Source: Thalassolituus hydrocarboniclasticus (GTDB lineage: Bacteria; Pseudomonadota; Gammaproteobacteria; Pseudomonadales; Oceanobacteraceae). From it: a stretch of DNA of 64,000 nucleotides. Below the pieces are notes generated by a model. The model was given only the letters and a program-made list of their open reading frames with translations, had not been told where the DNA came from and ran no database searches. This document shows, in pieces, positions 1 to 64,000 of the stretch. Numbering within the stretch: position 1 is the first letter of the stretch; every line of letters begins with the position of its first letter. Both the position numbers and the translations under genes were made by a program. The stretch spans positions 493,501 through 557,500 of the forward strand of contig NZ_CP054475.1 in NCBI RefSeq assembly GCF_025345565.1, in the 5' to 3' direction.

Positions 1-1
1 C

Positions 2-391
2 GAAGAACTGCAGAAGCTGGGCGTAGAAGTATTCTCTGTGTCTACCGACACTCACTTCTGCCACAAAGCATGGCACGACAGCTCTGAAACCATCGGTAAG
101 ATCAACTACTACATGGTTGGCGACCAGACCGGCACCATTACCAACAACTTCGGTGTAATGCGTGAAGGTCAGGGCCTGGCAGACCGCGCTACTTTCCTGG
201 TTGATCCACAGGGCGTTATCCAGGCGATGGAAATCACTGCTGAAGGTATCGGCCGTGATGCAGACGACCTGATGCGTAAAGTAAAAGCTGCTCAGTACGT
301 TGCTGCTCACCCAGGTGAAGTGTGCCCGGCTAAGTGGAAAGAAGGTGAAGCGACGCTGGCTCCTTCTCTGGATCTTGTCGGCAAAATTTAA
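2..391 (+). CDS. ahpC: Alkyl hydroperoxide reductase peroxidase subunit AhpC, 3' part
   Basis: The gene enters from the left edge, so the N-terminus with the peroxidatic cysteine is outside the window. AhpC is a typical 2-Cys peroxiredoxin that reduces hydrogen peroxide and organic hydroperoxides in the cytoplasm and is recharged by AhpF. The visible 129 residues match the enterobacterial protein almost throughout: a STDTHF stretch, a GLADRATF segment, and the C-terminal GEVCPAKW motif that carries the resolving cysteine. The C-terminus ends in LVGKI as in E. coli. ahpF follows after about 235 bases, the usual gene order. OxyR control is known for the family but its promoter is not in view. 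Confidence 0.97.
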
Positions 392-394
392 TCG

Positions 395-509
395 AAGCTG
401 GCTGCGTTGACATCGCGTTGTTAAAAGCCGATTCAGAATGCTCACTTAGTCCACTAAGCTCTGCTTCTTCATCGGCTTTTGCCTAGCGCTGTCGGCCTCG
501 CCAACGCTT
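395..509 (+). repeat. Structured intergenic repeat, copy 1
   Basis: It begins AAGCTGGCTGCGTTGA and ends TCGGCCTCGCCAACGCTT, flanking a long imperfect hairpin. The stem halves are AAAAGCCGAT and ATCGGCTTTT, then a conserved core (AGAATGCTCA on one side, TGCTTCTTC on the other) and an inner stem CTTAGT/ACTAAG. A second copy lies downstream of rpsR at 19439-19554. The stem sequences differ between copies but stay complementary, while the core and flanks are conserved. It sits between ahpC and ahpF and may act as a processing or attenuation structure; function is unknown. Confidence 0.7.
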
Positions 510-626
510 CGGGCCGGCATTTGCCAAATGCTGCCGGCTTCGGGACGCGGGCCGACACTGTAATTGCAATACCCGGCTCCGGTTTTCCGGAGCCGTTTTA
601 AAAATCTTCAATCGGACGGTATTTCC

Positions 627-2180
627 ATGCTTGATGCAAATATGAAACAACAATTAGGCACCTACCTGAACAATCTGCGTAATCCGATTGAACTGCAGGT
701 GTCTGTTAATGATTCGCCAAAATCCAAAGAACTGGAAACCCTGGCGCGTGAAATCGCAGAACTGAATAATCAGATTTCCCTGACGATCACTAACGAAAAA
801 ATCGGTGGCCGTTCTCCGGTAATGACCATTGCCAAAGCGGGCAGCGAAGCCCGTGTGGCCTTTGCCGGTGTGCCAATGGGCCACGAGTTTACCTCGCTGG
901 TACTGGCTTTATTACAGGCGGGCAGTCACCCGTCGAAAGAAGATCAGGCGTTGCAGGATCAGGCAAAATCCCTGACGCGCACCCTGAACTTTGAAGTCTA
1001 TGTATCGTTGTCGTGCCACAACTGTCCTGATGTTGTACAGGCAGTGAATTTAATGGCCGCGCTGAATCCGAACGTGACCGCCACCATGATCGACGGCGGC
1101 GTATTTCCGGACGAAGTGAAAGAGCGCAATATTATGGCGGTCCCTTCGCTGTACCTGAATGGTGAAGTGCTGGCCAACGGTAAAATGACGCTGGCGGAAA
1201 TCCTCAATAAAGTGGATGACGACGCCGATGCCAAAGCCGCGGCGGCGCTGGCCGATAAAGATCCGTTTGATGTGCTGGTGGTTGGCGGTGGCCCGGCAGG
1301 TGCTTCAGCTGCAATTTACGCTGCACGTAAAGGCATCCGTACCGGTCTGGTGGCCGAGCGTTTTGGTGGTCAGGTATCCGATACCGTCGGTATCGAGAAC
1401 TTTATTTCCGTGCCTTACACCGAAGGTCCGAAGCTGGTCGCTCATCTGGAAGAACACGTTAAAGAATACGACGTGGATGTGATGAAAACCCAGAAAGCCG
1501 TTGCGGTACGCAAAACCGATTCCGGTTTAACCGAAGTCGAACTGGAAAACGGTGCGGTGCTGGCGGGTAAGTCGGTGATTCTCGCCACCGGTGCACGCTG
1601 GAGAGAAATGAACGTACCCGGCGAGCAGGAATACAAAGCCAAAGGCGTATGTTTCTGCCCACACTGCGATGGCCCGTTATTTAAAGGCAAGCGCGTTGCG
1701 GTGATCGGTGGTGGTAACTCCGGTATCGAAGCTGCCATTGACCTGGCGGGTATTGTCGAGCACGTCACCGTACTGGAATTTTCCGATGTACTGCGTGCTG
1801 ATGCGGTACTGGTGAAAAAAGCCGAAGCCACCGCCAATATCGACATTATTAAAATGGCGATGACCACTGAAGTGATTGGTGACGGTGAGCGGGTAACGGC
1901 GATTAAATACCAGGACCGTAATACCGGTGAGAGCCATGTGATCGAACTGGCGGGTATTTTCGTACAGATTGGTCTGGTGCCGAATACCGAATTCCTGAAA
2001 GGAACGGTCGACCTGACTGAGCGTGGCGAGATTATTATCGACGGTCATGGCCAGACCAATGTACCGGGCGTATTCGCTGCAGGTGACTGCACCAACGTGG
2101 CGTACAAGCAGATTATTATTTCGATGGGCGCAGGTGCAACGGCTGCACTGGGTTCCTTCGATTACTTAATCCGCAACTGA
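627..2180 (+). CDS. ahpF: Alkyl hydroperoxide reductase flavoprotein AhpF
   Basis: NADH:peroxiredoxin oxidoreductase that passes electrons from NADH through FAD and two disulfide centres to AhpC. The 517-residue length fits the family (about 520). The start at 627 gives [10 protein letters not shown], matching the E. coli N-terminus, although the frame stays open upstream to 564. The N-terminal thioredoxin-like domain has the CHNC redox pair at residues 130-133. A GGGPAG dinucleotide-binding loop lies near residue 219, CPHC (344-347) is the flavin-proximal disulfide, and GGGNSG follows as the NADH-binding motif. It is followed by a strong terminator and forms a stress pair with ahpC. Confidence 0.98.
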
Positions 2181-2242
2181 GCGACCGCATAATTTAAAAA
2201 TTCAGCACCCTGAATGCTTGTTGGGAACAGACAAGCAGCCCG

Positions 2243-2278
2243 CGGCCCGGTAGCAATGATTGCTGCCGGGCCGTTTTT
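2243..2278 (+). terminator. Rho-independent terminator after ahpF
   Basis: A stem formed by CGGCCCGGTAGCAA and TTGCTGCCGGGCCG with a 3-base loop is followed directly by TTTTTG and further thymines. It closes the ahpCF unit. Confidence 0.9.
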
Positions 2279-2413
2279 GTTTTTAATCACATCAAAGTCG
2301 ACTGCTGTGAAACGGATTTTCGGAGAAGCAGGGTTCAGGAGTGTTTCTTGACTATAAAGCCACTTCAGGCATGCTCAGTCATTCACGGACAGACAGCAGC
2401 GCACGGAGCCACT

Positions 2414-3932
2414 ATGACCACGACAGTCAAAACCCCGGGTGTTTATATCAATGAGATAAACACCTTTCCTGATTCGGTTGTGCCCAGTGCAACCGCTATT
2501 CCTGCGTTTATCGGTTATACGCCTGCGGCACAATTAAGCGGTCAGTCACTGCTGAATAAAGCGGTGCTTGTACAATCTTATGAAGAATTTGTCTCACGCT
2601 TTATGCATCCGGACGCACTCCAGCCGGTACAGTATTACCCACAGGGCGGAGATGATAATTACGAACTTCTGCCCGACCCGGCAACGGTGTATTACCTGTG
2701 TAACAGTATGCGGCTGTTTTTTGAAAACGGGGGTGGCAGTGCTTATGTTGTATCGGTCGGAAATTACGGTAAGCCGAGCGGAAACCCCTTAAGCAACGCG
2801 CAGGCAGCGATTATTAATCCGAATATTCTGCTCGCTGACCTTTTGCGTGGTCTTCAGGTTCTGGCAGAAGAATCGGAGCCGACGCTGTACCTGTGTCCGG
2901 ACGCAACACTGCTGCCGGTGGCAGAAAATGCAACACTGATGCAGGCCATGCTGTTGCAGGCTGAACAGCTGGAGTATCCGTTCTGTCTGTTCGATGTGAT
3001 TGGCGGGCGCAATCCTGACCCGCTGTTATACAGCGAAGATATCCGGAATTTTCGTGAAAGTACGGGCAGTAACGGGCTGAAAAATGCTGCCTGCTATTAT
3101 CCGTTTATCGGCACCACGATGGTGGGAAGTAACGAGCTGAATTACACCAATCTGTTCGGCGGTAATCTGCATCAACTGGCGGCGTTCCTTCATGCCGAGT
3201 CTGATGGTGCATCGGCAGTCAGCCGCATTCTGGCGGATATCGCAGCCTTAGCAGAGCCATCAGCAGCACAGATCCGCCAGCACGATATAGCATTACGGAA
3301 TGCCAGTAAGCGATATAACAGTTTGCAGCAAAGACTGAATACCGAGGTCAATATTTTGCCGGTCAGTGCGGCAATGGCTGGCATTTATGTGCTTAACGAT
3401 AGCAACGAGGGCGTATGGCGTGCACCAGCTAATGTCAGCATCGTTGGCGCTGCTGTATTGCCTATCCGTTTAACGGATGAGCAACAGGCTGACCTGAATG
3501 TTGATGCGGTTTCCGGTAAATCCATTAACGCTATTCGTTTTTTTAATGGTCAGGGAATTCTGGTCTGGGGCGCCCAGCACGCTGGATGGTAACAGTCAGG
3601 ACTGGCGTTATATTCCGGTGCGGCGCACGGCGATTTTTCTTGAGCGTTCAATTCAGGAGGGCATGGAAAATTATATTTTTTCTGCCAACGATGCCAGCAC
3701 CTGGGGCGCTGTAAAAGCTATGATTGAGAGTTTTCTCACCAGTATCTGGAAAGAAGGTGGTCTGCAGGGTGCTTCTTCCAGTGATGCATTTTCGGTTGCG
3801 GTCGGGCTGGGGAGTAGCATGACCAGTGACGATATTCTGAATGGCTGGCTGCGGGTTAGTGTAAAAGTAGCACTGGTTCGTCCTGCGGAATTTATTGTGC
3901 TGAACTTTGAGCAGCAGCAGGCAGATTCCTGA
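2414..3932 (+). pseudogene. Contractile tail sheath protein, frameshifted
   Basis: Two overlapping frames together encode one sheath protein of about 505 residues. The first part (2414-3592) starts with TVKTPGVYINEI and has the AIPAFIGYT motif typical of sheath proteins of contractile injection systems and R-type tailocins. It runs off frame just after GILVWGA. The second frame continues with TLDGNSQDWRYIPVRRTAIF, the conserved sheath C-terminal domain, and ends at 3932. Comparison with the usual GARTLDGNS junction suggests one extra base around 3573-3580. The start at 2414 has GGAG five bases upstream. No tube, baseplate, spike or ATPase gene is beside it, so it is an orphan. It could be a true pseudogene, a sequencing error or a recoding site. 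Confidence 0.85.
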
Positions 3933-3950
3933 TGCTGCCGGAAACGCTGA

Positions 3951-3978
3951 CTGGCCGGTAATTCCGGCCAGTTTTTTT
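3951..3978 (+). terminator. Terminator after the sheath gene
   Basis: CTGGCCGG and CCGGCCAG form the stem around a TAATT-type loop, followed by seven thymines. It lies between the convergent sheath and thioesterase genes and overlaps the end of the latter. Confidence 0.85.
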
Positions 3979-4520
3979 CAGCAGAGCTCTTCCTCGCGCA
4001 GCTGGGAGCTCATTCCGTCGCAACTTTCTGACCAGGCGCTGAGCCAGTCTGGCAGCGGTGGTGATTGCGGATCAAGGTTCATCTCAGCGATAAACTCCTG
4101 CGGGTCGACCAATCCTTTTGCCGAACGGAACAGGCCACGCATCATCACCACACCAATCACGCGTTCTTTGCGTATAAAACGGTGTTCAACAAAGACCCAT
4201 TTATCATCCCAGCCGAGCATACGGCTGTGAATTTCGAAGGCCTCAAACAGCCGCAGCTCACGGCGGAATTTTCCCCAGACATCACCGACAATCGGGAACG
4301 CTTTATGGCGCAGAGCCACTTTGTAGGCGCCGCTGCGTAATACGTAATCCATACGCCCGACATCGGCCATGGTGAAGTAACGGCCATTGGTTACGTGGCG
4401 ATTAAAATCCAGATCCAGTGGCCATACGCGCATTTTCACCACCGTGGTATCGAGGCCGCCGACCGGCTTGCGCCACGGGCGGCGCAGCAACATCAATAAC
4501 AAACGGAACCAGAGATTCAT
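3978..4520 (-). CDS. Thioesterase-like hotdog protein (THEM6/4HBT_2 type)
   Basis: A 180-residue protein with a short hydrophobic, basic N-terminus (LWFRLLLMLLRRP) that could be membrane associated. It is followed by a single hotdog domain. The signature is WPLDLDFNRHVTNGRYFTMADVGRMD, where the D-x-x-x-H-V-x-N-G pattern matches acyl-CoA thioesterases of the THEM6/4HBT_2 group. The expected activity is acyl-CoA or acyl-ACP hydrolysis; the substrate cannot be told. It is convergent with the sheath gene and divergent from the AraC-type gene at 4629, about 108 bases away. Confidence 0.8.
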   Translation of the reverse strand: MNLWFRLLLMLLRRPWRKPVGGLDTTVVKMRVWPLDLDFNRHVTNGRYFTMADVGRMDYVLRSGAYKVALRHKAFPIVGDVWGKFRRELRLFEAFEIHSRMLGWDDKWVFVEHRFIRKERVIGVVMMRGLFRSAKGLVDPQEFIAEMNLDPQSPPLPDWLSAWSESCDGMSSQLREEELC

Positions 4521-4628
4521 CTTTATTTTCCTGACTGCTTAAACAGGCGGGCAGTCTAAGGCTTGCGGTTCCGGCGTTGTATATGCATAAATGACTTGTT
4601 CCATGCGATATCTGCAAGCGAGGGCATT

Positions 4629-5609
4629 ATGCACGTTACTTTGTTGCTGGCTGACCAGTGTTCTGCGGCCAGTGCGACCATGGCGCAGGAGATTTTTTAC
4701 GCCGCCAATCTGTTTGCCGCTCAGGAGAAGCCGCTGTTTGAGCTGCGTACGGTGTCGCTGGACGGTTTGCCGGTAGCAGCGTCAGCCGGTCAGCAGCTGA
4801 GCGTGGACGGTGGGATAACTGATATTCGTCAGACCGATCTGATTGTGATTCCGGGGTTTCTCTTCAGTCTGCAGCAGGCAATGCCGGAATTTGGCCGCTA
4901 CCGGGCCTGGCTGAGGGAGCGTTACCGTCAGGGGGCGACGATTGCCACCATGTGTAATGCAACGTTTTTACTGGCCGAAAGCGGTCTTGCCGACGGTATG
5001 CGGGTGACGACTCACTGGGCTTTCGCCGGGCTGTTCCGGCGCAGCTTTCCGCAGGTCAGGCTGGATGAGCAGCAAATGCTGTGCGAAGACGGCCAGCTGA
5101 TCAGCAGTGGCGGAGCGACGGCGGTGCTGGATCTGCTGCTGCACCTTATACGCCGTTTTGCTTCATTAGAGCTGGCACAAACCTGCAGCCGCTATCTATT
5201 AATCGACAATGTCCGCAGCGCGCAAAGCCCCTATGCCTTATGGGCGGCGCCGAAAAATCACAGCGATCAGGAGATTCTGAAAGTACAGAACTGGCTGGAT
5301 GAACACTTTGCCGGAGCGCTGGTCATCGATGAGCTGGCCAGTCGTTTCGGCTTTGGTGTGCGTAACTTTAAGCGGCGTTTTAAAGAGGCGACGGGGCAGG
5401 CGCCGCTGGCTTATCTGCAGGCGCTGCGCATAGAAAAAGCCAAGCAGCTGATTGAATCGACCCGCATGACCATTGACAGCATCACGCTGGCGGTTGGGTA
5501 TGAAGACAGCAACTCATTCCGCCGTCTTTTCCGCCAGCGGGTAGGGTTATCACCGGCGGCTTATCGTAAACAGTTTCAGCCAAAGGTCAGAGCGCAGCCG
5601 TCTGATTAA
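4629..5609 (+). CDS. GlxA-family AraC-type transcriptional regulator
   Basis: 326 residues with two domains. Residues 1-180 form a DJ-1/PfpI-like domain with the nucleophile-elbow-like segment ATMCNATFLLAESGL and a following THW. Residues about 225-320 form an AraC DNA-binding domain with two helix-turn-helix units, including GFGVRNFKRRFKEATG and GYEDSNSFRRLFRQRVGLSPAAYR. The start at 4629 has GAGGG upstream; the frame is open further back to 4563. Relatives control amino-acid-derivative, quaternary-amine or aldehyde-response genes, but nothing nearby shows its target. It is divergent from the thioesterase, which could be regulated by it. Confidence 0.88.
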   Translation: MHVTLLLADQCSAASATMAQEIFYAANLFAAQEKPLFELRTVSLDGLPVAASAGQQLSVDGGITDIRQTDLIVIPGFLFSLQQAMPEFGRYRAWLRERYRQGATIATMCNATFLLAESGLADGMRVTTHWAFAGLFRRSFPQVRLDEQQMLCEDGQLISSGGATAVLDLLLHLIRRFASLELAQTCSRYLLIDNVRSAQSPYALWAAPKNHSDQEILKVQNWLDEHFAGALVIDELASRFGFGVRNFKRRFKEATGQAPLAYLQALRIEKAKQLIESTRMTIDSITLAVGYEDSNSFRRLFRQRVGLSPAAYRKQFQPKVRAQPSD

Positions 5610-5627
5610 CAACTAACGTATTGCATT

Positions 5628-5648
5628 ATGATATACAATGTATATCAT
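5628..5648. promoter_or_regulatory. Perfect 21-bp palindrome, probable operator
   Basis: Arms ATGATATACA and TGTATATCAT surround one central base. It overlaps the first possible start codon (5638) of the next gene, so either that start is wrong or the site blocks translation or transcription initiation. The spacing and position suit autoregulation by the adjacent ribbon-helix-helix-like protein (inference). Confidence 0.6.
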
Positions 5649-5682
5649 TAAGTTCTCTTCATCTTATTGGGTTTCAGGCGTC

Positions 5683-5892
5683 GTGGATAAGGCAAAGGCT
5701 TCAGCCAAAACTGGCCGCAGTAAAAAGGCCAAAGCTGTAAAGAATGATGCGCAGCTGCTTATCCGTATTAATGGCGAAGAGCGGGAGCAGTTTCTTGCTC
5801 TGTGTGAAGAGCTGGACACCAGTGCAGCCCGTGAAATCCGGCGATTTATCCGCGGTTTTATCCGGAAGAATCAGCAGACTGAAGAGTCATAG
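5683..5892 (+). CDS. Small ribbon-helix-helix-like protein
   Basis: I do not recognise a named family. From the GTG at 5683 it is 69 residues; an ATG at 5638 would give 84 but lies inside a perfect palindrome. The N-terminus is basic and low complexity (DKAKASAKTGRSKKAKAVK). The core reads LLIRINGEEREQFLALCEEL followed by an Arg-rich helix (REIRRFIRGFI). A strand followed by two helices is the ribbon-helix-helix pattern seen in CopG/ParD-like repressors. No toxin partner is visible: the next gene encodes only a 41-residue lysine-rich peptide. Probably a DNA-binding autoregulator, with moderate certainty. Confidence 0.6.
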   Translation: MDKAKASAKTGRSKKAKAVKNDAQLLIRINGEEREQFLALCEELDTSAAREIRRFIRGFIRKNQQTEES

Positions 5893-5930
5893 TGCTTAAC
5901 GCACCCATCGGAATAAAGAAGGAATTTGTT

Positions 5931-6056
5931 ATGTCTAAGAAAGTATCCAAGAAAGTCGTCAGCCTGAAAAAAGAGATCAAAGCGCGTAAGGCCAAGATCT
6001 CCAAGCAGGAAAGCAAACTGAAAGTGCTGAAGAAAAAGCTGAAAAAAGCCGCTTAA
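5931..6056 (+). CDS. 41-residue lysine-rich coiled-coil miniprotein
   Basis: A short frame from ATG 5931 with an AAGGA ribosome site eight bases upstream, closed by a strong terminator. The product begins MSKKVSKKVVSLKKEI and is about 40 percent lysine or arginine, with leucine, isoleucine and valine spaced as in a basic coiled coil. Such peptides can bind nucleic acid or a partner protein; none is known here. It lies 38 bases after the ribbon-helix-helix-like gene and is probably in the same transcript. The ribosome site and the terminator argue that it is real. Confidence 0.65.
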   Translation: MSKKVSKKVVSLKKEIKARKAKISKQESKLKVLKKKLKKAA

Positions 6057-6070
6057 TCGCCGGCTGATAT

Positions 6071-6102
6071 AAAAAACGACACCCGCGGGTGTCGTTTTTT
6101 TT
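6071..6102. terminator. Bidirectional terminator
   Basis: AAAAAACGACACCCG and CGGGTGTCGTTTTTT form an uninterrupted stem with A and T tracts on both sides. It serves the miniprotein gene and the convergent LysR gene. Confidence 0.9.
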
Positions 6103-6104
6103 GC

Positions 6105-7061
6105 TCAGGATTTCAGTTGCGGATTGCGCAAAAATGTCTGCTCAAACTGTTTAATATTCTGCTGAATATAATCAATAAAAGCCTTCATCGCCGGGGTCGG
6201 ATGTTTGGCCTGCGGATACACCACACACCAGCTGCGGCGCAGTGGAAAACCACTGATATTCAGTACCTGTAATGTCCCTAATTCCAGCTCCGGCAGGATA
6301 CTGAGTTTAGGCAGTACGGCTACGCCAAGGCCGGCAATCACTGCGTGTTTTACCGCATCGTTCGAGCCGATTTCCATGCTGGGTTTCAGTCGCAGACGCT
6401 GCTCCTGACAATGAACTTCCAGTGCCAGGCGGCTGCCGGAACCGGCCTCGCGCATCAGCAGGTTGCTGTCGAGAAACTCCTGCGGGCTGACCGCTTGCTG
6501 TTGCAGTAACGGATGTCCGGCCGGCACCACCGGCACCAGTTCATTATTGAGAAACGGCAGCGAGGCCAGCGGCTTCTCACTGGGTACCATGCCCATAATC
6601 ACCAGGTCGTCACGGTTATCGTTCAGGCGCTGAATCGCTGCAGCGCGGTTCACCACGCTGACGCTGACATTGATCTGCGGATACAGATTAAGAAAGGCGC
6701 GTAACAGATACGGCACCACATATTGCGCGGTATTCACCGCCACCAGTTTCAGCTCGCCAGCCACTTTACCATCCAGCTCGGCCAGATCGGTCTGCAGCCG
6801 GCGCAGTTCGCCAAAAATGCCGAGTACGCTCTGAGCCAGCTTCTCCCCGGCCGCTGTTACAAATAAACGACGGCCGACATATTCAAATAAGGGCATTTCC
6901 AGCGCCTGCTCCAGCTGGCGCATCTGGCTGCTGACCGCCGGCTGGGTCAGCCCGAGCAGCTCGCCCGCCTTACTGTAACTTTCCAGTTCATATACTGCGT
7001 GGAATACCTGCAACTGGCGAAAAGTCAGGCGGCTGGCTAATTTGTGTACGCTAAGCGGCAT
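6105..7061 (-). CDS. pycR: LysR-type regulator of pyruvate carboxylase (PycR-like)
   Basis: 318 residues from the ATG at 7061. The N-terminal winged helix-turn-helix begins LTFRQLQVFHAVYE and includes SYSKAGELLGLTQPAVSSQMRQLE. The rest is a LysR effector-binding domain. It is divergent from pycA across 136 bases, the same arrangement as Pseudomonas pycR-pycA-pycB, where PycR affects the carboxylase genes. The frame is open further upstream to 7124, but only the 7061 start matches the family. A T-N11-A dyad at 7087-7104 is a likely binding site. Confidence 0.85.
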   Translation of the reverse strand: MPLSVHKLASRLTFRQLQVFHAVYELESYSKAGELLGLTQPAVSSQMRQLEQALEMPLFEYVGRRLFVTAAGEKLAQSVLGIFGELRRLQTDLAELDGKVAGELKLVAVNTAQYVVPYLLRAFLNLYPQINVSVSVVNRAAAIQRLNDNRDDLVIMGMVPSEKPLASLPFLNNELVPVVPAGHPLLQQQAVSPQEFLDSNLLMREAGSGSRLALEVHCQEQRLRLKPSMEIGSNDAVKHAVIAGLGVAVLPKLSILPELELGTLQVLNISGFPLRRSWCVVYPQAKHPTPAMKAFIDYIQQNIKQFEQTFLRNPQLKS

Positions 7062-7086
7062 GTTATGTTGCTCATTGGTCTTTATA

Positions 7087-7104
7087 TATAAGTAATACCT
7101 TATA
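7087..7104. promoter_or_regulatory. LysR-type T-N11-A dyad
   Basis: TATAAG and CTTATA are separated by six bases in the divergent region between the LysR gene and pycA. The geometry fits a LysR-family box; no binding data. Confidence 0.5.
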
Positions 7105-7197
7105 GGTTGGGTAAAAAATATCAATTTTTGCTTTGGTCTGGTGTTGTCTAAGCTGATCTGACCCTTTCACTCAGGGACTACGAACGAGGAGTTCCCC

Positions 7198-8613
7198 ATG
7201 CTGAAGAAAGTTCTTATTGCTAACCGCGGCGAGATTGCCGTCCGTATCGTGCGCGCCTGCGCCGAGATGGGCATCCGCTCGGTGGCTATCTATACCGAAC
7301 CGGACCGCTATGCGCTGCATGTTAAGCGTGCGGACGAAGCTTATATGCTGGGTGAAGATCCGCTGGCTGGTTATCTCGATCCGCTGCGCATTGTGAATCT
7401 GGCATTGGAAACCGGCTGCGATGCCATTCATCCGGGCTACGGCTTTTTGTCAGAGAACGCTGAGTTTGCCCGCCTGTGTGAACAGAAAGGGGTAACCTTT
7501 ATCGGGCCGAAGTCGGATGTTATCCACAAAATGGGTGATAAAACCCAGGCCCGTGATTCCATGCGCGCTGCTGGCGTACCTATTACTCCGGGTTCCGACG
7601 GTAATCTGGCCGATCTGGATGAAGCGCTGAAACTGGCCGCCGAGATTGGTTATCCGGTGATGCTGAAAGCCACTTCCGGTGGTGGTGGTCGCGGTATCCG
7701 CCGTTGCGATTCTGCCGACGAATTAAAATCCCAGTACCCGCGGGTTATTTCCGAAGCCACCAAAGCCTTCGGTTCGGCCGATGTGTTTATGGAAAAGTGC
7801 ATCGTTAACCCGCGTCATATCGAAGTGCAGATTCTGGCCGACAGCCACGGCAATGTGGTGCATCTGTACGAGCGCGATTGCTCTATTCAGCGCCGTAACC
7901 AGAAGCTGATTGAAATTGCGCCAAGCCCGCAATTAACACCGGAGCAGCGCCAGTATATTGGTGGGCTGGCGGTGAAAGCGGCCGCCGCCGTTGGTTATGA
8001 AAATGCCGGTACGGTCGAATTCCTGCTGACCGGCAACGAAGTGTACTTCATGGAAATGAATACCCGCGTACAGGTTGAGCACACCATTACCGAGCAGATC
8101 ACCGGGGTGGATATTGTGCGTGAGCAGCTGCGCATTGCCGCTGGCCTGCCGCTCAGTTATCGCCAGCAAGATATTGCCTATCGTGGTTTTGCCCTGCAGT
8201 TCCGTATTAATGCCGAAGACCCGAAAAACGATTTTCTGCCAAGCTTTGGCCGTATTTCTCACTATTACGCACCGGGTGGTCCGGGTGTACGGGTCGATAC
8301 CGCCATTTATACCGGCTATGAAATTCCGCCGTATTACGACTCCATGTGTTTAAAACTGGTGGTCTGGGCGCTGACCTGGGAAGAAGTGATTGCCCGTGGA
8401 CAGCGCGCGCTGGATGACATGCGTCTGCACGGTATTAAAACCACCGCGCACTATTACCAGCAGATTCTCAGCAATGCCGATTTTAAACGGGCGGAATTCG
8501 ACACCAGCTTTGTGCCGACCCATCCGGAATTATTGAATTATTCAGAAAAACGTCACCCCAGCGAAGTTGCGCTGGCCATTGCCGCAGCCATTGCCGCACA
8601 CGCCGGCTGGTAA
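7198..8613 (+). CDS. pycA: Pyruvate carboxylase subunit A (biotin carboxylase)
   Basis: 471 residues of the AccC type. It uses ATP and bicarbonate to carboxylate the biotin carried by subunit B. Visible features are the N-terminal KVLIANRGEIAVRI, the glycine-rich ATP-grasp loop SGGGGRGIRR near residue 160, CSIQRRNQK, and the MNTRVQVEHTITE motif with catalytic residues. GAGGAG lies nine bases before the ATG. The partner carboxyltransferase follows after 16 bases. This context and the LysR neighbour favour anaplerotic pyruvate carboxylase over acetyl-CoA carboxylase AccC. Confidence 0.93.
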   Translation: MLKKVLIANRGEIAVRIVRACAEMGIRSVAIYTEPDRYALHVKRADEAYMLGEDPLAGYLDPLRIVNLALETGCDAIHPGYGFLSENAEFARLCEQKGVTFIGPKSDVIHKMGDKTQARDSMRAAGVPITPGSDGNLADLDEALKLAAEIGYPVMLKATSGGGGRGIRRCDSADELKSQYPRVISEATKAFGSADVFMEKCIVNPRHIEVQILADSHGNVVHLYERDCSIQRRNQKLIEIAPSPQLTPEQRQYIGGLAVKAAAAVGYENAGTVEFLLTGNEVYFMEMNTRVQVEHTITEQITGVDIVREQLRIAAGLPLSYRQQDIAYRGFALQFRINAEDPKNDFLPSFGRISHYYAPGGPGVRVDTAIYTGYEIPPYYDSMCLKLVVWALTWEEVIARGQRALDDMRLHGIKTTAHYYQQILSNADFKRAEFDTSFVPTHPELLNYSEKRHPSEVALAIAAAIAAHAGW

Positions 8614-8629
8614 TCCGCAGGAGGAATGA

Positions 8630-10444
8630 ATGATGAGTAACGTGAAAAAGATTGAAGTCACCGATGTGGTTCTGCGTGATGCACACCAGTCACTGATTGC
8701 GACCCGTATGCGCACCGAAGACATGCTGCCAATCTGCGACAAGCTGGATAAAGTCGGCTACTGGTCGCTGGAAGTCTGGGGCGGCGCCACCTTTGATGCC
8801 TGTGTGCGTTTCCTTAAAGAAGACCCGTGGGAGCGTCTGCGTCAGCTGAAAAAAGCGCTGCCCAATACCCGTCTGCAAATGCTGCTGCGTGGCCAGAACC
8901 TGCTCGGCTATCGTCATTACGCCGATGATGTGGTGGAAGCGTTCGTGCAGAAAGCGGCGGATAACGGCATTGATGTATTCCGTGTATTCGATGCGCTGAA
9001 CGATCTGCGTAATATCGAAACTGCGATGAAAGCGGTTAAAAAAGCCGGTAAACATGCGCAGGGCACCATCTGCTACACCACCAGTCCGGTGCACACGCCA
9101 GCGCTCTTTGTTGAACAGGCCAAAGCGATGCAGGCCATGGGTGCCGACTCTGTTGCCATTAAAGATATGGCGGGTCTGCTTACGCCGTACGGTACTTATG
9201 AACTGGTAAAAGCGATTAAAGCCGAAGTCGATTTACCGCTGGTTATTCACAGCCATTCAACGGCCGGTCTGGCACCGCTGTGTCAGCTGAAAGCGATTGA
9301 AGCCGGTGCTGACCGTATCGATACCGCGATTTCTTCCTTTGCCTCAGGTACCAGTCATCCGGCGACCGAGTCGCAGGTTGCAGCGTTAAAAGGCACGCAA
9401 TATGACACTGGTCTGGATCTGGAATTACTGGGTGAAATTGCCGATTACTTCCGTGAAGTGCGCAAAAAATACCACCAGTTTGAAAGTGAATTTACCCGCG
9501 AAGATGTTTCCGTGCAGATTAATCAGGTGCCGGGCGGCATGATGTCCAACCTGGCCAATCAGCTGAAAGAACAGAACGCGCTGGATAAAATCCGTGAGGT
9601 GTTTGCCGAAATTCCGCGGGTGCGTGAAGACCTTGGTTTTCCTCCGCTGGTAACACCAACCTCACAGATTGTTGGTACTCAGGCGGTATATAACGTGCTG
9701 GCGGGTCAGCGTTATAAAACCATCACCAACGAAGTTAAGCGTTACCTGCAGGGTGGCTATGGTGCCGCGCCGGCGCCGGTGAATGCTGAGTTGCAGAAAA
9801 AAGCCATTGGTAATGAGAGCGTTAATGATGGCCGTCCGGCGGATTTATTAAGCCCGGAAATGAACAAGCTGCGTGATGACATTGGTGCTCTGGCACAAAG
9901 TGAAGAAGACGTACTGACCTTCGCCATGTTCCCGGATCTGGGCCGTGAGTTCCTGCAGCAGCGTGCCGATGGCACTCTGAAGCCGGAAGAACTGCTGCCA
10001 CCGGATCAGAAAGGCAAAGGCCGGATGGGCGAAGCGGTGGCAACCGAATTCCGCATCGATGTACACGGCGAAAGCTACGAAGTGGCTATTACCGGTGTTG
10101 GCGATTCCGGTGCCGGTAAACGCAAACTGTACCTGTCGCTGGACGGTATGCCGGAAGAAGTGATTTTTGAATCGCTGAACGAATACGTTGCCGCAGGTGG
10201 CAGCAATCATGGCCGTAAGCGAGCGACCGAGCCTGGTCATGTGACCGCAGCAATGCCGGGCAACATCGTCGATGTACTGGTTAAAGAAGGCGACAGTGTC
10301 GAAGCCGGCCAGTCGGTATTGATTGCCGAAGCGATGAAAATGGAAACCGAAGTTCATGCCAATATCGCCGGTACGGTAAAAGCGGTATATGTGAGCAAAG
10401 GCGACCGTGTGACTCCGGGTGAAGTGTTGGTCGAAATCGGCTGA
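8630..10444 (+). CDS. pycB: Pyruvate carboxylase subunit B (carboxyltransferase with biotin domain)
   Basis: 604 residues. The N-terminal HMGL-like carboxyltransferase domain starts VTDVVLRDAHQSLIATRMRTEDM and contains SVAIKDMAGLL and VIHSHSTAGLA. A PYC/OADA conserved domain follows, then an acidic-to-basic linker and a C-terminal biotinyl domain with EAMKMETEV, where Lys570 is biotinylated. It transfers CO2 from carboxybiotin to pyruvate to make oxaloacetate. The same architecture is found in the alpha subunit of the sodium-pumping oxaloacetate decarboxylase, but the beta and gamma membrane subunits are absent and pycA is adjacent. AGGAGG precedes the start; ATG 8633 is an alternative. Confidence 0.92.
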   Translation: MMSNVKKIEVTDVVLRDAHQSLIATRMRTEDMLPICDKLDKVGYWSLEVWGGATFDACVRFLKEDPWERLRQLKKALPNTRLQMLLRGQNLLGYRHYADDVVEAFVQKAADNGIDVFRVFDALNDLRNIETAMKAVKKAGKHAQGTICYTTSPVHTPALFVEQAKAMQAMGADSVAIKDMAGLLTPYGTYELVKAIKAEVDLPLVIHSHSTAGLAPLCQLKAIEAGADRIDTAISSFASGTSHPATESQVAALKGTQYDTGLDLELLGEIADYFREVRKKYHQFESEFTREDVSVQINQVPGGMMSNLANQLKEQNALDKIREVFAEIPRVREDLGFPPLVTPTSQIVGTQAVYNVLAGQRYKTITNEVKRYLQGGYGAAPAPVNAELQKKAIGNESVNDGRPADLLSPEMNKLRDDIGALAQSEEDVLTFAMFPDLGREFLQQRADGTLKPEELLPPDQKGKGRMGEAVATEFRIDVHGESYEVAITGVGDSGAGKRKLYLSLDGMPEEVIFESLNEYVAAGGSNHGRKRATEPGHVTAAMPGNIVDVLVKEGDSVEAGQSVLIAEAMKMETEVHANIAGTVKAVYVSKGDRVTPGEVLVEIG

Positions 10445-10554
10445 TGCCAAAGCGGATTGTTGTGTCTTCAGCGGCACAACAGTCCGCTGAGAAAATCATG
10501 TTTCTTACGGAGGGAATACCGTATTCTTAGCGCCGTTGATAAGGGGAGATTGCA

Positions 10555-11220
10555 GTGGAAAAGTTGATACGTGGTGTACTGAATTTTAAGCAGAATGTGT
10601 ATCCGCAGCAGAAAGACCTGTTTGGCACGCTGGCAGACGATGGTCAGAGCCCGGATGTGCTGTTTATTACCTGCTCGGATTCCCGTATCGATCCGAATAT
10701 GGTGACAGGGTCCGCTCCCGGTGATCTGTTTATCTGTCGTAACGCCGGCAATATTATTCCCCCGCATTCGAACGAAACCGGTGGTATGACAGCCTCTATC
10801 GAATATGCCGTAGCCGTGCTCGGTGTGCGTCATATTATTGTATGCGGCCATACCGACTGCGGTGCGATTAAAGGTGCTCTGGATATGACCAAGCTGAAAG
10901 GCTTGCCGCATGTTAAAGAGTGGTTGGGTCATTGCCGTTCGGCGATGGAAATTGTGCGTGAACGTAACGACATTCCATCGGATATGTGCCTTGGCCATGA
11001 ACACCTGAACGAAGCCATCGAAGAAAACGTACTGCAGCAGGTTCAGCATTTACGTACCCACCCGGTGGTGGCGGCTAAGCTGTCGACGCAGAAAGTGAGC
11101 ATTCATGGCTGGGTATACGATATTAAGAGTGGCGGCATCCGCTGCTGCAGCCATAACAGCGATACCTTCAACGACTTCTCTGAGCAATACGCCGATATTA
11201 TTGCGCGCGTTGGCGAATAA
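10555..11220 (+). CDS. can: Beta-class carbonic anhydrase
   Basis: 221 residues, starting at GTG with GGGGAG about eight bases upstream. It interconverts CO2 and bicarbonate with a zinc centre. The zinc ligands are visible: Cys40 in CSDSRIDP, followed by His99 and Cys102 in CGHTDCGA. Asp42 and Arg44 form the usual dyad. It lies 110 bases after pycB, so it may supply bicarbonate to the carboxylase (inference from position). Confidence 0.95.
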   Translation: MEKLIRGVLNFKQNVYPQQKDLFGTLADDGQSPDVLFITCSDSRIDPNMVTGSAPGDLFICRNAGNIIPPHSNETGGMTASIEYAVAVLGVRHIIVCGHTDCGAIKGALDMTKLKGLPHVKEWLGHCRSAMEIVRERNDIPSDMCLGHEHLNEAIEENVLQQVQHLRTHPVVAAKLSTQKVSIHGWVYDIKSGGIRCCSHNSDTFNDFSEQYADIIARVGE

Positions 11221-11225
11221 CTCTC

Positions 11226-11247
11226 ATGGCCGGTTTTTACCGGCCAT
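11226..11247. terminator. Hairpin between convergent genes
   Basis: ATGGCCGG and CCGGCCAT pair across a TTTTTA loop. There is no long thymine run after it, so termination strength is uncertain. Confidence 0.5.
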
Positions 11248-11257
11248 GATTCTGTAT

Positions 11258-11629
11258 TCAGCAGGTCCAGTAAATTTTATTCTCCAGATCAACGACGGCC
11301 GGGCCGTCGCTGCAACCGCCAACATCCTTTGCCTCTTTATCCTGCGGTTCATAGATAATAATCCACTGGCCGGAGCGGGCATGCCAGTACAGCTCTCCCT
11401 CATCAATTAATCCCAACGGAAATACGCCGTCACTGTCGTTGTTGGTCAGAGAGATCCTTCCCTGTTTTATTTCGGTATCCAGATTGATGCCCTGCATCTG
11501 TGGGTGCTCGGCATAGCGCTGCTGAAATACATACTGGCCATCAGCCAGTGGCAATTCTGGTGCAGCGTAGGCTGTGCCAACAGTAAGCCCGGTTAACAGC
11601 AGCAGAGAGGGTAACAGGTTAGAAGTCAT
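11258..11629 (-). CDS. Small secreted protein of unknown function
   Basis: 123 residues. The first 22 form a clear signal peptide (hydrophobic LLPSLLLLTGLTVG, then AYA-AP). The mature part is acidic and aromatic, with LPLADGQYVFQQRYAEHP, an LDTEIKQGRISLTNNDSDG stretch, and two cysteines near the C-terminus (GGCSDG and a terminal WTC), which may form a disulfide. I chose ATG 11629 because AAGGA lies six bases before it; ATG 11635 directly abuts that site. No family recognised. Confidence 0.65.
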   Translation of the reverse strand: MTSNLLPSLLLLTGLTVGTAYAAPELPLADGQYVFQQRYAEHPQMQGINLDTEIKQGRISLTNNDSDGVFPLGLIDEGELYWHARSGQWIIIYEPQDKEAKDVGGCSDGPAVVDLENKIYWTC

Positions 11630-11653
11630 GCTCATTCCTTTGAAGATTTGAAT

Positions 11654-12274
11654 TTATTTCTCTTTATAGCGCGGTAATACCAGATTCCAGCGGATGGCGC
11701 TCAGGCGCAGCAGGAAAATAAATATTCCGGCAATTAATGCAGCCGCACCGATATTAATGTCATTGTGAATCAGCAGGATATAGAGCAGCGAACCACTCCA
11801 GGCTGCAGTGGCATACCACTGGCCCTGAAATACCAAAGGGTCCTGATTCAGCAGTATGTCGCGCAGGATACCGCCGGCAACTCCGGTAATAACACCCATA
11901 AAAGAAGCGACCAGCATATCGGCACCGACGCCCAGTGCTGCCTGCGTTCCGGCGACGGTATATAAACCGAGTGCAGCAGCATCCGGAACCACAAACCAGC
12001 GGCCGGATAATTTAATCCAGCGTGCGAGAAAAAAAGTGGCCAGTGCGCCAAACCAGGTAAAAATAAGGTAGCTGGAATCCGCTACCCAGAATACGGTGCG
12101 GTCGAGCAGGGTATCGCGCAGGGTGCCACCACCAAGGGCGGCACAAAACGCGATAATCATAATACCGAACAGATCAAACTGTTTGCTGCGCGCATCCAGC
12201 ACACCGGCAGAAGCGGACAGAATCGAGGCAAACATCGTTGACCAGTACATCACTTCAGCGGTGCTCAGAACCAT
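11654..12274 (-). CDS. Trimeric intracellular cation channel family membrane protein (UPF0126)
   Basis: 206 residues, nearly all in about seven membrane segments. It has two halves, each with a glycine-rich kink followed by R-D: GGGTLRDTLL near residue 48 and GGILRDILL near residue 133. This is the repeated pattern of bacterial TRIC channels, formerly UPF0126/YadS-YicG. Such proteins conduct potassium-type cations in vitro; the physiological role in bacteria is unsettled. It lies 41 bases after the aminopeptidase on the same strand and may share its transcript. Confidence 0.88.
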   Translation of the reverse strand: MVLSTAEVMYWSTMFASILSASAGVLDARSKQFDLFGIMIIAFCAALGGGTLRDTLLDRTVFWVADSSYLIFTWFGALATFFLARWIKLSGRWFVVPDAAALGLYTVAGTQAALGVGADMLVASFMGVITGVAGGILRDILLNQDPLVFQGQWYATAAWSGSLLYILLIHNDINIGAAALIAGIFIFLLRLSAIRWNLVLPRYKEK

Positions 12275-12315
12275 AGTGATCGCCCGGTTTTAACTAATGT
12301 AAAAAACAGCAGCGC

Positions 12316-13683
12316 TTATTGCGCTGCATAACGGTTCTGCAGATAAGCGAAAACGGCGCGCATGCCCATGGCTTCGCCACCGACCGGGCGGCCCGGTAAT
12401 TTGCGGCGGTTCCAGGCCATTACGTCAAAATGCACCCAGGGCGTGTTATCAACAAAATGCTCCAGATACAGCGCAGCGGTAATTGCACCACCAAAAGGCC
12501 CGGGTACAGAGTTCACCAGATCAGCGATGTCGCTTTTCAGAGAATCGCGATAAGCCTGATGCAAAGGCAGATGCCAGACCGGATCGGTAATGCGCTGACC
12601 AACCTGCATTAAATCAGAAGCCAGCTGCATCTGGTTGGTAAAGAAACCCGGTAATTCAGTACCCAGAGCTACCCGGCAGGCGCCGGTGAGCGTGGCGAAG
12701 TCGATGACCAGATCCGGTGATTCACTGACCGCTTCGGTTAATGCATCACACAGCACCAGACGACCTTCGGCATCGGTGTTGTCAATTTCAACGGTTGAGC
12801 CTTTGCGTGTATTCAGCACATCACCGGGACGGAAACTGTCAGCGCTGACGGCATTTTCAACCGCCGGAACCAGCACGCGTAAACGTACCGGCAGCTGCTG
12901 CGCCATAATCAGGTAAGCAAGACCAACCACATGGGCCGCGCCGCCCATATCTTTCTTCATGGTGCGCATGGCATCGGCAGGTTTTAAATCCAGACCGCCG
13001 CTGTCAAAGCACACACCTTTACCCACCAGAGTGACCAGCGGATGTTTTTCATCGCCCCAGCGCAGATCGAGCAGGCGCGGAGCATGGGCACTGGCGCGCC
13101 CGACCGCATGAATCATCGGATAATTTTCGCTCAGCAGATCATCGCCGACGACCTGTGAAAACTGCGCGCCAAATTCTTTTGCCAGATTTTCCAGAGCAGC
13201 CGCCAGATGCTGCGGCATCATATCGGCGGCCGGAGTATTCACCAGATCACGCACATGACGGGTAGCGCTGACCAGCTGTTGGGCATACGCCAGTGCGCCG
13301 CTGTCGGCCAGTAATAAACGCGCCTGTGGCTTACCCGGTTTTACATAACGCTCAAAGCGATAAGCGCCAGCGCCCCAGGCAAAGGCAATGCTGATTAACT
13401 GATCGGTATCGCTGATATTGTCGATCACGTAATCCGCGGCGGGCAGCAGATTGGCCAGCTCGCCACAGGCAAACATATCGTCGAGGTTATCGCAGACAAA
13501 GAGCGCGCTTTGCAGGGAGCCATTGGCTGCCGGTAATAACTGTACTCCCTTGCCACTGTAGCCGCAGGCTTCCAGCCAGGCTTTTACGCCGTCTGCCTGC
13601 TGCTCCAGCCAGCGCGGAAAATCGCTGCTTTCAAGAATGGTAAGAGGGATACCTTGCTGGCCTGCGGCTAAAACATCAGACAT
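12316..13683 (-). CDS. M17 leucyl aminopeptidase family protein
   Basis: 455 residues, cytoplasmic metallopeptidase. The C-terminal catalytic domain has VGKGVCFDSGGLDLKPADAM, MKKDMGGAAHV, and the signature NTDAEGRLVLCDAL with two-metal ligands. The N-terminal domain is divergent, as in PepB-like and short M17 proteins. It releases N-terminal residues from peptides. CCGGAG is placed six bases before ATG 13683. Divergent from the YeeE/YedE pair. Confidence 0.93.
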   Translation of the reverse strand: MSDVLAAGQQGIPLTILESSDFPRWLEQQADGVKAWLEACGYSGKGVQLLPAANGSLQSALFVCDNLDDMFACGELANLLPAADYVIDNISDTDQLISIAFAWGAGAYRFERYVKPGKPQARLLLADSGALAYAQQLVSATRHVRDLVNTPAADMMPQHLAAALENLAKEFGAQFSQVVGDDLLSENYPMIHAVGRASAHAPRLLDLRWGDEKHPLVTLVGKGVCFDSGGLDLKPADAMRTMKKDMGGAAHVVGLAYLIMAQQLPVRLRVLVPAVENAVSADSFRPGDVLNTRKGSTVEIDNTDAEGRLVLCDALTEAVSESPDLVIDFATLTGACRVALGTELPGFFTNQMQLASDLMQVGQRITDPVWHLPLHQAYRDSLKSDIADLVNSVPGPFGGAITAALYLEHFVDNTPWVHFDVMAWNRRKLPGRPVGGEAMGMRAVFAYLQNRYAAQ

Positions 13684-13903
13684 GGAAACTCCGGACTACT
13701 GAAAATAATGTTCACAGTATAGGTAATTCCCGCAAATTACAGAATGATCGCTGCCAGAGACCTTGGTGTAGGTCACAGATAAACCGCTGTCAGCATTGTC
13801 CTGGGGGATATCGGTTCTGGCGGTAATGGTGCCGGTTACCGGGCAGCAGACGCAAAGGGCGACTTCGTTTAGAATGTCAGACTGTTTTATTCAGGTATTC
13901 ATA

Positions 13904-14326
13904 ATGATCAATGAACTGATTCCGGAGCTGATCGGCGGCACGCTGATTGGTCTTGCGGCAAGTATTCTGTGGTTAGGGATTGGCCGTATCAGCGGTATGA
14001 CCGGAGTGTTATCCAGCCTGTTTTTGTTGCACGAAAAGCAACGCCACTGGGCATTCTGGTTTCTGGCCGGGCTGACGCTGGCTTATCCGCTGTATCTGTT
14101 ACTGGGTCACAGTGCACCGATAGAGATGACCACAAACAATGGTCTGCTGATTGCCGCCGGTCTGCTGGTCGGATTCGGTACTTATATCGGCAATGGCTGC
14201 ACCAGTGGTCACGGCGTGTGCGGCATGGGGCGTTTATCGCTGCGCTCAGCGATTGCGACGGTTACCTTTATTCTGGCCGGAGTGGCAACGGTTGCTGTTA
14301 TGAATATGGCCGGAGGTATTTTATGA
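13904..14326 (+). CDS. YeeE/YedE family sulfur-transport membrane protein, first half
   Basis: 140 residues with about four membrane segments. The motif IGNGCTSGHGVCGMGRLS carries the cysteine used in thiosulfate or sulfide passage in the YeeE/YedE family. The frame is open back to 13796, but ATG 13904 gives the family-like MINELIPELIGGTLIGL start. It overlaps the next gene by four bases (ATGA), so the two are translationally coupled and act as one unit. Confidence 0.87.
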   Translation: MINELIPELIGGTLIGLAASILWLGIGRISGMTGVLSSLFLLHEKQRHWAFWFLAGLTLAYPLYLLLGHSAPIEMTTNNGLLIAAGLLVGFGTYIGNGCTSGHGVCGMGRLSLRSAIATVTFILAGVATVAVMNMAGGIL

Positions 14327-14754
14327 ACGCACGCCTGCTGGGCCCGTTAGTGGCTCTGGTCAGTGGTCTTATTTTTGGCCTGGGTTTGCTGATTTCCGGA
14401 ATGAATAACCCGGCAAAAGTACGGGCATTTCTCGATATATTCGCTGCCTGGGACCCATCGCTGATTGCGGTCATGGGATCGGCTATACCGGTATTTGCAC
14501 TGTTTTTCTATTTCAGTAAGCGCCGTAAAACACCATTCTGTGCCGCGGCTTTTCATGAGCCTAAGCTGACACACATTGATCTGCGTCTGCTGGCCGGAGC
14601 GCTGTTGTTTGGCATCGGCTGGGGTCTGGTTGGTCTTTGTCCGGGACCCGCGCTGGTTAATCTGCTGACCTTTGAGCCGGGTGTGCTGGTTTTTGTGCTG
14701 GCCTTGTTAGCCGGTAACCGTGCTGCGCACTGGCTGGTTGGGCCTGCTCGATAG
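14323..14754 (+). CDS. YeeE/YedE family sulfur-transport membrane protein, second half (DUF6691)
   Basis: 143 residues, about four membrane helices. Conserved features are GLGLLISGMNNPAKVRAFLD near the N-terminus and GWGLVGLCPGPALVNL, whose cysteine pairs functionally with the GCTSGHG motif of the first half. The start codon overlaps the previous stop, with GGAGG upstream. Such pairs often sit beside a rhodanese or an ArsR-type BigR repressor; none is present here. Confidence 0.87.
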   Translation: MNARLLGPLVALVSGLIFGLGLLISGMNNPAKVRAFLDIFAAWDPSLIAVMGSAIPVFALFFYFSKRRKTPFCAAAFHEPKLTHIDLRLLAGALLFGIGWGLVGLCPGPALVNLLTFEPGVLVFVLALLAGNRAAHWLVGPAR

Positions 14755-14759
14755 CAGCG

Positions 14760-15005
14760 TCATGCGGCTTCATCGGTGCATATCATATCGTCACACAGCG
14801 CGGCAGGGCCGGCGACGTTGCCGGCATCTTCTTCCGGGCTGAGGTGTAATGATTCAACAATGGCGCTGTTGATTTTTGCCTTACGATTGCTGGCCATAAC
14901 TTCGCCGAACTGGCGGGTGATGCCGGGCAGCAGGTCAAAATAGGCGGTAAAGCGGCGCTGTTGCTCTTGTTGTGCTCCCGCACCGGATTCCTGTGGAAAT
15001 TCCAT
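14760..15005 (-). CDS. Small acidic hypothetical protein
   Basis: 81 residues, not recognised. It starts MEFPQESGAGAQQEQQRRF, has a likely helix (FDLLPGITRQFGEVMASNRK), and ends acidic with two cysteines. A GGAG lies eight bases before ATG 15005, and the frame is not a shadow of another gene. It is convergent with the YeeE/YedE pair, five bases apart. Probably a real cytoplasmic small protein. Confidence 0.55.
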   Translation of the reverse strand: MEFPQESGAGAQQEQQRRFTAYFDLLPGITRQFGEVMASNRKAKINSAIVESLHLSPEEDAGNVAGPAALCDDMICTDEAA

Positions 15006-15170
15006 CTGAGTATCTCCATTCTGGTTATTGAGCCAGCACTATAATCAGCCGAGTCTGAACCTGAGCTGAATTGGACCATGCTCTGGCACGGCAATTTATT
15101 CAGCTTTGGTTCACCTGCTCAGGGTATTCTGTTTAAACTGCCCGGATACTGATGCACAGGTGCCCCACTT

Positions 15171-15758
15171 TTGATTCTTTCTTTCTTGTCGCTGCAATCT
15201 GCATTCAGTGCGCGCACAACATCGCCAGCGCTGTGCCGGGTTGCAGGCTGCCGTGTTGTTCGGTCTTGGTTGTGTCTGTTGTTACTACAGATGCTGGCAT
15301 GGCCGGTGCTGGCCGCGGAAGATGACAAACCAGAAGAGCGTCTGCAGGAAAATCACGACTGGGTTGAAGAAACCATCAATCCGAAAACCGAATGGGTCGA
15401 AGAAATCTTTACTCCGTTTAACCGCTGGGTTGAGCGAAAAATTCAGGGTAAACCAGCTCAGCCGGAAGCACCGGTACTGCCTCCGGCGGATGTTTTCTCT
15501 CACCGGGTCAATCCACCGGCTAACGCTATTTCACCGCAGGAAGCCGGACGTTTATTACGTTTGCTCTATCCGGGAGATATTCTGCGTATTCATTTTGAGC
15601 CGGGCCCGCCACCTTATTACCTGATTAAGCTGCTTGGCAGTAAAGGCAATATTGCCAGTTACTATATACACGCAATCGATGGCACGCTGCTGGACACTGT
15701 TCCCTTTGCCGCTGATAGCGTCCCGGCGCAGCAGAACAAAGCACAAGGAGAGCAGTGA
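15171..15758 (+). CDS. Periplasmic PepSY-like protein preceding a two-component system
   Basis: Up to 195 residues. A hydrophobic stretch (WLCLLLLQMLAWPVLA-AE) ending near residue 49 is a signal peptide. The start is uncertain: only TTG codons at 15171 and 15186 precede it. The mature part has repeats rich in Trp-Val-Glu (DWVEETINPKTEWVEEIFTP) and a C-terminal segment resembling a PepSY domain (LYPGDILRIHFEPGPPPYYLIKLLG). PepSY-like proteins upstream of PhoPQ-like systems are common in Pseudomonas relatives and may feed the sensor. Its stop overlaps the regulator's start region. Confidence 0.7.
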   Translation: MILSFLSLQSAFSARTTSPALCRVAGCRVVRSWLCLLLLQMLAWPVLAAEDDKPEERLQENHDWVEETINPKTEWVEEIFTPFNRWVERKIQGKPAQPEAPVLPPADVFSHRVNPPANAISPQEAGRLLRLLYPGDILRIHFEPGPPPYYLIKLLGSKGNIASYYIHAIDGTLLDTVPFAADSVPAQQNKAQGEQ

Positions 15759-16432
15759 TGAAAATCCTGATTGTGGAAGACGATGCGAATCTGCGCAGTC
15801 AGCTGGCCGACGGTCTGAATAAAGCCGGTTTTCAGTGTCAGTCAGCAGCGGACGGAATGGAAGGTTATTTTCAGGCCAGTGAATATCCCTACGATATGGC
15901 CATTATTGATCTTGGCCTGCCCAAAATAGATGGTATTGAACTGATTCGTCGTCTGCGAAATGAAGGTTGTGATTTTCCGCTGCTGATACTGACCGCCAGA
16001 GGCGGCTGGAAAGCCAAAGTGGAAGGGCTGGAAGCGGGTGCGGATGATTATCTGGAAAAGCCTTTTCATATCGAAGAATTAATTGCCCGCAGCCGGGCAT
16101 TATTGCGCCGTATCACTGGCCACAGTTCCGTACTTAAAGCAGGCCCGCTGGAACTTGATGTACAGAGTCAGCAGGTAACACTGGCCGGGGAACGCCTGGA
16201 ATTAACGGCTTTTGAATACAAAATCCTGGAATATATGCTGCGCCACCGCAGCGAAGTAATATCGAAAAATACCCTTACCGATTATCTGTATGCGCAGGAT
16301 TTTGACCGCGACAGTAATGTGATTGAAGTACTGATTGGCCGGCTGCGTAAAAAGCTGGCACAGGCCGATGGTTTCAGTCCGATTATTACCCTGCGTGGCC
16401 GCGGTTATCAGTTTGCGGCGGAAAATGGCTGA
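15758..16432 (+). CDS. OmpR-family response regulator (PhoP-like)
   Basis: 224 residues. The receiver domain begins MKILIVEDDANLRSQL, with acidic pocket D8/D9, phospho-acceptor Asp51 in IIDLGLP, and the conserved Lys in LEKPF. A winged-helix domain follows, with ELTAFEYKILEYMLRH, SNVIEVLIGRLRKKL and TLRGRGYQF. AAGGAG lies eight bases before ATG 15758. The stop codon overlaps the kinase start (TGATG), so the two are coupled. The kinase resembles PhoQ, so a PhoP-type role in cation or envelope stress sensing is likely. Confidence 0.9.
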   Translation: MKILIVEDDANLRSQLADGLNKAGFQCQSAADGMEGYFQASEYPYDMAIIDLGLPKIDGIELIRRLRNEGCDFPLLILTARGGWKAKVEGLEAGADDYLEKPFHIEELIARSRALLRRITGHSSVLKAGPLELDVQSQQVTLAGERLELTAFEYKILEYMLRHRSEVISKNTLTDYLYAQDFDRDSNVIEVLIGRLRKKLAQADGFSPIITLRGRGYQFAAENG

Positions 16433-17781
16433 TGCTTAATTCGCTGCGCGCGCGGCTGATGCTGTTTACTACATTGTTGCTGGCAGTATTAATGCTGGGG
16501 GTCGGCGTGTGGCTTTATCAGTCGTTTTATTACGCGCAGGTTGATGGTTTACAGGAGCGTCTGCGTCTGCATGGATACTCGTTGCTGGCCCTGGCTGATT
16601 ATCGTTCTGACAGGCTGTGGATACCGGATTATTTACCGGAAGAACGGTTTAACAGACAGCGCTCCGGTTTGTATGCGCTGGTTCTGGATTCAGACAGTAA
16701 TGTGGTGTGGCGCTCATTATCGGCACAGGATTTACCGCCAGTCAGTGGCAGTAATGTACAGCCGGGTGAGTGGCGCTACAGTCTGGCCTGGATGCAGGGC
16801 GAAGAATATATGATTGCCCGGCTTGGTGTTTCCTGGGGGGATGCCGGTAATAATAATCCGCAGTTTAATCTGCTGATGATTGAGAACCTGCAGGATTTTA
16901 ACCGGCAGCTGGTCAGTTACCGTAACAGTATGGATTATGCGTTACTGACGTTTGCTTTATTACTGATCGGGATGCAGCTGATTATTCTGCGCTGGGGATT
17001 AGCGCCGTTACGCCGTGTCAGCAAAGATCTGGAAAAATTGCAGCGTGGTGAACAGGCCGATTTAACCGGTGATTATCCGCGTGAACTGCAGCCATTAACC
17101 ACCAACCTGAACCAGTTGCTGCAGAGTGAGCGATCGCAGCGGGAGCGTTACCGTAATATGCTGGCCGATTTATCGCACAGCCTGAAAACGCCGCTGGCGG
17201 TAATGAGTGGTATGGTACGGCAGCCGCAGCTCAGCAGCGATGATAAGCAGGAACTTGAGCGTCAGATAAACACCATGAGTGAGCGTATCCGCTTTCAGTT
17301 ACAGCGCGCGGTTACGCAGGCGCAGAGTTTCAGTCTGCACAAAGTGGCGGTTAAGCCTGTGGCAGAATCGCTGCTGGGTGTTATGAAAAAAGTGTATGCC
17401 GATAAACAGCTGGCGCTGCAGCTGGTTGCTGATGACGATGTTGTCTTTTGGGGAGACGACAACGATCTGACTGAAATTATCGGCAATCTTCTTGATAATG
17501 CCTGCAAGTATGGTCACCGGCAGGTGCTGGTCAGTGCGCATAATACTTTAGCGGGCTGGCAATTATGCGTTGAGGATGATGGTCCTGGTATTGCTGAAGA
17601 TCAGCGTGAGCGTATTCTTCAGCGCGGTGTGCGTCTGGATACCATGACGGCCGGGCAGGGGTTGGGGCTGGCGTTGGTCTGCGACATACTGGCGTTTTAT
17701 AACGCCCGTCTCAGTATTCGTGATTCCTTGCTGGGGGGCGCTTGCTTTATTCTGGAGTTTGAATATCAGGGAACGTTATAG
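16432..17781 (+). CDS. PhoQ-like sensor histidine kinase
   Basis: 449 residues. A membrane segment near residues 7-29, a periplasmic region to about 165, a second membrane segment (ALLTFALLLIGMQLIIL), a HAMP-like linker, then the DHp motif ADLSHSLKTPLAVMSGM with His249. The ATPase domain has EIIGNLLDNACKYG (N box), CVEDDGPGIAEDQRERI (G1) and GQGLGLALVCDI (G2). The SHSLKTPLAV sequence is typical of the PhoQ branch. Translationally coupled to the response regulator. Confidence 0.9.
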   Translation: MLNSLRARLMLFTTLLLAVLMLGVGVWLYQSFYYAQVDGLQERLRLHGYSLLALADYRSDRLWIPDYLPEERFNRQRSGLYALVLDSDSNVVWRSLSAQDLPPVSGSNVQPGEWRYSLAWMQGEEYMIARLGVSWGDAGNNNPQFNLLMIENLQDFNRQLVSYRNSMDYALLTFALLLIGMQLIILRWGLAPLRRVSKDLEKLQRGEQADLTGDYPRELQPLTTNLNQLLQSERSQRERYRNMLADLSHSLKTPLAVMSGMVRQPQLSSDDKQELERQINTMSERIRFQLQRAVTQAQSFSLHKVAVKPVAESLLGVMKKVYADKQLALQLVADDDVVFWGDDNDLTEIIGNLLDNACKYGHRQVLVSAHNTLAGWQLCVEDDGPGIAEDQRERILQRGVRLDTMTAGQGLGLALVCDILAFYNARLSIRDSLLGGACFILEFEYQGTL

Positions 17782-17827
17782 AATGCCGCTGAAAAAAGAA
17801 TTAAACCGCTTCAGAGCATTGGGCAAT

Positions 17828-18148
17828 ATGAATAATAAGACACTGTTTCTGCTGGTGAGTCTGTTGTTCCTGACGGCTTGTTCCAGTGTCACTATCCGTC
17901 CCTATGGCGGAGAAAAGGACACCTCTCCCCCGGATTATCAATCGAGTAAAACCTTTTATCTGGCCGGCATTATTGGCGAGCATGAAGTAAATACCAGTGC
18001 AATCTGCGGCCAGCGGCGGGTTATGCAGATGCAGGCTATCACCAGCTTGTCTGACTGGTTACAGAGTATGCTGACCTTGCTGATTTATACGCCGCGCACC
18101 GCCAAGGTCTGGTGCGAACATCCGTCACAGGAGAGCGAGCATGGCTGA
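17828..18148 (+). CDS. Bor-family lipoprotein
   Basis: 106 residues. The lipoprotein signal LFLLVSLLFLTACSS gives a lipidated cysteine at residue 18. The mature part matches lambda Bor/Iss: a YLAGIIGEHEVNTSAICG stretch and IYTPRTAKVWC near the end, with two conserved cysteines. Bor is a surface lipoprotein linked to serum resistance and, in E. coli, is PhoPQ regulated. The location directly after a PhoPQ-like pair fits that regulation. ATG 17828 is chosen because it gives a compact lipoprotein signal; ATG 17783 is possible. Confidence 0.8.
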   Translation: MNNKTLFLLVSLLFLTACSSVTIRPYGGEKDTSPPDYQSSKTFYLAGIIGEHEVNTSAICGQRRVMQMQAITSLSDWLQSMLTLLIYTPRTAKVWCEHPSQESEHG

Positions 18149-18503
18149 GAGGCGTATCATCAGAGCTGTTGCCGTTATTGCCTGTGCATTATTGTCGGCC
18201 TGCAGCACGATTCACTTCAGTCATGAACTGAGCAGCAGCCGCCAGCCGGCGCCACCGCTGCCGGTTAAATGGCATGACACAACGATCGACGGCATGATTG
18301 AAATCAGTCCGCCGGTTAATCTTTACCGTGAGTGCAAGGGAAAGCCCTGGAGTAAGGTGACAGTCGAATACAGCTTTTCCAATGGTCTCGTAACGGCTCT
18401 GGTTGGTGGTACCTTAGCCAGTGTTGCGCCGGTGTTCGACTGGGTCAGCCTGTACTCACCCTGGTCGGTGGAAACCCGCTGCTCGCAACCGCTTGAACCC
18501 TGA
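18141..18503 (+). CDS. Small lipoprotein partner of the Bor-like protein
   Basis: 120 residues, overlapping the Bor-like gene by eight bases. The signal AVAVIACALLSACST has a lipobox cysteine at residue 21. The mature part includes NLYRECKGKPWSKVTVEYSF and VAPVFDWVSLYSPW, and has two more cysteines. No family name is recognised. Overlap implies coupled translation, and the shared C-terminal aromatic-rich segment suggests that the two lipoproteins act together at the envelope. Confidence 0.7.
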   Translation: MAERRIIRAVAVIACALLSACSTIHFSHELSSSRQPAPPLPVKWHDTTIDGMIEISPPVNLYRECKGKPWSKVTVEYSFSNGLVTALVGGTLASVAPVFDWVSLYSPWSVETRCSQPLEP

Positions 18504-18626
18504 ATATTCTATTTCCTGCACTGGGCGCGAAACTCTCTTAACGTGGGTTAAGCGCTTTTCTGAAGCTGCCGGAAGGCTGTTCCCACGGCGGCGGAATATA
18601 TAGCCGCCGCCCGCTCTGTACAAAGA

Positions 18627-18655
18627 TTGATCCGCCCCCCGGTCTCTGGTAGACT
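18627..18655 (+). promoter_or_regulatory. Sigma-70-like promoter of the rpsF operon
   Basis: TTGATC (-35) and TAGACT (-10) are separated by 17 bases. This places transcription start about 90 bases before rpsF and includes its structured leader. Confidence 0.6.
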
Positions 18656-18700
18656 CCGCGCTCCTTTTTATCCGTATATTGGCCCTCGGGCGAACAACGG

Positions 18701-18754
18701 ACTCCTTGCCTTACCGGATGGGCCGGAAGGCTGACTACCCATAAGGAGTTGACA
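18701..18754 (+). promoter_or_regulatory. rpsF leader hairpin sequestering the ribosome site (S6:S18-type autoregulation candidate)
   Basis: ACTCCTT at 18701-18707 is exactly complementary to AAGGAGT at 18743-18749, which is the Shine-Dalgarno of rpsF. Between them is a second hairpin, GCCTTaCCGG pairing with CCGGAAGGC at 18708-18731. Ribosomal S6:S18 complexes are known to repress rpsF mRNA in many bacteria through a structured leader. The structure is seen; the mechanism is inferred. Confidence 0.6.
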
Positions 18755-19180
18755 ATGCGTCACTACGAAATCGTTTTTCTGGTTCACCCAGATCAAAGCG
18801 AGCAGGTACCTGCGATGGTTGAGCGTTACACTAACTCAATCGAAGCCGCTAACGGCAAAATTCACCGTTTCGAAGACTGGGGCCGTCGTCACCTGGCTTA
18901 CCCAATCAACGATGTGCACAAAGCCCACTACATCCTGATGAACATCGAATGTACTCAGGAAGTTCTGGACGAACTGACCACCAACTTCCGTTACAACGAC
19001 GCTGTTCTGCGTAACATGGTGATCCGTTGTGATGAAGCCATCACCGAAATCTCTCCGATCAAAGCTGCTGAAAGCCGCGAAGATCGTCGTCGTTCCGAGC
19101 CACGCGCTGAAGAATCTGAAAGCGCTGCGGAAGAAGCGGATGACGCTGACGAGATCGATTCTGACGATAACGCTGAATAA
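18755..19180 (+). CDS. rpsF: 30S ribosomal protein bS6
   Basis: 141 residues, starting [19 protein letters not shown] exactly as in E. coli. It binds 16S rRNA together with bS18 in the platform of the small subunit. The conserved segments are [22 protein letters not shown] and [12 protein letters not shown]. The tail is strongly acidic ([13 protein letters not shown]), as in enterobacteria, where RimK adds glutamates. AAGGAG precedes ATG 18755. First gene of the rpsF-rpsR-DUF2232-rplI group. Confidence 0.98.
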
Positions 19181-19195
19181 GAGAGGATTTGAGTC

Positions 19196-19426
19196 ATGGC
19201 ACGTTTTTTCCGTCGTCGTAAGTTCTGCCGTTTCACTGCTGAAGGCGTAAGCCAGATCGATTACAAAGATCTGGATACTCTGAAAGGCTACATCACTGAA
19301 ACTGGCAAAATCGTACCAAGCCGTATCACTGGTACCCGTGCTAAGTATCAGCGTCAGCTGTCTACTGCGATCAAGCGCGCGCGCTACATCGCACTGCTGC
19401 CGTACACTGATCAGCACGACAACTAA
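19196..19426 (+). CDS. rpsR: 30S ribosomal protein bS18
   Basis: 76 residues, begins [17 protein letters not shown], and contains [26 protein letters not shown] and the basic helix [21 protein letters not shown]. It pairs with bS6 on the small-subunit platform. It lies 15 bases after rpsF with GAGAGG upstream of the start. The structured repeat copy 2 follows directly. Confidence 0.98.
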
Positions 19427-19438
19427 GTTCGCCTTTCC

Positions 19439-19554
19439 AAGCTGGCTGCGTTGATGCAGTGGCGTTAAAAATGCCCTCGGAATGCTCATGTATCACTTAT
19501 ACACTGCGCTTCCTCGGGCATTTTCGCCTTGCTTCATCGGCCTCGCCGACGCTT
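19439..19554 (+). repeat. Structured intergenic repeat, copy 2
   Basis: Same design as 395-509: AAGCTGGCTGCGTTGA start, CGGAATGCTCA core, CTGCGCTTCCTCGG on the other side and TCGGCCTCGCCGACGCTT end. The stem here is AAAATGCCC/GGGCATTTT with an inner TGTAT/ATACA, and GGCG/CGCC flank it. The stems differ from copy 1 but remain paired. It lies 12 bases after rpsR. Confidence 0.72.
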
Positions 19555-19578
19555 GGTTTGCGCAATTGAGTTAATAGT

Positions 19579-20439
19579 ATGAAAGCACTGGCACGTTGGG
19601 CTATGACCGGACGCTGGCAGGCAGCGGTTGCTGCCGGTGGCTGTCTGGCTGTGCCACTGCTGTTCTGGATCGGAGCAGCCATTCTGGCGCTGGTTATCCT
19701 GCGTCAGGGTGTCCGTGAAGGGGGACAGGTGGTTTTATGGGCGGTTTTACCGGCCATCGCCTGGAGCGCCATCGGCGATCCGACCCCGTTACTCGTAGCC
19801 ATTGGCACCAGCGCCATGGCCGCGTTGCTGCGCTACAGTATCCGCCTTGACTGGTCGATGCTGCTGGCCTGTGCTCTGGGCGTGCTGGTGTATCTGTTGT
19901 TGCCGCTGATGTTGTCTGAGGTTCTGCCTCAGGTGGTGGCCAGCAGTGAAACCACCGTCAGTGAAGCACTGAAAGATCAGCCTGAAATACTGGCTCATCT
20001 GCAGCCACTGATTGCCCCGATGATCAGCGGAGTGCTAGCTGCTCTGCATGTGCTGGTATTTATTTTGTGTCTGTTACTGGGACGCTACTGGCAAAGCGAA
20101 CTGTATAACCCCGGCGGCTTCGGCACCGAGTTTAAGCAGCTGCGTTTGCCTCTGGCCTTCAGCTTACCGGCGGTGCTGGTTTGTCTGACTGCCGGACAGT
20201 TGCAGCCTGAACTGGCAGGATTAACGCCCGTATTAACGGTACCGTTAATGATCGCTGGTCTGGCCTTGTTCCATGGTGTTGTGAAAATATCACAGGCCAG
20301 TCCGAACTGGATGTTGCTGGTGTATCTGGCACTGATGTTGTTCGGGCCTTACATGTACACATTACTAATTTTCGTAGCGTTGCTGGATAGTTTAATGAAC
20401 ATCCGCGCGCGACTAAAAGACACGGCGGGTAATGCATAG
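19579..20439 (+). CDS. DUF2232 integral membrane protein
   Basis: 286 residues, with about eight hydrophobic segments, for example LFWIGAAILALVIL, MLLACALGVLVYLLLPLML, and GVLAALHVLVFILCLLLG. The C-terminal part fits DUF2232, a family found between rpsR and rplI in Pseudomonas and relatives. The function is unknown; a transport or envelope role is only a guess. It is 24 bases upstream of rplI and so is likely cotranscribed with ribosomal protein genes. Confidence 0.82.
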   Translation: MKALARWAMTGRWQAAVAAGGCLAVPLLFWIGAAILALVILRQGVREGGQVVLWAVLPAIAWSAIGDPTPLLVAIGTSAMAALLRYSIRLDWSMLLACALGVLVYLLLPLMLSEVLPQVVASSETTVSEALKDQPEILAHLQPLIAPMISGVLAALHVLVFILCLLLGRYWQSELYNPGGFGTEFKQLRLPLAFSLPAVLVCLTAGQLQPELAGLTPVLTVPLMIAGLALFHGVVKISQASPNWMLLVYLALMLFGPYMYTLLIFVALLDSLMNIRARLKDTAGNA

Positions 20440-20463
20440 CCGCCCTGTAATGAGGATTTTAAG

Positions 20464-20910
20464 ATGCAAATTATTCTGTTAGAAAAAGTAGCAAACCTGG
20501 GTGCACTGGGTGAACAGGTTAACGTTAAGCCAGGTTACGCCCGTAACTTCCTGTTCCCACAGGGTAAAGCGGTTCCTGCGACCAAAGCCAACGTTGAGCA
20601 CTTCGAAGCCCGTCGCGCTGATCTGGAAGCTCAGGCAGCTGCCAAACTGGCTGATGCACAGGCCCGTAAAGAAAAAATCGAAGAAATCGAACTGTCTGTT
20701 GCTGTTAAAGCTGGCGACGAAGGCAAACTGTTCGGTTCTCTTGGCAACCGCGACATCGCAGACCTGATCTCTCAGGCTGGCGTTGAAGTGAGCAAAGCTG
20801 AAGTTCGTCTGCCAAACGGTCCTATCCGTGCCGTTGGCGAATTCGACATCGCGATTCACCTGCACGCAGAAGTGAACGCAACTCTGAAACTGCACGTAGT
20901 AGCAGAATAA
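20464..20910 (+). CDS. rplI: 50S ribosomal protein bL9
   Basis: 148 residues. The N-terminal domain reads [36 protein letters not shown], followed by the long connecting helix ([28 protein letters not shown]) and a C-terminal rRNA-binding domain. It binds 23S rRNA at the base of the L1 stalk. GAGG lies about eight bases before the start. It ends the ribosomal group before a strong terminator. Confidence 0.98.
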
Positions 20911-20967
20911 CTCAGAGGCTTGTTGTCGCCGCCTGGCCGATTGCCGGCTGGCAGCAATGAGCAAGAT

Positions 20968-21005
20968 AAGGCACTATTAGCAGCCTGCTGATAGTGCCTT
21001 TTTTT
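20968..21005 (+). terminator. Terminator after rplI
   Basis: AGGCACTAT and ATAGTGCCT form the stem, with additional pairing near the loop, followed by seven thymines. Confidence 0.9.
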
Positions 21006-21077
21006 ATGTCCGCGCCATGACCGGAAGACGGGCCGCTATCACCTTTTATTGTCTGATCATCTCCGGGAATTGCTTGC

Positions 21078-22478
21078 ATGAGTGAAGAGTATTCTGCACT
21101 GCCACATGAGCAGAGACAGGAAAACAGCCAGCGCACGCCGCCGCATTCGGTAGAGGCCGAGCAATCGGTGCTGGGCTCGCTGATGCTGGATGAGCGCGCC
21201 TGGGAAACGGTGGCTGAAACCCTGCAGGACAGTGACTTTTATCGTCACGACCACCGCCTGATTTTCCGTGCCATCAGACACCTGGTTGATCAGGAACAGC
21301 CGATTGACGTGGTCACCGTGGCCGAAGAGCTGGAAGAGCGCAGCAAGCTCGAGAGCGTCGGTGGTGCCGCCTACCTGAGCCGTCTGGTCGATATGACACC
21401 GTCGATCGACAACTGCGCAGCCTATGCCGAGATCGTGCGCGAGCGGGCGCAACAGCGCCGCCTGATTGAAGCCGCCTCGGACATTATGGCCAAAGCCTAT
21501 GAGCCGGAAGGTGAAACCTCGCTGACACTGGTGTCGGATGCCGAAAAAGCCATTGCCCAGATTGCCGAAGGCAGCCGTAAAGACGGTGGCCCGCAACTGG
21601 TGGCTCCGATCCTGAAAAATACCCTCGAACAGCTCGATCAGATGTTCAACCAGCCGGATGGTCTGACCGGCGTCACCACCGGCTTTAACGAGATTGATAA
21701 CCGTACCTCGGGCTGGCAGAAAGCCGACCTGGTGATCGTCGCGGCGCGTCCGTCGATGGGTAAAACCACCTACGCCATGAACCTGGTGGAAAATGCGCTG
21801 CTGGCAACCAAGCGTCCGTGTCTGGTGTTCAGTCTGGAAATGCCGTCGGAATCCATCGTCATGCGTATGCTGTCGTCCATCGGCAAAATCGACCAGACCC
21901 GTATCCGTTCCGGTAAATTAATCGATGAAGACTGGCCGAAATTATCCGCTGCAGTGAATCTGTTAAAAGATCTGCCGCTGTATATCGACGATACCCCGGC
22001 GCTGACACCGCAGGAAATGCGTGCCCGCGCACGTAAAGTCTACCGCGAAAACAACAATGACCTGGCGCTGATCATGGTCGACTACCTGCAGCTGATGCGG
22101 GTGTCCGGACCATCGGAAGGCCGTACCCAGGAAATTTCGGAAATTTCGCGCACCCTGAAAGTGATCGCCAAAGAATTTAACTGCCCGATGATTGCTCTGT
22201 CGCAGCTTAACCGCTCCCTTGAGCAGCGGCCGAATAAACGCCCGGTGAACTCCGACCTGCGTGAATCCGGTGCGATCGAGCAGGACGCCGATATTATTCA
22301 GTTTATTTACCGCGACGAAGTTTATAACGAAGACTCGCCGGATAAAGGTGTGGCCGAAATTATTACCGGTAAGCACCGTAACGGTCCGATTGGTATCGAC
22401 CGTCTGGCCTTTATCGGTAAATACACCCGCTTTGAGAATCTTGCCCGCCCGTATGACGGCGGCGATGATGAGTATTAA
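21078..22478 (+). CDS. dnaB: Replicative DNA helicase DnaB
   Basis: 466 residues. The N-terminal domain (HSVEAEQSVLGSLMLDERAW) mediates hexamer contacts and primase interaction. The RecA-like C-terminal ATPase has Walker A ARPSMGKTT with Lys229, then Walker B LIMVDYLQLM, and the H4 region with SQLNRSLEQRPNKRPVNSDLRESGAIEQDAD. It unwinds DNA ahead of the replisome. The upstream ribosome site is weak. alr, often next to dnaB, lies 11 kb away here. No intein is seen. Confidence 0.98.
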   Translation: MSEEYSALPHEQRQENSQRTPPHSVEAEQSVLGSLMLDERAWETVAETLQDSDFYRHDHRLIFRAIRHLVDQEQPIDVVTVAEELEERSKLESVGGAAYLSRLVDMTPSIDNCAAYAEIVRERAQQRRLIEAASDIMAKAYEPEGETSLTLVSDAEKAIAQIAEGSRKDGGPQLVAPILKNTLEQLDQMFNQPDGLTGVTTGFNEIDNRTSGWQKADLVIVAARPSMGKTTYAMNLVENALLATKRPCLVFSLEMPSESIVMRMLSSIGKIDQTRIRSGKLIDEDWPKLSAAVNLLKDLPLYIDDTPALTPQEMRARARKVYRENNNDLALIMVDYLQLMRVSGPSEGRTQEISEISRTLKVIAKEFNCPMIALSQLNRSLEQRPNKRPVNSDLRESGAIEQDADIIQFIYRDEVYNEDSPDKGVAEIITGKHRNGPIGIDRLAFIGKYTRFENLARPYDGGDDEY

Positions 22479-22522
22479 TTAGCTTTTGCGTCTGGCTGCG
22501 GCGTCTGTTGTGACAGTCGCCA

Positions 22523-22558
22523 GCCTCAGGCGTCTGGCTGCAGACTTCAGGCTTTTTT
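22523..22558 (+). terminator. Terminator after dnaB abutting the next start codon
   Basis: GCCTcaGGCGTCTG and CAGACTTCAGGC form a slightly imperfect stem, then seven thymines. The ATG of the next gene begins at 22560, immediately after the thymine tract. Confidence 0.8.
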
Positions 22559-22559
22559 T

Positions 22560-23174
22560 ATGAAATTTACCCCCGAATTATCCTTTTCCGGCGGTCGTGT
22601 CCGGCCGCTGACTTATGATGATGCCGATGCATTATTCGAGCTGTATCAGCACCCTGAATTACCGGGTCAGCGTGTTCTGGACAATAAAGATAATCTGATC
22701 CGCATGGTGGATCTGAGCGTGCAGATGGCGGCGACGCAGCGCGGCATGATGTGGGCGCTGGAAGTGGATGGTGCCATCATCGGCATGGTCAGTGCTTTTG
22801 ACTGGCAGCCATCACTGCTGCGCACCATGTTGCGCGTGGATGGTTTGCCGCAATTAACACTGGCGCAGCGCAGTGCAGCCTTGCAGGTATGTATGGATTT
22901 TATGGCGCAGAAATATCATCTGCGTAATTTTGGCTATCAGTGGATTGAAGGCCAGAACGAAGAATTTAAAACCATGCTCACTGAGTTGGGTTTTAAGCAG
23001 AGTGCTGTAATGCGTGATGCCTGGCGCAGCGGCGAACATTCATTCGCCAATGTAGTGCAGTTTAATCTGGTACTGGATAAGAAAAAGCCGGTGGCCGGTC
23101 GCCTGGGTGAAGACAGTGATATTAATCCCGGCCAGAACCTGAATGCTGATAATAGTAACGGAGGTGTCGCATGA
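22560..23174 (+). CDS. GNAT-family N-acetyltransferase
   Basis: 204 residues of the RimJ/RimL-like type: RVRPLTYDDADALFELYQHPE at the N-terminus, then ALEVDGAIIGMVSAF and NEEFKTMLTELGFKQSAVMRDAWRSG. The acceptor substrate is unknown. The start is only one base after the dnaB terminator, with at best a weak AGG site, so expression may be low or depend on read-through. It overlaps the next gene by four bases. The C-terminal 30 residues are Asn/Asp/Gly-rich and look unstructured. Confidence 0.8.
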   Translation: MKFTPELSFSGGRVRPLTYDDADALFELYQHPELPGQRVLDNKDNLIRMVDLSVQMAATQRGMMWALEVDGAIIGMVSAFDWQPSLLRTMLRVDGLPQLTLAQRSAALQVCMDFMAQKYHLRNFGYQWIEGQNEEFKTMLTELGFKQSAVMRDAWRSGEHSFANVVQFNLVLDKKKPVAGRLGEDSDINPGQNLNADNSNGGVA

Positions 23175-23704
23175 ACTGGAATTTTTCTGCCGGTAATTTC
23201 AGCCTGCGCCTGCCGGTATCCGATCAGGACGGCGATGCCCTGTATGCTCTGTTAAAAGAGCAGAGCCGGGTTGATCATATTCCGCGTACCGCCATGACGG
23301 TGGACGCTCAGGCGCTGGATGAGCTGCGTCGCATGGCGATGCGCTTTGAAACCCGCGAGGCCGCTTTCTGGCTGGTGGAAGGTCTGTACGATAAGCAGCT
23401 GATTGCGCGTATTGGTATTCAGAAAATTAACTGGATGCTGAGTTGTGCTCAATTACAGTGGGAATTAAGTGATGCCGCCGATTTACCGGCATTACAGGAA
23501 GTCATGCCACCATTATTGAATTTCTGCTTTAGCGAACTCGGGCTGCACCGTATTGAAATGCGTCTGCGCGCCGGTTCTGAGCATCATGAAACGCTGCTGC
23601 AGCAACTGGGCTTTCACTACGAAGGTTGCCTGCCGGCACAGGTTGAATATAACGACAGCAGCGTCGATATGGCACTGTACTCGCGCTTATCCAGCGACAG
23701 CTGA
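23171..23704 (+). CDS. GNAT-family N-acetyltransferase, second of a pair
   Basis: 177 residues; starts in the ATGA overlap with the first acetyltransferase and has GGAGGT upstream. The fold is visible in FSLRLPVSDQDGDALYALLKEQ, the central IGIQKINWMLSCAQLQWEL, and FSELGLHRIEMRLRAGSEHHETLLQQLGFHYEG, close to RimJ-type alanine acetyltransferases. The two proteins are distant relatives of one another and may form a heterodimer (inference from coupling). Confidence 0.8.
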   Translation: MNWNFSAGNFSLRLPVSDQDGDALYALLKEQSRVDHIPRTAMTVDAQALDELRRMAMRFETREAAFWLVEGLYDKQLIARIGIQKINWMLSCAQLQWELSDAADLPALQEVMPPLLNFCFSELGLHRIEMRLRAGSEHHETLLQQLGFHYEGCLPAQVEYNDSSVDMALYSRLSSDS

Positions 23705-23731
23705 GGCGCGGCACAGAAACGACACAGGGAG

Positions 23732-24448
23732 CTACAGCATCAGGTCTTGAATGGCCCGCAGTCCGTCATGTTCGGCGGACTCCGACATGGTGCTGAGTTC
23801 CTGCAGCAACACCTTCAGCGTTTTATTCCAGTCGGCGATAAACTTCTGATTGGCTTTGGCATAACGTCTGATATTGGTATCAATCCAGAACAGCTCACCT
23901 TCGTCATCCGTCATCATATTGCGGAAGGACAGATCGCGGTATACACAACGGGCGTCGCGCAGACGCTGCAGATCGTGCACCAGCTGCGCCAGTATTTTTT
24001 GCCGGGCAGGCTGATCACAATGGTGGAAATGGTGTTTAACGATGTCCGCCGCCGGATGCTTTTCCATCAGGTAATAACCGGTTACCCCCCATAAGTGCCC
24101 CGGAATAAACGCCATGCCGTATTCCAGAACCGCAGGTACACGCAGGCCAAGATTCTGCAGGAAAATACAGCTTCTCAGTTCGGCGGAAATTTTGCTCGCA
24201 CCCCAAAAAATACGCAGATTATCGTGCCAGGTACGCTGTTTTATGTACTTAACGATGTAGCCTTCGGGGGTTTCAATCACACGGGATATTTCATCGTTTT
24301 TAATTTCGTGGGCGTTTTCTTCCTGCCACTGCGGCGCCTGTGGTTTTCTGTGGACAATAAAGCACTGGCGCTGGCGGCTTTGATTAATCGTTCTTACTTT
24401 AAGGCTGTGTTCAGGAAACTGATTCAGAACAGAGGTAAAAAACGGCAT
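23732..24448 (-). CDS. Lipopolysaccharide kinase-like (InaA/YrbL-type) protein
   Basis: 238 residues from ATG 24448, which has AGGAAAG upstream. It has a protein-kinase-like fold: a glycine-poor N-lobe with ETPEGYIVKYIK (candidate ATP-site lysine), then CVYRDLSFRNMMTDDEGELFWIDTNI. The latter supplies the catalytic aspartate and asparagine and the metal-binding IDT. This resembles WaaP/InaA-like and PhoP-network YrbL-like proteins. The substrate could be a lipopolysaccharide sugar; this is not shown. Confidence 0.7.
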   Translation of the reverse strand: MPFFTSVLNQFPEHSLKVRTINQSRQRQCFIVHRKPQAPQWQEENAHEIKNDEISRVIETPEGYIVKYIKQRTWHDNLRIFWGASKISAELRSCIFLQNLGLRVPAVLEYGMAFIPGHLWGVTGYYLMEKHPAADIVKHHFHHCDQPARQKILAQLVHDLQRLRDARCVYRDLSFRNMMTDDEGELFWIDTNIRRYAKANQKFIADWNKTLKVLLQELSTMSESAEHDGLRAIQDLML

Positions 24449-24707
24449 AACTTTCCTGTAAATAAGTGAACGCCCGGTGCAACTCTGCCTGACCGGCATG
24501 CATTACAGTGTATAGGTTGGATAATACAGGCCTGTGTGTACCGGAGTCATGTTGCTTTCAGCACCGGGCTGCTCTGTTAACCATTGATTCGCTCAGTATG
24601 CAATGCGCCCGGGGCTCGCTCAGGATAAGTGCAGTTCTTCGTCTATTCTCTGGATTCAGGTGATTTATTTTCCAGCCGCTGATTTTCCAGCCGATTATTG
24701 CCGAGCA

Positions 24708-25847
24708 ATGGAACAGACTATGAATAAAACAGAGAACTCAGGCAGCGAAGCTGCTGTGCAGCAGCTCAGTGACGATGATGTGGGCAACCCTGCCCGTAAG
24801 GTTGCAGTGCCGCTGCTGTCGGTTTTGCTGCTGTTAATTGTCTGGTATGCCGTATCTGACCGGGTTTCCCCTTACTCCGGCCGTGGTGCGGTGTCCGCCT
24901 ATGTTGCCCAGCTTGCTGCGCGGGTTCCGGGGCAGGTAACGGAAGTGCTGGTGCAGGATGGTGATGTGGTTGAGGCGGGTACGCTGCTGTTCCGTCTTGA
25001 CCCCCGTCCTTTTGAATTGGCGGTACGTCAGGCGGAGGCCCGGCTTGCCCGTGCGGTTCAATCCAGTCAGGCCGGTGCTGCTTCTATTATTTCCTCGCAG
25101 GCCAGGGTGGCTCAGGCCCGAGCCCAGCTGGAAAACGTCCGCGCGACCACCAACCGTACCCTGAGTCTGGAGAGACGCGGTCTGGTTTCTCTGGCTGATG
25201 CTGACAATGCCCGGGCAGGGCTGCTGAGCGCTGAGGCAGATGCCGAAAAAGCCGAAGCGGATCTGCAAAGTGCCATTCTTGAGCTGGGCGCACAGGGAGA
25301 AAATAATCCTGAAATTCAGGCTGCGCGCGCGGATCTGGAAAAAGCTCAGCTCGACAGGCACTTTGCCGAAGTGGAGGCCCCGACCCGTGGTGTCATTACC
25401 AACCTGCATCTGGCAGTTGGCCAGTATGTCGCGGCAGGTTCCGCGGCGGTAACCTTTATTGATGCCCGTGGTGCCTGGATTACCGCCGACCTGCGTGAGA
25501 ATCAGATCGGCCATGTAGTCACCGGGGATGAGGTGGATATTCTGTTTGATGCAATGCCGGGCACGATCTTCCGTGGTCATGTGCAGAGTCTGGCCTGGGG
25601 GATTGATCCGGGCCGGCCATACGCCGGAGGCCTGGCGCAGAATCAGCCGGAAAATGACTGGTTCGAGCCTGCCCGGCGGATACCGGTAAGGATAGAGCTT
25701 TCTGACAGTCTCGACGCCTGGCCTGCGCCAGTGAAAGCCGGTGGTAAAGTCGCAGTGGTGGTCTATGCCGGCGGGCGTAATAACCCGGTTTCCTGGATTG
25801 CAGCCGGACTGTTAAGAATTAAGTCCTATCTTTCGTATCTTTACTGA
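24708..25847 (+). CDS. HlyD/EmrA-type membrane fusion protein
   Basis: 379 residues. A single membrane anchor (KVAVPLLSVLLLLIVWYAV, residues 31-49) precedes a lipoyl-like half (YVAQLAARVPGQVTEVLVQDGDVVEAGTLLFRLD), a coiled-coil hairpin of about 120 residues, the second lipoyl half (VEAPTRGVITNLHLAVGQYVAAG), and a beta-barrel. It bridges an inner-membrane pump to an outer-membrane channel. The next gene, nine bases on, is the DUF2955 pump partner, an arrangement like AaeAB. ATG 24720 is an alternative start. Confidence 0.88.
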   Translation: MEQTMNKTENSGSEAAVQQLSDDDVGNPARKVAVPLLSVLLLLIVWYAVSDRVSPYSGRGAVSAYVAQLAARVPGQVTEVLVQDGDVVEAGTLLFRLDPRPFELAVRQAEARLARAVQSSQAGAASIISSQARVAQARAQLENVRATTNRTLSLERRGLVSLADADNARAGLLSAEADAEKAEADLQSAILELGAQGENNPEIQAARADLEKAQLDRHFAEVEAPTRGVITNLHLAVGQYVAAGSAAVTFIDARGAWITADLRENQIGHVVTGDEVDILFDAMPGTIFRGHVQSLAWGIDPGRPYAGGLAQNQPENDWFEPARRIPVRIELSDSLDAWPAPVKAGGKVAVVVYAGGRNNPVSWIAAGLLRIKSYLSYLY

Positions 25848-25855
25848 AGCCTGCT

Positions 25856-26866
25856 ATGTACGTCGCGCCGCGTCCACTGCTTGCTGATGATCCTCTTTAT
25901 GCCATACGTCTTGCCTGTGCCGTGACCTTGGCATTGTTGCTGGCTATGTGGCTGAATTCACCCATGCCTATGCTGATGCCAGCGATGACATTAGGTTTGA
26001 TTGCTGGTATTCGTCAGCGCTTTTCTGCCAAAAAAGCCTTTGGCGGACCACTGGCAATGATTTTTATCATCAGCTTTTATGCTGCTCTGGTCGCCCTGAC
26101 AAGGCCGATGCCGGGGGTTCTGCTGGTTGTTATTCTGGCCAGCTGTGTTTTTGCCTATTTTATTATTCTGCGCAGCGGCAGTCCGACCGGCATGTTGTTG
26201 CTGATGGGGGCGGTTCTGATGTCGGTGATGGGCATGCATTCACTGACGATTATGTTTGTTATGCGCGATGCCTTTATCGAAGCCTGTCTTGGCGCTTTGA
26301 TTATTATTCCGCTGCTTTACTGGCTGCTGCCACCGCATAACAACACACCTTTTATTGAGGTTTATGAACCAGACCAGAGAGGAGAGCATGCCCTGCGTGC
26401 GCTTATTCGTGGTCTGGTATTAATGCTGCTGATTTTCTGGCTTTATACGGTTGTCGACAGCTCAAATATCATGCTGGCTATGGCCGGAGTCTTTGTGCTG
26501 GTTTTCCCCACCCGTGAGCGGCAATTTGCCGAAGCCTGGGAAAGAACCTTCGCCACCTTTGTGGGGGGCGGAATGGCGTTGTTAATACTGGCTGTTTTTT
26601 ATTATGCGGCCCATATCAGCATTCTTTTTCTGTTGTTATTTCTCGTCGCTCTGTTTCTCGGCAATAAGATGTTACATGGCCGCTATCCGCCCATGGTCTA
26701 TCAGTTTGCCTTATCGGTAACCATTGCACTGGTGGTCGGTGCTCTGAGCAGCAAGGCACCCTTAGGCTATACCGGGATGCGTATTTTTCTCACCCTTGCC
26801 GGTGCTTTAACAGCGGCAGTACTCACCAGTTTTCTGGAACGCCTGCTGATTACCGAAAAACATTAA
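25856..26866 (+). CDS. DUF2955/FUSC-like inner membrane efflux protein
   Basis: 336 residues with about ten membrane segments in two sets, each beginning with an amphipathic region: LYAIRLACAVTLALLLAMWL and LRALIRGLVLMLLIFWLY. This duplicated layout and the adjacent HlyD gene match DUF2955 proteins of the aromatic-acid exporter (FUSC) group. It probably exports small organic compounds with the fusion protein. The outer membrane channel is not encoded here. Confidence 0.85.
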   Translation: MYVAPRPLLADDPLYAIRLACAVTLALLLAMWLNSPMPMLMPAMTLGLIAGIRQRFSAKKAFGGPLAMIFIISFYAALVALTRPMPGVLLVVILASCVFAYFIILRSGSPTGMLLLMGAVLMSVMGMHSLTIMFVMRDAFIEACLGALIIIPLLYWLLPPHNNTPFIEVYEPDQRGEHALRALIRGLVLMLLIFWLYTVVDSSNIMLAMAGVFVLVFPTRERQFAEAWERTFATFVGGGMALLILAVFYYAAHISILFLLLFLVALFLGNKMLHGRYPPMVYQFALSVTIALVVGALSSKAPLGYTGMRIFLTLAGALTAAVLTSFLERLLITEKH

Positions 26867-26881
26867 CCGCAGGTTGCTTTA

Positions 26882-26910
26882 GGGCCTGTTTAACTGGCGT
26901 TAACAGGCCC
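26882..26910. terminator. Hairpin between convergent genes
   Basis: GGGCCTGTT and AACAGGCCC form a stem of nine or more pairs with further TAA/TTA pairing. No thymine tract follows on either strand, so it may work as a weak or Rho-assisted stop. Confidence 0.5.
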
Positions 26911-26961
26911 GGTAGGGCAGGCCTGTTTCAGCCTGCATTATGGTATGTCTGCTGCTGATGG

Positions 26962-29022
26962 TTAATTAAACGCCCACTGCATTTTCAGCCACAGGGTACG
27001 TCCTGGCTCATTGACGCGGGTGGTGCTTTCGTAGCCCGGAATTGCCGCGCCGCTGCGCGAAATATGTTCGGCGTAGGTAACGTCAAACAGATTGTCGATA
27101 CCGGCGGTCAGCAGCATATCGTCCAGCGGGCGATAACCGGCATTCAGCGAGAACACATTAAAGCCACCGCTTTGTCCAATATCCTGACCAACAATATTAC
27201 CGCTGCCTTCAGCAACGCGGTTCTGCTCTTCGACTAAGCGCCATAACGCACCGGCTGACCATAAACCGTTGTCGTAATTCAGACCGAAGCGGGCTTCGAG
27301 AGGAGGCATCTGGCCCAGTGCGCGGTGGTCGCTGTCGTTTTCGCCATGCACCCAGGCGAGGGTGGCGGTGCTGTTCCAGCCGGGGGTAAATTCCCAGCGG
27401 CTGTCGGCTTCTGCACCGTAGCTGGTGGCGTCGATATTACGTGCATTACTGGCAAAGGCACTCACATCCGGCAGGGTTTCAATCAGGATGTAATCTTTGT
27501 GCTTGGTGTAAAACGCCGAGACCGAGGCCTGTACATCACCGGCATTGTGCAGCGCGCCGATATCCAGCTGGGTGGTTTTTTCCGGGGCAATATCAAACGT
27601 GGAGGCTGTACCTTCGACACGCATACCCATCATATTGACCGTGGCTTCCGGTAATTTGGAGCGCTCCCAGTAATCGGCCGCGCGTTCGCTGTGTCCCAGG
27701 CCGGCGTATAAACGGTTGGCGCTGCTCAGCTGGTGCTCGTAGCGGATAAAGCCATTGCGCAGCGTGTTGTTGTCATCCATGCCGCTGGTGGTTTTACCCG
27801 TACGTAAATCTTCGGCTTTATCTTTATTAATGCGCACACCGGCATGCACGCTGTGGCCAGCGTTATAGCGATGATCGAGTTCGGCATAAATACCGTTGCT
27901 GGCGAAGCGCATATCATCCACACGGCTCAGGCTTTCGTAATCCGGTGTGCCACTCATGCTGCTGGCTTTACGCAGCGAGTGTTCGTTGCGCTGGGTATCA
28001 ACGCCGATTTCCAGTTCGGTCGTGTTGCTTAATGCCAGCGTACTGCTGAGGCTGGCGCCTTTGGTTAAACGGTCCGGGTTGGAAACCATTTTCATACCGC
28101 TGTTAGCGCGCAATGAATAATTATCCATCACGTGGTCAACGTAATTGCGGTAAATACGGGCTTTTACGTTATTAAACAGCGGCGAGATATTTTCCTGTTC
28201 GTAACTCAGGCCTAAGTTGGAGCGATCGAATTTTGCGCCGTCCATGCTGCGGTCGCCGTAGCGTGCTTCACCATCGCTTCTGGCGCCGCTCAGTTCGATG
28301 CGGGTATCGTTATCCGGCGTCCAGCCCAGTGCGGCGTTGGTACTCCAGCGGGTGTAGGCTGAGTGTACTTCGTTGCCGTCACCGTCTTCATAGTTATTGG
28401 CGTCGGAGCGGGTGCCGCTTAAATCGACATAGCCTTTCTGACCACCGGCCAGCAGATGGGCAACCTGATCGTTACGGTCGGCGCTGCCTGCCAGCAGGCT
28501 GACTTCGCCCTGTACCGGCGTGGTGGAAAAATCCGGTGCCACACGTTCAAACATCACCACACCGGCACTGTTGCCGGGGCCGTATTTAACCGTTTGCGGG
28601 CCTTTTAATACGGTTACTTCGTCATAGGCTTCGGGGAAAACATAAGCGGTGGGCGGGTCCATGCGCATACCACAGCCGCCGAGAATCATTTCACCATCCA
28701 GTAAAATCCCCAGACGTGATGCTGCCATGCCACGGAATACCGGATCACCGTCGGTACCGCCTTTGCGGATCACTGAGAAGCCGGGAATATTCTTTAATAA
28801 ATCGGCACCGTCGTGGGCAGGAATGGGCTGGCGCGGCGCTTTCGGGTCGGTGGTTACAGTCAGTACACCGCTCATTGGCGGAGCGGTAACCACCATCGGC
28901 TCCAGTTGGGTTGCACTGTTAGTCGCAGTGTCTGCAGCAGTGTCAGTGTCTGCCGCCAGGGCATTTTGCACGCTCAGGGAAGTAATCAGAAACGCTAACA
29001 GCGATGGTCGGAAGGCCGGCAT
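26962..29022 (-). CDS. oprC: TonB-dependent copper receptor (OprC/NosA family)
   Basis: 686 residues from ATG 29022, which has GGAG upstream. A signal peptide (LLAFLITSLSVQNALA) is followed by a TonB-box region and a plug domain with IPGFSVIRKGGTDGDPVFRGM. The segment MILGGCGMRMDPPTAYVFPEAYDEV is diagnostic of OprC, where Cys and Met residues bind copper. The barrel ends with GRTLWLKMQWAFN and a terminal aromatic or amide pattern. It imports copper across the outer membrane. It is divergent from an orphan FecR-like gene. Confidence 0.92.
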   Translation of the reverse strand: MPAFRPSLLAFLITSLSVQNALAADTDTAADTATNSATQLEPMVVTAPPMSGVLTVTTDPKAPRQPIPAHDGADLLKNIPGFSVIRKGGTDGDPVFRGMAASRLGILLDGEMILGGCGMRMDPPTAYVFPEAYDEVTVLKGPQTVKYGPGNSAGVVMFERVAPDFSTTPVQGEVSLLAGSADRNDQVAHLLAGGQKGYVDLSGTRSDANNYEDGDGNEVHSAYTRWSTNAALGWTPDNDTRIELSGARSDGEARYGDRSMDGAKFDRSNLGLSYEQENISPLFNNVKARIYRNYVDHVMDNYSLRANSGMKMVSNPDRLTKGASLSSTLALSNTTELEIGVDTQRNEHSLRKASSMSGTPDYESLSRVDDMRFASNGIYAELDHRYNAGHSVHAGVRINKDKAEDLRTGKTTSGMDDNNTLRNGFIRYEHQLSSANRLYAGLGHSERAADYWERSKLPEATVNMMGMRVEGTASTFDIAPEKTTQLDIGALHNAGDVQASVSAFYTKHKDYILIETLPDVSAFASNARNIDATSYGAEADSRWEFTPGWNSTATLAWVHGENDSDHRALGQMPPLEARFGLNYDNGLWSAGALWRLVEEQNRVAEGSGNIVGQDIGQSGGFNVFSLNAGYRPLDDMLLTAGIDNLFDVTYAEHISRSGAAIPGYESTTRVNEPGRTLWLKMQWAFN

Positions 29023-29248
29023 AAATACTCCGCAATAAAAAGATAAATACATTAATGGCGCGCAGAGTAACCGCTGGGGCGCCTGTGCGGGATGCGACAG
29101 GGTGTCGCAGGGCTGATATGCGTCAGTTCATCGCTGGCTGACTTGCGTTAGCGAAAAGTCTCATGCCTGAGAATGGCTTGCGGTGTTAGGGTAATTGTTC
29201 TGTCACAGTGGCAGCCCATAACAACAAAATCACCCGATCCGGAACGAT

Positions 29249-29761
29249 ATGAGGCCTTTTATGGCAGGACGATACGAGTCTTCCGCAGAGCATCAGGCAA
29301 CACCGGGAAACCCGCGTATGCTGCTGGCCGCGTTACTGCTGCTGGTGGGTGTGCCATTGCTGGTGTATCTGTTTCTGGCCCCCGCTCAGAACGAACAGGC
29401 GGCGGATGTGGAAACCTACAGCACGGTGAGCGCAGAACAGCGTGCGCTGCGGCTGGATGACGGTTCAGAATTACGCCTGCAGGAAAACAGCAGTGTGGCC
29501 GTGCGTTACAGCGCCGAGCAACGCCGCGTGCAGCTGCTGCGTGGTGAAGTGCTGTTTATTATTGCGCCGGACAATGTCCGGCCATTCTGGGCCCAGGCCG
29601 GAACCCTGAGGCTGCGCGCCGATGCCAGCGCTTTTACCCTGCAGATGGGTAATGGCGTTGTGGCCCTCGAAGTACTGGAAGGCAGTGTGCGCGCACAGTC
29701 TGGCGGTGGTGTGCAGACCCTGAATGCCGGTGAGCGGGTAGAACTGGCACTCAGTCGCTGA
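29249..29761 (+). CDS. Orphan FecR-domain membrane protein
   Basis: 170 residues. A short cytoplasmic N-terminus is followed by a membrane helix (MLLAALLLLVGVPLLVYLFL, about 25-44) and a periplasmic FecR domain: LRLDDGSELRLQENSSVAVRYS, VQLLRGEVLFII, FTLQMGNGVVALEVLEGSVRAQ. Normal FecR proteins have an N-terminal anti-sigma region and sit beside an ECF sigma gene; both are missing. ATG 29261 is an alternative start. The position, divergent from the copper receptor, is suggestive, but a signalling role is unproven. Confidence 0.78.
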   Translation: MRPFMAGRYESSAEHQATPGNPRMLLAALLLLVGVPLLVYLFLAPAQNEQAADVETYSTVSAEQRALRLDDGSELRLQENSSVAVRYSAEQRRVQLLRGEVLFIIAPDNVRPFWAQAGTLRLRADASAFTLQMGNGVVALEVLEGSVRAQSGGGVQTLNAGERVELALSR

Positions 29762-29969
29762 ATTATTTTCCATTGTAATGTCCCCCTTTGACGCCTTGCG
29801 GCGTCTTCTTCCCTTTCATCAGAGCCTGGAGCAGCGCATGGCTGCTCAGCCGGTCTGTTACGCAGCGGCCCGTGTTGTCCTGCCGCAGTGAAGTTTTGAT
29901 GTGGTACAAAAGTACCGCAATCGAATTGCGATGGGCCAAATAATAATCATAAATACGAAGGTAACTCTT

Positions 29970-31694
29970 ATGAACAGATCCATGCTGACGGCCGGCATGA
30001 TGCTGGCCGCACTCTGTGCCGCGCCTGCTCAGGTATCGGCTTCACAGGAAGGCAGCTTCAGTACGCTCACCTACAACGTCGCCGGTTTACTGGAATTGTT
30101 TTCCAGTGCGGTATCGCCGCGCCAGAGCGCCACGGAAGAGATCAGTTGTTATATCAACGAATTTGATGTGGTGAACGTGCAGGAAGATTTTAACTATCAC
30201 GCCGCACTCTATGACACCTGCAACACCCATCCATACCGCTCCGCCACCACCGGCGGCATGGGGATTGGCAGTGGCCTGAATACCCTCAGCCGCTTCCCGT
30301 ACAGCGACTGGGAACGGGTCAGCTGGAAAGACTGTAATGGCGTTGATTGTTTAACCCCTAAGGGCTTCACCCTGGCCCGTACCCGTCTGGCAGAAGGCGT
30401 GTATGTGGATATCTATAACCTGCATACCCAGGCTCAGGTGGGCGATGCCGATCTGGCTGCCCGCCGTGGCAATATCCGCCAGTTAATCAGCTATATCGAT
30501 GCCAATTCTGCCGGTAATGCGGTGATCGTGATGGGCGATACCAACACCCGTTATACCCGCAGTGGCGATAATATCTGGGAATTGCTGAACCGTGGTTTCA
30601 GCGATGCCTGGCTCAAGCTGTCGCGTAACGGCGACGTGCCGGTAAGCGGCGCTGATGCCCTGACCTGTGATCCGCAGACTTCGGCCCCGGATTGCGAAAT
30701 TGTCGATAAAGTACTGTTCCGCGATAACGGTTTTGTCGGGCTGGATGCGGTCTATCACCTGCTGCGTCAGGACGACAACACCAGCGATGGGCTGCGTTTA
30801 TCTGACCACCCACCGCTGCAGACTGACTTTGTTTATTCCACCCCGGCCGACCGCCGGCTGAGCGATCCTTTTGGTGGCCCGCACGGTACGCATTTTAACG
30901 ATGTGGCGGTATTACCGCAGAATCCGGCCGTAAGTGGCGTAAATATCCGCGCCGGTTCCCGCGTTGACCGTATCGACCTGACCCTGAGCAATGGCTTCGT
31001 GCTATCGCACGGCGGTAATGGCGGTACGGATCATGTGCTGAACCTCAACAGTGGTGAATACCTGATTTCACTGCAGCTGTGCAGCGGCCAGAAAGACGGC
31101 AGAACCCGTATCTTCTACAGCCGCTTTACCACCAGTCAGAACCGCAGCGTCGCGGCGGGCTCAACCACCGGCAGCTGTCAGACCTTTAATGCTCCGGCTG
31201 GCTGGCAGATTGTTGGCCTGCATGGCCGCGCCGGTGAAGAGCTGGATAAAGCCGGTGTGGTTTACGCACCGTTCCAGGCGGGCAATATTCCGCCAGCGGT
31301 GGACTACGTGCAGTTTATTAATAACGCCTCCGGCCTGTGTCTGGATATCAGCAATGCCAACATGAGCAACGGCACCAACGTAGGCCAGTGGACCTGCAAT
31401 AACGGCAACTGGCAGAAATGGCATTACGACGCCAGCAGCGGACTAATCCGCAGCCAGCAGGACAACCGCTTTTGTCTGGACAATGGCGGCAACTTTGCCA
31501 ACGGCGCCAACCTGATGATCTGGCAGTGCAATGGCAATGCAAATCAGCGTTTCAGCCTGAATGCCGATGGCTCAGTAGCTATGCGTACATTCCCGGAACA
31601 GGTGGTGGATGGTTACGGCAGCAATGCCGGAGATAACGCCGGAACCTGGTATAACTGGGGTGGGAATAACCAGCGCTGGACGCTGGTGCCTTAA
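29970..31694 (+). CDS. Secreted EEP-fold phosphodiesterase with jacalin-like and ricin-B lectin domains
   Basis: 574 residues. Signal peptide MLTAGMMLAALCAAPAQVSA. Residues about 28-295 are an endonuclease/exonuclease/phosphatase fold of the neutral sphingomyelinase type: STLTYNVAGLLELF, NVQEDF, VDIYNLHTQAQ, VIVMGDTNTRY, and a terminal SDHPPL that holds the catalytic His. Residues about 298-440 resemble a jacalin-like beta-prism (DPFGGPHGTHFND, GSRVDRIDLTLSNG). Residues about 443-574 are a ricin-type trefoil with repeated Q-x-W motifs (GQWTC, IWQC). A secreted lipase or DNase with sugar-binding anchors is likely. AAGGTA precedes the start. Confidence 0.87.
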   Translation: MNRSMLTAGMMLAALCAAPAQVSASQEGSFSTLTYNVAGLLELFSSAVSPRQSATEEISCYINEFDVVNVQEDFNYHAALYDTCNTHPYRSATTGGMGIGSGLNTLSRFPYSDWERVSWKDCNGVDCLTPKGFTLARTRLAEGVYVDIYNLHTQAQVGDADLAARRGNIRQLISYIDANSAGNAVIVMGDTNTRYTRSGDNIWELLNRGFSDAWLKLSRNGDVPVSGADALTCDPQTSAPDCEIVDKVLFRDNGFVGLDAVYHLLRQDDNTSDGLRLSDHPPLQTDFVYSTPADRRLSDPFGGPHGTHFNDVAVLPQNPAVSGVNIRAGSRVDRIDLTLSNGFVLSHGGNGGTDHVLNLNSGEYLISLQLCSGQKDGRTRIFYSRFTTSQNRSVAAGSTTGSCQTFNAPAGWQIVGLHGRAGEELDKAGVVYAPFQAGNIPPAVDYVQFINNASGLCLDISNANMSNGTNVGQWTCNNGNWQKWHYDASSGLIRSQQDNRFCLDNGGNFANGANLMIWQCNGNANQRFSLNADGSVAMRTFPEQVVDGYGSNAGDNAGTWYNWGGNNQRWTLVP

Positions 31695-31768
31695 GGGCCG
31701 GGCTTTAGCGGCTACTTAACCCCTGCTAAGGCTTTTGAAGTGCAATCAGCGTTTAATCATGATTTAAA

Positions 31769-31803
31769 TAAAAAAATCCCGGAGTATTCCGGGATTTTTT
31801 TTA
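31769..31803. terminator. Bidirectional terminator
   Basis: AAAAAATCCCGGA and TCCGGGATTTTTT pair tightly with A and T tails on both sides. It serves the EEP gene and the convergent replication gene, overlapping the latter's stop region. Confidence 0.92.
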
Positions 31804-32469
31804 ACTTAACTGCTTCTTCAGTTCCTGCAACCGCTGTTGCTGCTCTTTACGCGGCAGCGGTGTCTCGCTGTGTTCGGGCAGCGCTTTGGCCACTTCCATC
31901 TCGATACTTTCGCCATTCTGCAGGCGCCTCAGCAATATTTCATAATTGCGTTTAAATACCGGGAAGGTTTTCTCTTCGACATTATTAGCCAGAAAAAACC
32001 AGTCGCTGGCACGGCCGGCGAAGTACACCGCCGGGTGGCTCCAGTTAAATTCTTTTTTCGGCGACGGTGCGCGGCAGGCTTCCATGAAAGCGGCGTGAAC
32101 GGAAGGCAACCCCAGGCTGTCGGCTACGTCGCAGCGGGCCAGTACTTCGTGCACACTGGGCAGGAAACTGCTTTCTTTTACCGCTCTTTCGGCGGCACGC
32201 ATCATCACGTCACCACTGTATTCACCCAGCAGCCGTGCCCATAACCGCTTCGCCATAATCATGGTGTCGAGGTCGGGAAAGGCCTTTAAAAACTGGTTGT
32301 GATAATTAAAGCGGAACAGCTCAAAAATCTGGTTAATGGCTTCTTTCTGCTCAATGCTCGGCTCGTGCGCCAGGGTTTCACCAGCTGGTGTCTTTGAGTC
32401 GCTGGACGCTTGCTTCAGCTGTTGCGTAACCCGGTTGAGCAGTTGTGTGCTGGCCGGTGTGCGTGCCAT
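31801..32469 (-). CDS. Lambda P-like replication (helicase-loading) protein
   Basis: 222 residues. The central part resembles the phage lambda replication protein P family: IFELFRFNYHNQFLKAFPDLDTMIMAKRLWARLLGEYSGD and AVKESSFLPSVHEVLARC. Lambda P brings DnaB helicase to DNA. Both ends are polar and probably flexible. A strong AGGAG site lies before ATG 32469, so the start is well supported although it lies 92 bases inside the upstream gene. The neighbour has DnaT-like domains, pointing to a chromosomal restart or helicase-loading pair like DnaT-DnaC. Confidence 0.75.
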   Translation of the reverse strand: MARTPASTQLLNRVTQQLKQASSDSKTPAGETLAHEPSIEQKEAINQIFELFRFNYHNQFLKAFPDLDTMIMAKRLWARLLGEYSGDVMMRAAERAVKESSFLPSVHEVLARCDVADSLGLPSVHAAFMEACRAPSPKKEFNWSHPAVYFAGRASDWFFLANNVEEKTFPVFKRNYEILLRRLQNGESIEMEVAKALPEHSETPLPRKEQQQRLQELKKQLS

Positions 32470-33577
32470 AAGATTCTCCTGACGAAGTCTGGGCTAAACG
32501 CTTGCCCCATTGCTGTTTAACGTATTGCAGAAAACGGCTGTTCCAGCTGTTGTGTACCTGATTGGAGTCGCGCCAGTAAAGCACAAATTCCGCTACCAGA
32601 CCCTGAGCAAACTGACGGTCGATATGACCCATGGCGAGAATGTCGTAGCAGTCCTCCGCCGGTTGCCAGTTATCGGGAATACGGGTCGGCAGGGAGGAAT
32701 GCTCCACCGAGGCACTGTAGCGCGCCCATTGCTGGCGCACCTGCTGAATAAACTTGCTGTTCCAGGTTTTGAACGCGTCGCCACGTTCGGCCCAGTAGAG
32801 TACAAACTCGGCCACGGCATCGGCAATAAACTGTGGGTCGATACCGGCACGCTGCAGAATCTGGCAGGCATCCTGGCTCGGCTGCCAGTCGAGACTGATG
32901 GGGGCTGCTTCATCATGGCTGGGTTTAAAGGCACTGCGTTCCTGAACGCCCGTGGCGGCTGCGGTTCCCTGAAAACCACGCTCAAGGGTGCGCTGTTGCT
33001 TCTGTGCATCGTTCTGAGTGAATACCCACTGACTCTTCACATGGCGGAAAAAGCGGGTGTTCCAGTCATTACGGTTCGCGCCCTGTTCCTGCCCCTGCAG
33101 AATAAAGGTATCCAGCTGCGCCCAGGCAAAGCTGCGCGGAATGCCGTGTTGTTCGAGGCGGGCGAGGGTGTCTTCCTGTGGCTGCCAGCGCGATTCCAGC
33201 GGCTGCTTAAAGTGGCCGGGCTGGGTCGGGGGAATTGTCTGTTGTGGCTGCGCTTCACTGCCGGGTTGCGCACGCCCCTGCGTCTGCGCGGCGCTGAAGG
33301 CGTAAATAAGACCTTCGGCATCGGGAAACATCGGCCCCTGCAGGCTGAGCAGGCCTTTATCGAGCAGGTTGCGCAGCACGCGGCGGATGCTGACGTCATC
33401 CCAGAACGGCAGCTGGTTGCGCAGTGCCTGATTATGCAGCCGCGCCCATTGCTGACCCTGGATGCTGGCGGCATCGTTCAGCACGGTCAGCAGCACGGCT
33501 TCTTCCAGGCCAATGGTCGCCGCCAGCGTTGCCGAGAGGGCAATGGTTTTGTCGGTAAACAGCGGGTGACTGGGCAT
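32378..33577 (-). CDS. DnaT-like protein with three tandem ssDNA-binding domains
   Basis: 399 residues. The N-terminal 95 residues form a winged-helix-like region (TIGLEEAVLLTVLNDAAS, IRRVLRNLLDKGLLSLQ). Three copies of a DnaT-type domain follow at about 131-184, 231-284 and 304-357. Each starts W-Q-P-x-x-D and ends with W-N-x-x-F-x-x-x-V-x-x-Q-W. Low-complexity linkers separate them. E. coli DnaT carries one such domain and works in PriA-dependent restart. The start at 33577 is preceded by GGAA; the frame is open to 33718. Overlaps the lambda-P-like gene by 92 bases. Confidence 0.83.
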   Translation of the reverse strand: MPSHPLFTDKTIALSATLAATIGLEEAVLLTVLNDAASIQGQQWARLHNQALRNQLPFWDDVSIRRVLRNLLDKGLLSLQGPMFPDAEGLIYAFSAAQTQGRAQPGSEAQPQQTIPPTQPGHFKQPLESRWQPQEDTLARLEQHGIPRSFAWAQLDTFILQGQEQGANRNDWNTRFFRHVKSQWVFTQNDAQKQQRTLERGFQGTAAATGVQERSAFKPSHDEAAPISLDWQPSQDACQILQRAGIDPQFIADAVAEFVLYWAERGDAFKTWNSKFIQQVRQQWARYSASVEHSSLPTRIPDNWQPAEDCYDILAMGHIDRQFAQGLVAEFVLYWRDSNQVHNSWNSRFLQYVKQQWGKRLAQTSSGESYGTHTGQHTTAQPGYATAEASVQRLKDTSW

Positions 33578-33821
33578 GGTTATTTCCGTAGCCGGTTTGC
33601 AGCCAGAGGCAGCGGGTGTTTTTGCCGGACAGGCCTGACATAATGGCCGCCCGGCAGATTCTGCCGGCATTGTACTCCGGCGGCCCTGCACTAAATACCC
33701 GGCATTCCGTATCAGCAACGATTCCCGCCTTATGGCGGCTCTGCGTTATTGATACCGGCATCACTGGTTGTGGCAGGGCCAAAGCGCTATTGTACCTATT
33801 TTCGAGGTTGTTCCCACGTCC

Positions 33822-34937
33822 ATGACACGTCCAACGCGCGCATTAATCAACTGGTCTCACTTCCGCCACAATTACCAACTGGCCAAATCCGGCGTCAGCG
33901 GTAAGGCCTATGCGGTAATTAAAGCCAATGGCTACGGCCACGGGCTGGTCAACTGCGCCCGCGCCCTGAGCAGCGCCGACGGCTTTGCCGTGGCCTGTGT
34001 TGACGAGGCTCTGGCCCTGCGCGAAGCCGGTATCCGCCGTCCGCTGGTGGTGCTGCAGGGCGCTTACGACGCGCATGAATGGACACTGGCCGCCGAACAC
34101 AAAATTCAGCTGGTGGTGCATCACCGCAAACAGCTGCAGGACCGGGCCAGCGCCACGCTGAGCCAGCCGGTAGGCGTGTGGCTGAAGATCAACAGTGGCA
34201 TGAACCGCTTAGGGTTCCGCGTCAGCGAGGCCGACGACATCCTCGCTCTGATCAGTGCCGACGAACAACTGGAACTGCGCTATGTGATCTCGCACTTTTC
34301 CAGTGCCGATGAATGGCAGTCTCCGGTACTTGCCGCACAGCTTGATACTCTCTACAGCCGCGACTGGCCGGTGCCGCTGAGCATCAGCAACAGTGCCGGC
34401 CTGCTGACCGAAAAACGCATCAACAATGAACTGGTCGCCGAAGGTTTAAGCCGCCCCGGCATCATGCTCTATGGCAGCTCGCCGCTGAATTATAAAAGTA
34501 CTGCCGAGCTGGGCCTGAAAGCGGTAATGAGCCTCGAATCACAATTAATCAGCACCCATGACGTACCCGCCGGTGAAACCGTAGGCTACGGCGGTGACTG
34601 GACGGCTGAACGCGATACCCGCGTTGGCGTTGTTGCCATTGGTTATGGGGACGGATATCCGCGCCATGCGCCGGCCGGTACGCCGGTGCTGGTGGACGGT
34701 GTTGAATGCCCGCTGATTGGCCGGGTGTCGATGGATATGATCACCGTCGATCTTACCGACCATCCACACGCACAGATCGGCTCGCCGGTTGAACTCTGGG
34801 GCGAGCATCTCAGCGTCGACCGTATCGCAGAACTGTGCGGCACCATCAGTTATGAGTTGTTCTGCCAGCTGACGCCGCGGGTAAAACGCGTGGCGCGCGA
34901 ACTGCCGAGCGATGGCGCAACGGTACTTAATCCCTGA
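33822..34937 (+). CDS. alr: Alanine racemase
   Basis: 371 residues. PLP enzyme making D-alanine for peptidoglycan. The N-terminal barrel begins MTRPTRALINWSHFRHN, with the PLP lysine Lys34 in VIKANGYGHG. The C-terminal domain has VGVVAIGYGDGYPRHAP and CPLIGRVSMDMITVDLT, which carries the second catalytic tyrosine region and the MD motif. The ribosome site is weak. It is divergent from the DnaT-like gene and is followed after 28 bases by a YjbR-type gene. Confidence 0.96.
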   Translation: MTRPTRALINWSHFRHNYQLAKSGVSGKAYAVIKANGYGHGLVNCARALSSADGFAVACVDEALALREAGIRRPLVVLQGAYDAHEWTLAAEHKIQLVVHHRKQLQDRASATLSQPVGVWLKINSGMNRLGFRVSEADDILALISADEQLELRYVISHFSSADEWQSPVLAAQLDTLYSRDWPVPLSISNSAGLLTEKRINNELVAEGLSRPGIMLYGSSPLNYKSTAELGLKAVMSLESQLISTHDVPAGETVGYGGDWTAERDTRVGVVAIGYGDGYPRHAPAGTPVLVDGVECPLIGRVSMDMITVDLTDHPHAQIGSPVELWGEHLSVDRIAELCGTISYELFCQLTPRVKRVARELPSDGATVLNP

Positions 34938-34965
34938 TTTGCCAAACGTAAATATGAGAGCGTAA

Positions 34966-35349
34966 ATGGACTTCCAGACCCTGCGTACTTACCTGCTGAG
35001 CAAGCCCGAAGCGCTGGAGGATTTTCCCTTCGGCCCGGATGCTTATGTGTATAAAGTGCAGGGCAAAATGTTTGCCCTGCTGTACGAAAAAGACGGCAAA
35101 GCGCGGATTAACCTGAAGTGTGATCCGCAGCAGGCGGTGGAATTACGTGATGTATTCAGCGCTGTAATGGCCGGCTACCACATGAATAAAACCCACTGGA
35201 ATACTGTACTGCTGGACGGCGATGTACCCGACGGCGAACTGGAACGTATGGTCGATCATTCTTACCGGCTGATTTTTCAGAAATTAACCAGAGCGCAGAA
35301 GCGCTACCTCAGCACCCGTTACAGCGATAAAGAATTATGTGCGGAATAA
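34966..35349 (+). CDS. MmcQ/YjbR family protein
   Basis: 127 residues with the CyaY-like double-wing fold of YjbR: FPFGPDAYVYKVQGKMFALL, then INLKCDPQQAVELRD, HMNKTHWNTVLLDGDVPDGELERMVDHSY. Family members bind DNA weakly or are uncharacterised. It follows alr closely on the same strand, probably as one transcript, but a functional link is not known. Confidence 0.87.
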   Translation: MDFQTLRTYLLSKPEALEDFPFGPDAYVYKVQGKMFALLYEKDGKARINLKCDPQQAVELRDVFSAVMAGYHMNKTHWNTVLLDGDVPDGELERMVDHSYRLIFQKLTRAQKRYLSTRYSDKELCAE

Positions 35350-35420
35350 TGCCTGTTTGGCTGTGCTGGACTGGGCTGATCTGAGCTGGGCGTCAGCTCT
35401 GTCAGGCTTTTTAATTCCGT

Positions 35421-35972
35421 TCAGGTTTTAACGTCCGGCGAGCGCAAAGCCTTACTGTAAAACCCCGACTGATCAAAACAGCACACCCGCTTTTTACCCG
35501 AGGCGAGCATGTCGCAGGCGTTTTCGATACGGGTTACGCGGGTTTTGGCCTGCTTGGCAGACTCGATCCAGTGAATCCAGTCGACCCGGGCAATAGTCGT
35601 TGTTGCTTCCCACACCGCTTTAGCTTGCGGTGAGGCATCAAGAAGGGCCTGAAAATCTTCGGGCAGCGCAGGCTCCGGCTCCTTTTGCATGGCAGCAATT
35701 TCTACAGTAACCGTCTCACCGATCGTTGCGCCACAGGCCTCATACAGGATTTTATCCATTTTAAGCCAGTGGCTGAGCTGACCGTCCGGCTCCAGGGGTG
35801 CCTGAAACGGGTGATTATTGATGGTGCCTTCGACACTGGTGCGGCCACGGCGGGGCAGCAGATCGCTGACTTCTTTAGGCAAAATCAGAAATGCCCGCAG
35901 ATCATCACCAGCGGCTTTTGCCGGAGCGTATAACTGTGCGGTAAAAGTGGCTTTTTCTGCATCCCTGCTCAT
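35421..35972 (-). CDS. YdeI/OmpD-associated family protein with DUF1905 domain
   Basis: 183 residues. The N-terminal DUF1905 barrel (FTAQLYAPAKAAGDDLRAFLILP, GRTSVEGTINNHPFQAPL) is followed by a YdeI-like helical domain (LPEDFQALLDASPQAKAVWEATTTIARVDWIHWIESAKQAKTRVTRIENACDMLASG). YdeI-type proteins are linked to cationic peptide tolerance in enterics; the role here is unknown. ATG 35972 has GGAG upstream. Confidence 0.85.
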   Translation of the reverse strand: MSRDAEKATFTAQLYAPAKAAGDDLRAFLILPKEVSDLLPRRGRTSVEGTINNHPFQAPLEPDGQLSHWLKMDKILYEACGATIGETVTVEIAAMQKEPEPALPEDFQALLDASPQAKAVWEATTTIARVDWIHWIESAKQAKTRVTRIENACDMLASGKKRVCCFDQSGFYSKALRSPDVKT

Positions 35973-36187
35973 CGATAACTCCGTCTGCACTTAATGAGTA
36001 GCGGAATGATAGTAGCGGCTCAGGCTGCGGCTGTTAACCTCTGTGGCTGCGCTGCCTGCTTATTATTGTGTAAATTTTATCGCATAACCTTGTGTGCCCG
36101 GCCTGACCATTCCTCACAATCCCTGACCCAAGCTTAAATTTAAATGCGCATACTGGTAATGGACTCATTTGTTATCAGGTATGCTTT

Positions 36188-36925
36188 ATGGATATTAAAG
36201 GACTGGTGAATCTGTTTCTCAGCTCTGCCACGGATCTTGCTCAGCAAGGTAAGCAGGGCGCAGAGAAGGCTTTGAATATTCCTGCCGAAGGCGAGGCGCG
36301 CAGCGATACCTTATCGACCCTGGCCAAAGGCGCTTTGGGTGGCGGTGCACTGGGTTTGCTGCTGGGCTCAAAAAGCGGCCGCAAGCTTGGCTCAACTGCG
36401 CTGAAGGTTGGTGGCAGCGCCGCGCTGGCTGCCGTTGCCTTTAAAACTTACCAGAGCTGGAAAGCCGGAAAAAACGCAGCGGCTGCTGGTGGCGACCATA
36501 ATGCCGCACTTCAGACTCCGGCCGCGGCTTTACCAGAACAGGCCGCTATCAGCGCCCCCGCACCGAACGAACGTGAAAGCCTGCTGCTGTTATCTGCCAT
36601 GATTGCTGCCGCCAAAGCCGATGGCCATATCGACGACGCCGAACAACAACGCATCAGCAACGCCGTACAGGCCATGGGCGCAACAGCAGAGGTAAACCGC
36701 TTTGTTGAACAGGAACTGCGCAAGCCACTCGACCCGGCAGAAATAGCCGTTCAGGTAAAAGCACCGGAAGAAGCCGCCGAAGTCTATCTGGCCTCGGTGT
36801 TAATCGTGGATGAACAAAACTTTATGGAAAAAGCCTACCTGCAGGAACTGGCCCGGCAGTTAAAGCTGGAGCCTGGTTTGGTGGCTGAACTGGAAAAACA
36901 GGTACAGCTGGCGGGTCAGGGGTGA
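36188..36925 (+). CDS. DUF533/TerB-like membrane-associated protein (YebE type)
   Basis: 245 residues. A glycine-rich hydrophobic segment (LAKGALGGGALGLLLGSKSGRKLGSTALKVGGSAALAAVAF) looks like a membrane hairpin. A TerB-like helical domain follows from about 130: LLLLSAMIAAAKADGHIDDAEQQRI, with acidic residues typical of the fold. In E. coli, yebE is an envelope-stress gene. Expressed alone; no tellurite genes are nearby. Confidence 0.87.
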   Translation: MDIKGLVNLFLSSATDLAQQGKQGAEKALNIPAEGEARSDTLSTLAKGALGGGALGLLLGSKSGRKLGSTALKVGGSAALAAVAFKTYQSWKAGKNAAAAGGDHNAALQTPAAALPEQAAISAPAPNERESLLLLSAMIAAAKADGHIDDAEQQRISNAVQAMGATAEVNRFVEQELRKPLDPAEIAVQVKAPEEAAEVYLASVLIVDEQNFMEKAYLQELARQLKLEPGLVAELEKQVQLAGQG

Positions 36926-36945
36926 CTGATTGAGGATAGCGGACT

Positions 36946-36985
36946 TGCGGCAGGTTAAGAAAGGGTAGTGCGGCAGGTTAAGAAA
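36946..36985 (+). repeat. Short direct repeat after the DUF533 gene
   Basis: TGCGGCAGGTTAAGAAA occurs at 36946-36962 and again at 36969-36985, a period of 23 bases. It lies just outside the cassette array boundary at 37030. Confidence 0.75.
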
Positions 36986-37029
36986 AGTTAGCAGAAAAAA
37001 TGCGCGAGAGGTGGGATTTAATTCTGGCA

Positions 37030-37143
37030 GATTAACGCGGATTTTTCAGAGGGGTTGGGTTGGAACGGACACCCTGTTGGTTTGATTTTGGTGCCCGTTC
37101 AAGCGGGGGAAGATCAGTCCCGTCTTGCTTGGCCTTGTTAGGT
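37030..37143 (-). other. Integron attC site of the CPCC cassette
   Basis: Read on the minus strand: R'' ACCTAAC (37143-37137), then AAGGCCAAGC, an inner stem with ACGGGCACC against GGGTGTCCGT, and a terminal GCGTTAATC (37036-37030) as R'. R'' is the exact complement of GTTAGGT, the start of the cassette it belongs to. It begins 13 bases past the CPCC stop codon. R' is slightly off the GTTRRRY consensus. Confidence 0.7.
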
Positions 37144-37155
37144 TGCGGATTAGCA

Positions 37156-37413
37156 CTACATTTCATCGATATTTGGGCTTCGAACCTGGCCAATATACTC
37201 TTTAGCGCATGCGCCATACTTTGCGAAGTTCTCGCGCGCTAGCTCAAGGCTTAGCTCCCCGTTTGGACCCCCGCGGAAAATGCTGGAATCTGCGTCGCTT
37301 TGACCATCGTCTTCCCAGCAGCAAACGGGACATATCTCGAAAGCTCCAGCCTCGCCTATTGTTTTGAAGCCGCAACAGGGACAAGGCAAACAGTAGTCAG
37401 ACTGTGGCTTCAT
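37156..37413 (-). CDS. CPCC-family cysteine-rich protein, cassette gene
   Basis: 85 residues. Cysteine pairs are CLPCPCCGF near the N-terminus and ICPVCCWEDDG in the middle, a zinc-ribbon-like arrangement typical of the Cys_rich_CPCC family. The C-terminal half has NGELSLELARENFAKYGAC. The family is predicted to include immunity proteins of polymorphic toxins, and is frequent in gene cassettes; function here is unknown. The gene fills the cassette at 37036-37427 and has no promoter of its own in view. Confidence 0.82.
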   Translation of the reverse strand: MKPQSDYCLPCPCCGFKTIGEAGAFEICPVCCWEDDGQSDADSSIFRGGPNGELSLELARENFAKYGACAKEYIGQVRSPNIDEM

Positions 37414-37421
37414 CTTCAGCT

Positions 37422-37506
37422 ACCTAACGCTAAGCTCAGGGGCAGTAAAAAGTAGAGCGAGGTACGAGCGGCGTTTTTTGCTGTCCATTGAAGCTACTTG
37501 TTAACT
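37422..37506 (-). other. Integron attC site of the 173-residue gene cassette
   Basis: Minus strand order: R'' AGTTAAC (37506-37500), TAGCTTCA, inner arm GGACAGCAAAAA, a central CG-rich loop, arm TTTTTACTGCCCC, TGAGCTTA, then R' GCGTTAGGT with GTTAGGT at 37428-37422. Length is 85 bases. The arms pair, and R' fits GTTRRRY perfectly. It overlaps the 3' end of the upstream gene, as attC sites often do. Confidence 0.85.
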
Positions 37507-38015
37507 TTTTTCTCAACTTTAACTTCTCGCTTTCTCTTTCTGATGAATCTTGCTGTATATGAGAAGGCCATTTCTTCCAGATCTTTTGTAAGTTGACTGT
37601 GCGAGAAACCATAAAGTGCAGACAGAGCATTTGTTGTTCTATGTATCCATTCTTTCGCATCTTCCTTTGTCATGGCTCCTTTAGTGGAAGTCTCTTTAAC
37701 GATTGACCAGAATGTTTCTGCCATGACTTCAGATATGCCACCAAAATTAGCCCCCTTTACTTTGTGGTAAAGCACAAGACCTTCATGAAAGTGCTCACGC
37801 AAGTATTTTTCTAGCACATCACTTAGCTCATCCTTCTCAATCTCTGATCTTAATAGATGCAAATTCTTCAAATATGCTTCCATATCAGCCAAAACAGAAG
37901 TTTTTCTATCATAGAGAATTTCAAACGACTTCAGTCTCTGCTGGTTTCTATACGTAAAGTACGCTGCCACTATTGCAGTAATTATTGCCAGATATGGTGC
38001 TATGTTTAGTTCCAC
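37494..38015 (-). CDS. Membrane-anchored cassette protein of unknown function
   Basis: 173 residues from GTG 38015. An N-terminal membrane helix (IAPYLAIITAIVAAYFTY) is followed by an alpha-helical cytoplasmic domain with FEILYDRKTSVLADMEAYLKNLHLLRSEI. The tail is lysine-rich (RKRKREVKVEKKVNK). The base composition is clearly more AT-rich than neighbouring genes. It fills a cassette at 37428-38041. No family recognised; phage-defence or toxin roles are common among such cassette proteins but nothing here shows one. Confidence 0.75.
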   Translation of the reverse strand: MELNIAPYLAIITAIVAAYFTYRNQQRLKSFEILYDRKTSVLADMEAYLKNLHLLRSEIEKDELSDVLEKYLREHFHEGLVLYHKVKGANFGGISEVMAETFWSIVKETSTKGAMTKEDAKEWIHRTTNALSALYGFSHSQLTKDLEEMAFSYTARFIRKRKREVKVEKKVNK

Positions 38016-38048
38016 AGATCTCTCGTTTTTTATTAAGTTAACAGCTTA

Positions 38049-38222
38049 TTAGTGTGCATGCGCATTAATTCGGGGAGGCTCTTTCGAATATTCCCACGTA
38101 ACATATTGAACAGCCTGAAAAATCTTCCATAACTTAAATATCCCTTCCAGAAAAACGCGCACGCCTGTTAATTCTAATTTCCAGCGTACATAAACTTGTA
38201 AACCAGCTTTGTAAATTATTGA
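38049..38222 (-). other. Open frame remnant without start codon
   Basis: Fifty-seven codons with protein-like composition (YVRWKLELTGVRVFLEGIFK and further on WEYSKEPPRINAHAH), ending at TAA 38051-38049. A stop precedes it and there is no ATG, so it is probably the 3' part of a broken gene that once lay upstream of the first cassette. Sequence similarity to a known protein could not be named. Confidence 0.35.
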
Positions 38223-38309
38223 TTAACTTCGCGTTTAAGTTACTGGCCTCCGGCAAAACGAGCAAGCACGAATGTAAAGCGTGCCAGATTTCGTTTAAAT
38301 CCGGAAATA

Positions 38310-38328
38310 TACTGTATGTACATCAGTA
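38310..38328. promoter_or_regulatory. LexA-like box, one base short
   Basis: TACTGTATGTACATCAGTA resembles the SOS box TACTGTAT-N4-ATACAGTA but lacks one base in the right half. It lies about 270 bases upstream of the first cassette on the coding (minus) side. LexA boxes occur at integrase promoters, so this may be a decayed intI control region (inference). Confidence 0.3.
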
Positions 38329-38696
38329 CTTCTTTACGTTGAAAGTTTTGCTATTACCCACAAAAAACCACTGATTGCTGATTCAGACACGCTGCCGCCC
38401 GTCCTTGTAAGCGCAGGGCAGGAATTGCGTGATAAAGCAGTCGGATTTCAGGCGGGGAGGGTATCGGTGCTGAGTCAGATAAACCGACCTGACGGTCTGA
38501 GTTCTGGTGTTGTTATATCGGCGGATACGGCTTCCCTGCTGGACTGAAGAGTACTGAAGTTCTGGGATGGGTTCAATAATTGATAAAACTGGTTACAAGT
38601 GGCTAAGGGCGACAGTTGTTCACTGTCGTGGTCTTATTTTTACTGCAGAGTAGCCGCTGCGCGGTCTGGCTTTTGTAATAGCCTCTGAGCCAATGC

Positions 38697-38858
38697 GGGG
38701 CAAGCCCCTGCGCCCCATGCAAGGAGAGGTATCTCCTTCCGATCCTCTCTTGCGGCTGTCCGGTGCTGTTCAGTCAACTGCGTGGCCAATCCGGCCCGCA
38801 CAGCAATTCGCCCGGAGCCTTATACCGTTTGATAATTTAAATGAATGGGCTCCGGGCC
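38697..38858 (+). repeat. Structured repeat module A, copy 1
   Basis: GGGG-CAAG-CCCC hairpin, then AAGGAGA/TCTCCTT hairpin with GGTA loop, a conserved CGATCCTCTCTT, a CAATTCG box, and a closing stem CCCGGAGCC (38811-38819) with GGCTCCGGG (38848-38856). Copy 2 is at 49299-49460, with a different but still complementary closing stem. Confidence 0.75.
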
Positions 38859-39020
38859 GTACTGTGCTTTCCACCGGATTGCCTGCCTGGTTGACTGGCA
38901 CCGCACAAATGCCGCGTTCATTCAGACGCAACGCGGCTTTTCAAAAGAAACTCTGCCAGCTTTGAAGTTTGGCTTTGCGTCATGGTTTTATGCGCACGTG
39001 GCCCGCCGCAGCGAACGATG

Positions 39021-39204
39021 GTTTTTCTGATCCGCCGGGCATGGATGCCCGGCGAGTGCGCAGCGACAGGGACGTCGCATGGGCGCGTGGTCAGAAAAAC
39101 CGAGTGAGTAAGGGGTTACGGGCCACAAAGCGCGAAGCAGGGAGTTTGCCCGACCGGCGTGAGGGGTAAGACCCCTCAAAGAGGTCATAGGGCCGGGCGG
39201 TAGC
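39021..39204 (+). repeat. Structured repeat module B, copy 1
   Basis: GTTTTTCTGA (39021-39030) pairs with TCAGAAAAAC (39091-39100) around two hairpins, CCGGGCATGGATGCCCGG and GCGACAGGGACGTCGC. A second part has AAAGCGCGAAGC and GAGGGGTAAGACCCCTC. Copy 2 at 49668-49830 has the same ATGGAT and AGGGA loops on different stems. Confidence 0.7.
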
Positions 39205-39238
39205 TCAAAAAGCCAGCCCGCGCTGCGGCTACAACTCA

Positions 39239-39424
39239 GAACACAACTACCTCCAGCAGTAGCACTACCACGCAGAGCGTGGGAGCGAGTCGAGAACACA
39301 TCTACCTCCAGCAGTAGCACTACCACGCAGAGCGTGGGAGCGAGTCGATCATTTCCAGAGCCAGCAACACAGCAGGCACTACCACGCAGAGCGTGGGAGC
39401 GAGTAGGCTATCGCGACTGAAAGT
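39239..39424. repeat. REP-like repeats CCACGCAGAGCGTGG
   Basis: The hairpin CCACGC-AGA-GCGTGG, within CTACCACGCAGAGCGTGGG, occurs at 39265-39290, 39320-39345 and 39379-39404. The first two are part of a 55-base tandem duplication (39239-39293 and 39294-39348). A Pseudomonas-REP-like GCGACTGAAAGTCGC follows at about 39414-39428. Another copy is at 54213-54235. No RAYT transposase is in view. Confidence 0.8.
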
Positions 39425-39572
39425 CGCTCCCACAGGTTGCTCCCGCATGTCGCGGATAAGATCCGGTCCCACACCCTGCCAGCCTGCAGCTGCCACCAAC
39501 ACTGTTCCGCAACGCCGGCTTATGGCAGCATTCCCTTATTGTCATCTTTGATCACCACAGGCCCGAGCCTTT

Positions 39573-40010
39573 ATGTCCGATTCCAATCCGCTGCTGCTCG
39601 ATAAGCAATTGTGCTTCTCTCTGTACGCTACCTCGCTGGCGATGACTCAGGTGTATAAACCTCTGCTGGAGCCGCTGGGGCTGACCTATCCGCAGTATCT
39701 GGTGTTGCTGATTCTGTGGGAGCAGGACGGTCTGGGGCTGAAGGATATTGCCGCGCGTCTGGGGCAGAAGCCGGGAGCGTTAACGCCGGTGATCAAGCGG
39801 ATGGAGGCTGAGGGCTTAATCAGCCGTTCGCGCAGCAGCGCCGATGAGCGGCTGTTGGAGATCCGCCTCAGTGAGCATGGCCGCAGCCTGCGCGAGAAGG
39901 CGTTGCAGGTGAATGCCTGTGCCGCCAGCCACTGCAATGCCGCTATTCCGGAGCTGATGGATCTGAAAGAGCGGCTGGATGTTCTGCGCCGGGCATTGCA
40001 GGGGGAATGA
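39573..40010 (+). CDS. ohrR: OhrR organic-peroxide-sensing MarR-family repressor
   Basis: 145 residues. The reactive cysteine is Cys14 in DKQLCFSLYATSLAMT, followed by YKPLLEPLGLTYPQYLVLLILWEQDGL. The winged helix has LGLKDIAARLGQKPGALTPVIKRME and the wing SSADERLLEIRL. Oxidation of Cys14 by organic hydroperoxides releases DNA in the family. ohr follows after 171 bases that hold two palindromic operators. Further cysteines near the C-terminus suggest the 2-Cys or mixed type. Confidence 0.93.
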   Translation: MSDSNPLLLDKQLCFSLYATSLAMTQVYKPLLEPLGLTYPQYLVLLILWEQDGLGLKDIAARLGQKPGALTPVIKRMEAEGLISRSRSSADERLLEIRLSEHGRSLREKALQVNACAASHCNAAIPELMDLKERLDVLRRALQGE

Positions 40011-40028
40011 TTTTATATTGCGCGCAAT

Positions 40029-40109
40029 AGATTATTGCGATAATCTTTTCTCCATTCTGGCCACACAAGGCCATTTTTTAAAATCATATAGTTATTGCGA
40101 TAACTATAT
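40029..40109. promoter_or_regulatory. Twin OhrR-type operators upstream of ohr
   Basis: AGATTAT-TGCG-ATAATCT at 40029-40046 and ATATAGTTAT-TGCG-ATAACTATAT at 40086-40109 are both perfect palindromes sharing the core ATTGCGAT. A third, TATTGCGCGCAATA, overlaps at about 40016-40028. All sit between ohrR and ohr. Confidence 0.75.
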
Positions 40110-40181
40110 CTTGGTGGCAGCGGGCAGCAACAAACAGCAGCAGACGGTGCCAGCAACGACGAACCGAAAACGGAGAATCCT

Positions 40182-40604
40182 ATGGAAATTTTGTATACCG
40201 CCCAGGCAACCTCAACCGGCGGCCGCGATGGCCGCTCTGTCTCATCCGACCAGGCGCTGGATGTCAAACTCAGCACCCCTAAAGCACTGGGTGGTGCCGG
40301 TGGTGATGGTACGAATCCGGAGCAGCTGTTTGCGGCGGGCTATTCCGCCTGCTTTATCGGCGCGCTGAAGTTTGTGGCGATGCAGGATAAAACCGCGCTG
40401 CCAGCTGACACCGCCATTACCGCGCATGTGGGCATTGGCCCTAATGATAAGGGTGTGGGTTTTGCCATCGACGTTGAGCTGCATATCAGCCTGCCGGGCA
40501 TGGATAACACTGTCGCTCAGACATTGGTGGAAAAGGCACACCAGGTATGTCCATACTCTAACGCTACCCGCGGTAATATCCGTGTTGAGCTGGTGCTGGT
40601 CTGA
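40182..40604 (+). CDS. ohr: Organic hydroperoxide resistance protein Ohr
   Basis: 140 residues. Thiol peroxidase that reduces organic hydroperoxides using lipoylated partners. The two active cysteines are Cys57 ([12 protein letters not shown]) and Cys123 ([12 protein letters not shown]). The N-terminus [17 protein letters not shown] is typical. GGAG lies about seven bases before the start. It is expected to be repressed by the adjacent OhrR. Confidence 0.96.
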
Positions 40605-40710
40605 GTCATCGCCGTCTTTTGTCGGTGTAATACAACGGCGTGTGAGCAGGCACGCCGGCATCTGCTCAGGTGTAACCGCTAAGCCCATTTTTTATGTCAG
40701 GAGAACAACC

Positions 40711-41712
40711 ATGATCAAAGCCTACGCAGCCTTCGAACCGGGTGGTGAACTCAAGCCGTTTGAATACGATCCGGGCCCGCTGGGTGACCATGATGTGGAA
40801 ATCGATGTGGAATACTGCGGTATCTGCCACAGCGATCTGAGCATGCTGAATAACGAATGGGGCATGACCCGTTATCCCTTTGTGCCGGGCCATGAGGTGG
40901 CGGGGCGCATCAGTGCGGTAGGCGCTCATGTGAAAAAACTGCAGGTGGGTGATCGGGTCGGCCTCGGCTGGCATTCCGGTTACTGCAACGAGTGTCAGAC
41001 CTGTATGGAAGGTGACCACAACCTCTGTGCCGGTGCGCGCGGCACTATTGTTGGCCGTCATGGCGGGTTTGCCGACAAGGTGCGGGCGCAGTCCGCCAGC
41101 GTAGTGAAACTGCCGGATAACGTCAGCAGCGAAGTGGCCGGACCGCTGTTCTGCGGTGGTATTACCGTGTTTAACCCGATTGTGCAGTTTGGTGTTAAGC
41201 CTACGGCGCGTGTCGGCGTAGTCGGGATTGGTGGCCTTGGCCATATGGCGCTGCAGTTCCTCAATGCCTGGGGCTGTGAAGTAACGGCCTTTACCTCGTC
41301 GGAAGCCAAGCGCACCGAAGCACTGGAGCTGGGCGCACACCGTACGCTGGATTCCCGTGATGGGCAGGCGCTGAAAGATTCCGCCGGGTATTTCGATCTG
41401 ATTCTGTCGACGGTGAATGTAAAACTCGACTGGGGTTCCTATGTAAATACCCTGCGTCCGAAGGGCCGTTTGCATCTGGTCGGTGCGGTACTGGAACCGG
41501 TCGAGCTGAATGTGTTCGCGCTGATGGGCGGCCAGCGTTCGGTGTCGTCGTCGCCAGTTGGCAGTCCTGCAGTGATTGCGCAAATGCTGGAATTTGCCGC
41601 CCGCCATAACATCGAACCTAAAGTAGAAGTGTTTGATATGGCGGACGTAAATAACGCCATCGACCGTCTGGAAAACGGCAGCCCGCGTTATCGTGTGGTG
41701 CTGAAAAAGTAA
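40711..41712 (+). CDS. Zinc-dependent NAD(P) alcohol dehydrogenase (YahK/CAD type)
   Basis: 333 residues. The catalytic zinc region is VEYCGICHSDLSMLNNEWG with Cys36, then PGHEVAGRI. The structural zinc is bound by the cysteines of GYCNECQTCMEGDHNLC. The Rossmann motif is VGVVGIGGLGHMALQF. This pattern matches broad-specificity aldehyde reductases such as YahK. CAGGAG lies eight bases before the ATG. It follows ohr by about 106 bases and could help remove aldehydes from lipid peroxides (inference). The start chosen is the family one. Confidence 0.93.
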   Translation: MIKAYAAFEPGGELKPFEYDPGPLGDHDVEIDVEYCGICHSDLSMLNNEWGMTRYPFVPGHEVAGRISAVGAHVKKLQVGDRVGLGWHSGYCNECQTCMEGDHNLCAGARGTIVGRHGGFADKVRAQSASVVKLPDNVSSEVAGPLFCGGITVFNPIVQFGVKPTARVGVVGIGGLGHMALQFLNAWGCEVTAFTSSEAKRTEALELGAHRTLDSRDGQALKDSAGYFDLILSTVNVKLDWGSYVNTLRPKGRLHLVGAVLEPVELNVFALMGGQRSVSSSPVGSPAVIAQMLEFAARHNIEPKVEVFDMADVNNAIDRLENGSPRYRVVLKK

Positions 41713-41785
41713 GCGGCATTGTTGTAGTACTGCTGTTGTAGCGCTGTTGTACCTCTGTAGTACCGCTGTTGTACTTAAAGCCCGG

Positions 41786-41810
41786 AGCCGCCTCGTTTGG
41801 CGGCTTTTTT
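41786..41810 (+). terminator. Terminator after the alcohol dehydrogenase
   Basis: AGCCGCC and GGCGGCT pair across TCGTTT, then six thymines. The 60 bases before it contain imperfect repeats of GCTGTTGTA. Confidence 0.88.
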
Positions 41811-41956
41811 ATGCCTGCAACACGATGCCGGATTGTTATACATCACTGGTTTTTATAAATAGTGCCTGTCGCTTGTAGCCAGCACTGGCGGGCGTGCAGG
41901 ACTGGGCTAGATTGAGAGCGTGTGTACCTTGTATGCAAACTTATTCCGGAGCAGTT

Positions 41957-43249
41957 ATGTGGTTCGATAAAAACAAAGACAAGGTTCAGCAGCTTGAACA
42001 GGCACTGGCCGAAGCTCAGGCGCTGGAGCAGGCATTGCGTCAGGATTCCGCAATGATTGAATTTGCCCCGGATGGCACTATTACCGCCGTGAATGATCTC
42101 TTTCTGCAGGTGGTTGGCTATCGCCGTGATGAGGTGATGGGCCAGCATCACCGAATGTTCTGCAGTAATGATTACGTTAATTCAGAAGAGTACCGCAATT
42201 TCTGGCGGCAACTGGCCGCCGGGCAATTTGCCAGTGGCTCTTTTCCGCGGATTAATAAACAGGGGGAGCGCCTGTGGCTGCGCGCTACCTATTTCCCGGT
42301 GCAGCTTAACGGCCGTGTGGTGCGGGTGATTAAACTGGCTCAGGATGTAACGGCTAATACCGAAAAGCGGCAGCGTCAGGAAGCGGTGATGGATGCTCTC
42401 GACCGTTCGCAGGCCATTATTGAATTTACCCCGGACGGTACCATCCAGAATGCCAATGAGAATTTTCTGCGCACCATGGGCTATCGCCTGGAAGAGATTA
42501 AAGGCAAGCACCACAAGATGTTCTGTACCGAGGGTTTTAACCGCGAGTATCCGGATTTCTGGCAGCAGCTGGGGCAGGGACGGATTCAGAATGGCAAATT
42601 TGAACGGCGTGATAAACAGGGGCGGATCATCTGGCTGGAGGCCAGTTATAACCCGATTCTGGACAGCAATAAGCGTGTCGTGAAGGTGATTAAATTTGCC
42701 CGTGATATCACTGAGCGGGTTACACAGGCACTGCAGGTGCGCGAAGCATCGGAGCTGGCGCGCAGTAATTCGGCTGATACCGTTAATCTGGCTCAGAACG
42801 GCAGTGGCCTGTTACGTGCCAGTGTTACGGCATCGGCGCAGGTGGCGGCACAGGTGGGTGATGTGGCACAGAGCATCAGCAATTTAAGCAGTAAATCGGC
42901 GGAAATTTCCGCCATCGTCACCACCATCAGCAGCATTGCCGAGCAGACTAATCTGCTGGCCTTAAATGCCGCGATTGAAGCGGCGCGTGCCGGTGAGCAT
43001 GGCCGTGGTTTTGCGGTGGTCGCCGATGAAGTGCGCAGTCTGGCATCGCGTACCAACAGCTCAACACTGGAAATCGACGAAATGGTTAAGGCGAATGAAG
43101 CCCTGACCCGTGCGGCGATGGAGCAGATGGAAAAAACCCAGCAACAAACCCGGCAGGTGGGTGAACAGATTCAGCAGGCGGCAGATGTGATTGAGCAGAT
43201 CCGCCACAGCGCTGAAGACGTAGCTGCCACGGTTGCCCGGCTCAATTAA
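41957..43249 (+). CDS. Soluble PAS-PAS methyl-accepting chemoreceptor (BdlA-like)
   Basis: 430 residues without membrane segments. A short coiled coil leads into PAS 1 ([25 protein letters not shown]) and PAS 2 ([25 protein letters not shown]), each followed by QHHRMFC or KHHKMFC. The C-terminal signalling domain has the receptor tip [38 protein letters not shown]. The layout and length match P. aeruginosa BdlA, which controls biofilm dispersion. GGAG lies seven bases before the ATG. The ribosome region is identical over 19 bases to that of the gene at 43826. Confidence 0.88.
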
Positions 43250-43680
43250 TCCTGATCTCCCACCATGCCCGATGGCTGCAGATACTGATCGCGCAGCGCC
43301 AGAATCTGCTCATCGGTCAGGCAGTTTCCTGCATCCCAGCTGCTTTTCAGCAGGCAACGCAGCGCATGCAACTGATCGCGCTGCTGTTGCAGGCTGGCTA
43401 ATAAAGTATCGATATCCTTCAGCCGGCCATTCAGGGTAGTCATGACCCGTTCATGATCGACGCCTTGCTGCTCATCGCGCAGCAGTACCGGAATATCCCC
43501 CAGAGCAAAGCCCATATTCTGCAGACTGCGGATCATCTGCAGGCGCAACAGTGCGCTGCCATCGTAACGGCGGCTGCCGCCAGCGGTACGCTGCACGCCA
43601 CTCAGCAAACCCTGCTGCTCGTAATAGCGGATGGTGGACGCAGGCGTCTGACTCTGGGCAGCCAGTTCACCAATGCGCAT
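43246..43680 (-). CDS. MerR-family transcriptional regulator
   Basis: 144 residues from ATG 43680 ([26 protein letters not shown]), an N-terminal winged-helix typical of MerR. An upstream ATG at 43743 would add 21 residues but has no ribosome site. A coiled-coil dimerisation helix follows ([26 protein letters not shown]). There is one cysteine in the effector region ([12 protein letters not shown]). It is divergent from an old-yellow-enzyme gene over a MerR-type operator and overlaps the chemoreceptor stop by four bases. Confidence 0.88.
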
Positions 43681-43753
43681 TAATCGTGTATCCGCTTTGC
43701 TGGGGAGTGCTGCAGAGGGTTTATCGACAGATGAAAACGGCATAAAAAACCAG

Positions 43754-43784
43754 TTGAACTTAAAGTTAACTTTAAGTTTAGCAT
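43754..43784 (+). promoter_or_regulatory. MerR-type promoter with 22-bp perfect palindrome
   Basis: TTGAAC and TAGCAT are separated by 19 bases. The spacer is almost all of the palindrome AACTTAAAGTT/AACTTTAAGTT (43757-43778). The long spacer and dyad are the hallmark of MerR-activated promoters such as that of SoxR. It drives the gene at 43826. Confidence 0.8.
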
Positions 43785-43825
43785 CGTGTTTGTCGAATCT
43801 TCACACAATTTATTCCGGAGCAGTT

Positions 43826-45055
43826 ATGACTTCAACCGTGTTTACCCCGCTGACTCTGCCCAATGGCCAGCAGCTTATAAACCGCATTGCCAAAGCGGCG
43901 ATGGAAGAAAATATGGGCGATGCGCAGTTACTGCCGGATGCGGCGCTGACTCACCTCTACCGGCGCTGGGGTCAGGGCGGCAGTGGCCTGATTATTACCG
44001 GTAACGTGATGGTCGACCGGCTGGCAATGACCGGCCCCGGTGGCCTGGCGCTGGAAGCGCAAACGCCATTGGCACCTTTTATGGCACTGGCGCAGGCGGC
44101 GAAAGAACAGGGCGCAAAAATCTGGATGCAGATTAATCACCCCGGTCGTCAGGTGTATGCCGCACTGGGGGGGAAGGCGTTGTCGGCATCGGCGGTCGCG
44201 GTGGATATGGGCAAACATTCACATTTATTTGCCCGGCCGCAGGCGATGACCGCAGCAGAAATTGAAGACGTTATCAGCCGTTTTGTAACCACCGCGCAGC
44301 GGGCTGAACAAGCCGGTTTTGATGGTGTGGAAATTCATGCCGCACATGGTTATTTACTCAGCCAGTTTTTATCACCGCTGACCAATCAGCGCACGGATGA
44401 GTGGGGTGGCAGTCTGGAAAACCGTGCGCGTTTATTACTGGAAATTACCCGCCGTATCCGCGCTGCGGTTAAACCAGAATTTGCTGTTGCAGTTAAATTA
44501 AATTCCGCCGATTTTCAGCGTGGCGGTTTTGATATTGCCGACGCCAAAGCCGTAGTAACCCTGCTCAACGAACTGCATGTGGATGCGATAGAAATTTCCG
44601 GTGGCAGCTACGAAGCACCGGCAATGCAGGGGCGTACCGCTGATGGCCGCACCCTGGCACGCGAGGCGTATTTTCTCGAATTTGCCGAACAGATTGCGGC
44701 AGTCGCGAATATGCCGGTTATGAGTACCGGTGGTATCACCCGTTTGCAGACCGCAGAACAGGTTGTTAATGCCGGCGTGGCGCTGGTGGGTATGGCCAGT
44801 GCACTGGCCGTATGTCCGGATCTGCCGCAACGCTGGCAGCAGAACCCGGCGTTTGAATTGCCGTTGGCGCGTATCGAATGGAAAGATAAAGCCATCGCCA
44901 GCGTCGCTACCATGGCATTAATCAAACGCCATTTACGTCGCTGGGGTAATGGCGCGAAAAAAGAAACGGTATTAAATCCGCTGTTAAGTCTGATACTCGA
45001 CCGGGTGCGGCTGAAGAAACTGATTAAGCGCTATCGTAAGCTGATTGGTGTCTGA
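43826..45055 (+). CDS. Old yellow enzyme-type NADH:flavin oxidoreductase
   Basis: 409 residues. An FMN-binding TIM barrel: [73 protein letters not shown] (catalytic and FMN-binding region), MPVMSTGGI. It reduces electrophilic alkenes, quinones or nitro compounds. The last 60 residues are basic and helical ([28 protein letters not shown]), longer than usual. The MerR regulator and promoter upstream suggest induction by redox-active or electrophilic compounds. Confidence 0.9.
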
Positions 45056-45064
45056 TTACAGGAA

Positions 45065-45098
45065 AAACAGGCGTCTATGAACGGACACCTGTTTTTAT
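45065..45098. terminator. Terminator after the oxidoreductase
   Basis: AAACAGGcGTc and gACaCCTGTTTTT pair imperfectly around CTATGAACG. Thymines follow on the plus strand and adenines precede it, so it can serve both convergent genes. Confidence 0.75.
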
Positions 45099-45103
45099 AA
45101 GCT

Positions 45104-45544
45104 TCAGGCATGCTTCACATTCATGGTGATATCTGCGGTAAAGCACAGCGTGTTCTGGTCGTCATAAGCGGCGACCGGAATATGCACTTCTCCGGGCTGG
45201 GAAAAATCCACCGCGCTGCAGTCGGCCTCAACCTTTAAATCGGTTTTGGCTTTGGCCACATATTTCACGCTCATACCCGCCGGAATCCAGCGCGCGCCAG
45301 CCGGGATGCTGGCGTCGGTCACAATACCGGCCATTAATTCAGCCGCGTTGCACATGGCAATCGCATGCACAGTACCAATATGGTTATGCACTTTTTTCTG
45401 GTTACGCAAAATCATGCTGGCGTAGCCCGGACGCAGTTCGGTGACTTCCGGATCAATGGTGGAAAAATACGGGGCGACCATGCCGATACCGGCCGAAAAT
45501 TGCTGTGCACCGAGTTGTTCAAACATTTTTAAAAACTGACTCAT
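45104..45544 (-). CDS. Hotdog-fold DUF4442 protein
   Basis: 146 residues. Hotdog thioesterase-like fold, with MILRNQKKVHNHIGTVHAIAMCNAAELMAGIVTDA, where the N-H-x-G-T-V-H-A stretch corresponds to the active-site helix region. It probably acts on acyl-CoA or acyl-ACP thioesters. It lies 54 bases downstream of the alpha/beta hydrolase gene start side on the same strand order (MarR-hydrolase-DUF4442), so it may belong to one operon. Confidence 0.82.
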   Translation of the reverse strand: MSQFLKMFEQLGAQQFSAGIGMVAPYFSTIDPEVTELRPGYASMILRNQKKVHNHIGTVHAIAMCNAAELMAGIVTDASIPAGARWIPAGMSVKYVAKAKTDLKVEADCSAVDFSQPGEVHIPVAAYDDQNTLCFTADITMNVKHA

Positions 45545-45598
45545 GGTTTTTTCTCTTCTTATTGTCAGGAGGGTAGGAATGGCTGAATAACATTAAAT

Positions 45599-46441
45599 TT
45601 ACTGCAGCAACGGCAACAGTTGCCCGGCCCAGACGGAATCGCGGTAGCGTTCGCGGAACCAGCCCAGATGGCCGATTTTCTTTTCACCGATATCCGCCGG
45701 TTTCAGGCGGATCATGGTGCGTGGTGAGTTCTGATAAAAGCTGTGCAGCGATTCGATATTGCGCCGGGACATCATTTCATCGTCGCTGAAGGCAACCGAG
45801 GTGATCGGAACCGTGACACTGGCAAAGCGTGCGCGCATAGCTTCACCTTCGGCGCCCACGGCGTATTCGCGGTTCAGGCACCAGCGCCGCCACTGGCGCA
45901 TCACATTGGCGGGCAGATCGCCGACCATGTTTAATCGGGCACCGGGAAAATAACCGGCCAGCGGTACGCTTAATGGTGCGATGAAATACCACAGCAGCCA
46001 GGCCACGCGTTTGGTCGGCGGTGAATTTTCGCGCCAGTAACCGCTGCCTGAAGCCACGGTGATGGCCTGATCAATCTGATTCACGGCGGGAATCATTCCC
46101 AGCAACTGGCCGCCAACACTGTGGCCGATCCACTGTAATTTCAGTCCGGGGAAATAATCCCGCGCGAAGCGGATAATGGCGGTGCAGTCTTCTTCGCCCC
46201 AGTCGCTGATATTGGTCTGGCAGTGGCGCAGAGGTGTCTGCAATGATTCTCCGGTACCGAAGTAGTCAAAGGTAATCACGTTGTGGCCCTGCTCGCAGAG
46301 AAAATGCGCAAACTTTTCATAGCAGCCCTGGGGCACACCCATCGCGCCGGCGACGACAACAACCGAGCGGGCTTCGCTGGCGTTGAATAAACGGCCGCGC
46401 AGCAGGCGCCCGCCCTGAGTCATCAGTTCGAATTTTTCCAT
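45599..46441 (-). CDS. Alpha/beta hydrolase
   Basis: 280 residues from ATG 46441, with GGAG upstream. The fold is shown by VVVVAGAMGVPQGCYEKFAHFLCEQGHNVITFDYFGTGES and the nucleophile elbow WIGHSVGGQLLG (Ser about 115). The late part has ITSVAFSDDEMMSRRNIES with a candidate acid and GHLGWFRER with the candidate histidine. Substrate unknown. It lies 16 bases downstream of the MarR gene and is probably cotranscribed and repressed by it. Confidence 0.85.
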   Translation of the reverse strand: MEKFELMTQGGRLLRGRLFNASEARSVVVVAGAMGVPQGCYEKFAHFLCEQGHNVITFDYFGTGESLQTPLRHCQTNISDWGEEDCTAIIRFARDYFPGLKLQWIGHSVGGQLLGMIPAVNQIDQAITVASGSGYWRENSPPTKRVAWLLWYFIAPLSVPLAGYFPGARLNMVGDLPANVMRQWRRWCLNREYAVGAEGEAMRARFASVTVPITSVAFSDDEMMSRRNIESLHSFYQNSPRTMIRLKPADIGEKKIGHLGWFRERYRDSVWAGQLLPLLQ

Positions 46442-46457
46442 AGTGCTCTCCACAGGT

Positions 46458-46871
46458 TCAGAATTCGCTCAGTAAGCGGTTTAAAAAGCGCAGGATGACC
46501 AACACTTCCTGCTCGCTGAAACCTTCGGTCATGGCGGCATTCAGCTGGCTGATCAGCGGCCGGGCGCTGTCGATCTTGCTGCGTCCGAGCAGGGTCAGAT
46601 AGAGACGCGAAGCGCGGCCATCCAGCTCACAGGCGCGGCGTTCTATCAGGCCGTTATGTTCCATACGTGCCGCCAGACCGGTCAGGGCCGAATTATTCAG
46701 ATTCAGACTCTGCGCCAGATCTTTCAGCAGACAACCTTCATTGGCGGCAATCAGCATCAGCGCACCAAGCTGGGTTACGGAAATGCCCAGTGCTTCTTCG
46801 GCCTTCTGATCGGCGTGTTTGTATACCCGGTGGCGTGCGCTGTTGAGCAGGTAGAAGAGACGTTTATCCAT
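46458..46871 (-). CDS. MarR-family transcriptional regulator
   Basis: 137 residues from ATG 46871 (MDKRLFYLLNSARHRVYKHAD). The winged helix is CLLKDLAQSLNLNNSALTGLAARMEHNGLIERRACELDGRASRLYLT. Two identical palindromes TTCACATGTGAA lie 25 and 47 bases upstream, consistent with autorepression. The frame is open to 46940, but that start would place the operators inside the coding sequence. Confidence 0.87.
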   Translation of the reverse strand: MDKRLFYLLNSARHRVYKHADQKAEEALGISVTQLGALMLIAANEGCLLKDLAQSLNLNNSALTGLAARMEHNGLIERRACELDGRASRLYLTLLGRSKIDSARPLISQLNAAMTEGFSEQEVLVILRFLNRLLSEF

Positions 46872-46895
46872 AGTTAATGACCGCACGGCAATTAG

Positions 46896-46929
46896 TTCAC
46901 ATGTGAAGTAAATATAGTTCACATGTGAA
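46896..46929. promoter_or_regulatory. Two MarR-type operators
   Basis: TTCACATGTGAA occurs at 46896-46907 and 46918-46929, each in the context TAGTTCACATGTGAAGTAA. Their centres are 22 bases apart, two helical turns, so two dimers could bind the same face upstream of the MarR gene. Confidence 0.82.
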
Positions 46930-47109
46930 GTAAGTAGCAAGCAGGTTTTGCTTTGCCGGATTTCAGACAGAGGCTAAGCCCATCCTGACCGCTTTGCCGA
47001 ACCTCCTGTTTTAGCTATTAACTAAATAGATATTCAATAAATCCTTGATGGTGGAGTTTTTAGCCGCTATTTTTGGCTTATATTGATGTTTTAAATAAAC
47101 AGGTGTTCT

Positions 47110-47823
47110 TTGTCTGAGATTCAGGAAAGCAAACAGCCTTCGCCACGCAAAACCCGTCTGAGCGCGGACGACCGGCGTGAACAGCTGCTGGATGTACTGG
47201 TGCAGGTGATCCGCAGTGAGGGCTACGAGCAGGTGACGATGGCACGGCTGGCGCAGGCGGCGGGGGTGAATCCGTCGTTGCTGATGCATCATTTCGGCAG
47301 TAAAGAAAACCTGATGCTGACGCTGGTGAATGTCAGCCTGCAGCGTTATGGCCAGCTGTTCCGCGAATTACCGGGCAGCGGCGATGCCCGCCTGCGGCTG
47401 GTACAGATGCTGGCTGTCTATTTTGGTCTGCGCTGGATGAATACCCTCGCGGCCCCGGAAGTCTTCGCCATTATGTCGCTGGCCCGTCGCCACGAAGAGG
47501 TACGGCTGGCGGTGGCCCGTATGTATCGCCGTTATCACCGCGTGCTGACCCAGGAATTGCGTTTCCAGCAGGAGCAGGGCTGTGTGCGTATTACTGATGC
47601 AGCCGCCAGTGCTCAGGTGCTGATGGCTCTGACCGAAGGCGCGCATTATTTTTCCGACCAGTTGCAGCCGCAGATCAGCGAAGCTCCCGGCGCTTATGGC
47701 CTGCGCATGGTGGAACACGCATTGTTGTTGCTCGGAGCCGGTCCGCTGACCCAGGCCGAGCGCGCCGGACTGAACGATTTTACTGTTACCGAGATGAATG
47801 GAGGTTCTTATGCAGCCGAATGA
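47110..47823 (+). CDS. TetR-family transcriptional regulator
   Basis: 237 residues from TTG 47110, with AGGTG upstream. The helix-turn-helix region is REQLLDVLVQVIRSEGYEQVTMARLAQAAGVNPSLLMHHFGSKENLM. The ligand domain is helical. It overlaps the next gene by 14 bases and heads an operon with a PaaI-type thioesterase and a patatin-like lipase, so it probably senses an acyl or lipid-like effector (inference). Confidence 0.87.
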   Translation: MSEIQESKQPSPRKTRLSADDRREQLLDVLVQVIRSEGYEQVTMARLAQAAGVNPSLLMHHFGSKENLMLTLVNVSLQRYGQLFRELPGSGDARLRLVQMLAVYFGLRWMNTLAAPEVFAIMSLARRHEEVRLAVARMYRRYHRVLTQELRFQQEQGCVRITDAAASAQVLMALTEGAHYFSDQLQPQISEAPGAYGLRMVEHALLLLGAGPLTQAERAGLNDFTVTEMNGGSYAAE

Positions 47824-48355
47824 ATGGCGACCGATGACCAATATTGCCCATGAGTGTTTTGGTTGTGGGCAGCACAATCATCAGGGGCTGAAAATGCGCT
47901 TCTTTACCAACGAGCAGCAGGTGCGTTCAGATCTGGTTATTCCCGGACATCTGCGCGGCTGGAGCAATCTGGCTCACGGCGGTGTTATTACCACGGTGCT
48001 GGATGAAGTGATGGGCTGGGCTGGTATGTATCTGCTCAATCAGTTTTTGCTGACGCGCGATATTAAAGTGCGTTTTAAACTGCCGGTCCGTATCGGCGAG
48101 CCGGTCAGTGTTTATGGTTTTATTGCCGAACAGAAAAATGACCGGCAGGTTATTGTGGCGGCCGAACTGCGTAATGCCAAAGGTCAGGTTGCGGCCAAAG
48201 CAGAAGGGCATTTTGCGTTATTTTCTGCCGAAAAATTTGCTGCTATGGATATCATGCCGGCTGATGAACTGGAGCGTATGAAAGGGATGTTTTCATCGGT
48301 ACAGCGTGAGCAGATGCGTTTGCAACACGCCGAGAGCGAAAACGCAGGAGCCTGA
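47810..48355 (+). CDS. PaaI-type hotdog thioesterase
   Basis: 181 residues from ATG 47810, preceded by GGAGG. It has CFGCGQHNHQGLKMRFF at the N-terminus, then GWSNLAHGGVITTVLDEVMGWAG, the PaaI active-site pattern (H-G-G with an acidic residue on the following helix). Activity is acyl-CoA or aryl-CoA hydrolysis. The C-terminal 35 residues are an added charged helix. Coupled to the TetR gene upstream and one base from the patatin gene. Confidence 0.85.
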   Translation: MQPNEWRPMTNIAHECFGCGQHNHQGLKMRFFTNEQQVRSDLVIPGHLRGWSNLAHGGVITTVLDEVMGWAGMYLLNQFLLTRDIKVRFKLPVRIGEPVSVYGFIAEQKNDRQVIVAAELRNAKGQVAAKAEGHFALFSAEKFAAMDIMPADELERMKGMFSSVQREQMRLQHAESENAGA

Positions 48356-48356
48356 G

Positions 48357-49205
48357 ATGAGCGCCGATCATTCTGCCAGTGCACTGATTGTTGAAGGCGG
48401 TGCTATGCGCGGTATTTACAGCGCCGGTATTCTCGATGCTTTTATTGCCACCGATTATTATCCTTTCGACTGGTATCTGGGCGTATCGGCTGGCGCATCA
48501 AACGTGGCAGCTTATCTGGGTAAACAATACGGCCGTAATTATAAGGTCTACACCGATTATTGCCGCCGGCCGCAATTTAAAAGCTGGCGGCGTTTTCTGC
48601 GCGGCGGGCATTTAATTGATATCGACTGGCTGTGGGATATTACCGAGCGCGAATTACCGATCGGGCTGGAACATATCGAAGCGGTTAAAGACCGTTTTCT
48701 GGTGGTGGCGACCTGTGCCCACAGCGGCGAAGCACATTATTTATCGCCGCAGGCCGACGAGGTTTTTCAGGCGTTAAAAGCCTCGGGCAATATGCCGCTG
48801 GCGTTTAAAGGGCAGGTACAGCTGCGTGATAACATCTGGTTCGATGGTGGTGTGGCCGACTCACTGCCGGTGGAAGAAGCCTGGCGCCGCGGTGCGCGTA
48901 ATATTCTGGTGCTGCGTTCCAACCCGGCTTCGTACCGTAAAAAAGCCTATAAAATTGCACGCTTTTTTCCGCGCTTATTAAAAGACTATCCGCACATTGC
49001 GGCACGCCTGCAGCAGCGTCATGACGACTATAACCGGGCGCTGGATTTTATCCGCCAGCCACCGGCCGGCTGCAATATCGTTGAAATCTGTCCGCCTGAC
49101 GATTTTTCTGCCGGGCAGTTCACCACCGATATGAACATTCTGAATAAAGCCTATCAGGATGGCTTGCTGCAGGGTGCAGACCTGCTGCGGCAAAAATTAT
49201 TCTGA
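48357..49205 (+). CDS. Patatin-like phospholipase (YjjU-like)
   Basis: 282 residues. Oxyanion loop GGAMRG, nucleophile motif GVSAGASN (Ser about 44), and the catalytic aspartate in WFDGGVADSLP. This makes a Ser-Asp dyad lipase of the bacterial patatin family, close to E. coli YjjU. No signal peptide, so cytoplasmic or membrane-peripheral. GCAGGAG precedes ATG 48357. It probably hydrolyses phospholipid or lysophospholipid, feeding acyl groups to the coupled thioesterase pathway (inference). Confidence 0.9.
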   Translation: MSADHSASALIVEGGAMRGIYSAGILDAFIATDYYPFDWYLGVSAGASNVAAYLGKQYGRNYKVYTDYCRRPQFKSWRRFLRGGHLIDIDWLWDITERELPIGLEHIEAVKDRFLVVATCAHSGEAHYLSPQADEVFQALKASGNMPLAFKGQVQLRDNIWFDGGVADSLPVEEAWRRGARNILVLRSNPASYRKKAYKIARFFPRLLKDYPHIAARLQQRHDDYNRALDFIRQPPAGCNIVEICPPDDFSAGQFTTDMNILNKAYQDGLLQGADLLRQKLF

Positions 49206-49298
49206 ACGCACTGCTGTTCCACAGTTTGTGAGTGGCATCGTGCCACTCCAAACTTTGGAATTAATCGATTATTGTTTTTCAATCTGAAACGCCTTTCC

Positions 49299-49460
49299 GG
49301 GGCAAGCCCCTGGCCCCCTGCAAGGAGAGGTATCTCCTTACGATCCTCTCTTTTCGGCGCGTCCGGCTTCATCCAGCCAACGGCAATGATTATGCGGCAC
49401 GCAAAACAATTCGCCCCGGAACGACGCTTTAAAACACCAAACATTTGTATCGTTCCGGGG
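49299..49460 (+). repeat. Structured repeat module A, copy 2
   Basis: Same order as 38697-38858: GGGG-CAAG-CCCC, AAGGAGA/TCTCCTT, CGATCCTCTCTT, CAATTCG, and a closing stem CCCCGGAACG (49414-49423) with CGTTCCGGGG (49451-49460). The closing stem differs from copy 1 on both sides in a compensatory way. Confidence 0.75.
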
Positions 49461-49667
49461 CAGGGTTTTGCTCTGAAGGCCGCAGAATCATCTGGTTGTC
49501 TGGCGCCGCACGATCGCCGGTTTAAGTAATCCGCTCAGCCGTTTTTCAACGAAAACCGTGTTTGCGACATGATATTTAAACAAATATGTTTGATCTGAAA
49601 AGCAGCATTGCGGTGATGTTTTCTGCGCCTCTGGGGCCGCCGCAGAAACCGCTGATATGTCTGGTCT

Positions 49668-49830
49668 GTCCGCAGGGATGCGGACAAGTGGCTCCGGCCA
49701 TGGATGGCCGATGAGGCGCGCGGCCAGTAAATATCAAGGTTTTAAGGGCAACGGCCCAGAAAGCGCGAAGCTGGGGGCGGCCCGCCGGCAAGGGGATAAG
49801 TTCCCCTAGGAGGCAACAGGCCTTGATGTT
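49668..49830 (+). repeat. Structured repeat module B, copy 2
   Basis: Hairpins GTCCGC-AGGGAT-GCGGAC and GGCC-ATGGAT-GGCC, then AGAAAGCGCGAAGC, CGGCAAGGGGATAAG and CCCCTAGGAGG, enclosed by ATATCAAGG (49731-49739) and CCTTGATGT (49821-49829). Confidence 0.7.
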
Positions 49831-49884
49831 AAAAAATGCTGTGTTTGTCAGCTGCGGTGCTGATTAAAGACTGTGGGACAGTAG

Positions 49885-50937
49885 TTATTCTGAACGGCTG
49901 ATTGCCGGTGCTTCCTGCCCCTGCTGGCGGAAGCGCAGCGGCGAAATCCCCTCGTTACGTTTACGGAAGGCGCGGCCAAAATTTGCCGGGTCGTTATAGC
50001 CCAGCAAATAACTGATCTGCTGCACGCTGAGATTGGTGGTGCGTAAATACTGGTGTGCCATTTCCTGACGCCAGATTTCCAGTAATTCCTGATAGCTGGT
50101 GCCTTCTTCTGCCAGTCGCCGGCGCAGGGTGCGTGGTGACAGCGATAACTCATCGGCGACCTGTTCAAAGCCCGGAAAGCGTCCTTTCGCCCGTCCCAGC
50201 ATCATGCGGATCTGGCCGGATAATTTCTGCCTTTCCTGCCACTGTTTTAATTGCTGTTCACACTGTTGGGCGGCCTGGCGCTGCACCTGAATATCGGCGA
50301 GACGTGAAGGGATATTCAGGTCGGCGGCGGGCAGAATGATCTGGTTCTGTTCCTGATTAAAGCGCACCGGGCAGGGGAAAAAAGCTTCGTACAGTGAGCT
50401 GTATGCCGGTGTATGGAAGGCAAAGTTCACCTGACTGACACGCGCCTGACCGCCGGAGACAAAATCAATCACCGCCAGCAGTGTGACGGTCAGCGCCTCC
50501 AGAAACGTGGCGCGGATATCGCCCAGTACATACAGCTCGTCGATGGTCAGCGATGCCTGCAGGCCTTTCTGTTCCAGCCGCATCGACACCAATGGCGTGC
50601 GTGTTGCCACATACTGGCAGGCTACCTGAGCGGCATCGCTCAGTGTCGGACTGCTCATCGCCGCCAGCCCCAGCAGGCCGTGGGTAGTAATGGTCAGCTG
50701 ACTGCCTAAATAGAGACCCAGACCGGGTTCATCAATCTCGTTGCGGCTTTCACGTAATGCGCCGCTGAACTGCTCCCAGCTGAGCTGACCGTCGATCTCT
50801 TCTATCTGGGCCTGATTCATACCGGCACGCAGCAGCATATCGGCGCCGTTGCCCCCGCGCGCTTCCACCAGATCAAGCAGGTTGCGCAGATAGTTGGTGG
50901 GCAGCTGTATGGTGGTATCGGAATGGTTTGTTTTCAT
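49885..50937 (-). CDS. AraC-family regulator (OruR/ArgR-like, Arabinose_bd domain)
   Basis: 350 residues. Residues about 15-210 match the sensor domain of this AraC branch: LLDLVEARGGNGADMLLRAGM, GLGLYLGSQLTITTHGLLGLAAMSSPTLSDAAQVACQY. The C-terminal AraC domain has FPGFEQVADELSLSPRTLRRRLAEEGTSYQELLE and ISYLLGYNDPANFGRAFRKR. It is divergent, across 172 bases, from the reductase and di-iron hydroxylase genes, and is the likely activator of those genes in response to hydrocarbon or a product. Confidence 0.88.
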   Translation of the reverse strand: MKTNHSDTTIQLPTNYLRNLLDLVEARGGNGADMLLRAGMNQAQIEEIDGQLSWEQFSGALRESRNEIDEPGLGLYLGSQLTITTHGLLGLAAMSSPTLSDAAQVACQYVATRTPLVSMRLEQKGLQASLTIDELYVLGDIRATFLEALTVTLLAVIDFVSGGQARVSQVNFAFHTPAYSSLYEAFFPCPVRFNQEQNQIILPAADLNIPSRLADIQVQRQAAQQCEQQLKQWQERQKLSGQIRMMLGRAKGRFPGFEQVADELSLSPRTLRRRLAEEGTSYQELLEIWRQEMAHQYLRTTNLSVQQISYLLGYNDPANFGRAFRKRNEGISPLRFRQQGQEAPAISRSE

Positions 50938-51109
50938 TCTTTTATCTTACCCCGCCATTTCTGACTGACCAGATTATTGGCCCCAGATGACCATTCTCTG
51001 TCTGGTGCTGCTGTAACCCGGAAAACCTGCCAGACATAGACTGATCCCTGTCCACTGCGCTGGTTGTAAACCAATACGCAGCTAATAAAACAATAAAGGT
51101 CATTTGCTC

Positions 51110-52183
51110 ATGCTGTCATTGTTTAAGAAGAAAGCCCGACAAGTCACCCTTGCCAGCACTCACCAGAGTTTTACCGCCGCCCCGGGCGAAACCATTTTGC
51201 AGGCGGCCCTGCGTGAAGGTATCCGCTTTCCGCACAGTTGCCGCGTGGGTGGTTGTGCTGCCTGCAAGTGCCGGCTGCAGCAGGGCAAGGTGAAAGAATT
51301 AACCGAAAGCGCTTATGTGTTAAGCGCTGAGGATCTCGATAATAACTACATTCTTGCCTGTCAGAGCGTGCCGAAAAGCGATCTGCTGTTGGATATTCCA
51401 CACTGGGATAACCGCAGTCCGGATCATCCGTTGCAGACCGTATCCGGCGTGATTCAGATGATCCGCCCGCTGACCCAGGATATCAGCGCGCTGAGCATAA
51501 CGCTGGACGAGCCGCTGACATTCACCCCCGGCCAGTATGCGCAGTTAAGTCTGAGCGGAACGGCTGCGCCGGCGCGCTCGTATTCTTTTGCCGGAACCTG
51601 TGCCGCCGGTGGCAGTACCGGGCTGGAATTTTTTATCCGCCATATTCCCGGTGGCGCGTTATCTCCTTTATTGCAGGACAGTGTGCGTATCGGCAGCAGG
51701 GTGCAGGTAGAAGGACCGCTCGGCGATTTCTGGCTGCGCCCGGATGACACGCCCATTTTTGCCATTGCCGGCGGCAGTGGCCTCGCCCCTTTGCTGAGTA
51801 TTCTGCGTCAGGGCGTGGCCGAGCAGTCACGACGCCCGGTGACGTTGTTGTTTGGTGCACGCACGCAGAACGATCTGTATTGCCTCGATGAGATTCAGCA
51901 GCTGGCGCAGAGCTGGGCCGGGCCGTTTGAATTTGTCCCTGTGCTGTCCAGTGAGCCTGATGATTCTGACTGGGACGGCCTGCGTGGCTGGGTAACCCAG
52001 GCCATCGAAGGGCGCATGGCTGCAGACAGTCAGGTTTATCTGTGTGGTCCGGCGCCGATGATTGATGCGGCCATCAGCGAATGCCAGAAATTCAGCGTGC
52101 GCCCGCATCAGATTTTCTTCGATAAATTTCTCGACAGCCGTGACTTATCCGGTGCCGTTGCGGCACTGGCAGCCAACGCCTGA
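51110..52183 (+). CDS. Hydroxylase electron-transfer reductase (2Fe-2S, FAD, NADH)
   Basis: 357 residues. The N-terminal plant-type ferredoxin domain has the cluster ligands Cys44, Cys49, Cys52 and Cys84 (C-x4-C-x2-C-x31-C). The FAD domain begins about 105 with PGQYAQLSLSG and ARSYSFAG, and the NADH domain has AIAGGSGLAPLLSILRQG and VYLCGPAPMIDAA. This is the domain order of XylA-type reductases. TTG 51104 is an alternative start, closer to the AAAGG site. It lies 25 bases before the hydroxylase gene and should feed electrons to it. Confidence 0.9.
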   Translation: MLSLFKKKARQVTLASTHQSFTAAPGETILQAALREGIRFPHSCRVGGCAACKCRLQQGKVKELTESAYVLSAEDLDNNYILACQSVPKSDLLLDIPHWDNRSPDHPLQTVSGVIQMIRPLTQDISALSITLDEPLTFTPGQYAQLSLSGTAAPARSYSFAGTCAAGGSTGLEFFIRHIPGGALSPLLQDSVRIGSRVQVEGPLGDFWLRPDDTPIFAIAGGSGLAPLLSILRQGVAEQSRRPVTLLFGARTQNDLYCLDEIQQLAQSWAGPFEFVPVLSSEPDDSDWDGLRGWVTQAIEGRMAADSQVYLCGPAPMIDAAISECQKFSVRPHQIFFDKFLDSRDLSGAVAALAANA

Positions 52184-52208
52184 CTTATTATAAAAAAGGA
52201 AAATTCCT

Positions 52209-53423
52209 ATGTTCAAATATGCGAAATATACGCTGTTCCATATGCTGACCATTCCCTTCGCCATCGGCCTTACCCTGGGCGGCGAGTGGATGTATCTCGG
52301 TTTAGCGGCAGCCGCCGGATTTATTATTGCCGGTGACCTGCTGTTTGGTGATGACACGGTGGAGCCGGAATATGGCCATGAGTGGATTCTGAATCTGCAG
52401 CTGTATTCATCGCTGCTGCTGATTTTTGCGATGAATTTTTTAATGGTGTGGACGGTCGCCGATTCCGATGTACTGGGGTACGGCGCACTGGTGCAGCAAC
52501 TGACCGGTTATGACGCCGCCGCTGCCCGTGCCGACAATACCCTGCTGCAATATGTGGTGGCGATTTTCAGCTGTGGGTTATTGTCATCGGTAGTCGGTAC
52601 CATCGTTGGCCACGAATTAACGCACCGTACCTGGGACCCGGTGGCGATGTTTATCGGCCGCTGGTTGCTGGCGTTCAGCTGGGATACCGGCTTTTCAATT
52701 GAGCATGTTTACGGCCACCATATTTATGTCAGCACCGTTGGTGATCCGGCGACGGCACCGCGCGGCCGCAATGTGTACTTCCATATTCTGGCCTCCACCT
52801 GGAAAGGAAATATCAGCGCCTGGAAACTGGAAAAACAGCGCCTGCAGAAAAAACGCCTGCCGGTATTCAGCCACCATAATCTGTATATCCGTGGTTTGCT
52901 GATGTCGTTACTGCTGGAAATTGCCGCCTTTGCCATGGCCGGCTGGATCGGTGTGCTGGTATTTACCGCCTCTGCGCTGATTGCCAAAGCGTTTCTGGAA
53001 ATTGTGAATTTTATGGAACACTACGGCATGGTGCGTAACCCGAAAACGCCGGTACAGCCATATCACAGCTGGAATACCAATAAGCGCGTCAGCTCCTGGG
53101 CAACCTTTAACCTGACCCGTCATTCTCACCACCATGCTGAAGGCGATGTGCCTTTTCATAAACTGCGCTCGTATCAGGACGCACCGATGATGGTGAATGG
53201 TTATCTGACGACCATTGCCCTGACCCTGATTCCACCGCTGTGGAACCGTATCATGGTGCCGAAGGTGCTGGACTGGGATCGCCGTTATGCCAGCGCAGAA
53301 GAATTAGAACTGGCGATGGAAGCGAACAAGCGCAGCGGTATTAAAGAATTTATGCAGCAGGATTACCGCGAATTGATTGCAGCGAAAAAAGCCGCTATGA
53401 ACAGGCCTGCGCAGGCAGCCTGA
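52209..53423 (+). CDS. AlkB/XylM-family membrane di-iron hydroxylase
   Basis: 404 residues with about six membrane segments. The di-iron histidine motifs are HELTHR (135-140), EHVYGHH (165-171), NFMEHYGM (267-274) and HSHHHA (305-310). In classical alkane hydroxylases the last box is RHSDHHANP; here it is RHSHHHAEGDVPFH, so this is a divergent branch. Likely a terminal hydroxylase of alkanes, alkyl side chains or another apolar substrate. The partner is the reductase upstream, not a rubredoxin, which is more XylM-like than AlkB-like. Confidence 0.88.
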   Translation: MFKYAKYTLFHMLTIPFAIGLTLGGEWMYLGLAAAAGFIIAGDLLFGDDTVEPEYGHEWILNLQLYSSLLLIFAMNFLMVWTVADSDVLGYGALVQQLTGYDAAAARADNTLLQYVVAIFSCGLLSSVVGTIVGHELTHRTWDPVAMFIGRWLLAFSWDTGFSIEHVYGHHIYVSTVGDPATAPRGRNVYFHILASTWKGNISAWKLEKQRLQKKRLPVFSHHNLYIRGLLMSLLLEIAAFAMAGWIGVLVFTASALIAKAFLEIVNFMEHYGMVRNPKTPVQPYHSWNTNKRVSSWATFNLTRHSHHHAEGDVPFHKLRSYQDAPMMVNGYLTTIALTLIPPLWNRIMVPKVLDWDRRYASAEELELAMEANKRSGIKEFMQQDYRELIAAKKAAMNRPAQAA

Positions 53424-53446
53424 GAGCAAAACGCCAGGTGAGCTTT

Positions 53447-53480
53447 GCCGGAGTTTCTGCGCGGGAACTCCGGCTTTTTT
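53447..53480 (+). terminator. Terminator after the hydroxylase
   Basis: GCCGGAGTT and AACTCCGGC form the stem, then six thymines. Confidence 0.9.
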
Positions 53481-53654
53481 ATACCGGCCCATTACAGTCT
53501 GCTTGTTGCAGATCAATAAATGATCAAACGCTTGTGGATCGCCAGCACAACAACGATTCTTTACATGCAAACTGCAGGAGTGGGGAGGATAATTCTCCGG
53601 GGTCTGTTTTATCAGTATAAACAGGCCGGTCATTCAACGATCAGGAGATTTCTG

Positions 53655-54206
53655 ATGGCGGCTCTTATCGCACGTAAAACCCTGGTGTCGGTGCATCTGT
53701 ATCTGGCAGCATTCTTTGCCCCTATTATCATTATTATGGCGATTTCCGGCGGACTGTATTTGTTCGGCGTAAAAGGCAATACCACTTATACCGACGTTGG
53801 CCAGATTGATGGTGTGACGCTGAGTGCAAAAAGCCCGACACTGACTGACGATGTTCAGGCTGTCTTAAAAAGCGCGGGTATCGACAGTCGCTTTGAATAT
53901 GTAAAAGATAAGGGCAACAGCTTTTACACCCGCCCGACCAGCCGTGAGCATTACCTGCTGCAGCAGCAGGGCGACAATATTGTGATTAAGCGCGGAGAGC
54001 CGGATCTGCAGGCCGGATTAATGGAGCTGCACAAAGGCCATGGCCCTTCACTGTTTAAATGGCTGGAAAAATTATTCGCTATCGCTCTGGTGCTGATTAT
54101 GGTCAGTGGCCTGTATCTTGGCCTGCAGTCACCGATGCTGAAAAACAAAACGCTGGTATTAAGCGGTGCGGGTCTGGCTGTGTTTATTGTGCTTGGGTTG
54201 CTGTAA
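53655..54206 (+). CDS. PepSY-associated TM-helix protein
   Basis: 183 residues from ATG 53655, with AGGAG upstream; the frame is open back to 53520. The first helix (VSVHLYLAAFFAPIIIIMAISGGLYLFG) is typical of the PepSY_TM family. A periplasmic domain with PepSY character and a conserved ELHKGHGPSLFKWLEKLFAIALVLIMVSGLYLGL second helix follow, then a third helix. Related proteins act in iron or metal redox at the inner membrane; no metal gene adjoins it. Confidence 0.82.
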   Translation: MAALIARKTLVSVHLYLAAFFAPIIIIMAISGGLYLFGVKGNTTYTDVGQIDGVTLSAKSPTLTDDVQAVLKSAGIDSRFEYVKDKGNSFYTRPTSREHYLLQQQGDNIVIKRGEPDLQAGLMELHKGHGPSLFKWLEKLFAIALVLIMVSGLYLGLQSPMLKNKTLVLSGAGLAVFIVLGLL

Positions 54207-54212
54207 GACTGA

Positions 54213-54255
54213 CTACCACGCAGAGCGTGGGAGCCAGATGTCGCAGAGCGTGGGA
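54213..54255. repeat. REP-like repeat, further copies
   Basis: CTACCACGCAGAGCGTGGG at 54213-54231 and a shorter CGCAGAGCGTGGGAG at 54242-54256 match the three copies at 39239-39424. They lie between convergent genes. Confidence 0.75.
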
Positions 54256-54299
54256 GTCAGATGACAAACTGCGTGAGCGGGTAGCCTGGTGCAGAAATA

Positions 54300-54331
54300 A
54301 AAAAAGGGCCTCAACTGAGGCCCTTTTTTAT
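54300..54331. terminator. Bidirectional terminator
   Basis: AAAAAGGGCCTCA and TGAGGCCCTTTTT form the stem around AC, with A and T tails. It serves the PepSY gene and the giant lipoprotein gene. Confidence 0.9.
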
Positions 54332-54343
54332 TGCGCGTTATTT

Positions 54344-57300
54344 TTAATGTACCCGTGCACCGCTATCCAGCCATTCGCTGATTAAGCGCAGCTCTTCTGC
54401 ACTGAGCATATTGGCGTGGTTAACCCGTGGTGTGTTTTCGTCCGGATTAAACAGGTAGTTGCTGTGATCCGGTTCGGTGCTGAACAGTTCGAAGAAATTC
54501 GCTGATTCAAGAGCACCCAGATCGGACATCAGCACGCGGCTGTAGCAGGTAAAGCAGTCGTTGCCCGGCTGTTCAACAAAAGGCATTTCCTGCTGACGGC
54601 GACAGTGATTGCTGCTCACCGGGCTGAACTGGTTGGCCAGATACATGTAGGTTGTACGTGGGCTGAACAGCTCGCGGTATGACACGATATTGGCTTTATC
54701 CAGTGCTACGCCGTCCCAGGTCAGATCCAGACCGGTGGCGCCGGAATTATCGTGGCAGGCAACACAGCTGCGGCCACTGTTATCGCGTCCGGCTTTTTCC
54801 CACAATGGCTGTACATGGTCGGTGTAGGTGATGCGGGCACTGCAGTCTTTATCCCAGCTGTTAATACAGGCGCTGCTGGTCGGTGCCGGAGTATCCAGCT
54901 GGCTGTAGCTGTAGCTGATGTCGGCGGCGGCATTGCTCAGGCTCCACACGTCCTGATAACGGATGTCGGCGCTGATAACGGCCAGATTTTGCTGATGATC
55001 TGCCAGTGCTTCGGCCATGGTCTGACCGTCTTCGCTGGCAACAATGGCGTTATTGGTATTGGCAAAGGCATAGCCGGCATGACCGCCCGGATTAACGCCG
55101 GAACCTTGCTGATAATGCAGGATTTCACCGGCAGCAACGTTCAGCGTGTGCGCTGACAGGGCATTCAGGTAGGCATAATCTTCGTTCTTGCTGGCCAGTG
55201 CTTTCAGACGGCTGTTCACCACTTCCAGGGTAAAGTCGGTGTTGGCCGGTACTTTAAACAGAGCGGAACCATCGGGCTGAATCGCGGCGTAACCCAGCAG
55301 TTCTTTGTCAGTGCTCAGTACGCGGATAAAACGCTCGCTGCGTTCATTCAGCGGAAACAGGGCCGGATCACGCAGAGCAGTAATGCCGCCCTGGCTGGCC
55401 ATCATATCGACGCCTTCAACTTCATAAATACTGCGGATATTCACTACGCCATAGTGATTGCCAACAGGCTGGTCCGGCTCGGTGTAGGCGCAGTCTTCAC
55501 TGTCGTTAAAATCATCAAGCAGTGAGGCGAGAGCAACGACTTCTGCGCGTTCGGAGCTGCTGATACGGCACTGTGCCAGCAGCTCGCTGCCACGGTTAAT
55601 CGCATCGCTGATGGTCGCGGTTAATTCGGCACCATTGGCCTGATTCAGACGGGCGGCAATCCACTGGTGCGACAGAATATAAAAAGCATCGCCACGGGGT
55701 GGTGTGTACAGATTATTCAGCCAGGTCTGGCCACAGATATTGGTGTCTTCGCTGACCATATAATCCGGTACGGCAGGCCAGCTGATTTTCTGGCTTGGGT
55801 TACGGGCATAACGGTTATGATTTTTCCAGTAACCCTGACCGGAATAACAGGCGCCAGCAGTTGGGCCTGTCGGATCGGTAGGATCGGTAGGATCGGTAGG
55901 ATCGGTAGGATCGGTAGGATCAGTCGGATCAGTCGGATCAGTCGGATCAGTAGGATCGGTCGGGTCAGTCGGATCAGTCGGATCAGTCGGATCAGTCGGA
56001 TCAGTCGGATCAGTCGGATCAGTCGGATCAGTCGGATCAGTCGGATCAGTCGGATCAGTCGGATCAGTCGGATCAGTCGGATCAGTCGGATCTACATCAT
56101 CACAATTGTTCTCTTCTTTATAAGTCACGATAAAGGACGTGATTTTAGGATCGTTAAAGAAGTTATATTCAGTGCCTTCACGGGAGAAGAAGCTGGCTCC
56201 GGTCAGGTCTTCACCCACCGGGCTTTGCGATGTTGCGCGCACTGCAATGGTAAATTCTTCACCACGGAACGGACCGACCACACCACCATCGGTGTTGTAC
56301 CAGTACTGGAAGTCGCCAACATAATGCTTGTCTGCCGCGCTGCCGTTACTTACTGAATAAAGTTCGTGGCCATCGTCTGACAGAATCACCTGATCAACCG
56401 GAATGCCCTGAGCATTCAGGTTATTGTCGGTAAGCACCTCGAAATACACCTTGTTGTTGCTCTGTCCGGCGGCATCTTTATTAAAGAAGAAGTACAGGAA
56501 CAGGTCGCCTTCATTCAGCTGGCCGCGTGGTTTAATCGCTGAATTATTCGAATAGGTGCGTGCCGCATGGGCAACCGTCGACTCATAGAAGAAAATATGA
56601 GCTGAGCTGTCTTTTGGCTGCGGCAATGCATCATTGTATGCGTCTGCCACATAGGTCGGATGCGCAGAATCGCTGTAGTAGTTGTAACTGGCCGCTGGCG
56701 TATTGGTTCCTTTGAACGAAGTGATATTGCCCAGGAATACGTCTTTAACCAGCTTGTCCGGGTTATTTTCACTGGTTTTTGCTGCCCAGATGGATAACTT
56801 CTTGCCGCTCACACACACCTGATCATTGGCAACCGCTTCAATCATTACGGTATCCGGCGCGCTGACGCTTTTGCCATCGCTTACGGTCAGCTCAACGATA
56901 TAGAAACCTTTTTCGGTCAGCGTCAGTGTTGGTTGCTGGGCGGTAGGGTCGGTCAGCAGATTAACATCGATTTCTGCCGGTGAACTGATCACTCTCCAGC
57001 TGTACGTCAGGGCATCACCGTCGGCATCGGAACTGGCGCCACCATCCAGCATCACGGTCGTACCAACCTGCTGATTCAGAATATCCGCTCCGGCATTGGC
57101 GACCGGCTTATGATTGGTCGGATCAGTCGGATCAGTCGGATCAGTCGGATCAGTCGGATCAGTCGGATCAGTCGGATCAGTCGGATCAGTCGGATCAGTC
57201 GGATCAGTCGGATCAGTCGGATCAGTCGGATCAGTCGGATCAGTAGGATCAGTAGGATCAGTAGGATCAGTAGGATCAGTAGGATCAGTAGGATCAGTAG

Positions 57301-58912
57301 GATCAGTCGGATCAGTCGGATCAGTCGGATCAGTCGGATCAGTCGGATCAGTCGGATCAGTCGGATCGGTCGGATCAGTCGGATCGGTAGGATCGGTAGG
57401 ATCGGTAGGATCGGTAGGATCAGTCGGATCAGTCGGATCAGTCGGATCGGTAGGATCGGTCGGATCGGTCGGATCGGTCGGATCGGTAGGATCAGTCGGA
57501 TCGGTAGGATCGGTAGGATCGGTAGGATCAGTCGGATCAGTCGGATCAGTCGGATCGGTAGGATCAGTCGGATCAGTCGGGTCCGGAGTTACCGGCGCAA
57601 AGTTCAGGTAATTGCTCTGGTATGGGTAAGCCACGGCCAGTTCGGTGTACACAACGCCGGCTTTACCATTAATCACAGGCTGGCGGGTGTTGTTGGCAGG
57701 GTCGTACGCCCAGATACCATAACGGCTGCTGACGGCGTCAAAATCGCTGCTGTCACGGCAGGAATCGGTCAGGCCACTTTTTTGTGTCAGGCACTGAGTC
57801 CAGCTGATCAGCATACGGCCGCTGCCATCACGGTAAGGCCAGAAGGCGCTGTACCAGCCGCCGCGTGAAATTTGTCCAGGGTAAACGTTAACCTGGCCAC
57901 CGGTATAGGATTCAGGAGACAGACCGGCAAATACCGTATTGGCCTGCTGGCCACCGGTGATGGCGATCACGTCGCCACCCATCAGGCTGTGACCCTGGTG
58001 GCGGATTAATGCACCAAGGTGACCGTTGTCATCCTGCACTACGTTCATTAATTGCAGGCTGGCTTCATCACTGCCCGGAGCAATTTCACCACTGGCCAGT
58101 TCTTCAGGCTCGCTGTTGATGCTGCTCAGACGCAGCAGACTGTATTTGGTGCTGGCTGCTTTGGCTTCGCTGAAACTGGTGCAGCGGCTGGCGCTGATGC
58201 TGGTGGCTTTAATGCTGTTATCACTTTCGCAAACGGCAGTTTCGCTGCCGGCCGCGATGCGGATAAATACCAGGCTGCCATCGGCCATCATGCTTGGCTT
58301 GTAATCGTAAACATCGCCACTGGTCAGCTGAATCAGACTGCTGCCATCGCGTTCCATCTGGAACAGCACGGATGAAGCGCTGTTGCTTTGGCCACGGTTG
58401 GAAGAAAAGACAATGCCACCGTCGCTGGTATAAGCAGGGCTGATGTCCTGACCACTGTTTGCCAGAGCGTCGTCGCTGAGCACGCGACGGACATTGCCCT
58501 CATTAAAATCGTATTCGTACAGGTTCCAGGTATCTGCGGTGTAAGACTCTGTACTTTTTTCATTCAACAGACGGGCAGCAAAAATCAGAAAACGACCGTC
58601 GGGTGAGACGTTCAGATCTTTAACATCGTAGCGGTTGCTGCCAATGGTCTGGGACAGGATTTCTGTGTCGCCAGCACTTGATGAAACACGCTCACGGACA
58701 ATCAGCTGCGCACCGGCCAGATAACTCTGTGAGGCTGTTTCTGCTGTACCACTTAACGTTCGTTGCACATAAGCAAAAGGAACGTCATTGGTAAAAGCAG
58801 TGTCACCTGCGTTACTGGTTGGATCAACCCCGAGGTCTTCACCACAGCCTGCGAGCAGCAGACTGCTGCACAGTAAGCCGGAAGAACAGAATTTGATTAC
58901 AGCTGATTTCAT
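54344..58912 (-). CDS. Giant lipoprotein with beta-propeller, PTD-repeat linkers, PKD domain and CxxCH C-terminus
   Basis: 1522 residues. Lipobox LLLAGC with Cys23. Residues about 45-440 look like a TolB/PD40-type propeller (LNVSPDGRFLIFAARL, SPAYTSDGGIVFSSNRG, YKPSMMADGSLVFIRI). Then a linker of about 155 residues of Pro-Thr-Asp repeats, a PKD domain (KPVANAGADILNQQVGTTVMLDGGASSD), an unassigned domain of about 230 residues, a second Pro-Thr-Asp linker of about 75, and a GYWKNH domain. The last 320 residues resemble HzsA-related proteins, with haem motif CVACH near 1383 and a degenerate CFTCY near 1450. Probably an outer-membrane redox or adhesion protein. It follows the Exb-like operon on the same strand. 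Confidence 0.82.
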   Translation of the reverse strand: MKSAVIKFCSSGLLCSSLLLAGCGEDLGVDPTSNAGDTAFTNDVPFAYVQRTLSGTAETASQSYLAGAQLIVRERVSSSAGDTEILSQTIGSNRYDVKDLNVSPDGRFLIFAARLLNEKSTESYTADTWNLYEYDFNEGNVRRVLSDDALANSGQDISPAYTSDGGIVFSSNRGQSNSASSVLFQMERDGSSLIQLTSGDVYDYKPSMMADGSLVFIRIAAGSETAVCESDNSIKATSISASRCTSFSEAKAASTKYSLLRLSSINSEPEELASGEIAPGSDEASLQLMNVVQDDNGHLGALIRHQGHSLMGGDVIAITGGQQANTVFAGLSPESYTGGQVNVYPGQISRGGWYSAFWPYRDGSGRMLISWTQCLTQKSGLTDSCRDSSDFDAVSSRYGIWAYDPANNTRQPVINGKAGVVYTELAVAYPYQSNYLNFAPVTPDPTDPTDPTDPTDPTDPTDPTDPTDPTDPTDPTDPTDPTDPTDPTDPTDPTDPTDPTDPTDPTDPTDPTDPTDPTDPTDPTDPTDPTDPTDPTDPTDPTDPTDPTDPTDPTDPTDPTDPTDPTDPTDPTDPTDPTDPTDPTDPTDPTDPTDPTDPTNHKPVANAGADILNQQVGTTVMLDGGASSDADGDALTYSWRVISSPAEIDVNLLTDPTAQQPTLTLTEKGFYIVELTVSDGKSVSAPDTVMIEAVANDQVCVSGKKLSIWAAKTSENNPDKLVKDVFLGNITSFKGTNTPAASYNYYSDSAHPTYVADAYNDALPQPKDSSAHIFFYESTVAHAARTYSNNSAIKPRGQLNEGDLFLYFFFNKDAAGQSNNKVYFEVLTDNNLNAQGIPVDQVILSDDGHELYSVSNGSAADKHYVGDFQYWYNTDGGVVGPFRGEEFTIAVRATSQSPVGEDLTGASFFSREGTEYNFFNDPKITSFIVTYKEENNCDDVDPTDPTDPTDPTDPTDPTDPTDPTDPTDPTDPTDPTDPTDPTDPTDPTDPTDPTDPTDPTDPTDPTDPTDPTDPTGPTAGACYSGQGYWKNHNRYARNPSQKISWPAVPDYMVSEDTNICGQTWLNNLYTPPRGDAFYILSHQWIAARLNQANGAELTATISDAINRGSELLAQCRISSSERAEVVALASLLDDFNDSEDCAYTEPDQPVGNHYGVVNIRSIYEVEGVDMMASQGGITALRDPALFPLNERSERFIRVLSTDKELLGYAAIQPDGSALFKVPANTDFTLEVVNSRLKALASKNEDYAYLNALSAHTLNVAAGEILHYQQGSGVNPGGHAGYAFANTNNAIVASEDGQTMAEALADHQQNLAVISADIRYQDVWSLSNAAADISYSYSQLDTPAPTSSACINSWDKDCSARITYTDHVQPLWEKAGRDNSGRSCVACHDNSGATGLDLTWDGVALDKANIVSYRELFSPRTTYMYLANQFSPVSSNHCRRQQEMPFVEQPGNDCFTCYSRVLMSDLGALESANFFELFSTEPDHSNYLFNPDENTPRVNHANMLSAEELRLISEWLDSGARVH
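55868..56093. repeat. 9-bp minisatellite 2 (Pro-Thr-Asp codons)
   Basis: About 25 tandem units of GGATCAGTC with variants GGATCGGTA and GGATCAGTA. On the coding strand each unit is Pro-Thr-Asp. A block of GGATCGGTA units comes first, then mostly GGATCAGTC units. Confidence 0.95.
57116..57582. repeat. 9-bp minisatellite 1 (Pro-Thr-Asp codons)
   Basis: About 52 tandem units. Blocks of identical variants are visible: a run of GGATCAGTC, then seven GGATCAGTA, then more GGATCAGTC, then mixed GGATCGGTA and GGATCGGTC units. This patterning indicates repeated local duplication. All unit variants are synonymous. Confidence 0.95.
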
Positions 58913-59346
58913 TGTTGCTCACCCTTGAACTCAAAACCGGAGACCTTGCACAGAAATGTGCGGTACCAGTACTTACACCGGATATTCGCAGAGAAACCCG
59001 GACCCGAAATTGGGCATCGCTATTGTGTCATTATGTTAAATACGAAGACGGAACGTGGTCACAAACTATGGCGGGAAAACCGGGCAGTTGTTGATATTGT
59101 GAACCAGTGCAGATTTGTCGGAAGAGGGCAGAAAAAATCTGATTGAAGAGCGTTACATTGCGCTTCTGTTGTTATCAAGTCGTTAATTGGCCAGTAAAAA
59201 TAACACTGTTTACGCCACAAATCCGATAAGGCGGAAACCTTCTTATTTATGCGTTTTGCGTAACCAGAATGTTGCGTACAGCCGGTTTTGCAGAGGAAAT
59301 CTCCCCGTAAAAAAGGATACGGGGAGATTTATTCTAACAATGCTGT
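58913..59346. other. 434-base intergenic region upstream of the giant lipoprotein gene
   Basis: Relatively AT-rich with no convincing frame. It should hold the promoter of the lipoprotein gene on the minus strand, though no clear -35/-10 pair stands out. It ends with the hairpin at 59297-59330. Confidence 0.6.
59297..59330. terminator. Hairpin after the Exb-like operon
   Basis: AAATCTCCCCGTA and TACGGGGAGATTT form a 13-bp stem around an A-rich loop. There is no long thymine run on the minus strand, so it may stabilise the 3' end or act as a weak terminator. Confidence 0.65.
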
Positions 59347-60267
59347 TCAGCTCGGAATCAGTACGAAGGTGTACTGCACTTTTGTTGGTGCAACCTTCTC
59401 CTGACCGAAGTTAATACCAGAAACCTTAGCCAGCATTTTCTGTTCAAGATCCGGCATTCTCAGGTCGCTGCTTATTAATTTCAGCCGCGACACCGTACCG
59501 TCAGGTTCAACCACCAGTTCAAAAACAAACTTGCCGCTCAGATCCGGGTGCTGTCGCAGCGCTTTGGCATACAGTGCATAGACACTGCCTTTGGTATTCT
59601 CAATGGTGCGGCGGATGCTCTCCATATCGCGCCGGCCACGAGCCCCTTCGCTGTAACTGCCGCCTTCATCCGGTAAATCGAGATAGGCTATCGGACTGTC
59701 GATGGCAGTTCCCTGATGTTGCGCCAGGGCCGTACCTTTTACCTGCATATCCATATCGGCATTTTTCAGACCGCCACTGCTGTTCAGATTTTCCTGACCC
59801 AGACTGGAGCGGTTATTGGCTTTAGCCTGGCCACCTTTTTCCGACAGGTTTTTATTCTGTAACTTGCTGACATCCACTTTGGTTTTCATGGTGTTCAGCG
59901 AAGACAGGGCTTGCAGTGCCTGAGCCGGTGCTTTTCCTCCGGCTTTGGGTTGTGGGCGATCCGCAGCGGTTACCGCTTCCTGTGGTTTTGGCTTAGGTTT
60001 GGGCGGTGGTGGTACCACTTCCTGTACCGGTTTGGATTGCTCCGGCATTTTCGGCGGCTCCAGCATCACCTTGGTGCGTACCACAGGAGGCTGTTCTATA
60101 TCACTGAAGTGCACATCCCAGGTCGGCAAAAAAGGCACGGCGATAAACAACACCAGTAATACGACAGCCAGACGTTTAACCTGACGGATAAAGCGCTGGT
60201 TGTTTTCTTCATTAACGCTCCAGGGCAGATCAAGCTGGAGCGAAACAAACTGAGCAGTGGCTGACAT
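59347..60267 (-). CDS. TonB-like energy transducer with AgmX/PglI-type C-terminus
   Basis: 306 residues from ATG 60267, with GGAGGG upstream. An N-terminal membrane helix (LAVVLLVLFIAVPFLPTW, about 34-51) is followed by a Pro/Lys-rich periplasmic spacer (VVPPPPKPKPKPQEA) and a C-terminal TonB/TolA-like domain: LRQHPDLSGKFVFELVVEPDGTVSRLKLISSDLRMPDLEQKMLAKV. This fits the AgmX/PglI C-terminal family found with gliding and Tol-like systems. Its start is one base after the stop of the second ExbD. It should transmit ExbB/D energy to an outer partner. Confidence 0.85.
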   Translation of the reverse strand: MSATAQFVSLQLDLPWSVNEENNQRFIRQVKRLAVVLLVLFIAVPFLPTWDVHFSDIEQPPVVRTKVMLEPPKMPEQSKPVQEVVPPPPKPKPKPQEAVTAADRPQPKAGGKAPAQALQALSSLNTMKTKVDVSKLQNKNLSEKGGQAKANNRSSLGQENLNSSGGLKNADMDMQVKGTALAQHQGTAIDSPIAYLDLPDEGGSYSEGARGRRDMESIRRTIENTKGSVYALYAKALRQHPDLSGKFVFELVVEPDGTVSRLKLISSDLRMPDLEQKMLAKVSGINFGQEKVAPTKVQYTFVLIPS

Positions 60268-60268
60268 C

Positions 60269-60772
60269 TTACTGCCCTCCACCGGTCAGGGCGCTGGCCG
60301 CAACCTGATTAACGGCCAGAGATACATCGCGGAATCCATAAGCGCTGCAGGTAGTCATAACGGCTTTTAATAAATCGTAGGGTACGCCCTGATCACCCAT
60401 GATGGTGACTGAACGACCGATTTTCTTTTCAACTTCCGTTAACTCACCACTTTCTTCAGCGAATGCTTTTAACGCTTCGCCCAGCGGTTTGTTTACTTCA
60501 CCCGGGCGGCGGTTAACGTCGCTGACGGCGACAATTTCTTTGTTGTCGATCACGATTTTGTCCTGAGCGACATTAATCACCAGCTGACCATGCAGGGCAC
60601 CATCGGCGTTGGAGTCCGGCAGTTTTACGAAGTTAGCTTTGGCTAACTCCTGACTTTCACCGGTATTCATCAGCAGAAAGAACACCAGGATGGTAAAAAT
60701 ATCCATCAGCGAGGTCAGGTTCAGTGTCGCTGCTTTGGTGACTTTGCGTTGAATAAAGCTGTTTGAGGCCAT
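60269..60772 (-). CDS. ExbD/TolR-family protein 2
   Basis: 167 residues. One membrane helix with the conserved channel aspartate Asp24: LNLTSLMDIFTILVFFLL. The periplasmic domain has VKLPDSNADGALHGQLVINVAQDKIVIDNKEI and IGRSVTIMGDQGVPYDLLKAVMTTCSAYGF. It forms proton-driven complexes with ExbB-type proteins. Five bases separate it from the first ExbD-like gene. Confidence 0.9.
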   Translation of the reverse strand: MASNSFIQRKVTKAATLNLTSLMDIFTILVFFLLMNTGESQELAKANFVKLPDSNADGALHGQLVINVAQDKIVIDNKEIVAVSDVNRRPGEVNKPLGEALKAFAEESGELTEVEKKIGRSVTIMGDQGVPYDLLKAVMTTCSAYGFRDVSLAVNQVAASALTGGGQ

Positions 60773-60777
60773 ATCCG

Positions 60778-61266
60778 TTACCGTTTTTTATCCCCAAGAG
60801 AAATTTCCGGGAAGAGTTCAACTTCGACCAGACTGGCTGCCACCACTGTTTTATAGGATTTAATGGTATCCATGGTGGAAATCAGGGTCTGATACTCGAC
60901 GTTTTTGGCAGCAATAATGGTCGCGTCTTTTTTATCGCTCAGCTGATCTTTCAGATCACGCATCAGCATCGACAGCTCACGGTAATTGTATTGGTTATCG
61001 CTGAGCGGAATTTTTTTCAGCAGCTTGCCGGTAGGGAAATACACGGTAAAGCCCTGATTATCGACCATCACATCCAGCTGCGACTGGCTGAGTTCCGCCG
61101 CAGACTGGCCACCACTAAGCTCGGGCAGATTGATATCCAGCACCCGTACCTTGGTAAAAGTCAGGCTGAGCAGCAGTACCGGTACCAATACGATCATCAG
61201 GTTCATAAAGGACGTGATATCAATATCGGTATCTTCCGCCATGCGACGGTTCATTTTAAAAGCCAT
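60778..61266 (-). CDS. ExbD/TolR-family protein 1 with Asn at the channel Asp position
   Basis: 162 residues. The membrane helix reads DIDITSFMNLMIVLVPVLLLSLTF; aligned with ExbD (NVTPFIDVMLVLL), the protonatable aspartate is replaced by Asn22. The periplasmic part (LDVMVDNQGFTVYFPTGKL, YRELSMLMRDLKDQLSDKKDATIIAAKNVEYQTLISTMDTIKSY) is TolR-like. The start overlaps the ExbB stop. It may be a structural partner for the second ExbD. Confidence 0.87.
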   Translation of the reverse strand: MAFKMNRRMAEDTDIDITSFMNLMIVLVPVLLLSLTFTKVRVLDINLPELSGGQSAAELSQSQLDVMVDNQGFTVYFPTGKLLKKIPLSDNQYNYRELSMLMRDLKDQLSDKKDATIIAAKNVEYQTLISTMDTIKSYKTVVAASLVEVELFPEISLGDKKR

Positions 61267-61955
61267 CAGGATGCCTTTTGCTCGTCACTGCGGTTGTCTT
61301 TCGGGTAGCCGGCTTCAACAGCACGGTTCAGGGTCATCACGTTGAGGAATTTCATTGCCGCCATTTCAATGCTGCTGACAATGGCATTGGTTTTATTATT
61401 GATAACCGCACTGGCAATCAGCAGTGGAATAGCGGCAATCAGACCAAATGCAGTGGTGTTCATCGCCACCGAAATAGATTGTGACAGCAGGGCAGATTTA
61501 TCGGCCGGGTCAGCGTTGGCAACAGCAGCGAAGGCGGCGATCAGACCAATAATGGTACCGAGCAGACCGAGCAGGGTGGCAACGTTGGCCAGCATAGCCA
61601 GATAGTTGGTGCGGTTTTCCAGACGTGGCAGCACTTCCATTACACCTTCGTTCATGGCTTGCTCAATATCGGCACGTTGTTTGGTGATTTTCATCATATC
61701 CAGACCGCAACCAATGATGCGCGATACCGCCGCCTGATGGTCACGGGTGAATAACGTCATTTTTTCATGATCGTTGGTGCGCAGTAACGGCAGAAAATCC
61801 TGAAAGGTTTTTTCATTACGGGCTTTTTCGCGCTTGAGGAATATCCAGCGTTCAAAGGCAATCGCCAGACCCAGTACCAGTACGACAGAAATCGGATACA
61901 TAAACAGGCCCCCTTCTTTCAGAAAGTTGACCACGATGCTGTAGATATCGCCCAT
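61266..61955 (-). CDS. MotA/TolQ/ExbB-family proton channel protein
   Basis: 229 residues. Three membrane segments: MYPISVVLVLGLAIAFERWIFL, then YLAMLANVATLLGLLGTIIGLIAAF and SVAMNTTAFGLIAAIPLLIASAVI, the latter two holding the conserved threonines of the proton path. The cytoplasmic loop has RIIGCGLDMMKITKQRADIEQAM. It overlaps ExbD 1 and is one base from the small periplasmic protein gene, so the operon is tightly coupled. Confidence 0.92.
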   Translation of the reverse strand: MGDIYSIVVNFLKEGGLFMYPISVVLVLGLAIAFERWIFLKREKARNEKTFQDFLPLLRTNDHEKMTLFTRDHQAAVSRIIGCGLDMMKITKQRADIEQAMNEGVMEVLPRLENRTNYLAMLANVATLLGLLGTIIGLIAAFAAVANADPADKSALLSQSISVAMNTTAFGLIAAIPLLIASAVINNKTNAIVSSIEMAAMKFLNVMTLNRAVEAGYPKDNRSDEQKAS

Positions 61956-61956
61956 T

Positions 61957-62241
61957 TTAGTTAGCCTCAGAATTTAAACTTGGGTTATTTTCAAGATTCA
62001 TTTCGTCATAGATACGCATTGAACGCAGCATAACGTCACGATCAATCGCTTCCAGACTGTTGTCGTACCGGTCTTCCACATTCTGGTAAAGCCGGTCGAC
62101 GCCACTGGCTTCCTGCCAGGGCACAAAGTAACTGACAGAAGGCTGCTCTTTATCACCGACAATCTTACTTTCCAGTTTGATTGCTTCCTCGGCGATAACC
62201 GGCAGACTGAATAAGCTTACGATCAGCAGGTATTTCATCAT
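61957..62241 (-). CDS. Small periplasmic protein of the Exb-like operon
   Basis: 94 residues. Signal peptide YLLIVSLFSLPVIA-EE. The mature part is acidic (VDRLYQNVEDRYDNSLEAIDRDVMLRSMRIYDEM). I do not recognise the family. It directly abuts both neighbours and so is likely a part of the machine, perhaps a periplasmic adaptor. Confidence 0.75.
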   Translation of the reverse strand: MMKYLLIVSLFSLPVIAEEAIKLESKIVGDKEQPSVSYFVPWQEASGVDRLYQNVEDRYDNSLEAIDRDVMLRSMRIYDEMNLENNPSLNSEAN

Positions 62242-62970
62242 TTATTCCGCCGCCAGTTTGCCGTTACCTGTGTTTGCCGGACCTGCATCGATAAAGCTTG
62301 TGCTGATTCCGGTACGGCTCTGTACTTCCTCATACCAGTCGGACGCCGCATGCGTCTTTTTATTGGTCAGAAACAGGTAGGCTTCATAGTGTGCCTGTGC
62401 CTGCTGCGGAATGTTGAGATACAGGTCATAAAGTACGGCCAGATTCAGATGTGCTTCAGGAAAGTCAGGCCATTGTTGCAGGGCTTTGGCATAAGTATTT
62501 TGTGCCACAATAAATTTACCCTGATGACGCTGAGCCTCACCCAGTCCGAGCCAGGCGTTCACATTCTGTGCATTAATGCCCAGAGCCTGCTGATAATAAG
62601 CCTCGGCTTCCGCCGGACGATCATTGGTCATACTGATATCGCCCAGCATCACCAGCGGCCCGGCCAGCGACGGATCTTTTTCGACGATTACTTTCAGCTT
62701 TTGCACGGCGGTTTTTTCGTCATCCGCGGCCAGTGCTTTTTTCGCTTCAATAAACAGCAGTACAGAACCTTTGCTGATAGTGCCGGTTTGCTTCAGGTAA
62801 GGGTTTTCTGCCGGCACATAGGGAATTTTCTGCCCTTTCTCGTCGTATCCCTGTTTTGGCAGATACTGCACTGTTTGTGTCAGGGTTTGCGGTTCTGTTT
62901 TTATCTGCGTCTGTTGTGCTGCACAACCGCTGAGCAGTGCCAGAATCAACATGGGTTTAACGAATTTCAT
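62242..62970 (-). CDS. TPR-repeat lipoprotein of the Exb-like operon
   Basis: 242 residues from ATG 62970, with GAGG upstream. Lipobox ILALLSGC with Cys17. Tetratricopeptide repeats occupy about 75-200, for example AEAYYQQALGINAQNVNAWLGLGEAQRHQGKFIVAQNTYAKALQQWPDFPEAHLNLAVLYD. It overlaps the upstream TPR gene by 14 bases. TPR lipoproteins accompany TonB2/Exb-type and gliding (Glt-like) complexes, where they link envelope layers. Confidence 0.85.
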   Translation of the reverse strand: MKFVKPMLILALLSGCAAQQTQIKTEPQTLTQTVQYLPKQGYDEKGQKIPYVPAENPYLKQTGTISKGSVLLFIEAKKALAADDEKTAVQKLKVIVEKDPSLAGPLVMLGDISMTNDRPAEAEAYYQQALGINAQNVNAWLGLGEAQRHQGKFIVAQNTYAKALQQWPDFPEAHLNLAVLYDLYLNIPQQAQAHYEAYLFLTNKKTHAASDWYEEVQSRTGISTSFIDAGPANTGNGKLAAE

Positions 62971-64000
62971 CGCCATACCTCTTTTGTTCTTCAGTTTTGT
63001 TAAAGCGTGCAGGAGAAAGCAGCGCCAGCGCTTTGAAGCTGTCATCAATCCATTGGTTGAAGTGACCTTTCCAGCCCTGTTCGACGTTACTGGTGTATAC
63101 CGATAACGCCAGTTCCAGCATCGGAGTAGCCTGCTGTGCAATCAGCTCACGGAACATTGCAGCATCCTGCTCCGACATGCCTTCCGGAACCGGCAGGGTC
63201 TGCAGTTCATTAGCCATTTGCTGGTACAGGCGGGCGATTTTAAAGCTGCCCTGGGTCGTAAACTCCAGCAGGCCATATTCGGCAGCCTGCTGATAACGGC
63301 TGACGGCATCCTGCAGGCTCTGGTTTTTCAACGGTAAATTACGCTCAAGATTGGCCGCCAGACGACGCTTATTAAACTCACCGGCAAAGTAATCGCCGTA
63401 TTCGGTATTAGCCCAGGCTGCAAGCCAGCGCGAACGGTCCGTACGCTGATCACCACCGCTGGCATCACCCTGAATTATGCGGCGTAACCAGTACAGTTTG
63501 CGTCTCTCATCTTTTTGCTGGCCGTAAATCAGGGCAATGTGATAACGCGCTTCCATACGATTATCGAATGGTTGTTCGTAATTACGTGCCCAGGTTTTGT
63601 AATACTCAAGCGCGGTATCCAGCTTGCCCAGTTTTTCGTAAAGGCCGGCGGCGGCAAACAGGGCATCACGTTTTACGTCGGCACTTTTGTCATTGGCATA
63701 GAGGTAATCGTAAGTTTTCGCTGCCTGCAGCAGCTGACCATCCTGCTCATAACCGTAAGCCAGTTTACGTGGAAACTCGGCTGCAAGTTCGTGCTGTGGA
63801 TAGAGTGCGCGCAACTCTTTAAGTTCAGTGATGGCCGGTTGCCATTGTTTTTCTGCAAGTAAGGTTACGGCTGCATCGTATTGGGCAATGACACGGACTT
63901 TGCTGTCTGGTGCAATGGTTTTGATGCGCAACTGCTGTTCGGCGGCTGCCAGTTTTTGTCCGGCGGCCATCATACCTTCGGCTTTTTTATACACGGCGGT
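62957..64000 (-). CDS. Large TPR-like protein, 3' part
   Basis: At least 347 residues; the frame runs off the right edge, so the N-terminus is missing. Helical repeats with TPR character: AITELKELRALYPQHELAAEFPRKLAYGYEQDGQLLQAAKTYDYLYANDKSADVKRDALFAAAGLYEKLGKLDTALEYY. No catalytic motif visible. It is probably the first or second gene of the Exb-like operon and a periplasmic scaffold, as in the TtpC or Glt systems. Confidence 0.82.
   Translation of the reverse strand, partial: TAVYKKAEGMMAAGQKLAAAEQQLRIKTIAPDSKVRVIAQYDAAVTLLAEKQWQPAITELKELRALYPQHELAAEFPRKLAYGYEQDGQLLQAAKTYDYLYANDKSADVKRDALFAAAGLYEKLGKLDTALEYYKTWARNYEQPFDNRMEARYHIALIYGQQKDERRKLYWLRRIIQGDASGGDQRTDRSRWLAAWANTEYGDYFAGEFNKRRLAANLERNLPLKNQSLQDAVSRYQQAAEYGLLEFTTQGSFKIARLYQQMANELQTLPVPEGMSEQDAAMFRELIAQQATPMLELALSVYTSNVEQGWKGHFNQWIDDSFKALALLSPARFNKTEEQKRYGDEIR

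Follow-up and report, generated by a model that had tools for sequence, protein, structure and literature searches.

How did two gene cassettes come to lie in a bacterial chromosome with no integrase gene beside them, and can cassettes still enter and leave at such a place? This question is raised by a locus in the 64-kb window analysed here, that is, the whole stretch 493501-557500 of the single-contig, 4.07-Mb genome of Thalassolituus hydrocarboniclasticus (labelled G000); positions are those of the window unless a genome, contig or locus is named. On the minus strand, the locus reads G^TTAACT (38036-38042), an ORF of 173 residues with a GTG start (37494-38015), the R'' box AGTTAAC, G^TTAGGT (37422-37428), the ORF of a CPCC family cysteine-rich protein of 85 residues (37156-37413) and the R'' box ACCTAAC. 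Cassette 1 (37428-38041) and cassette 2 (37117-37427), both on the minus strand, each begin with a box that is exactly complementary to the R'' of the same cassette (7/7; R' GTTAACT with R'' AGTTAAC, and R' GTTAGGT with R'' ACCTAAC), as an earlier sequence-only reading of this DNA had noticed. Both genes that it listed are present, and cassette 1 is AT-rich, with a GC content of 39% compared with 53% in the window.

The CPCC ORF matches PF14206 with 91.9 bits (gathering cut-off 24.5). CPCC proteins are widespread, being found in 84 plasmid records, and two relatives have solved structures (8ey3 and 8ey4); the earlier reading mentions them as suspected immunity proteins. The 173-residue protein, whose N-terminal stretch looks hydrophobic by eye, belongs to no family: Pfam gives nothing above cut-off, searches of plasmids, phages and viral contigs yielded no relatives, and a search among 369 genomes returned one weak match besides the protein itself. 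It appears to be close to an orphan. Its structure prediction, made without an alignment, is poor (mean pLDDT 46.7). Defence functions had been suggested for these genes, a suggestion that is unsupported for both of them, with 0 PADLOC families at E<=0.01; CBASS genes do lie at the orthologous position in another genome, as described below.

A strict search for RYYYAAC/GTTRRRY boxes recovers no attC even in the main array of this genome, and looser scans and a covariance model were used instead. The model (R1) was built from 21 attC sites of the fetched loci with loops trimmed, and the window site was not in the training set. A search over 199.5 kb gave 25 matches at E<=1, and in the 64-kb window the sole match at that threshold is 37425-37503 (30.1 bits, E 4.9e-4). 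This match falls within the attC of cassette 1 (37422-37506, minus strand; R'' at 37500-37506, next R' at 37422-37428), where both the R''/R' and the L''/L' palindromes are evident from the fold and the covariance match. With its own R' put in, the site folds as R''-L''-L'-R' (-9.8 kcal/mol); it is not a strong attC, as the raw genomic region, which carries the R' of the next cassette, folds no better than shuffles (z +1.05). A structural scan, separate from the covariance model, also found this site, plus matches at 645 and 20928, which we took as chance and which the covariance model does not support; on mononucleotide shuffles the same scan gave 3 matches in 312,510 bases. The raw fold is what one would expect if the ORFs and boxes were chance and there were no cassettes, an explanation of negligible probability: it is contradicted by the covariance match, by the exact R'/R'' pairs, by an attI at the predicted edge and by the variable content of the site in relatives.

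The second attC, which had been proposed as a matching site, is a half attC of 27 nucleotides consisting of R'' and the L'' arm (37117-37143, minus strand; R'' at 37137-37143). There is no covariance match at 37030-37143, and the palindrome is incomplete, its L' arm replaced by the end of an IS3-type element (37050-37116, minus strand, a remnant with an approximate far border). The raw fold of 37030-37146 does differ from shuffles (z -2.18), which is caused by the IS hairpin. We had considered 37050-37143 as an attC-like repeat and rejected this, the sequence being an IS end. The cut point proposed at 37036 also finds no support, as the G008 ortholog reads ATTAATC there. Because the element cut its attC, cassette 2 would be locked in; cassette 1 could still be excised or displaced.

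The window segment 37050-37116 is 86% identical to the IS end consensus. Transposase ORFs adjoin such an end in a T. marinus locus (L092, 643-1550), and the IS3 type was assigned from two ORFs in a relative, one with HTH_Tnp_1 and the other with HTH_21 and rve. Of 25 distinct copies, 15 have the IS3-type end 27 nt (13 copies) or 28 nt (2 copies) past the point at which an attC R'' box begins, a share that may be biased by the fetching of part of the loci with a query containing one such junction; by chance this spacing is expected at about 0.3% per copy. Two more copies have an R'' box at 10 and 18 nt. Judged by these junctions, the IS3-type element is a putative attC-targeting IS, of a different type from the IS1111-attC group. 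The last attC of the main array is also interrupted by the same kind of IS, and a half attC with an IS end is found at G000:C1:1556587-1556636 (L074), where there is no attI among the leader-search matches. G000 (37050-37143) and G008 (L019, 2759-2902) carry the same IS remnant and flank behind different last cassettes. A broken attC should rule out exchange of the cassette that bears it, and the common remnant perhaps reflects recombination between IS copies.

Directly upstream of cassette 1, the sequence from 38039 to about 38337 is 87% identical over 299 bp to the leader of the intI gene found elsewhere in the genome. It comprises an A-type attI site (38039-38140, minus strand), with the crossover G^TT at 38042/38041, exactly at the start of the first cassette, and the cassettes to its left, followed by the remainder of the intI leader (38141-38337, plus strand, end approximate). 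The attI is 92% identical over 100 bp to C1:1619641-1619740, the copy beside intI, with 3 differences in the first 50 bp. The homology to the leader ends just before the ribosome-binding site of intI, and no trace of intI was found by tblastn in 36001-41000 (E<=0.01). The claim of a cluster of attC sites lacking integrase therefore holds in that there is no neighbouring intI, and has to be amended in that an attI and the intI leader adjoin the array. A LexA-like box lies at 38312-38326; at 15 bp it is one base short, its counterpart beside intI having 16 bp. Scanning for sigma-70 promoters revealed none directed out of the leader towards the cassettes, and the attI pattern has 0 matches in viral contigs. 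If the integrase had instead inserted the cassettes at ordinary sites of the chromosome (attG), without an attI, one of three origins of integrase-less arrays that PMC8618304 attributes to Cury et al., neither the 299-bp leader match beside the array nor the crossover at the expected base would be accounted for, and this origin is very improbable here.

The 28 aligned copies of this site have TAACAG at the crossover in 24 cases, with conserved bases following it and unrelated sequence on the cassette side, a pattern consistent with that expected for attI. For the A-type copies without intI (n = 28), mean pairwise identity amounts to 0.83 over the first 25 bp and to 0.87 in the 101-125 bin; the remaining bins to 250 give 0.54-0.79, and those at 251-300, which hold the LexA-like box, give 0.44. 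The B-type copies without intI (n = 20) reach 0.85 both in the first 25 bp and at 151-175, with values of 0.49-0.72 elsewhere. We regard this conservation as supportive only, since truncated copies lower the last bins and the second patch at 101-125 is higher than the core in the A type.

The array lies between two genes that are kept in G002 and G008, genomes of sister species: a DUF533 gene on the left (36188-36925, plus strand; PF04391, 205 bits), 97% and 95% identical in these genomes, and a MarR family gene on the right (39573-40010, plus strand; PF01047, 62.5 bits), present as ORFs in loci L018 and L019. The segment 38384-39404 between leader and MarR gene is a mosaic of dispersed repeats, and 38340-39572 has 77 matches within its own genome. 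One repeat of about 233 bp (38384-38616, strand unassigned) is found downstream of the leader in several attI sites without intI. Neither an Rfam match nor a tRNA was found in the 64-kb window.

The earlier statement that there is no integrase is correct for the locus; the genome does have one, at C1:1618473-1619411 (380.8 bits), 1.09 Mb from the window. It is the only integrase above the TIGR02249 cut-off, adjoins an attI of the same type as that in the window and carries the HTFRH and YTHV motifs; a second match, at 3710164 of the genome, is weak and below the cut-off. The adjoining main array (genome positions 1619737-1627211) has 12 cassettes with intI and attI, and all 12 cassette starts match their R'' exactly, so that the main locus is an ordinary integron. 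A genome-wide covariance search, in which 150 of 2722 candidates were scored, gave at least 14 attC matches; the main array accounts for 9 of these, and the remaining 5 all lie at attI sites without a neighbouring intI, which we call orphan docks.

We then counted such docks across the genus. Whole-leader searches in nine genomes returned 43 A-type and 32 B-type rows, from which 32 A and 29 B rows, or 61 platforms, were examined. Eleven A rows were dropped (eight without a crossover end, three without a locus), as were three B rows (one the second piece of a counted platform, two without a locus); the A row 1148185 was kept despite lacking the crossover end, and some of the kept B rows are matches of the attI core only (33-54 bp). 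An intI gene adjoins 8 of the 61 platforms, which leaves 53 orphans in eight of the nine genomes (11, 10, 8, 7, 7, 4, 3 and 3 per genome; none was counted in G007). A tblastn search with IntI over the 53 orphan loci found a remnant in one, L162, of 54 codons. G000 itself has about 12 platforms in all with its single over-threshold integron integrase; its 11 orphans are of A type (7) and B type (4), two of the latter match the core alone, over 33 and 37 bp.

At these docks, attC sites were scored within 2 kb with covariance E up to about 0.05, which used 45 of 65 covariance rows; the others either duplicate a match from an overlapping locus or fall short of this threshold. Of the 53 orphans, 25 have a correctly oriented attC on the cassette side and one has an attC on the wrong side. 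Counted as matches, the ratio of cassette side to wrong side is 35:1, or 44:1 when the intI-linked copies are included. Three orphan loci (L167, L180 and L183) are short on one side. The single wrong-side attC (L167, 2344-2415, 33.1 bits) lies on the leader side of an orphan attI in G001. No nearby attC match was found at 28 of the 53 orphan docks. In G000, seven of the 11 orphans have an attC on the cassette side.

How such docks arise can be read from G044, a member of a sister genus, in which contig C1 has seven leader copies that are 93-100% identical and three core-only matches. The intI gene is intact beside one of the seven leaders and truncated beside the other six, where the matched codons are 1-254, 1-236, 8-244 in two pieces, 1-104 in two pieces, 1-23 and 1-21. 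From the sequences, this series looks as if whole integrons had been copied and intI then lost while attI was kept.

The orthologs of the window site carry different cassettes, which agrees with the earlier expectation of variation at the cassette edges in relatives. The G002 ortholog (a MAG, 86% complete, with both flanks of the site on one 274-kb contig) has an intI-less junction in common with G000 and holds a CD-NTase gene (541.6 bits) and the gene of a 2TM effector (106.1 bits), which together make up a two-gene CBASS system. The attC behind them is weak (18.3 bits, E 0.29), and its R'' has one mismatch to the cassette start. In G008, the corresponding site has a B-type attI-like leader, an IS110-family gene and then five small ORFs, and its array has four attC matches and a half attC. 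The IS110-family transposase gene (PF02371, 95.3 bits; L019, 5893-6924) separates attI from the array there, and in G020 (L061, 1-60) the terminal sequence of the same G008 element abuts attI.

A second orthologous dock is found at genome position 1682790 in G000, C1:102539 in G008 and C4:56775 in G002, with leaders 93-96% identical. Its right flank, 94% identical over 1294 bp between G000 and G008 and 88% identical over 89 bp to G002, starts at the array end, where G000 and G008 read GTT and G002 reads ATC. In between lie arrays of about 2737 bp (G000), 1669 bp (G008) and 880 bp (G002), for which blastn finds no common sequence, save for a related stretch of about 80 bp at the ends of the last two; no covariance attC match falls in the G008 array. 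Cassette edges lie at or next to the cut points. The identity of these leaders and of the G000/G008 flank would permit strains to exchange whole arrays by recombining across the homologous flanks, with no integrase at work at the orphan docks. We regard this as improbable for two reasons: swapping does not create diversity, and it leaves unexplained a cassette that G008 carries in two non-orthologous orphan docks, the window-site ortholog and C3:229808 (98.5-98.7% identity over 452-465 bp), in which identity begins within 2 nt of G^TTAGGC. A 483-bp cassette, 95.7% identical, occupies the first place at a B dock in G008 and the second place at one in G002. The two docks may be orthologs, as the leader and some flank also match.

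Because the window sites of G000 and G002 share the intI-less junction and yet differ in their cassettes, the cassettes changed after the loss of intI. This bears on a further explanation, in which docks and cassettes are inert relics and the differences between species date from the time when each copy had its own intI. The destruction of the second attC by an IS, the LexA-like box that is one base short and the 28 of 53 docks without an attC match would all fit a dead relic, and some docks have clearly decayed (for example, 1148185 with no crossover end). Its weakness is that orthologs with a common intI-less junction differ in cassettes, both at the window site (G000 and G002) and at the 1682790 site (three species), and that nearly identical cassettes occupy two orphan docks of G008. 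We consider it unlikely, although somewhat less so than array swapping.

Taken together, the locus is best described as an orphan attI dock with an array of two cassettes, which has lost its intI and is most likely served in trans by the distant integrase, a reading to which we assign a probability of about 0.78. In this reading it is a former integron copy that retained attI and the leader and lost intI. The single distant integrase would bind the double-stranded attI of the orphan dock in trans and join it to the folded attC bottom strands of circular cassettes, in line with the integron reaction as described in PMC11023631 (double-stranded attI x folded attC bottom strand). In this manner cassettes would still be gained, lost and exchanged at orphan docks; IntI would act in trans to the present day, and the cassettes would be expressed from the leader. 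The sequences themselves show the anatomy, the loss of intI, the differing cassettes at orthologous docks with a common intI-less junction and the cassette carried at two docks of G008. Against action in trans we count the 28 docks with no attC match, the G008 array at the second dock, which has none either, the weak G002 attC, the short LexA-like box and the lack of a detected promoter; the content of docks could also change if whole arrays were replaced through the conserved flanks. A further point against it is that the intact integrase in G008, G002 and G006 is of B type, 71-73% identical to that of G000, and since many docks are of A type, cross-recognition must be assumed in these genomes.

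Extended to the whole family, these observations would describe a distributed integron, in which one intI serves about a dozen integrase-less attI docks and loads cassettes at many places at once. The integrase-less arrays of the family would then be arms of one trans-acting system that came from whole-integron copying followed by loss of all intI genes but one. We lean slightly towards this wider proposal. In practical terms, such docks probably still take up and exchange cassettes by way of one distant integrase gene, and they also carry defence genes, as the CBASS system at the G002 ortholog illustrates.

Several known systems resemble this one in part. The IntegronFinder 2.0 survey (PMC9024848) counts CALINs, clusters of attC sites that lack an integrase, at about the same frequency as complete integrons (2961 and 2760) and describes them as probably degraded integrons. 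In the family studied here, one origin of CALINs is directly readable: attI and leader kept, intI present at several lengths, and cassettes differing later between orthologous docks. According to the same paper, the default of the program needs two attC sites for a CALIN, so the window array, with only one intact attC found (by our own model, not attc_4.cm), would not be called a CALIN. The paper also states that attI is not detected outside class 1, and such docks may for that reason be overlooked in other genera. Among the papers listed by literature searches on orphan, second, multiple, additional or solo attI, none deals with the subject, as judged by titles and the beginnings of abstracts, and a search on Thalassolituus and integron found no paper.

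Compared with a complete integron, the window has the attI crossover and one full and one interrupted attC, with no intI beside attI; as a sedentary chromosomal integron the main array (intI and attI) qualifies, and the window copy is without intI. Like the IS1111-attC group as presented in PMC11187229, the element in the window would insert specifically into attC, but it is of IS3 type and lies 27-28 nt after the R'' start. CALINs and SALINs (single attC sites lacking an integrase), as outlined in PMC9024848 and, for Shewanella, in PMC9229058, likewise have cassettes with attC, no neighbouring intI and an intI elsewhere in the genome, whereas the window array is adjoined by attI and the intI leader and has one intact attC only. 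The Xanthomonas CALINs located away from ilvD (PMC12444791) also occupy several conserved chromosomal positions in genomes with a single intI location, and that paper holds that CALINs can be mobilized in trans. The passages of it consulted mention no attI at those remote positions; in contrast, attI is present at the docks described here, and the content of orthologous docks differs after the loss of intI.
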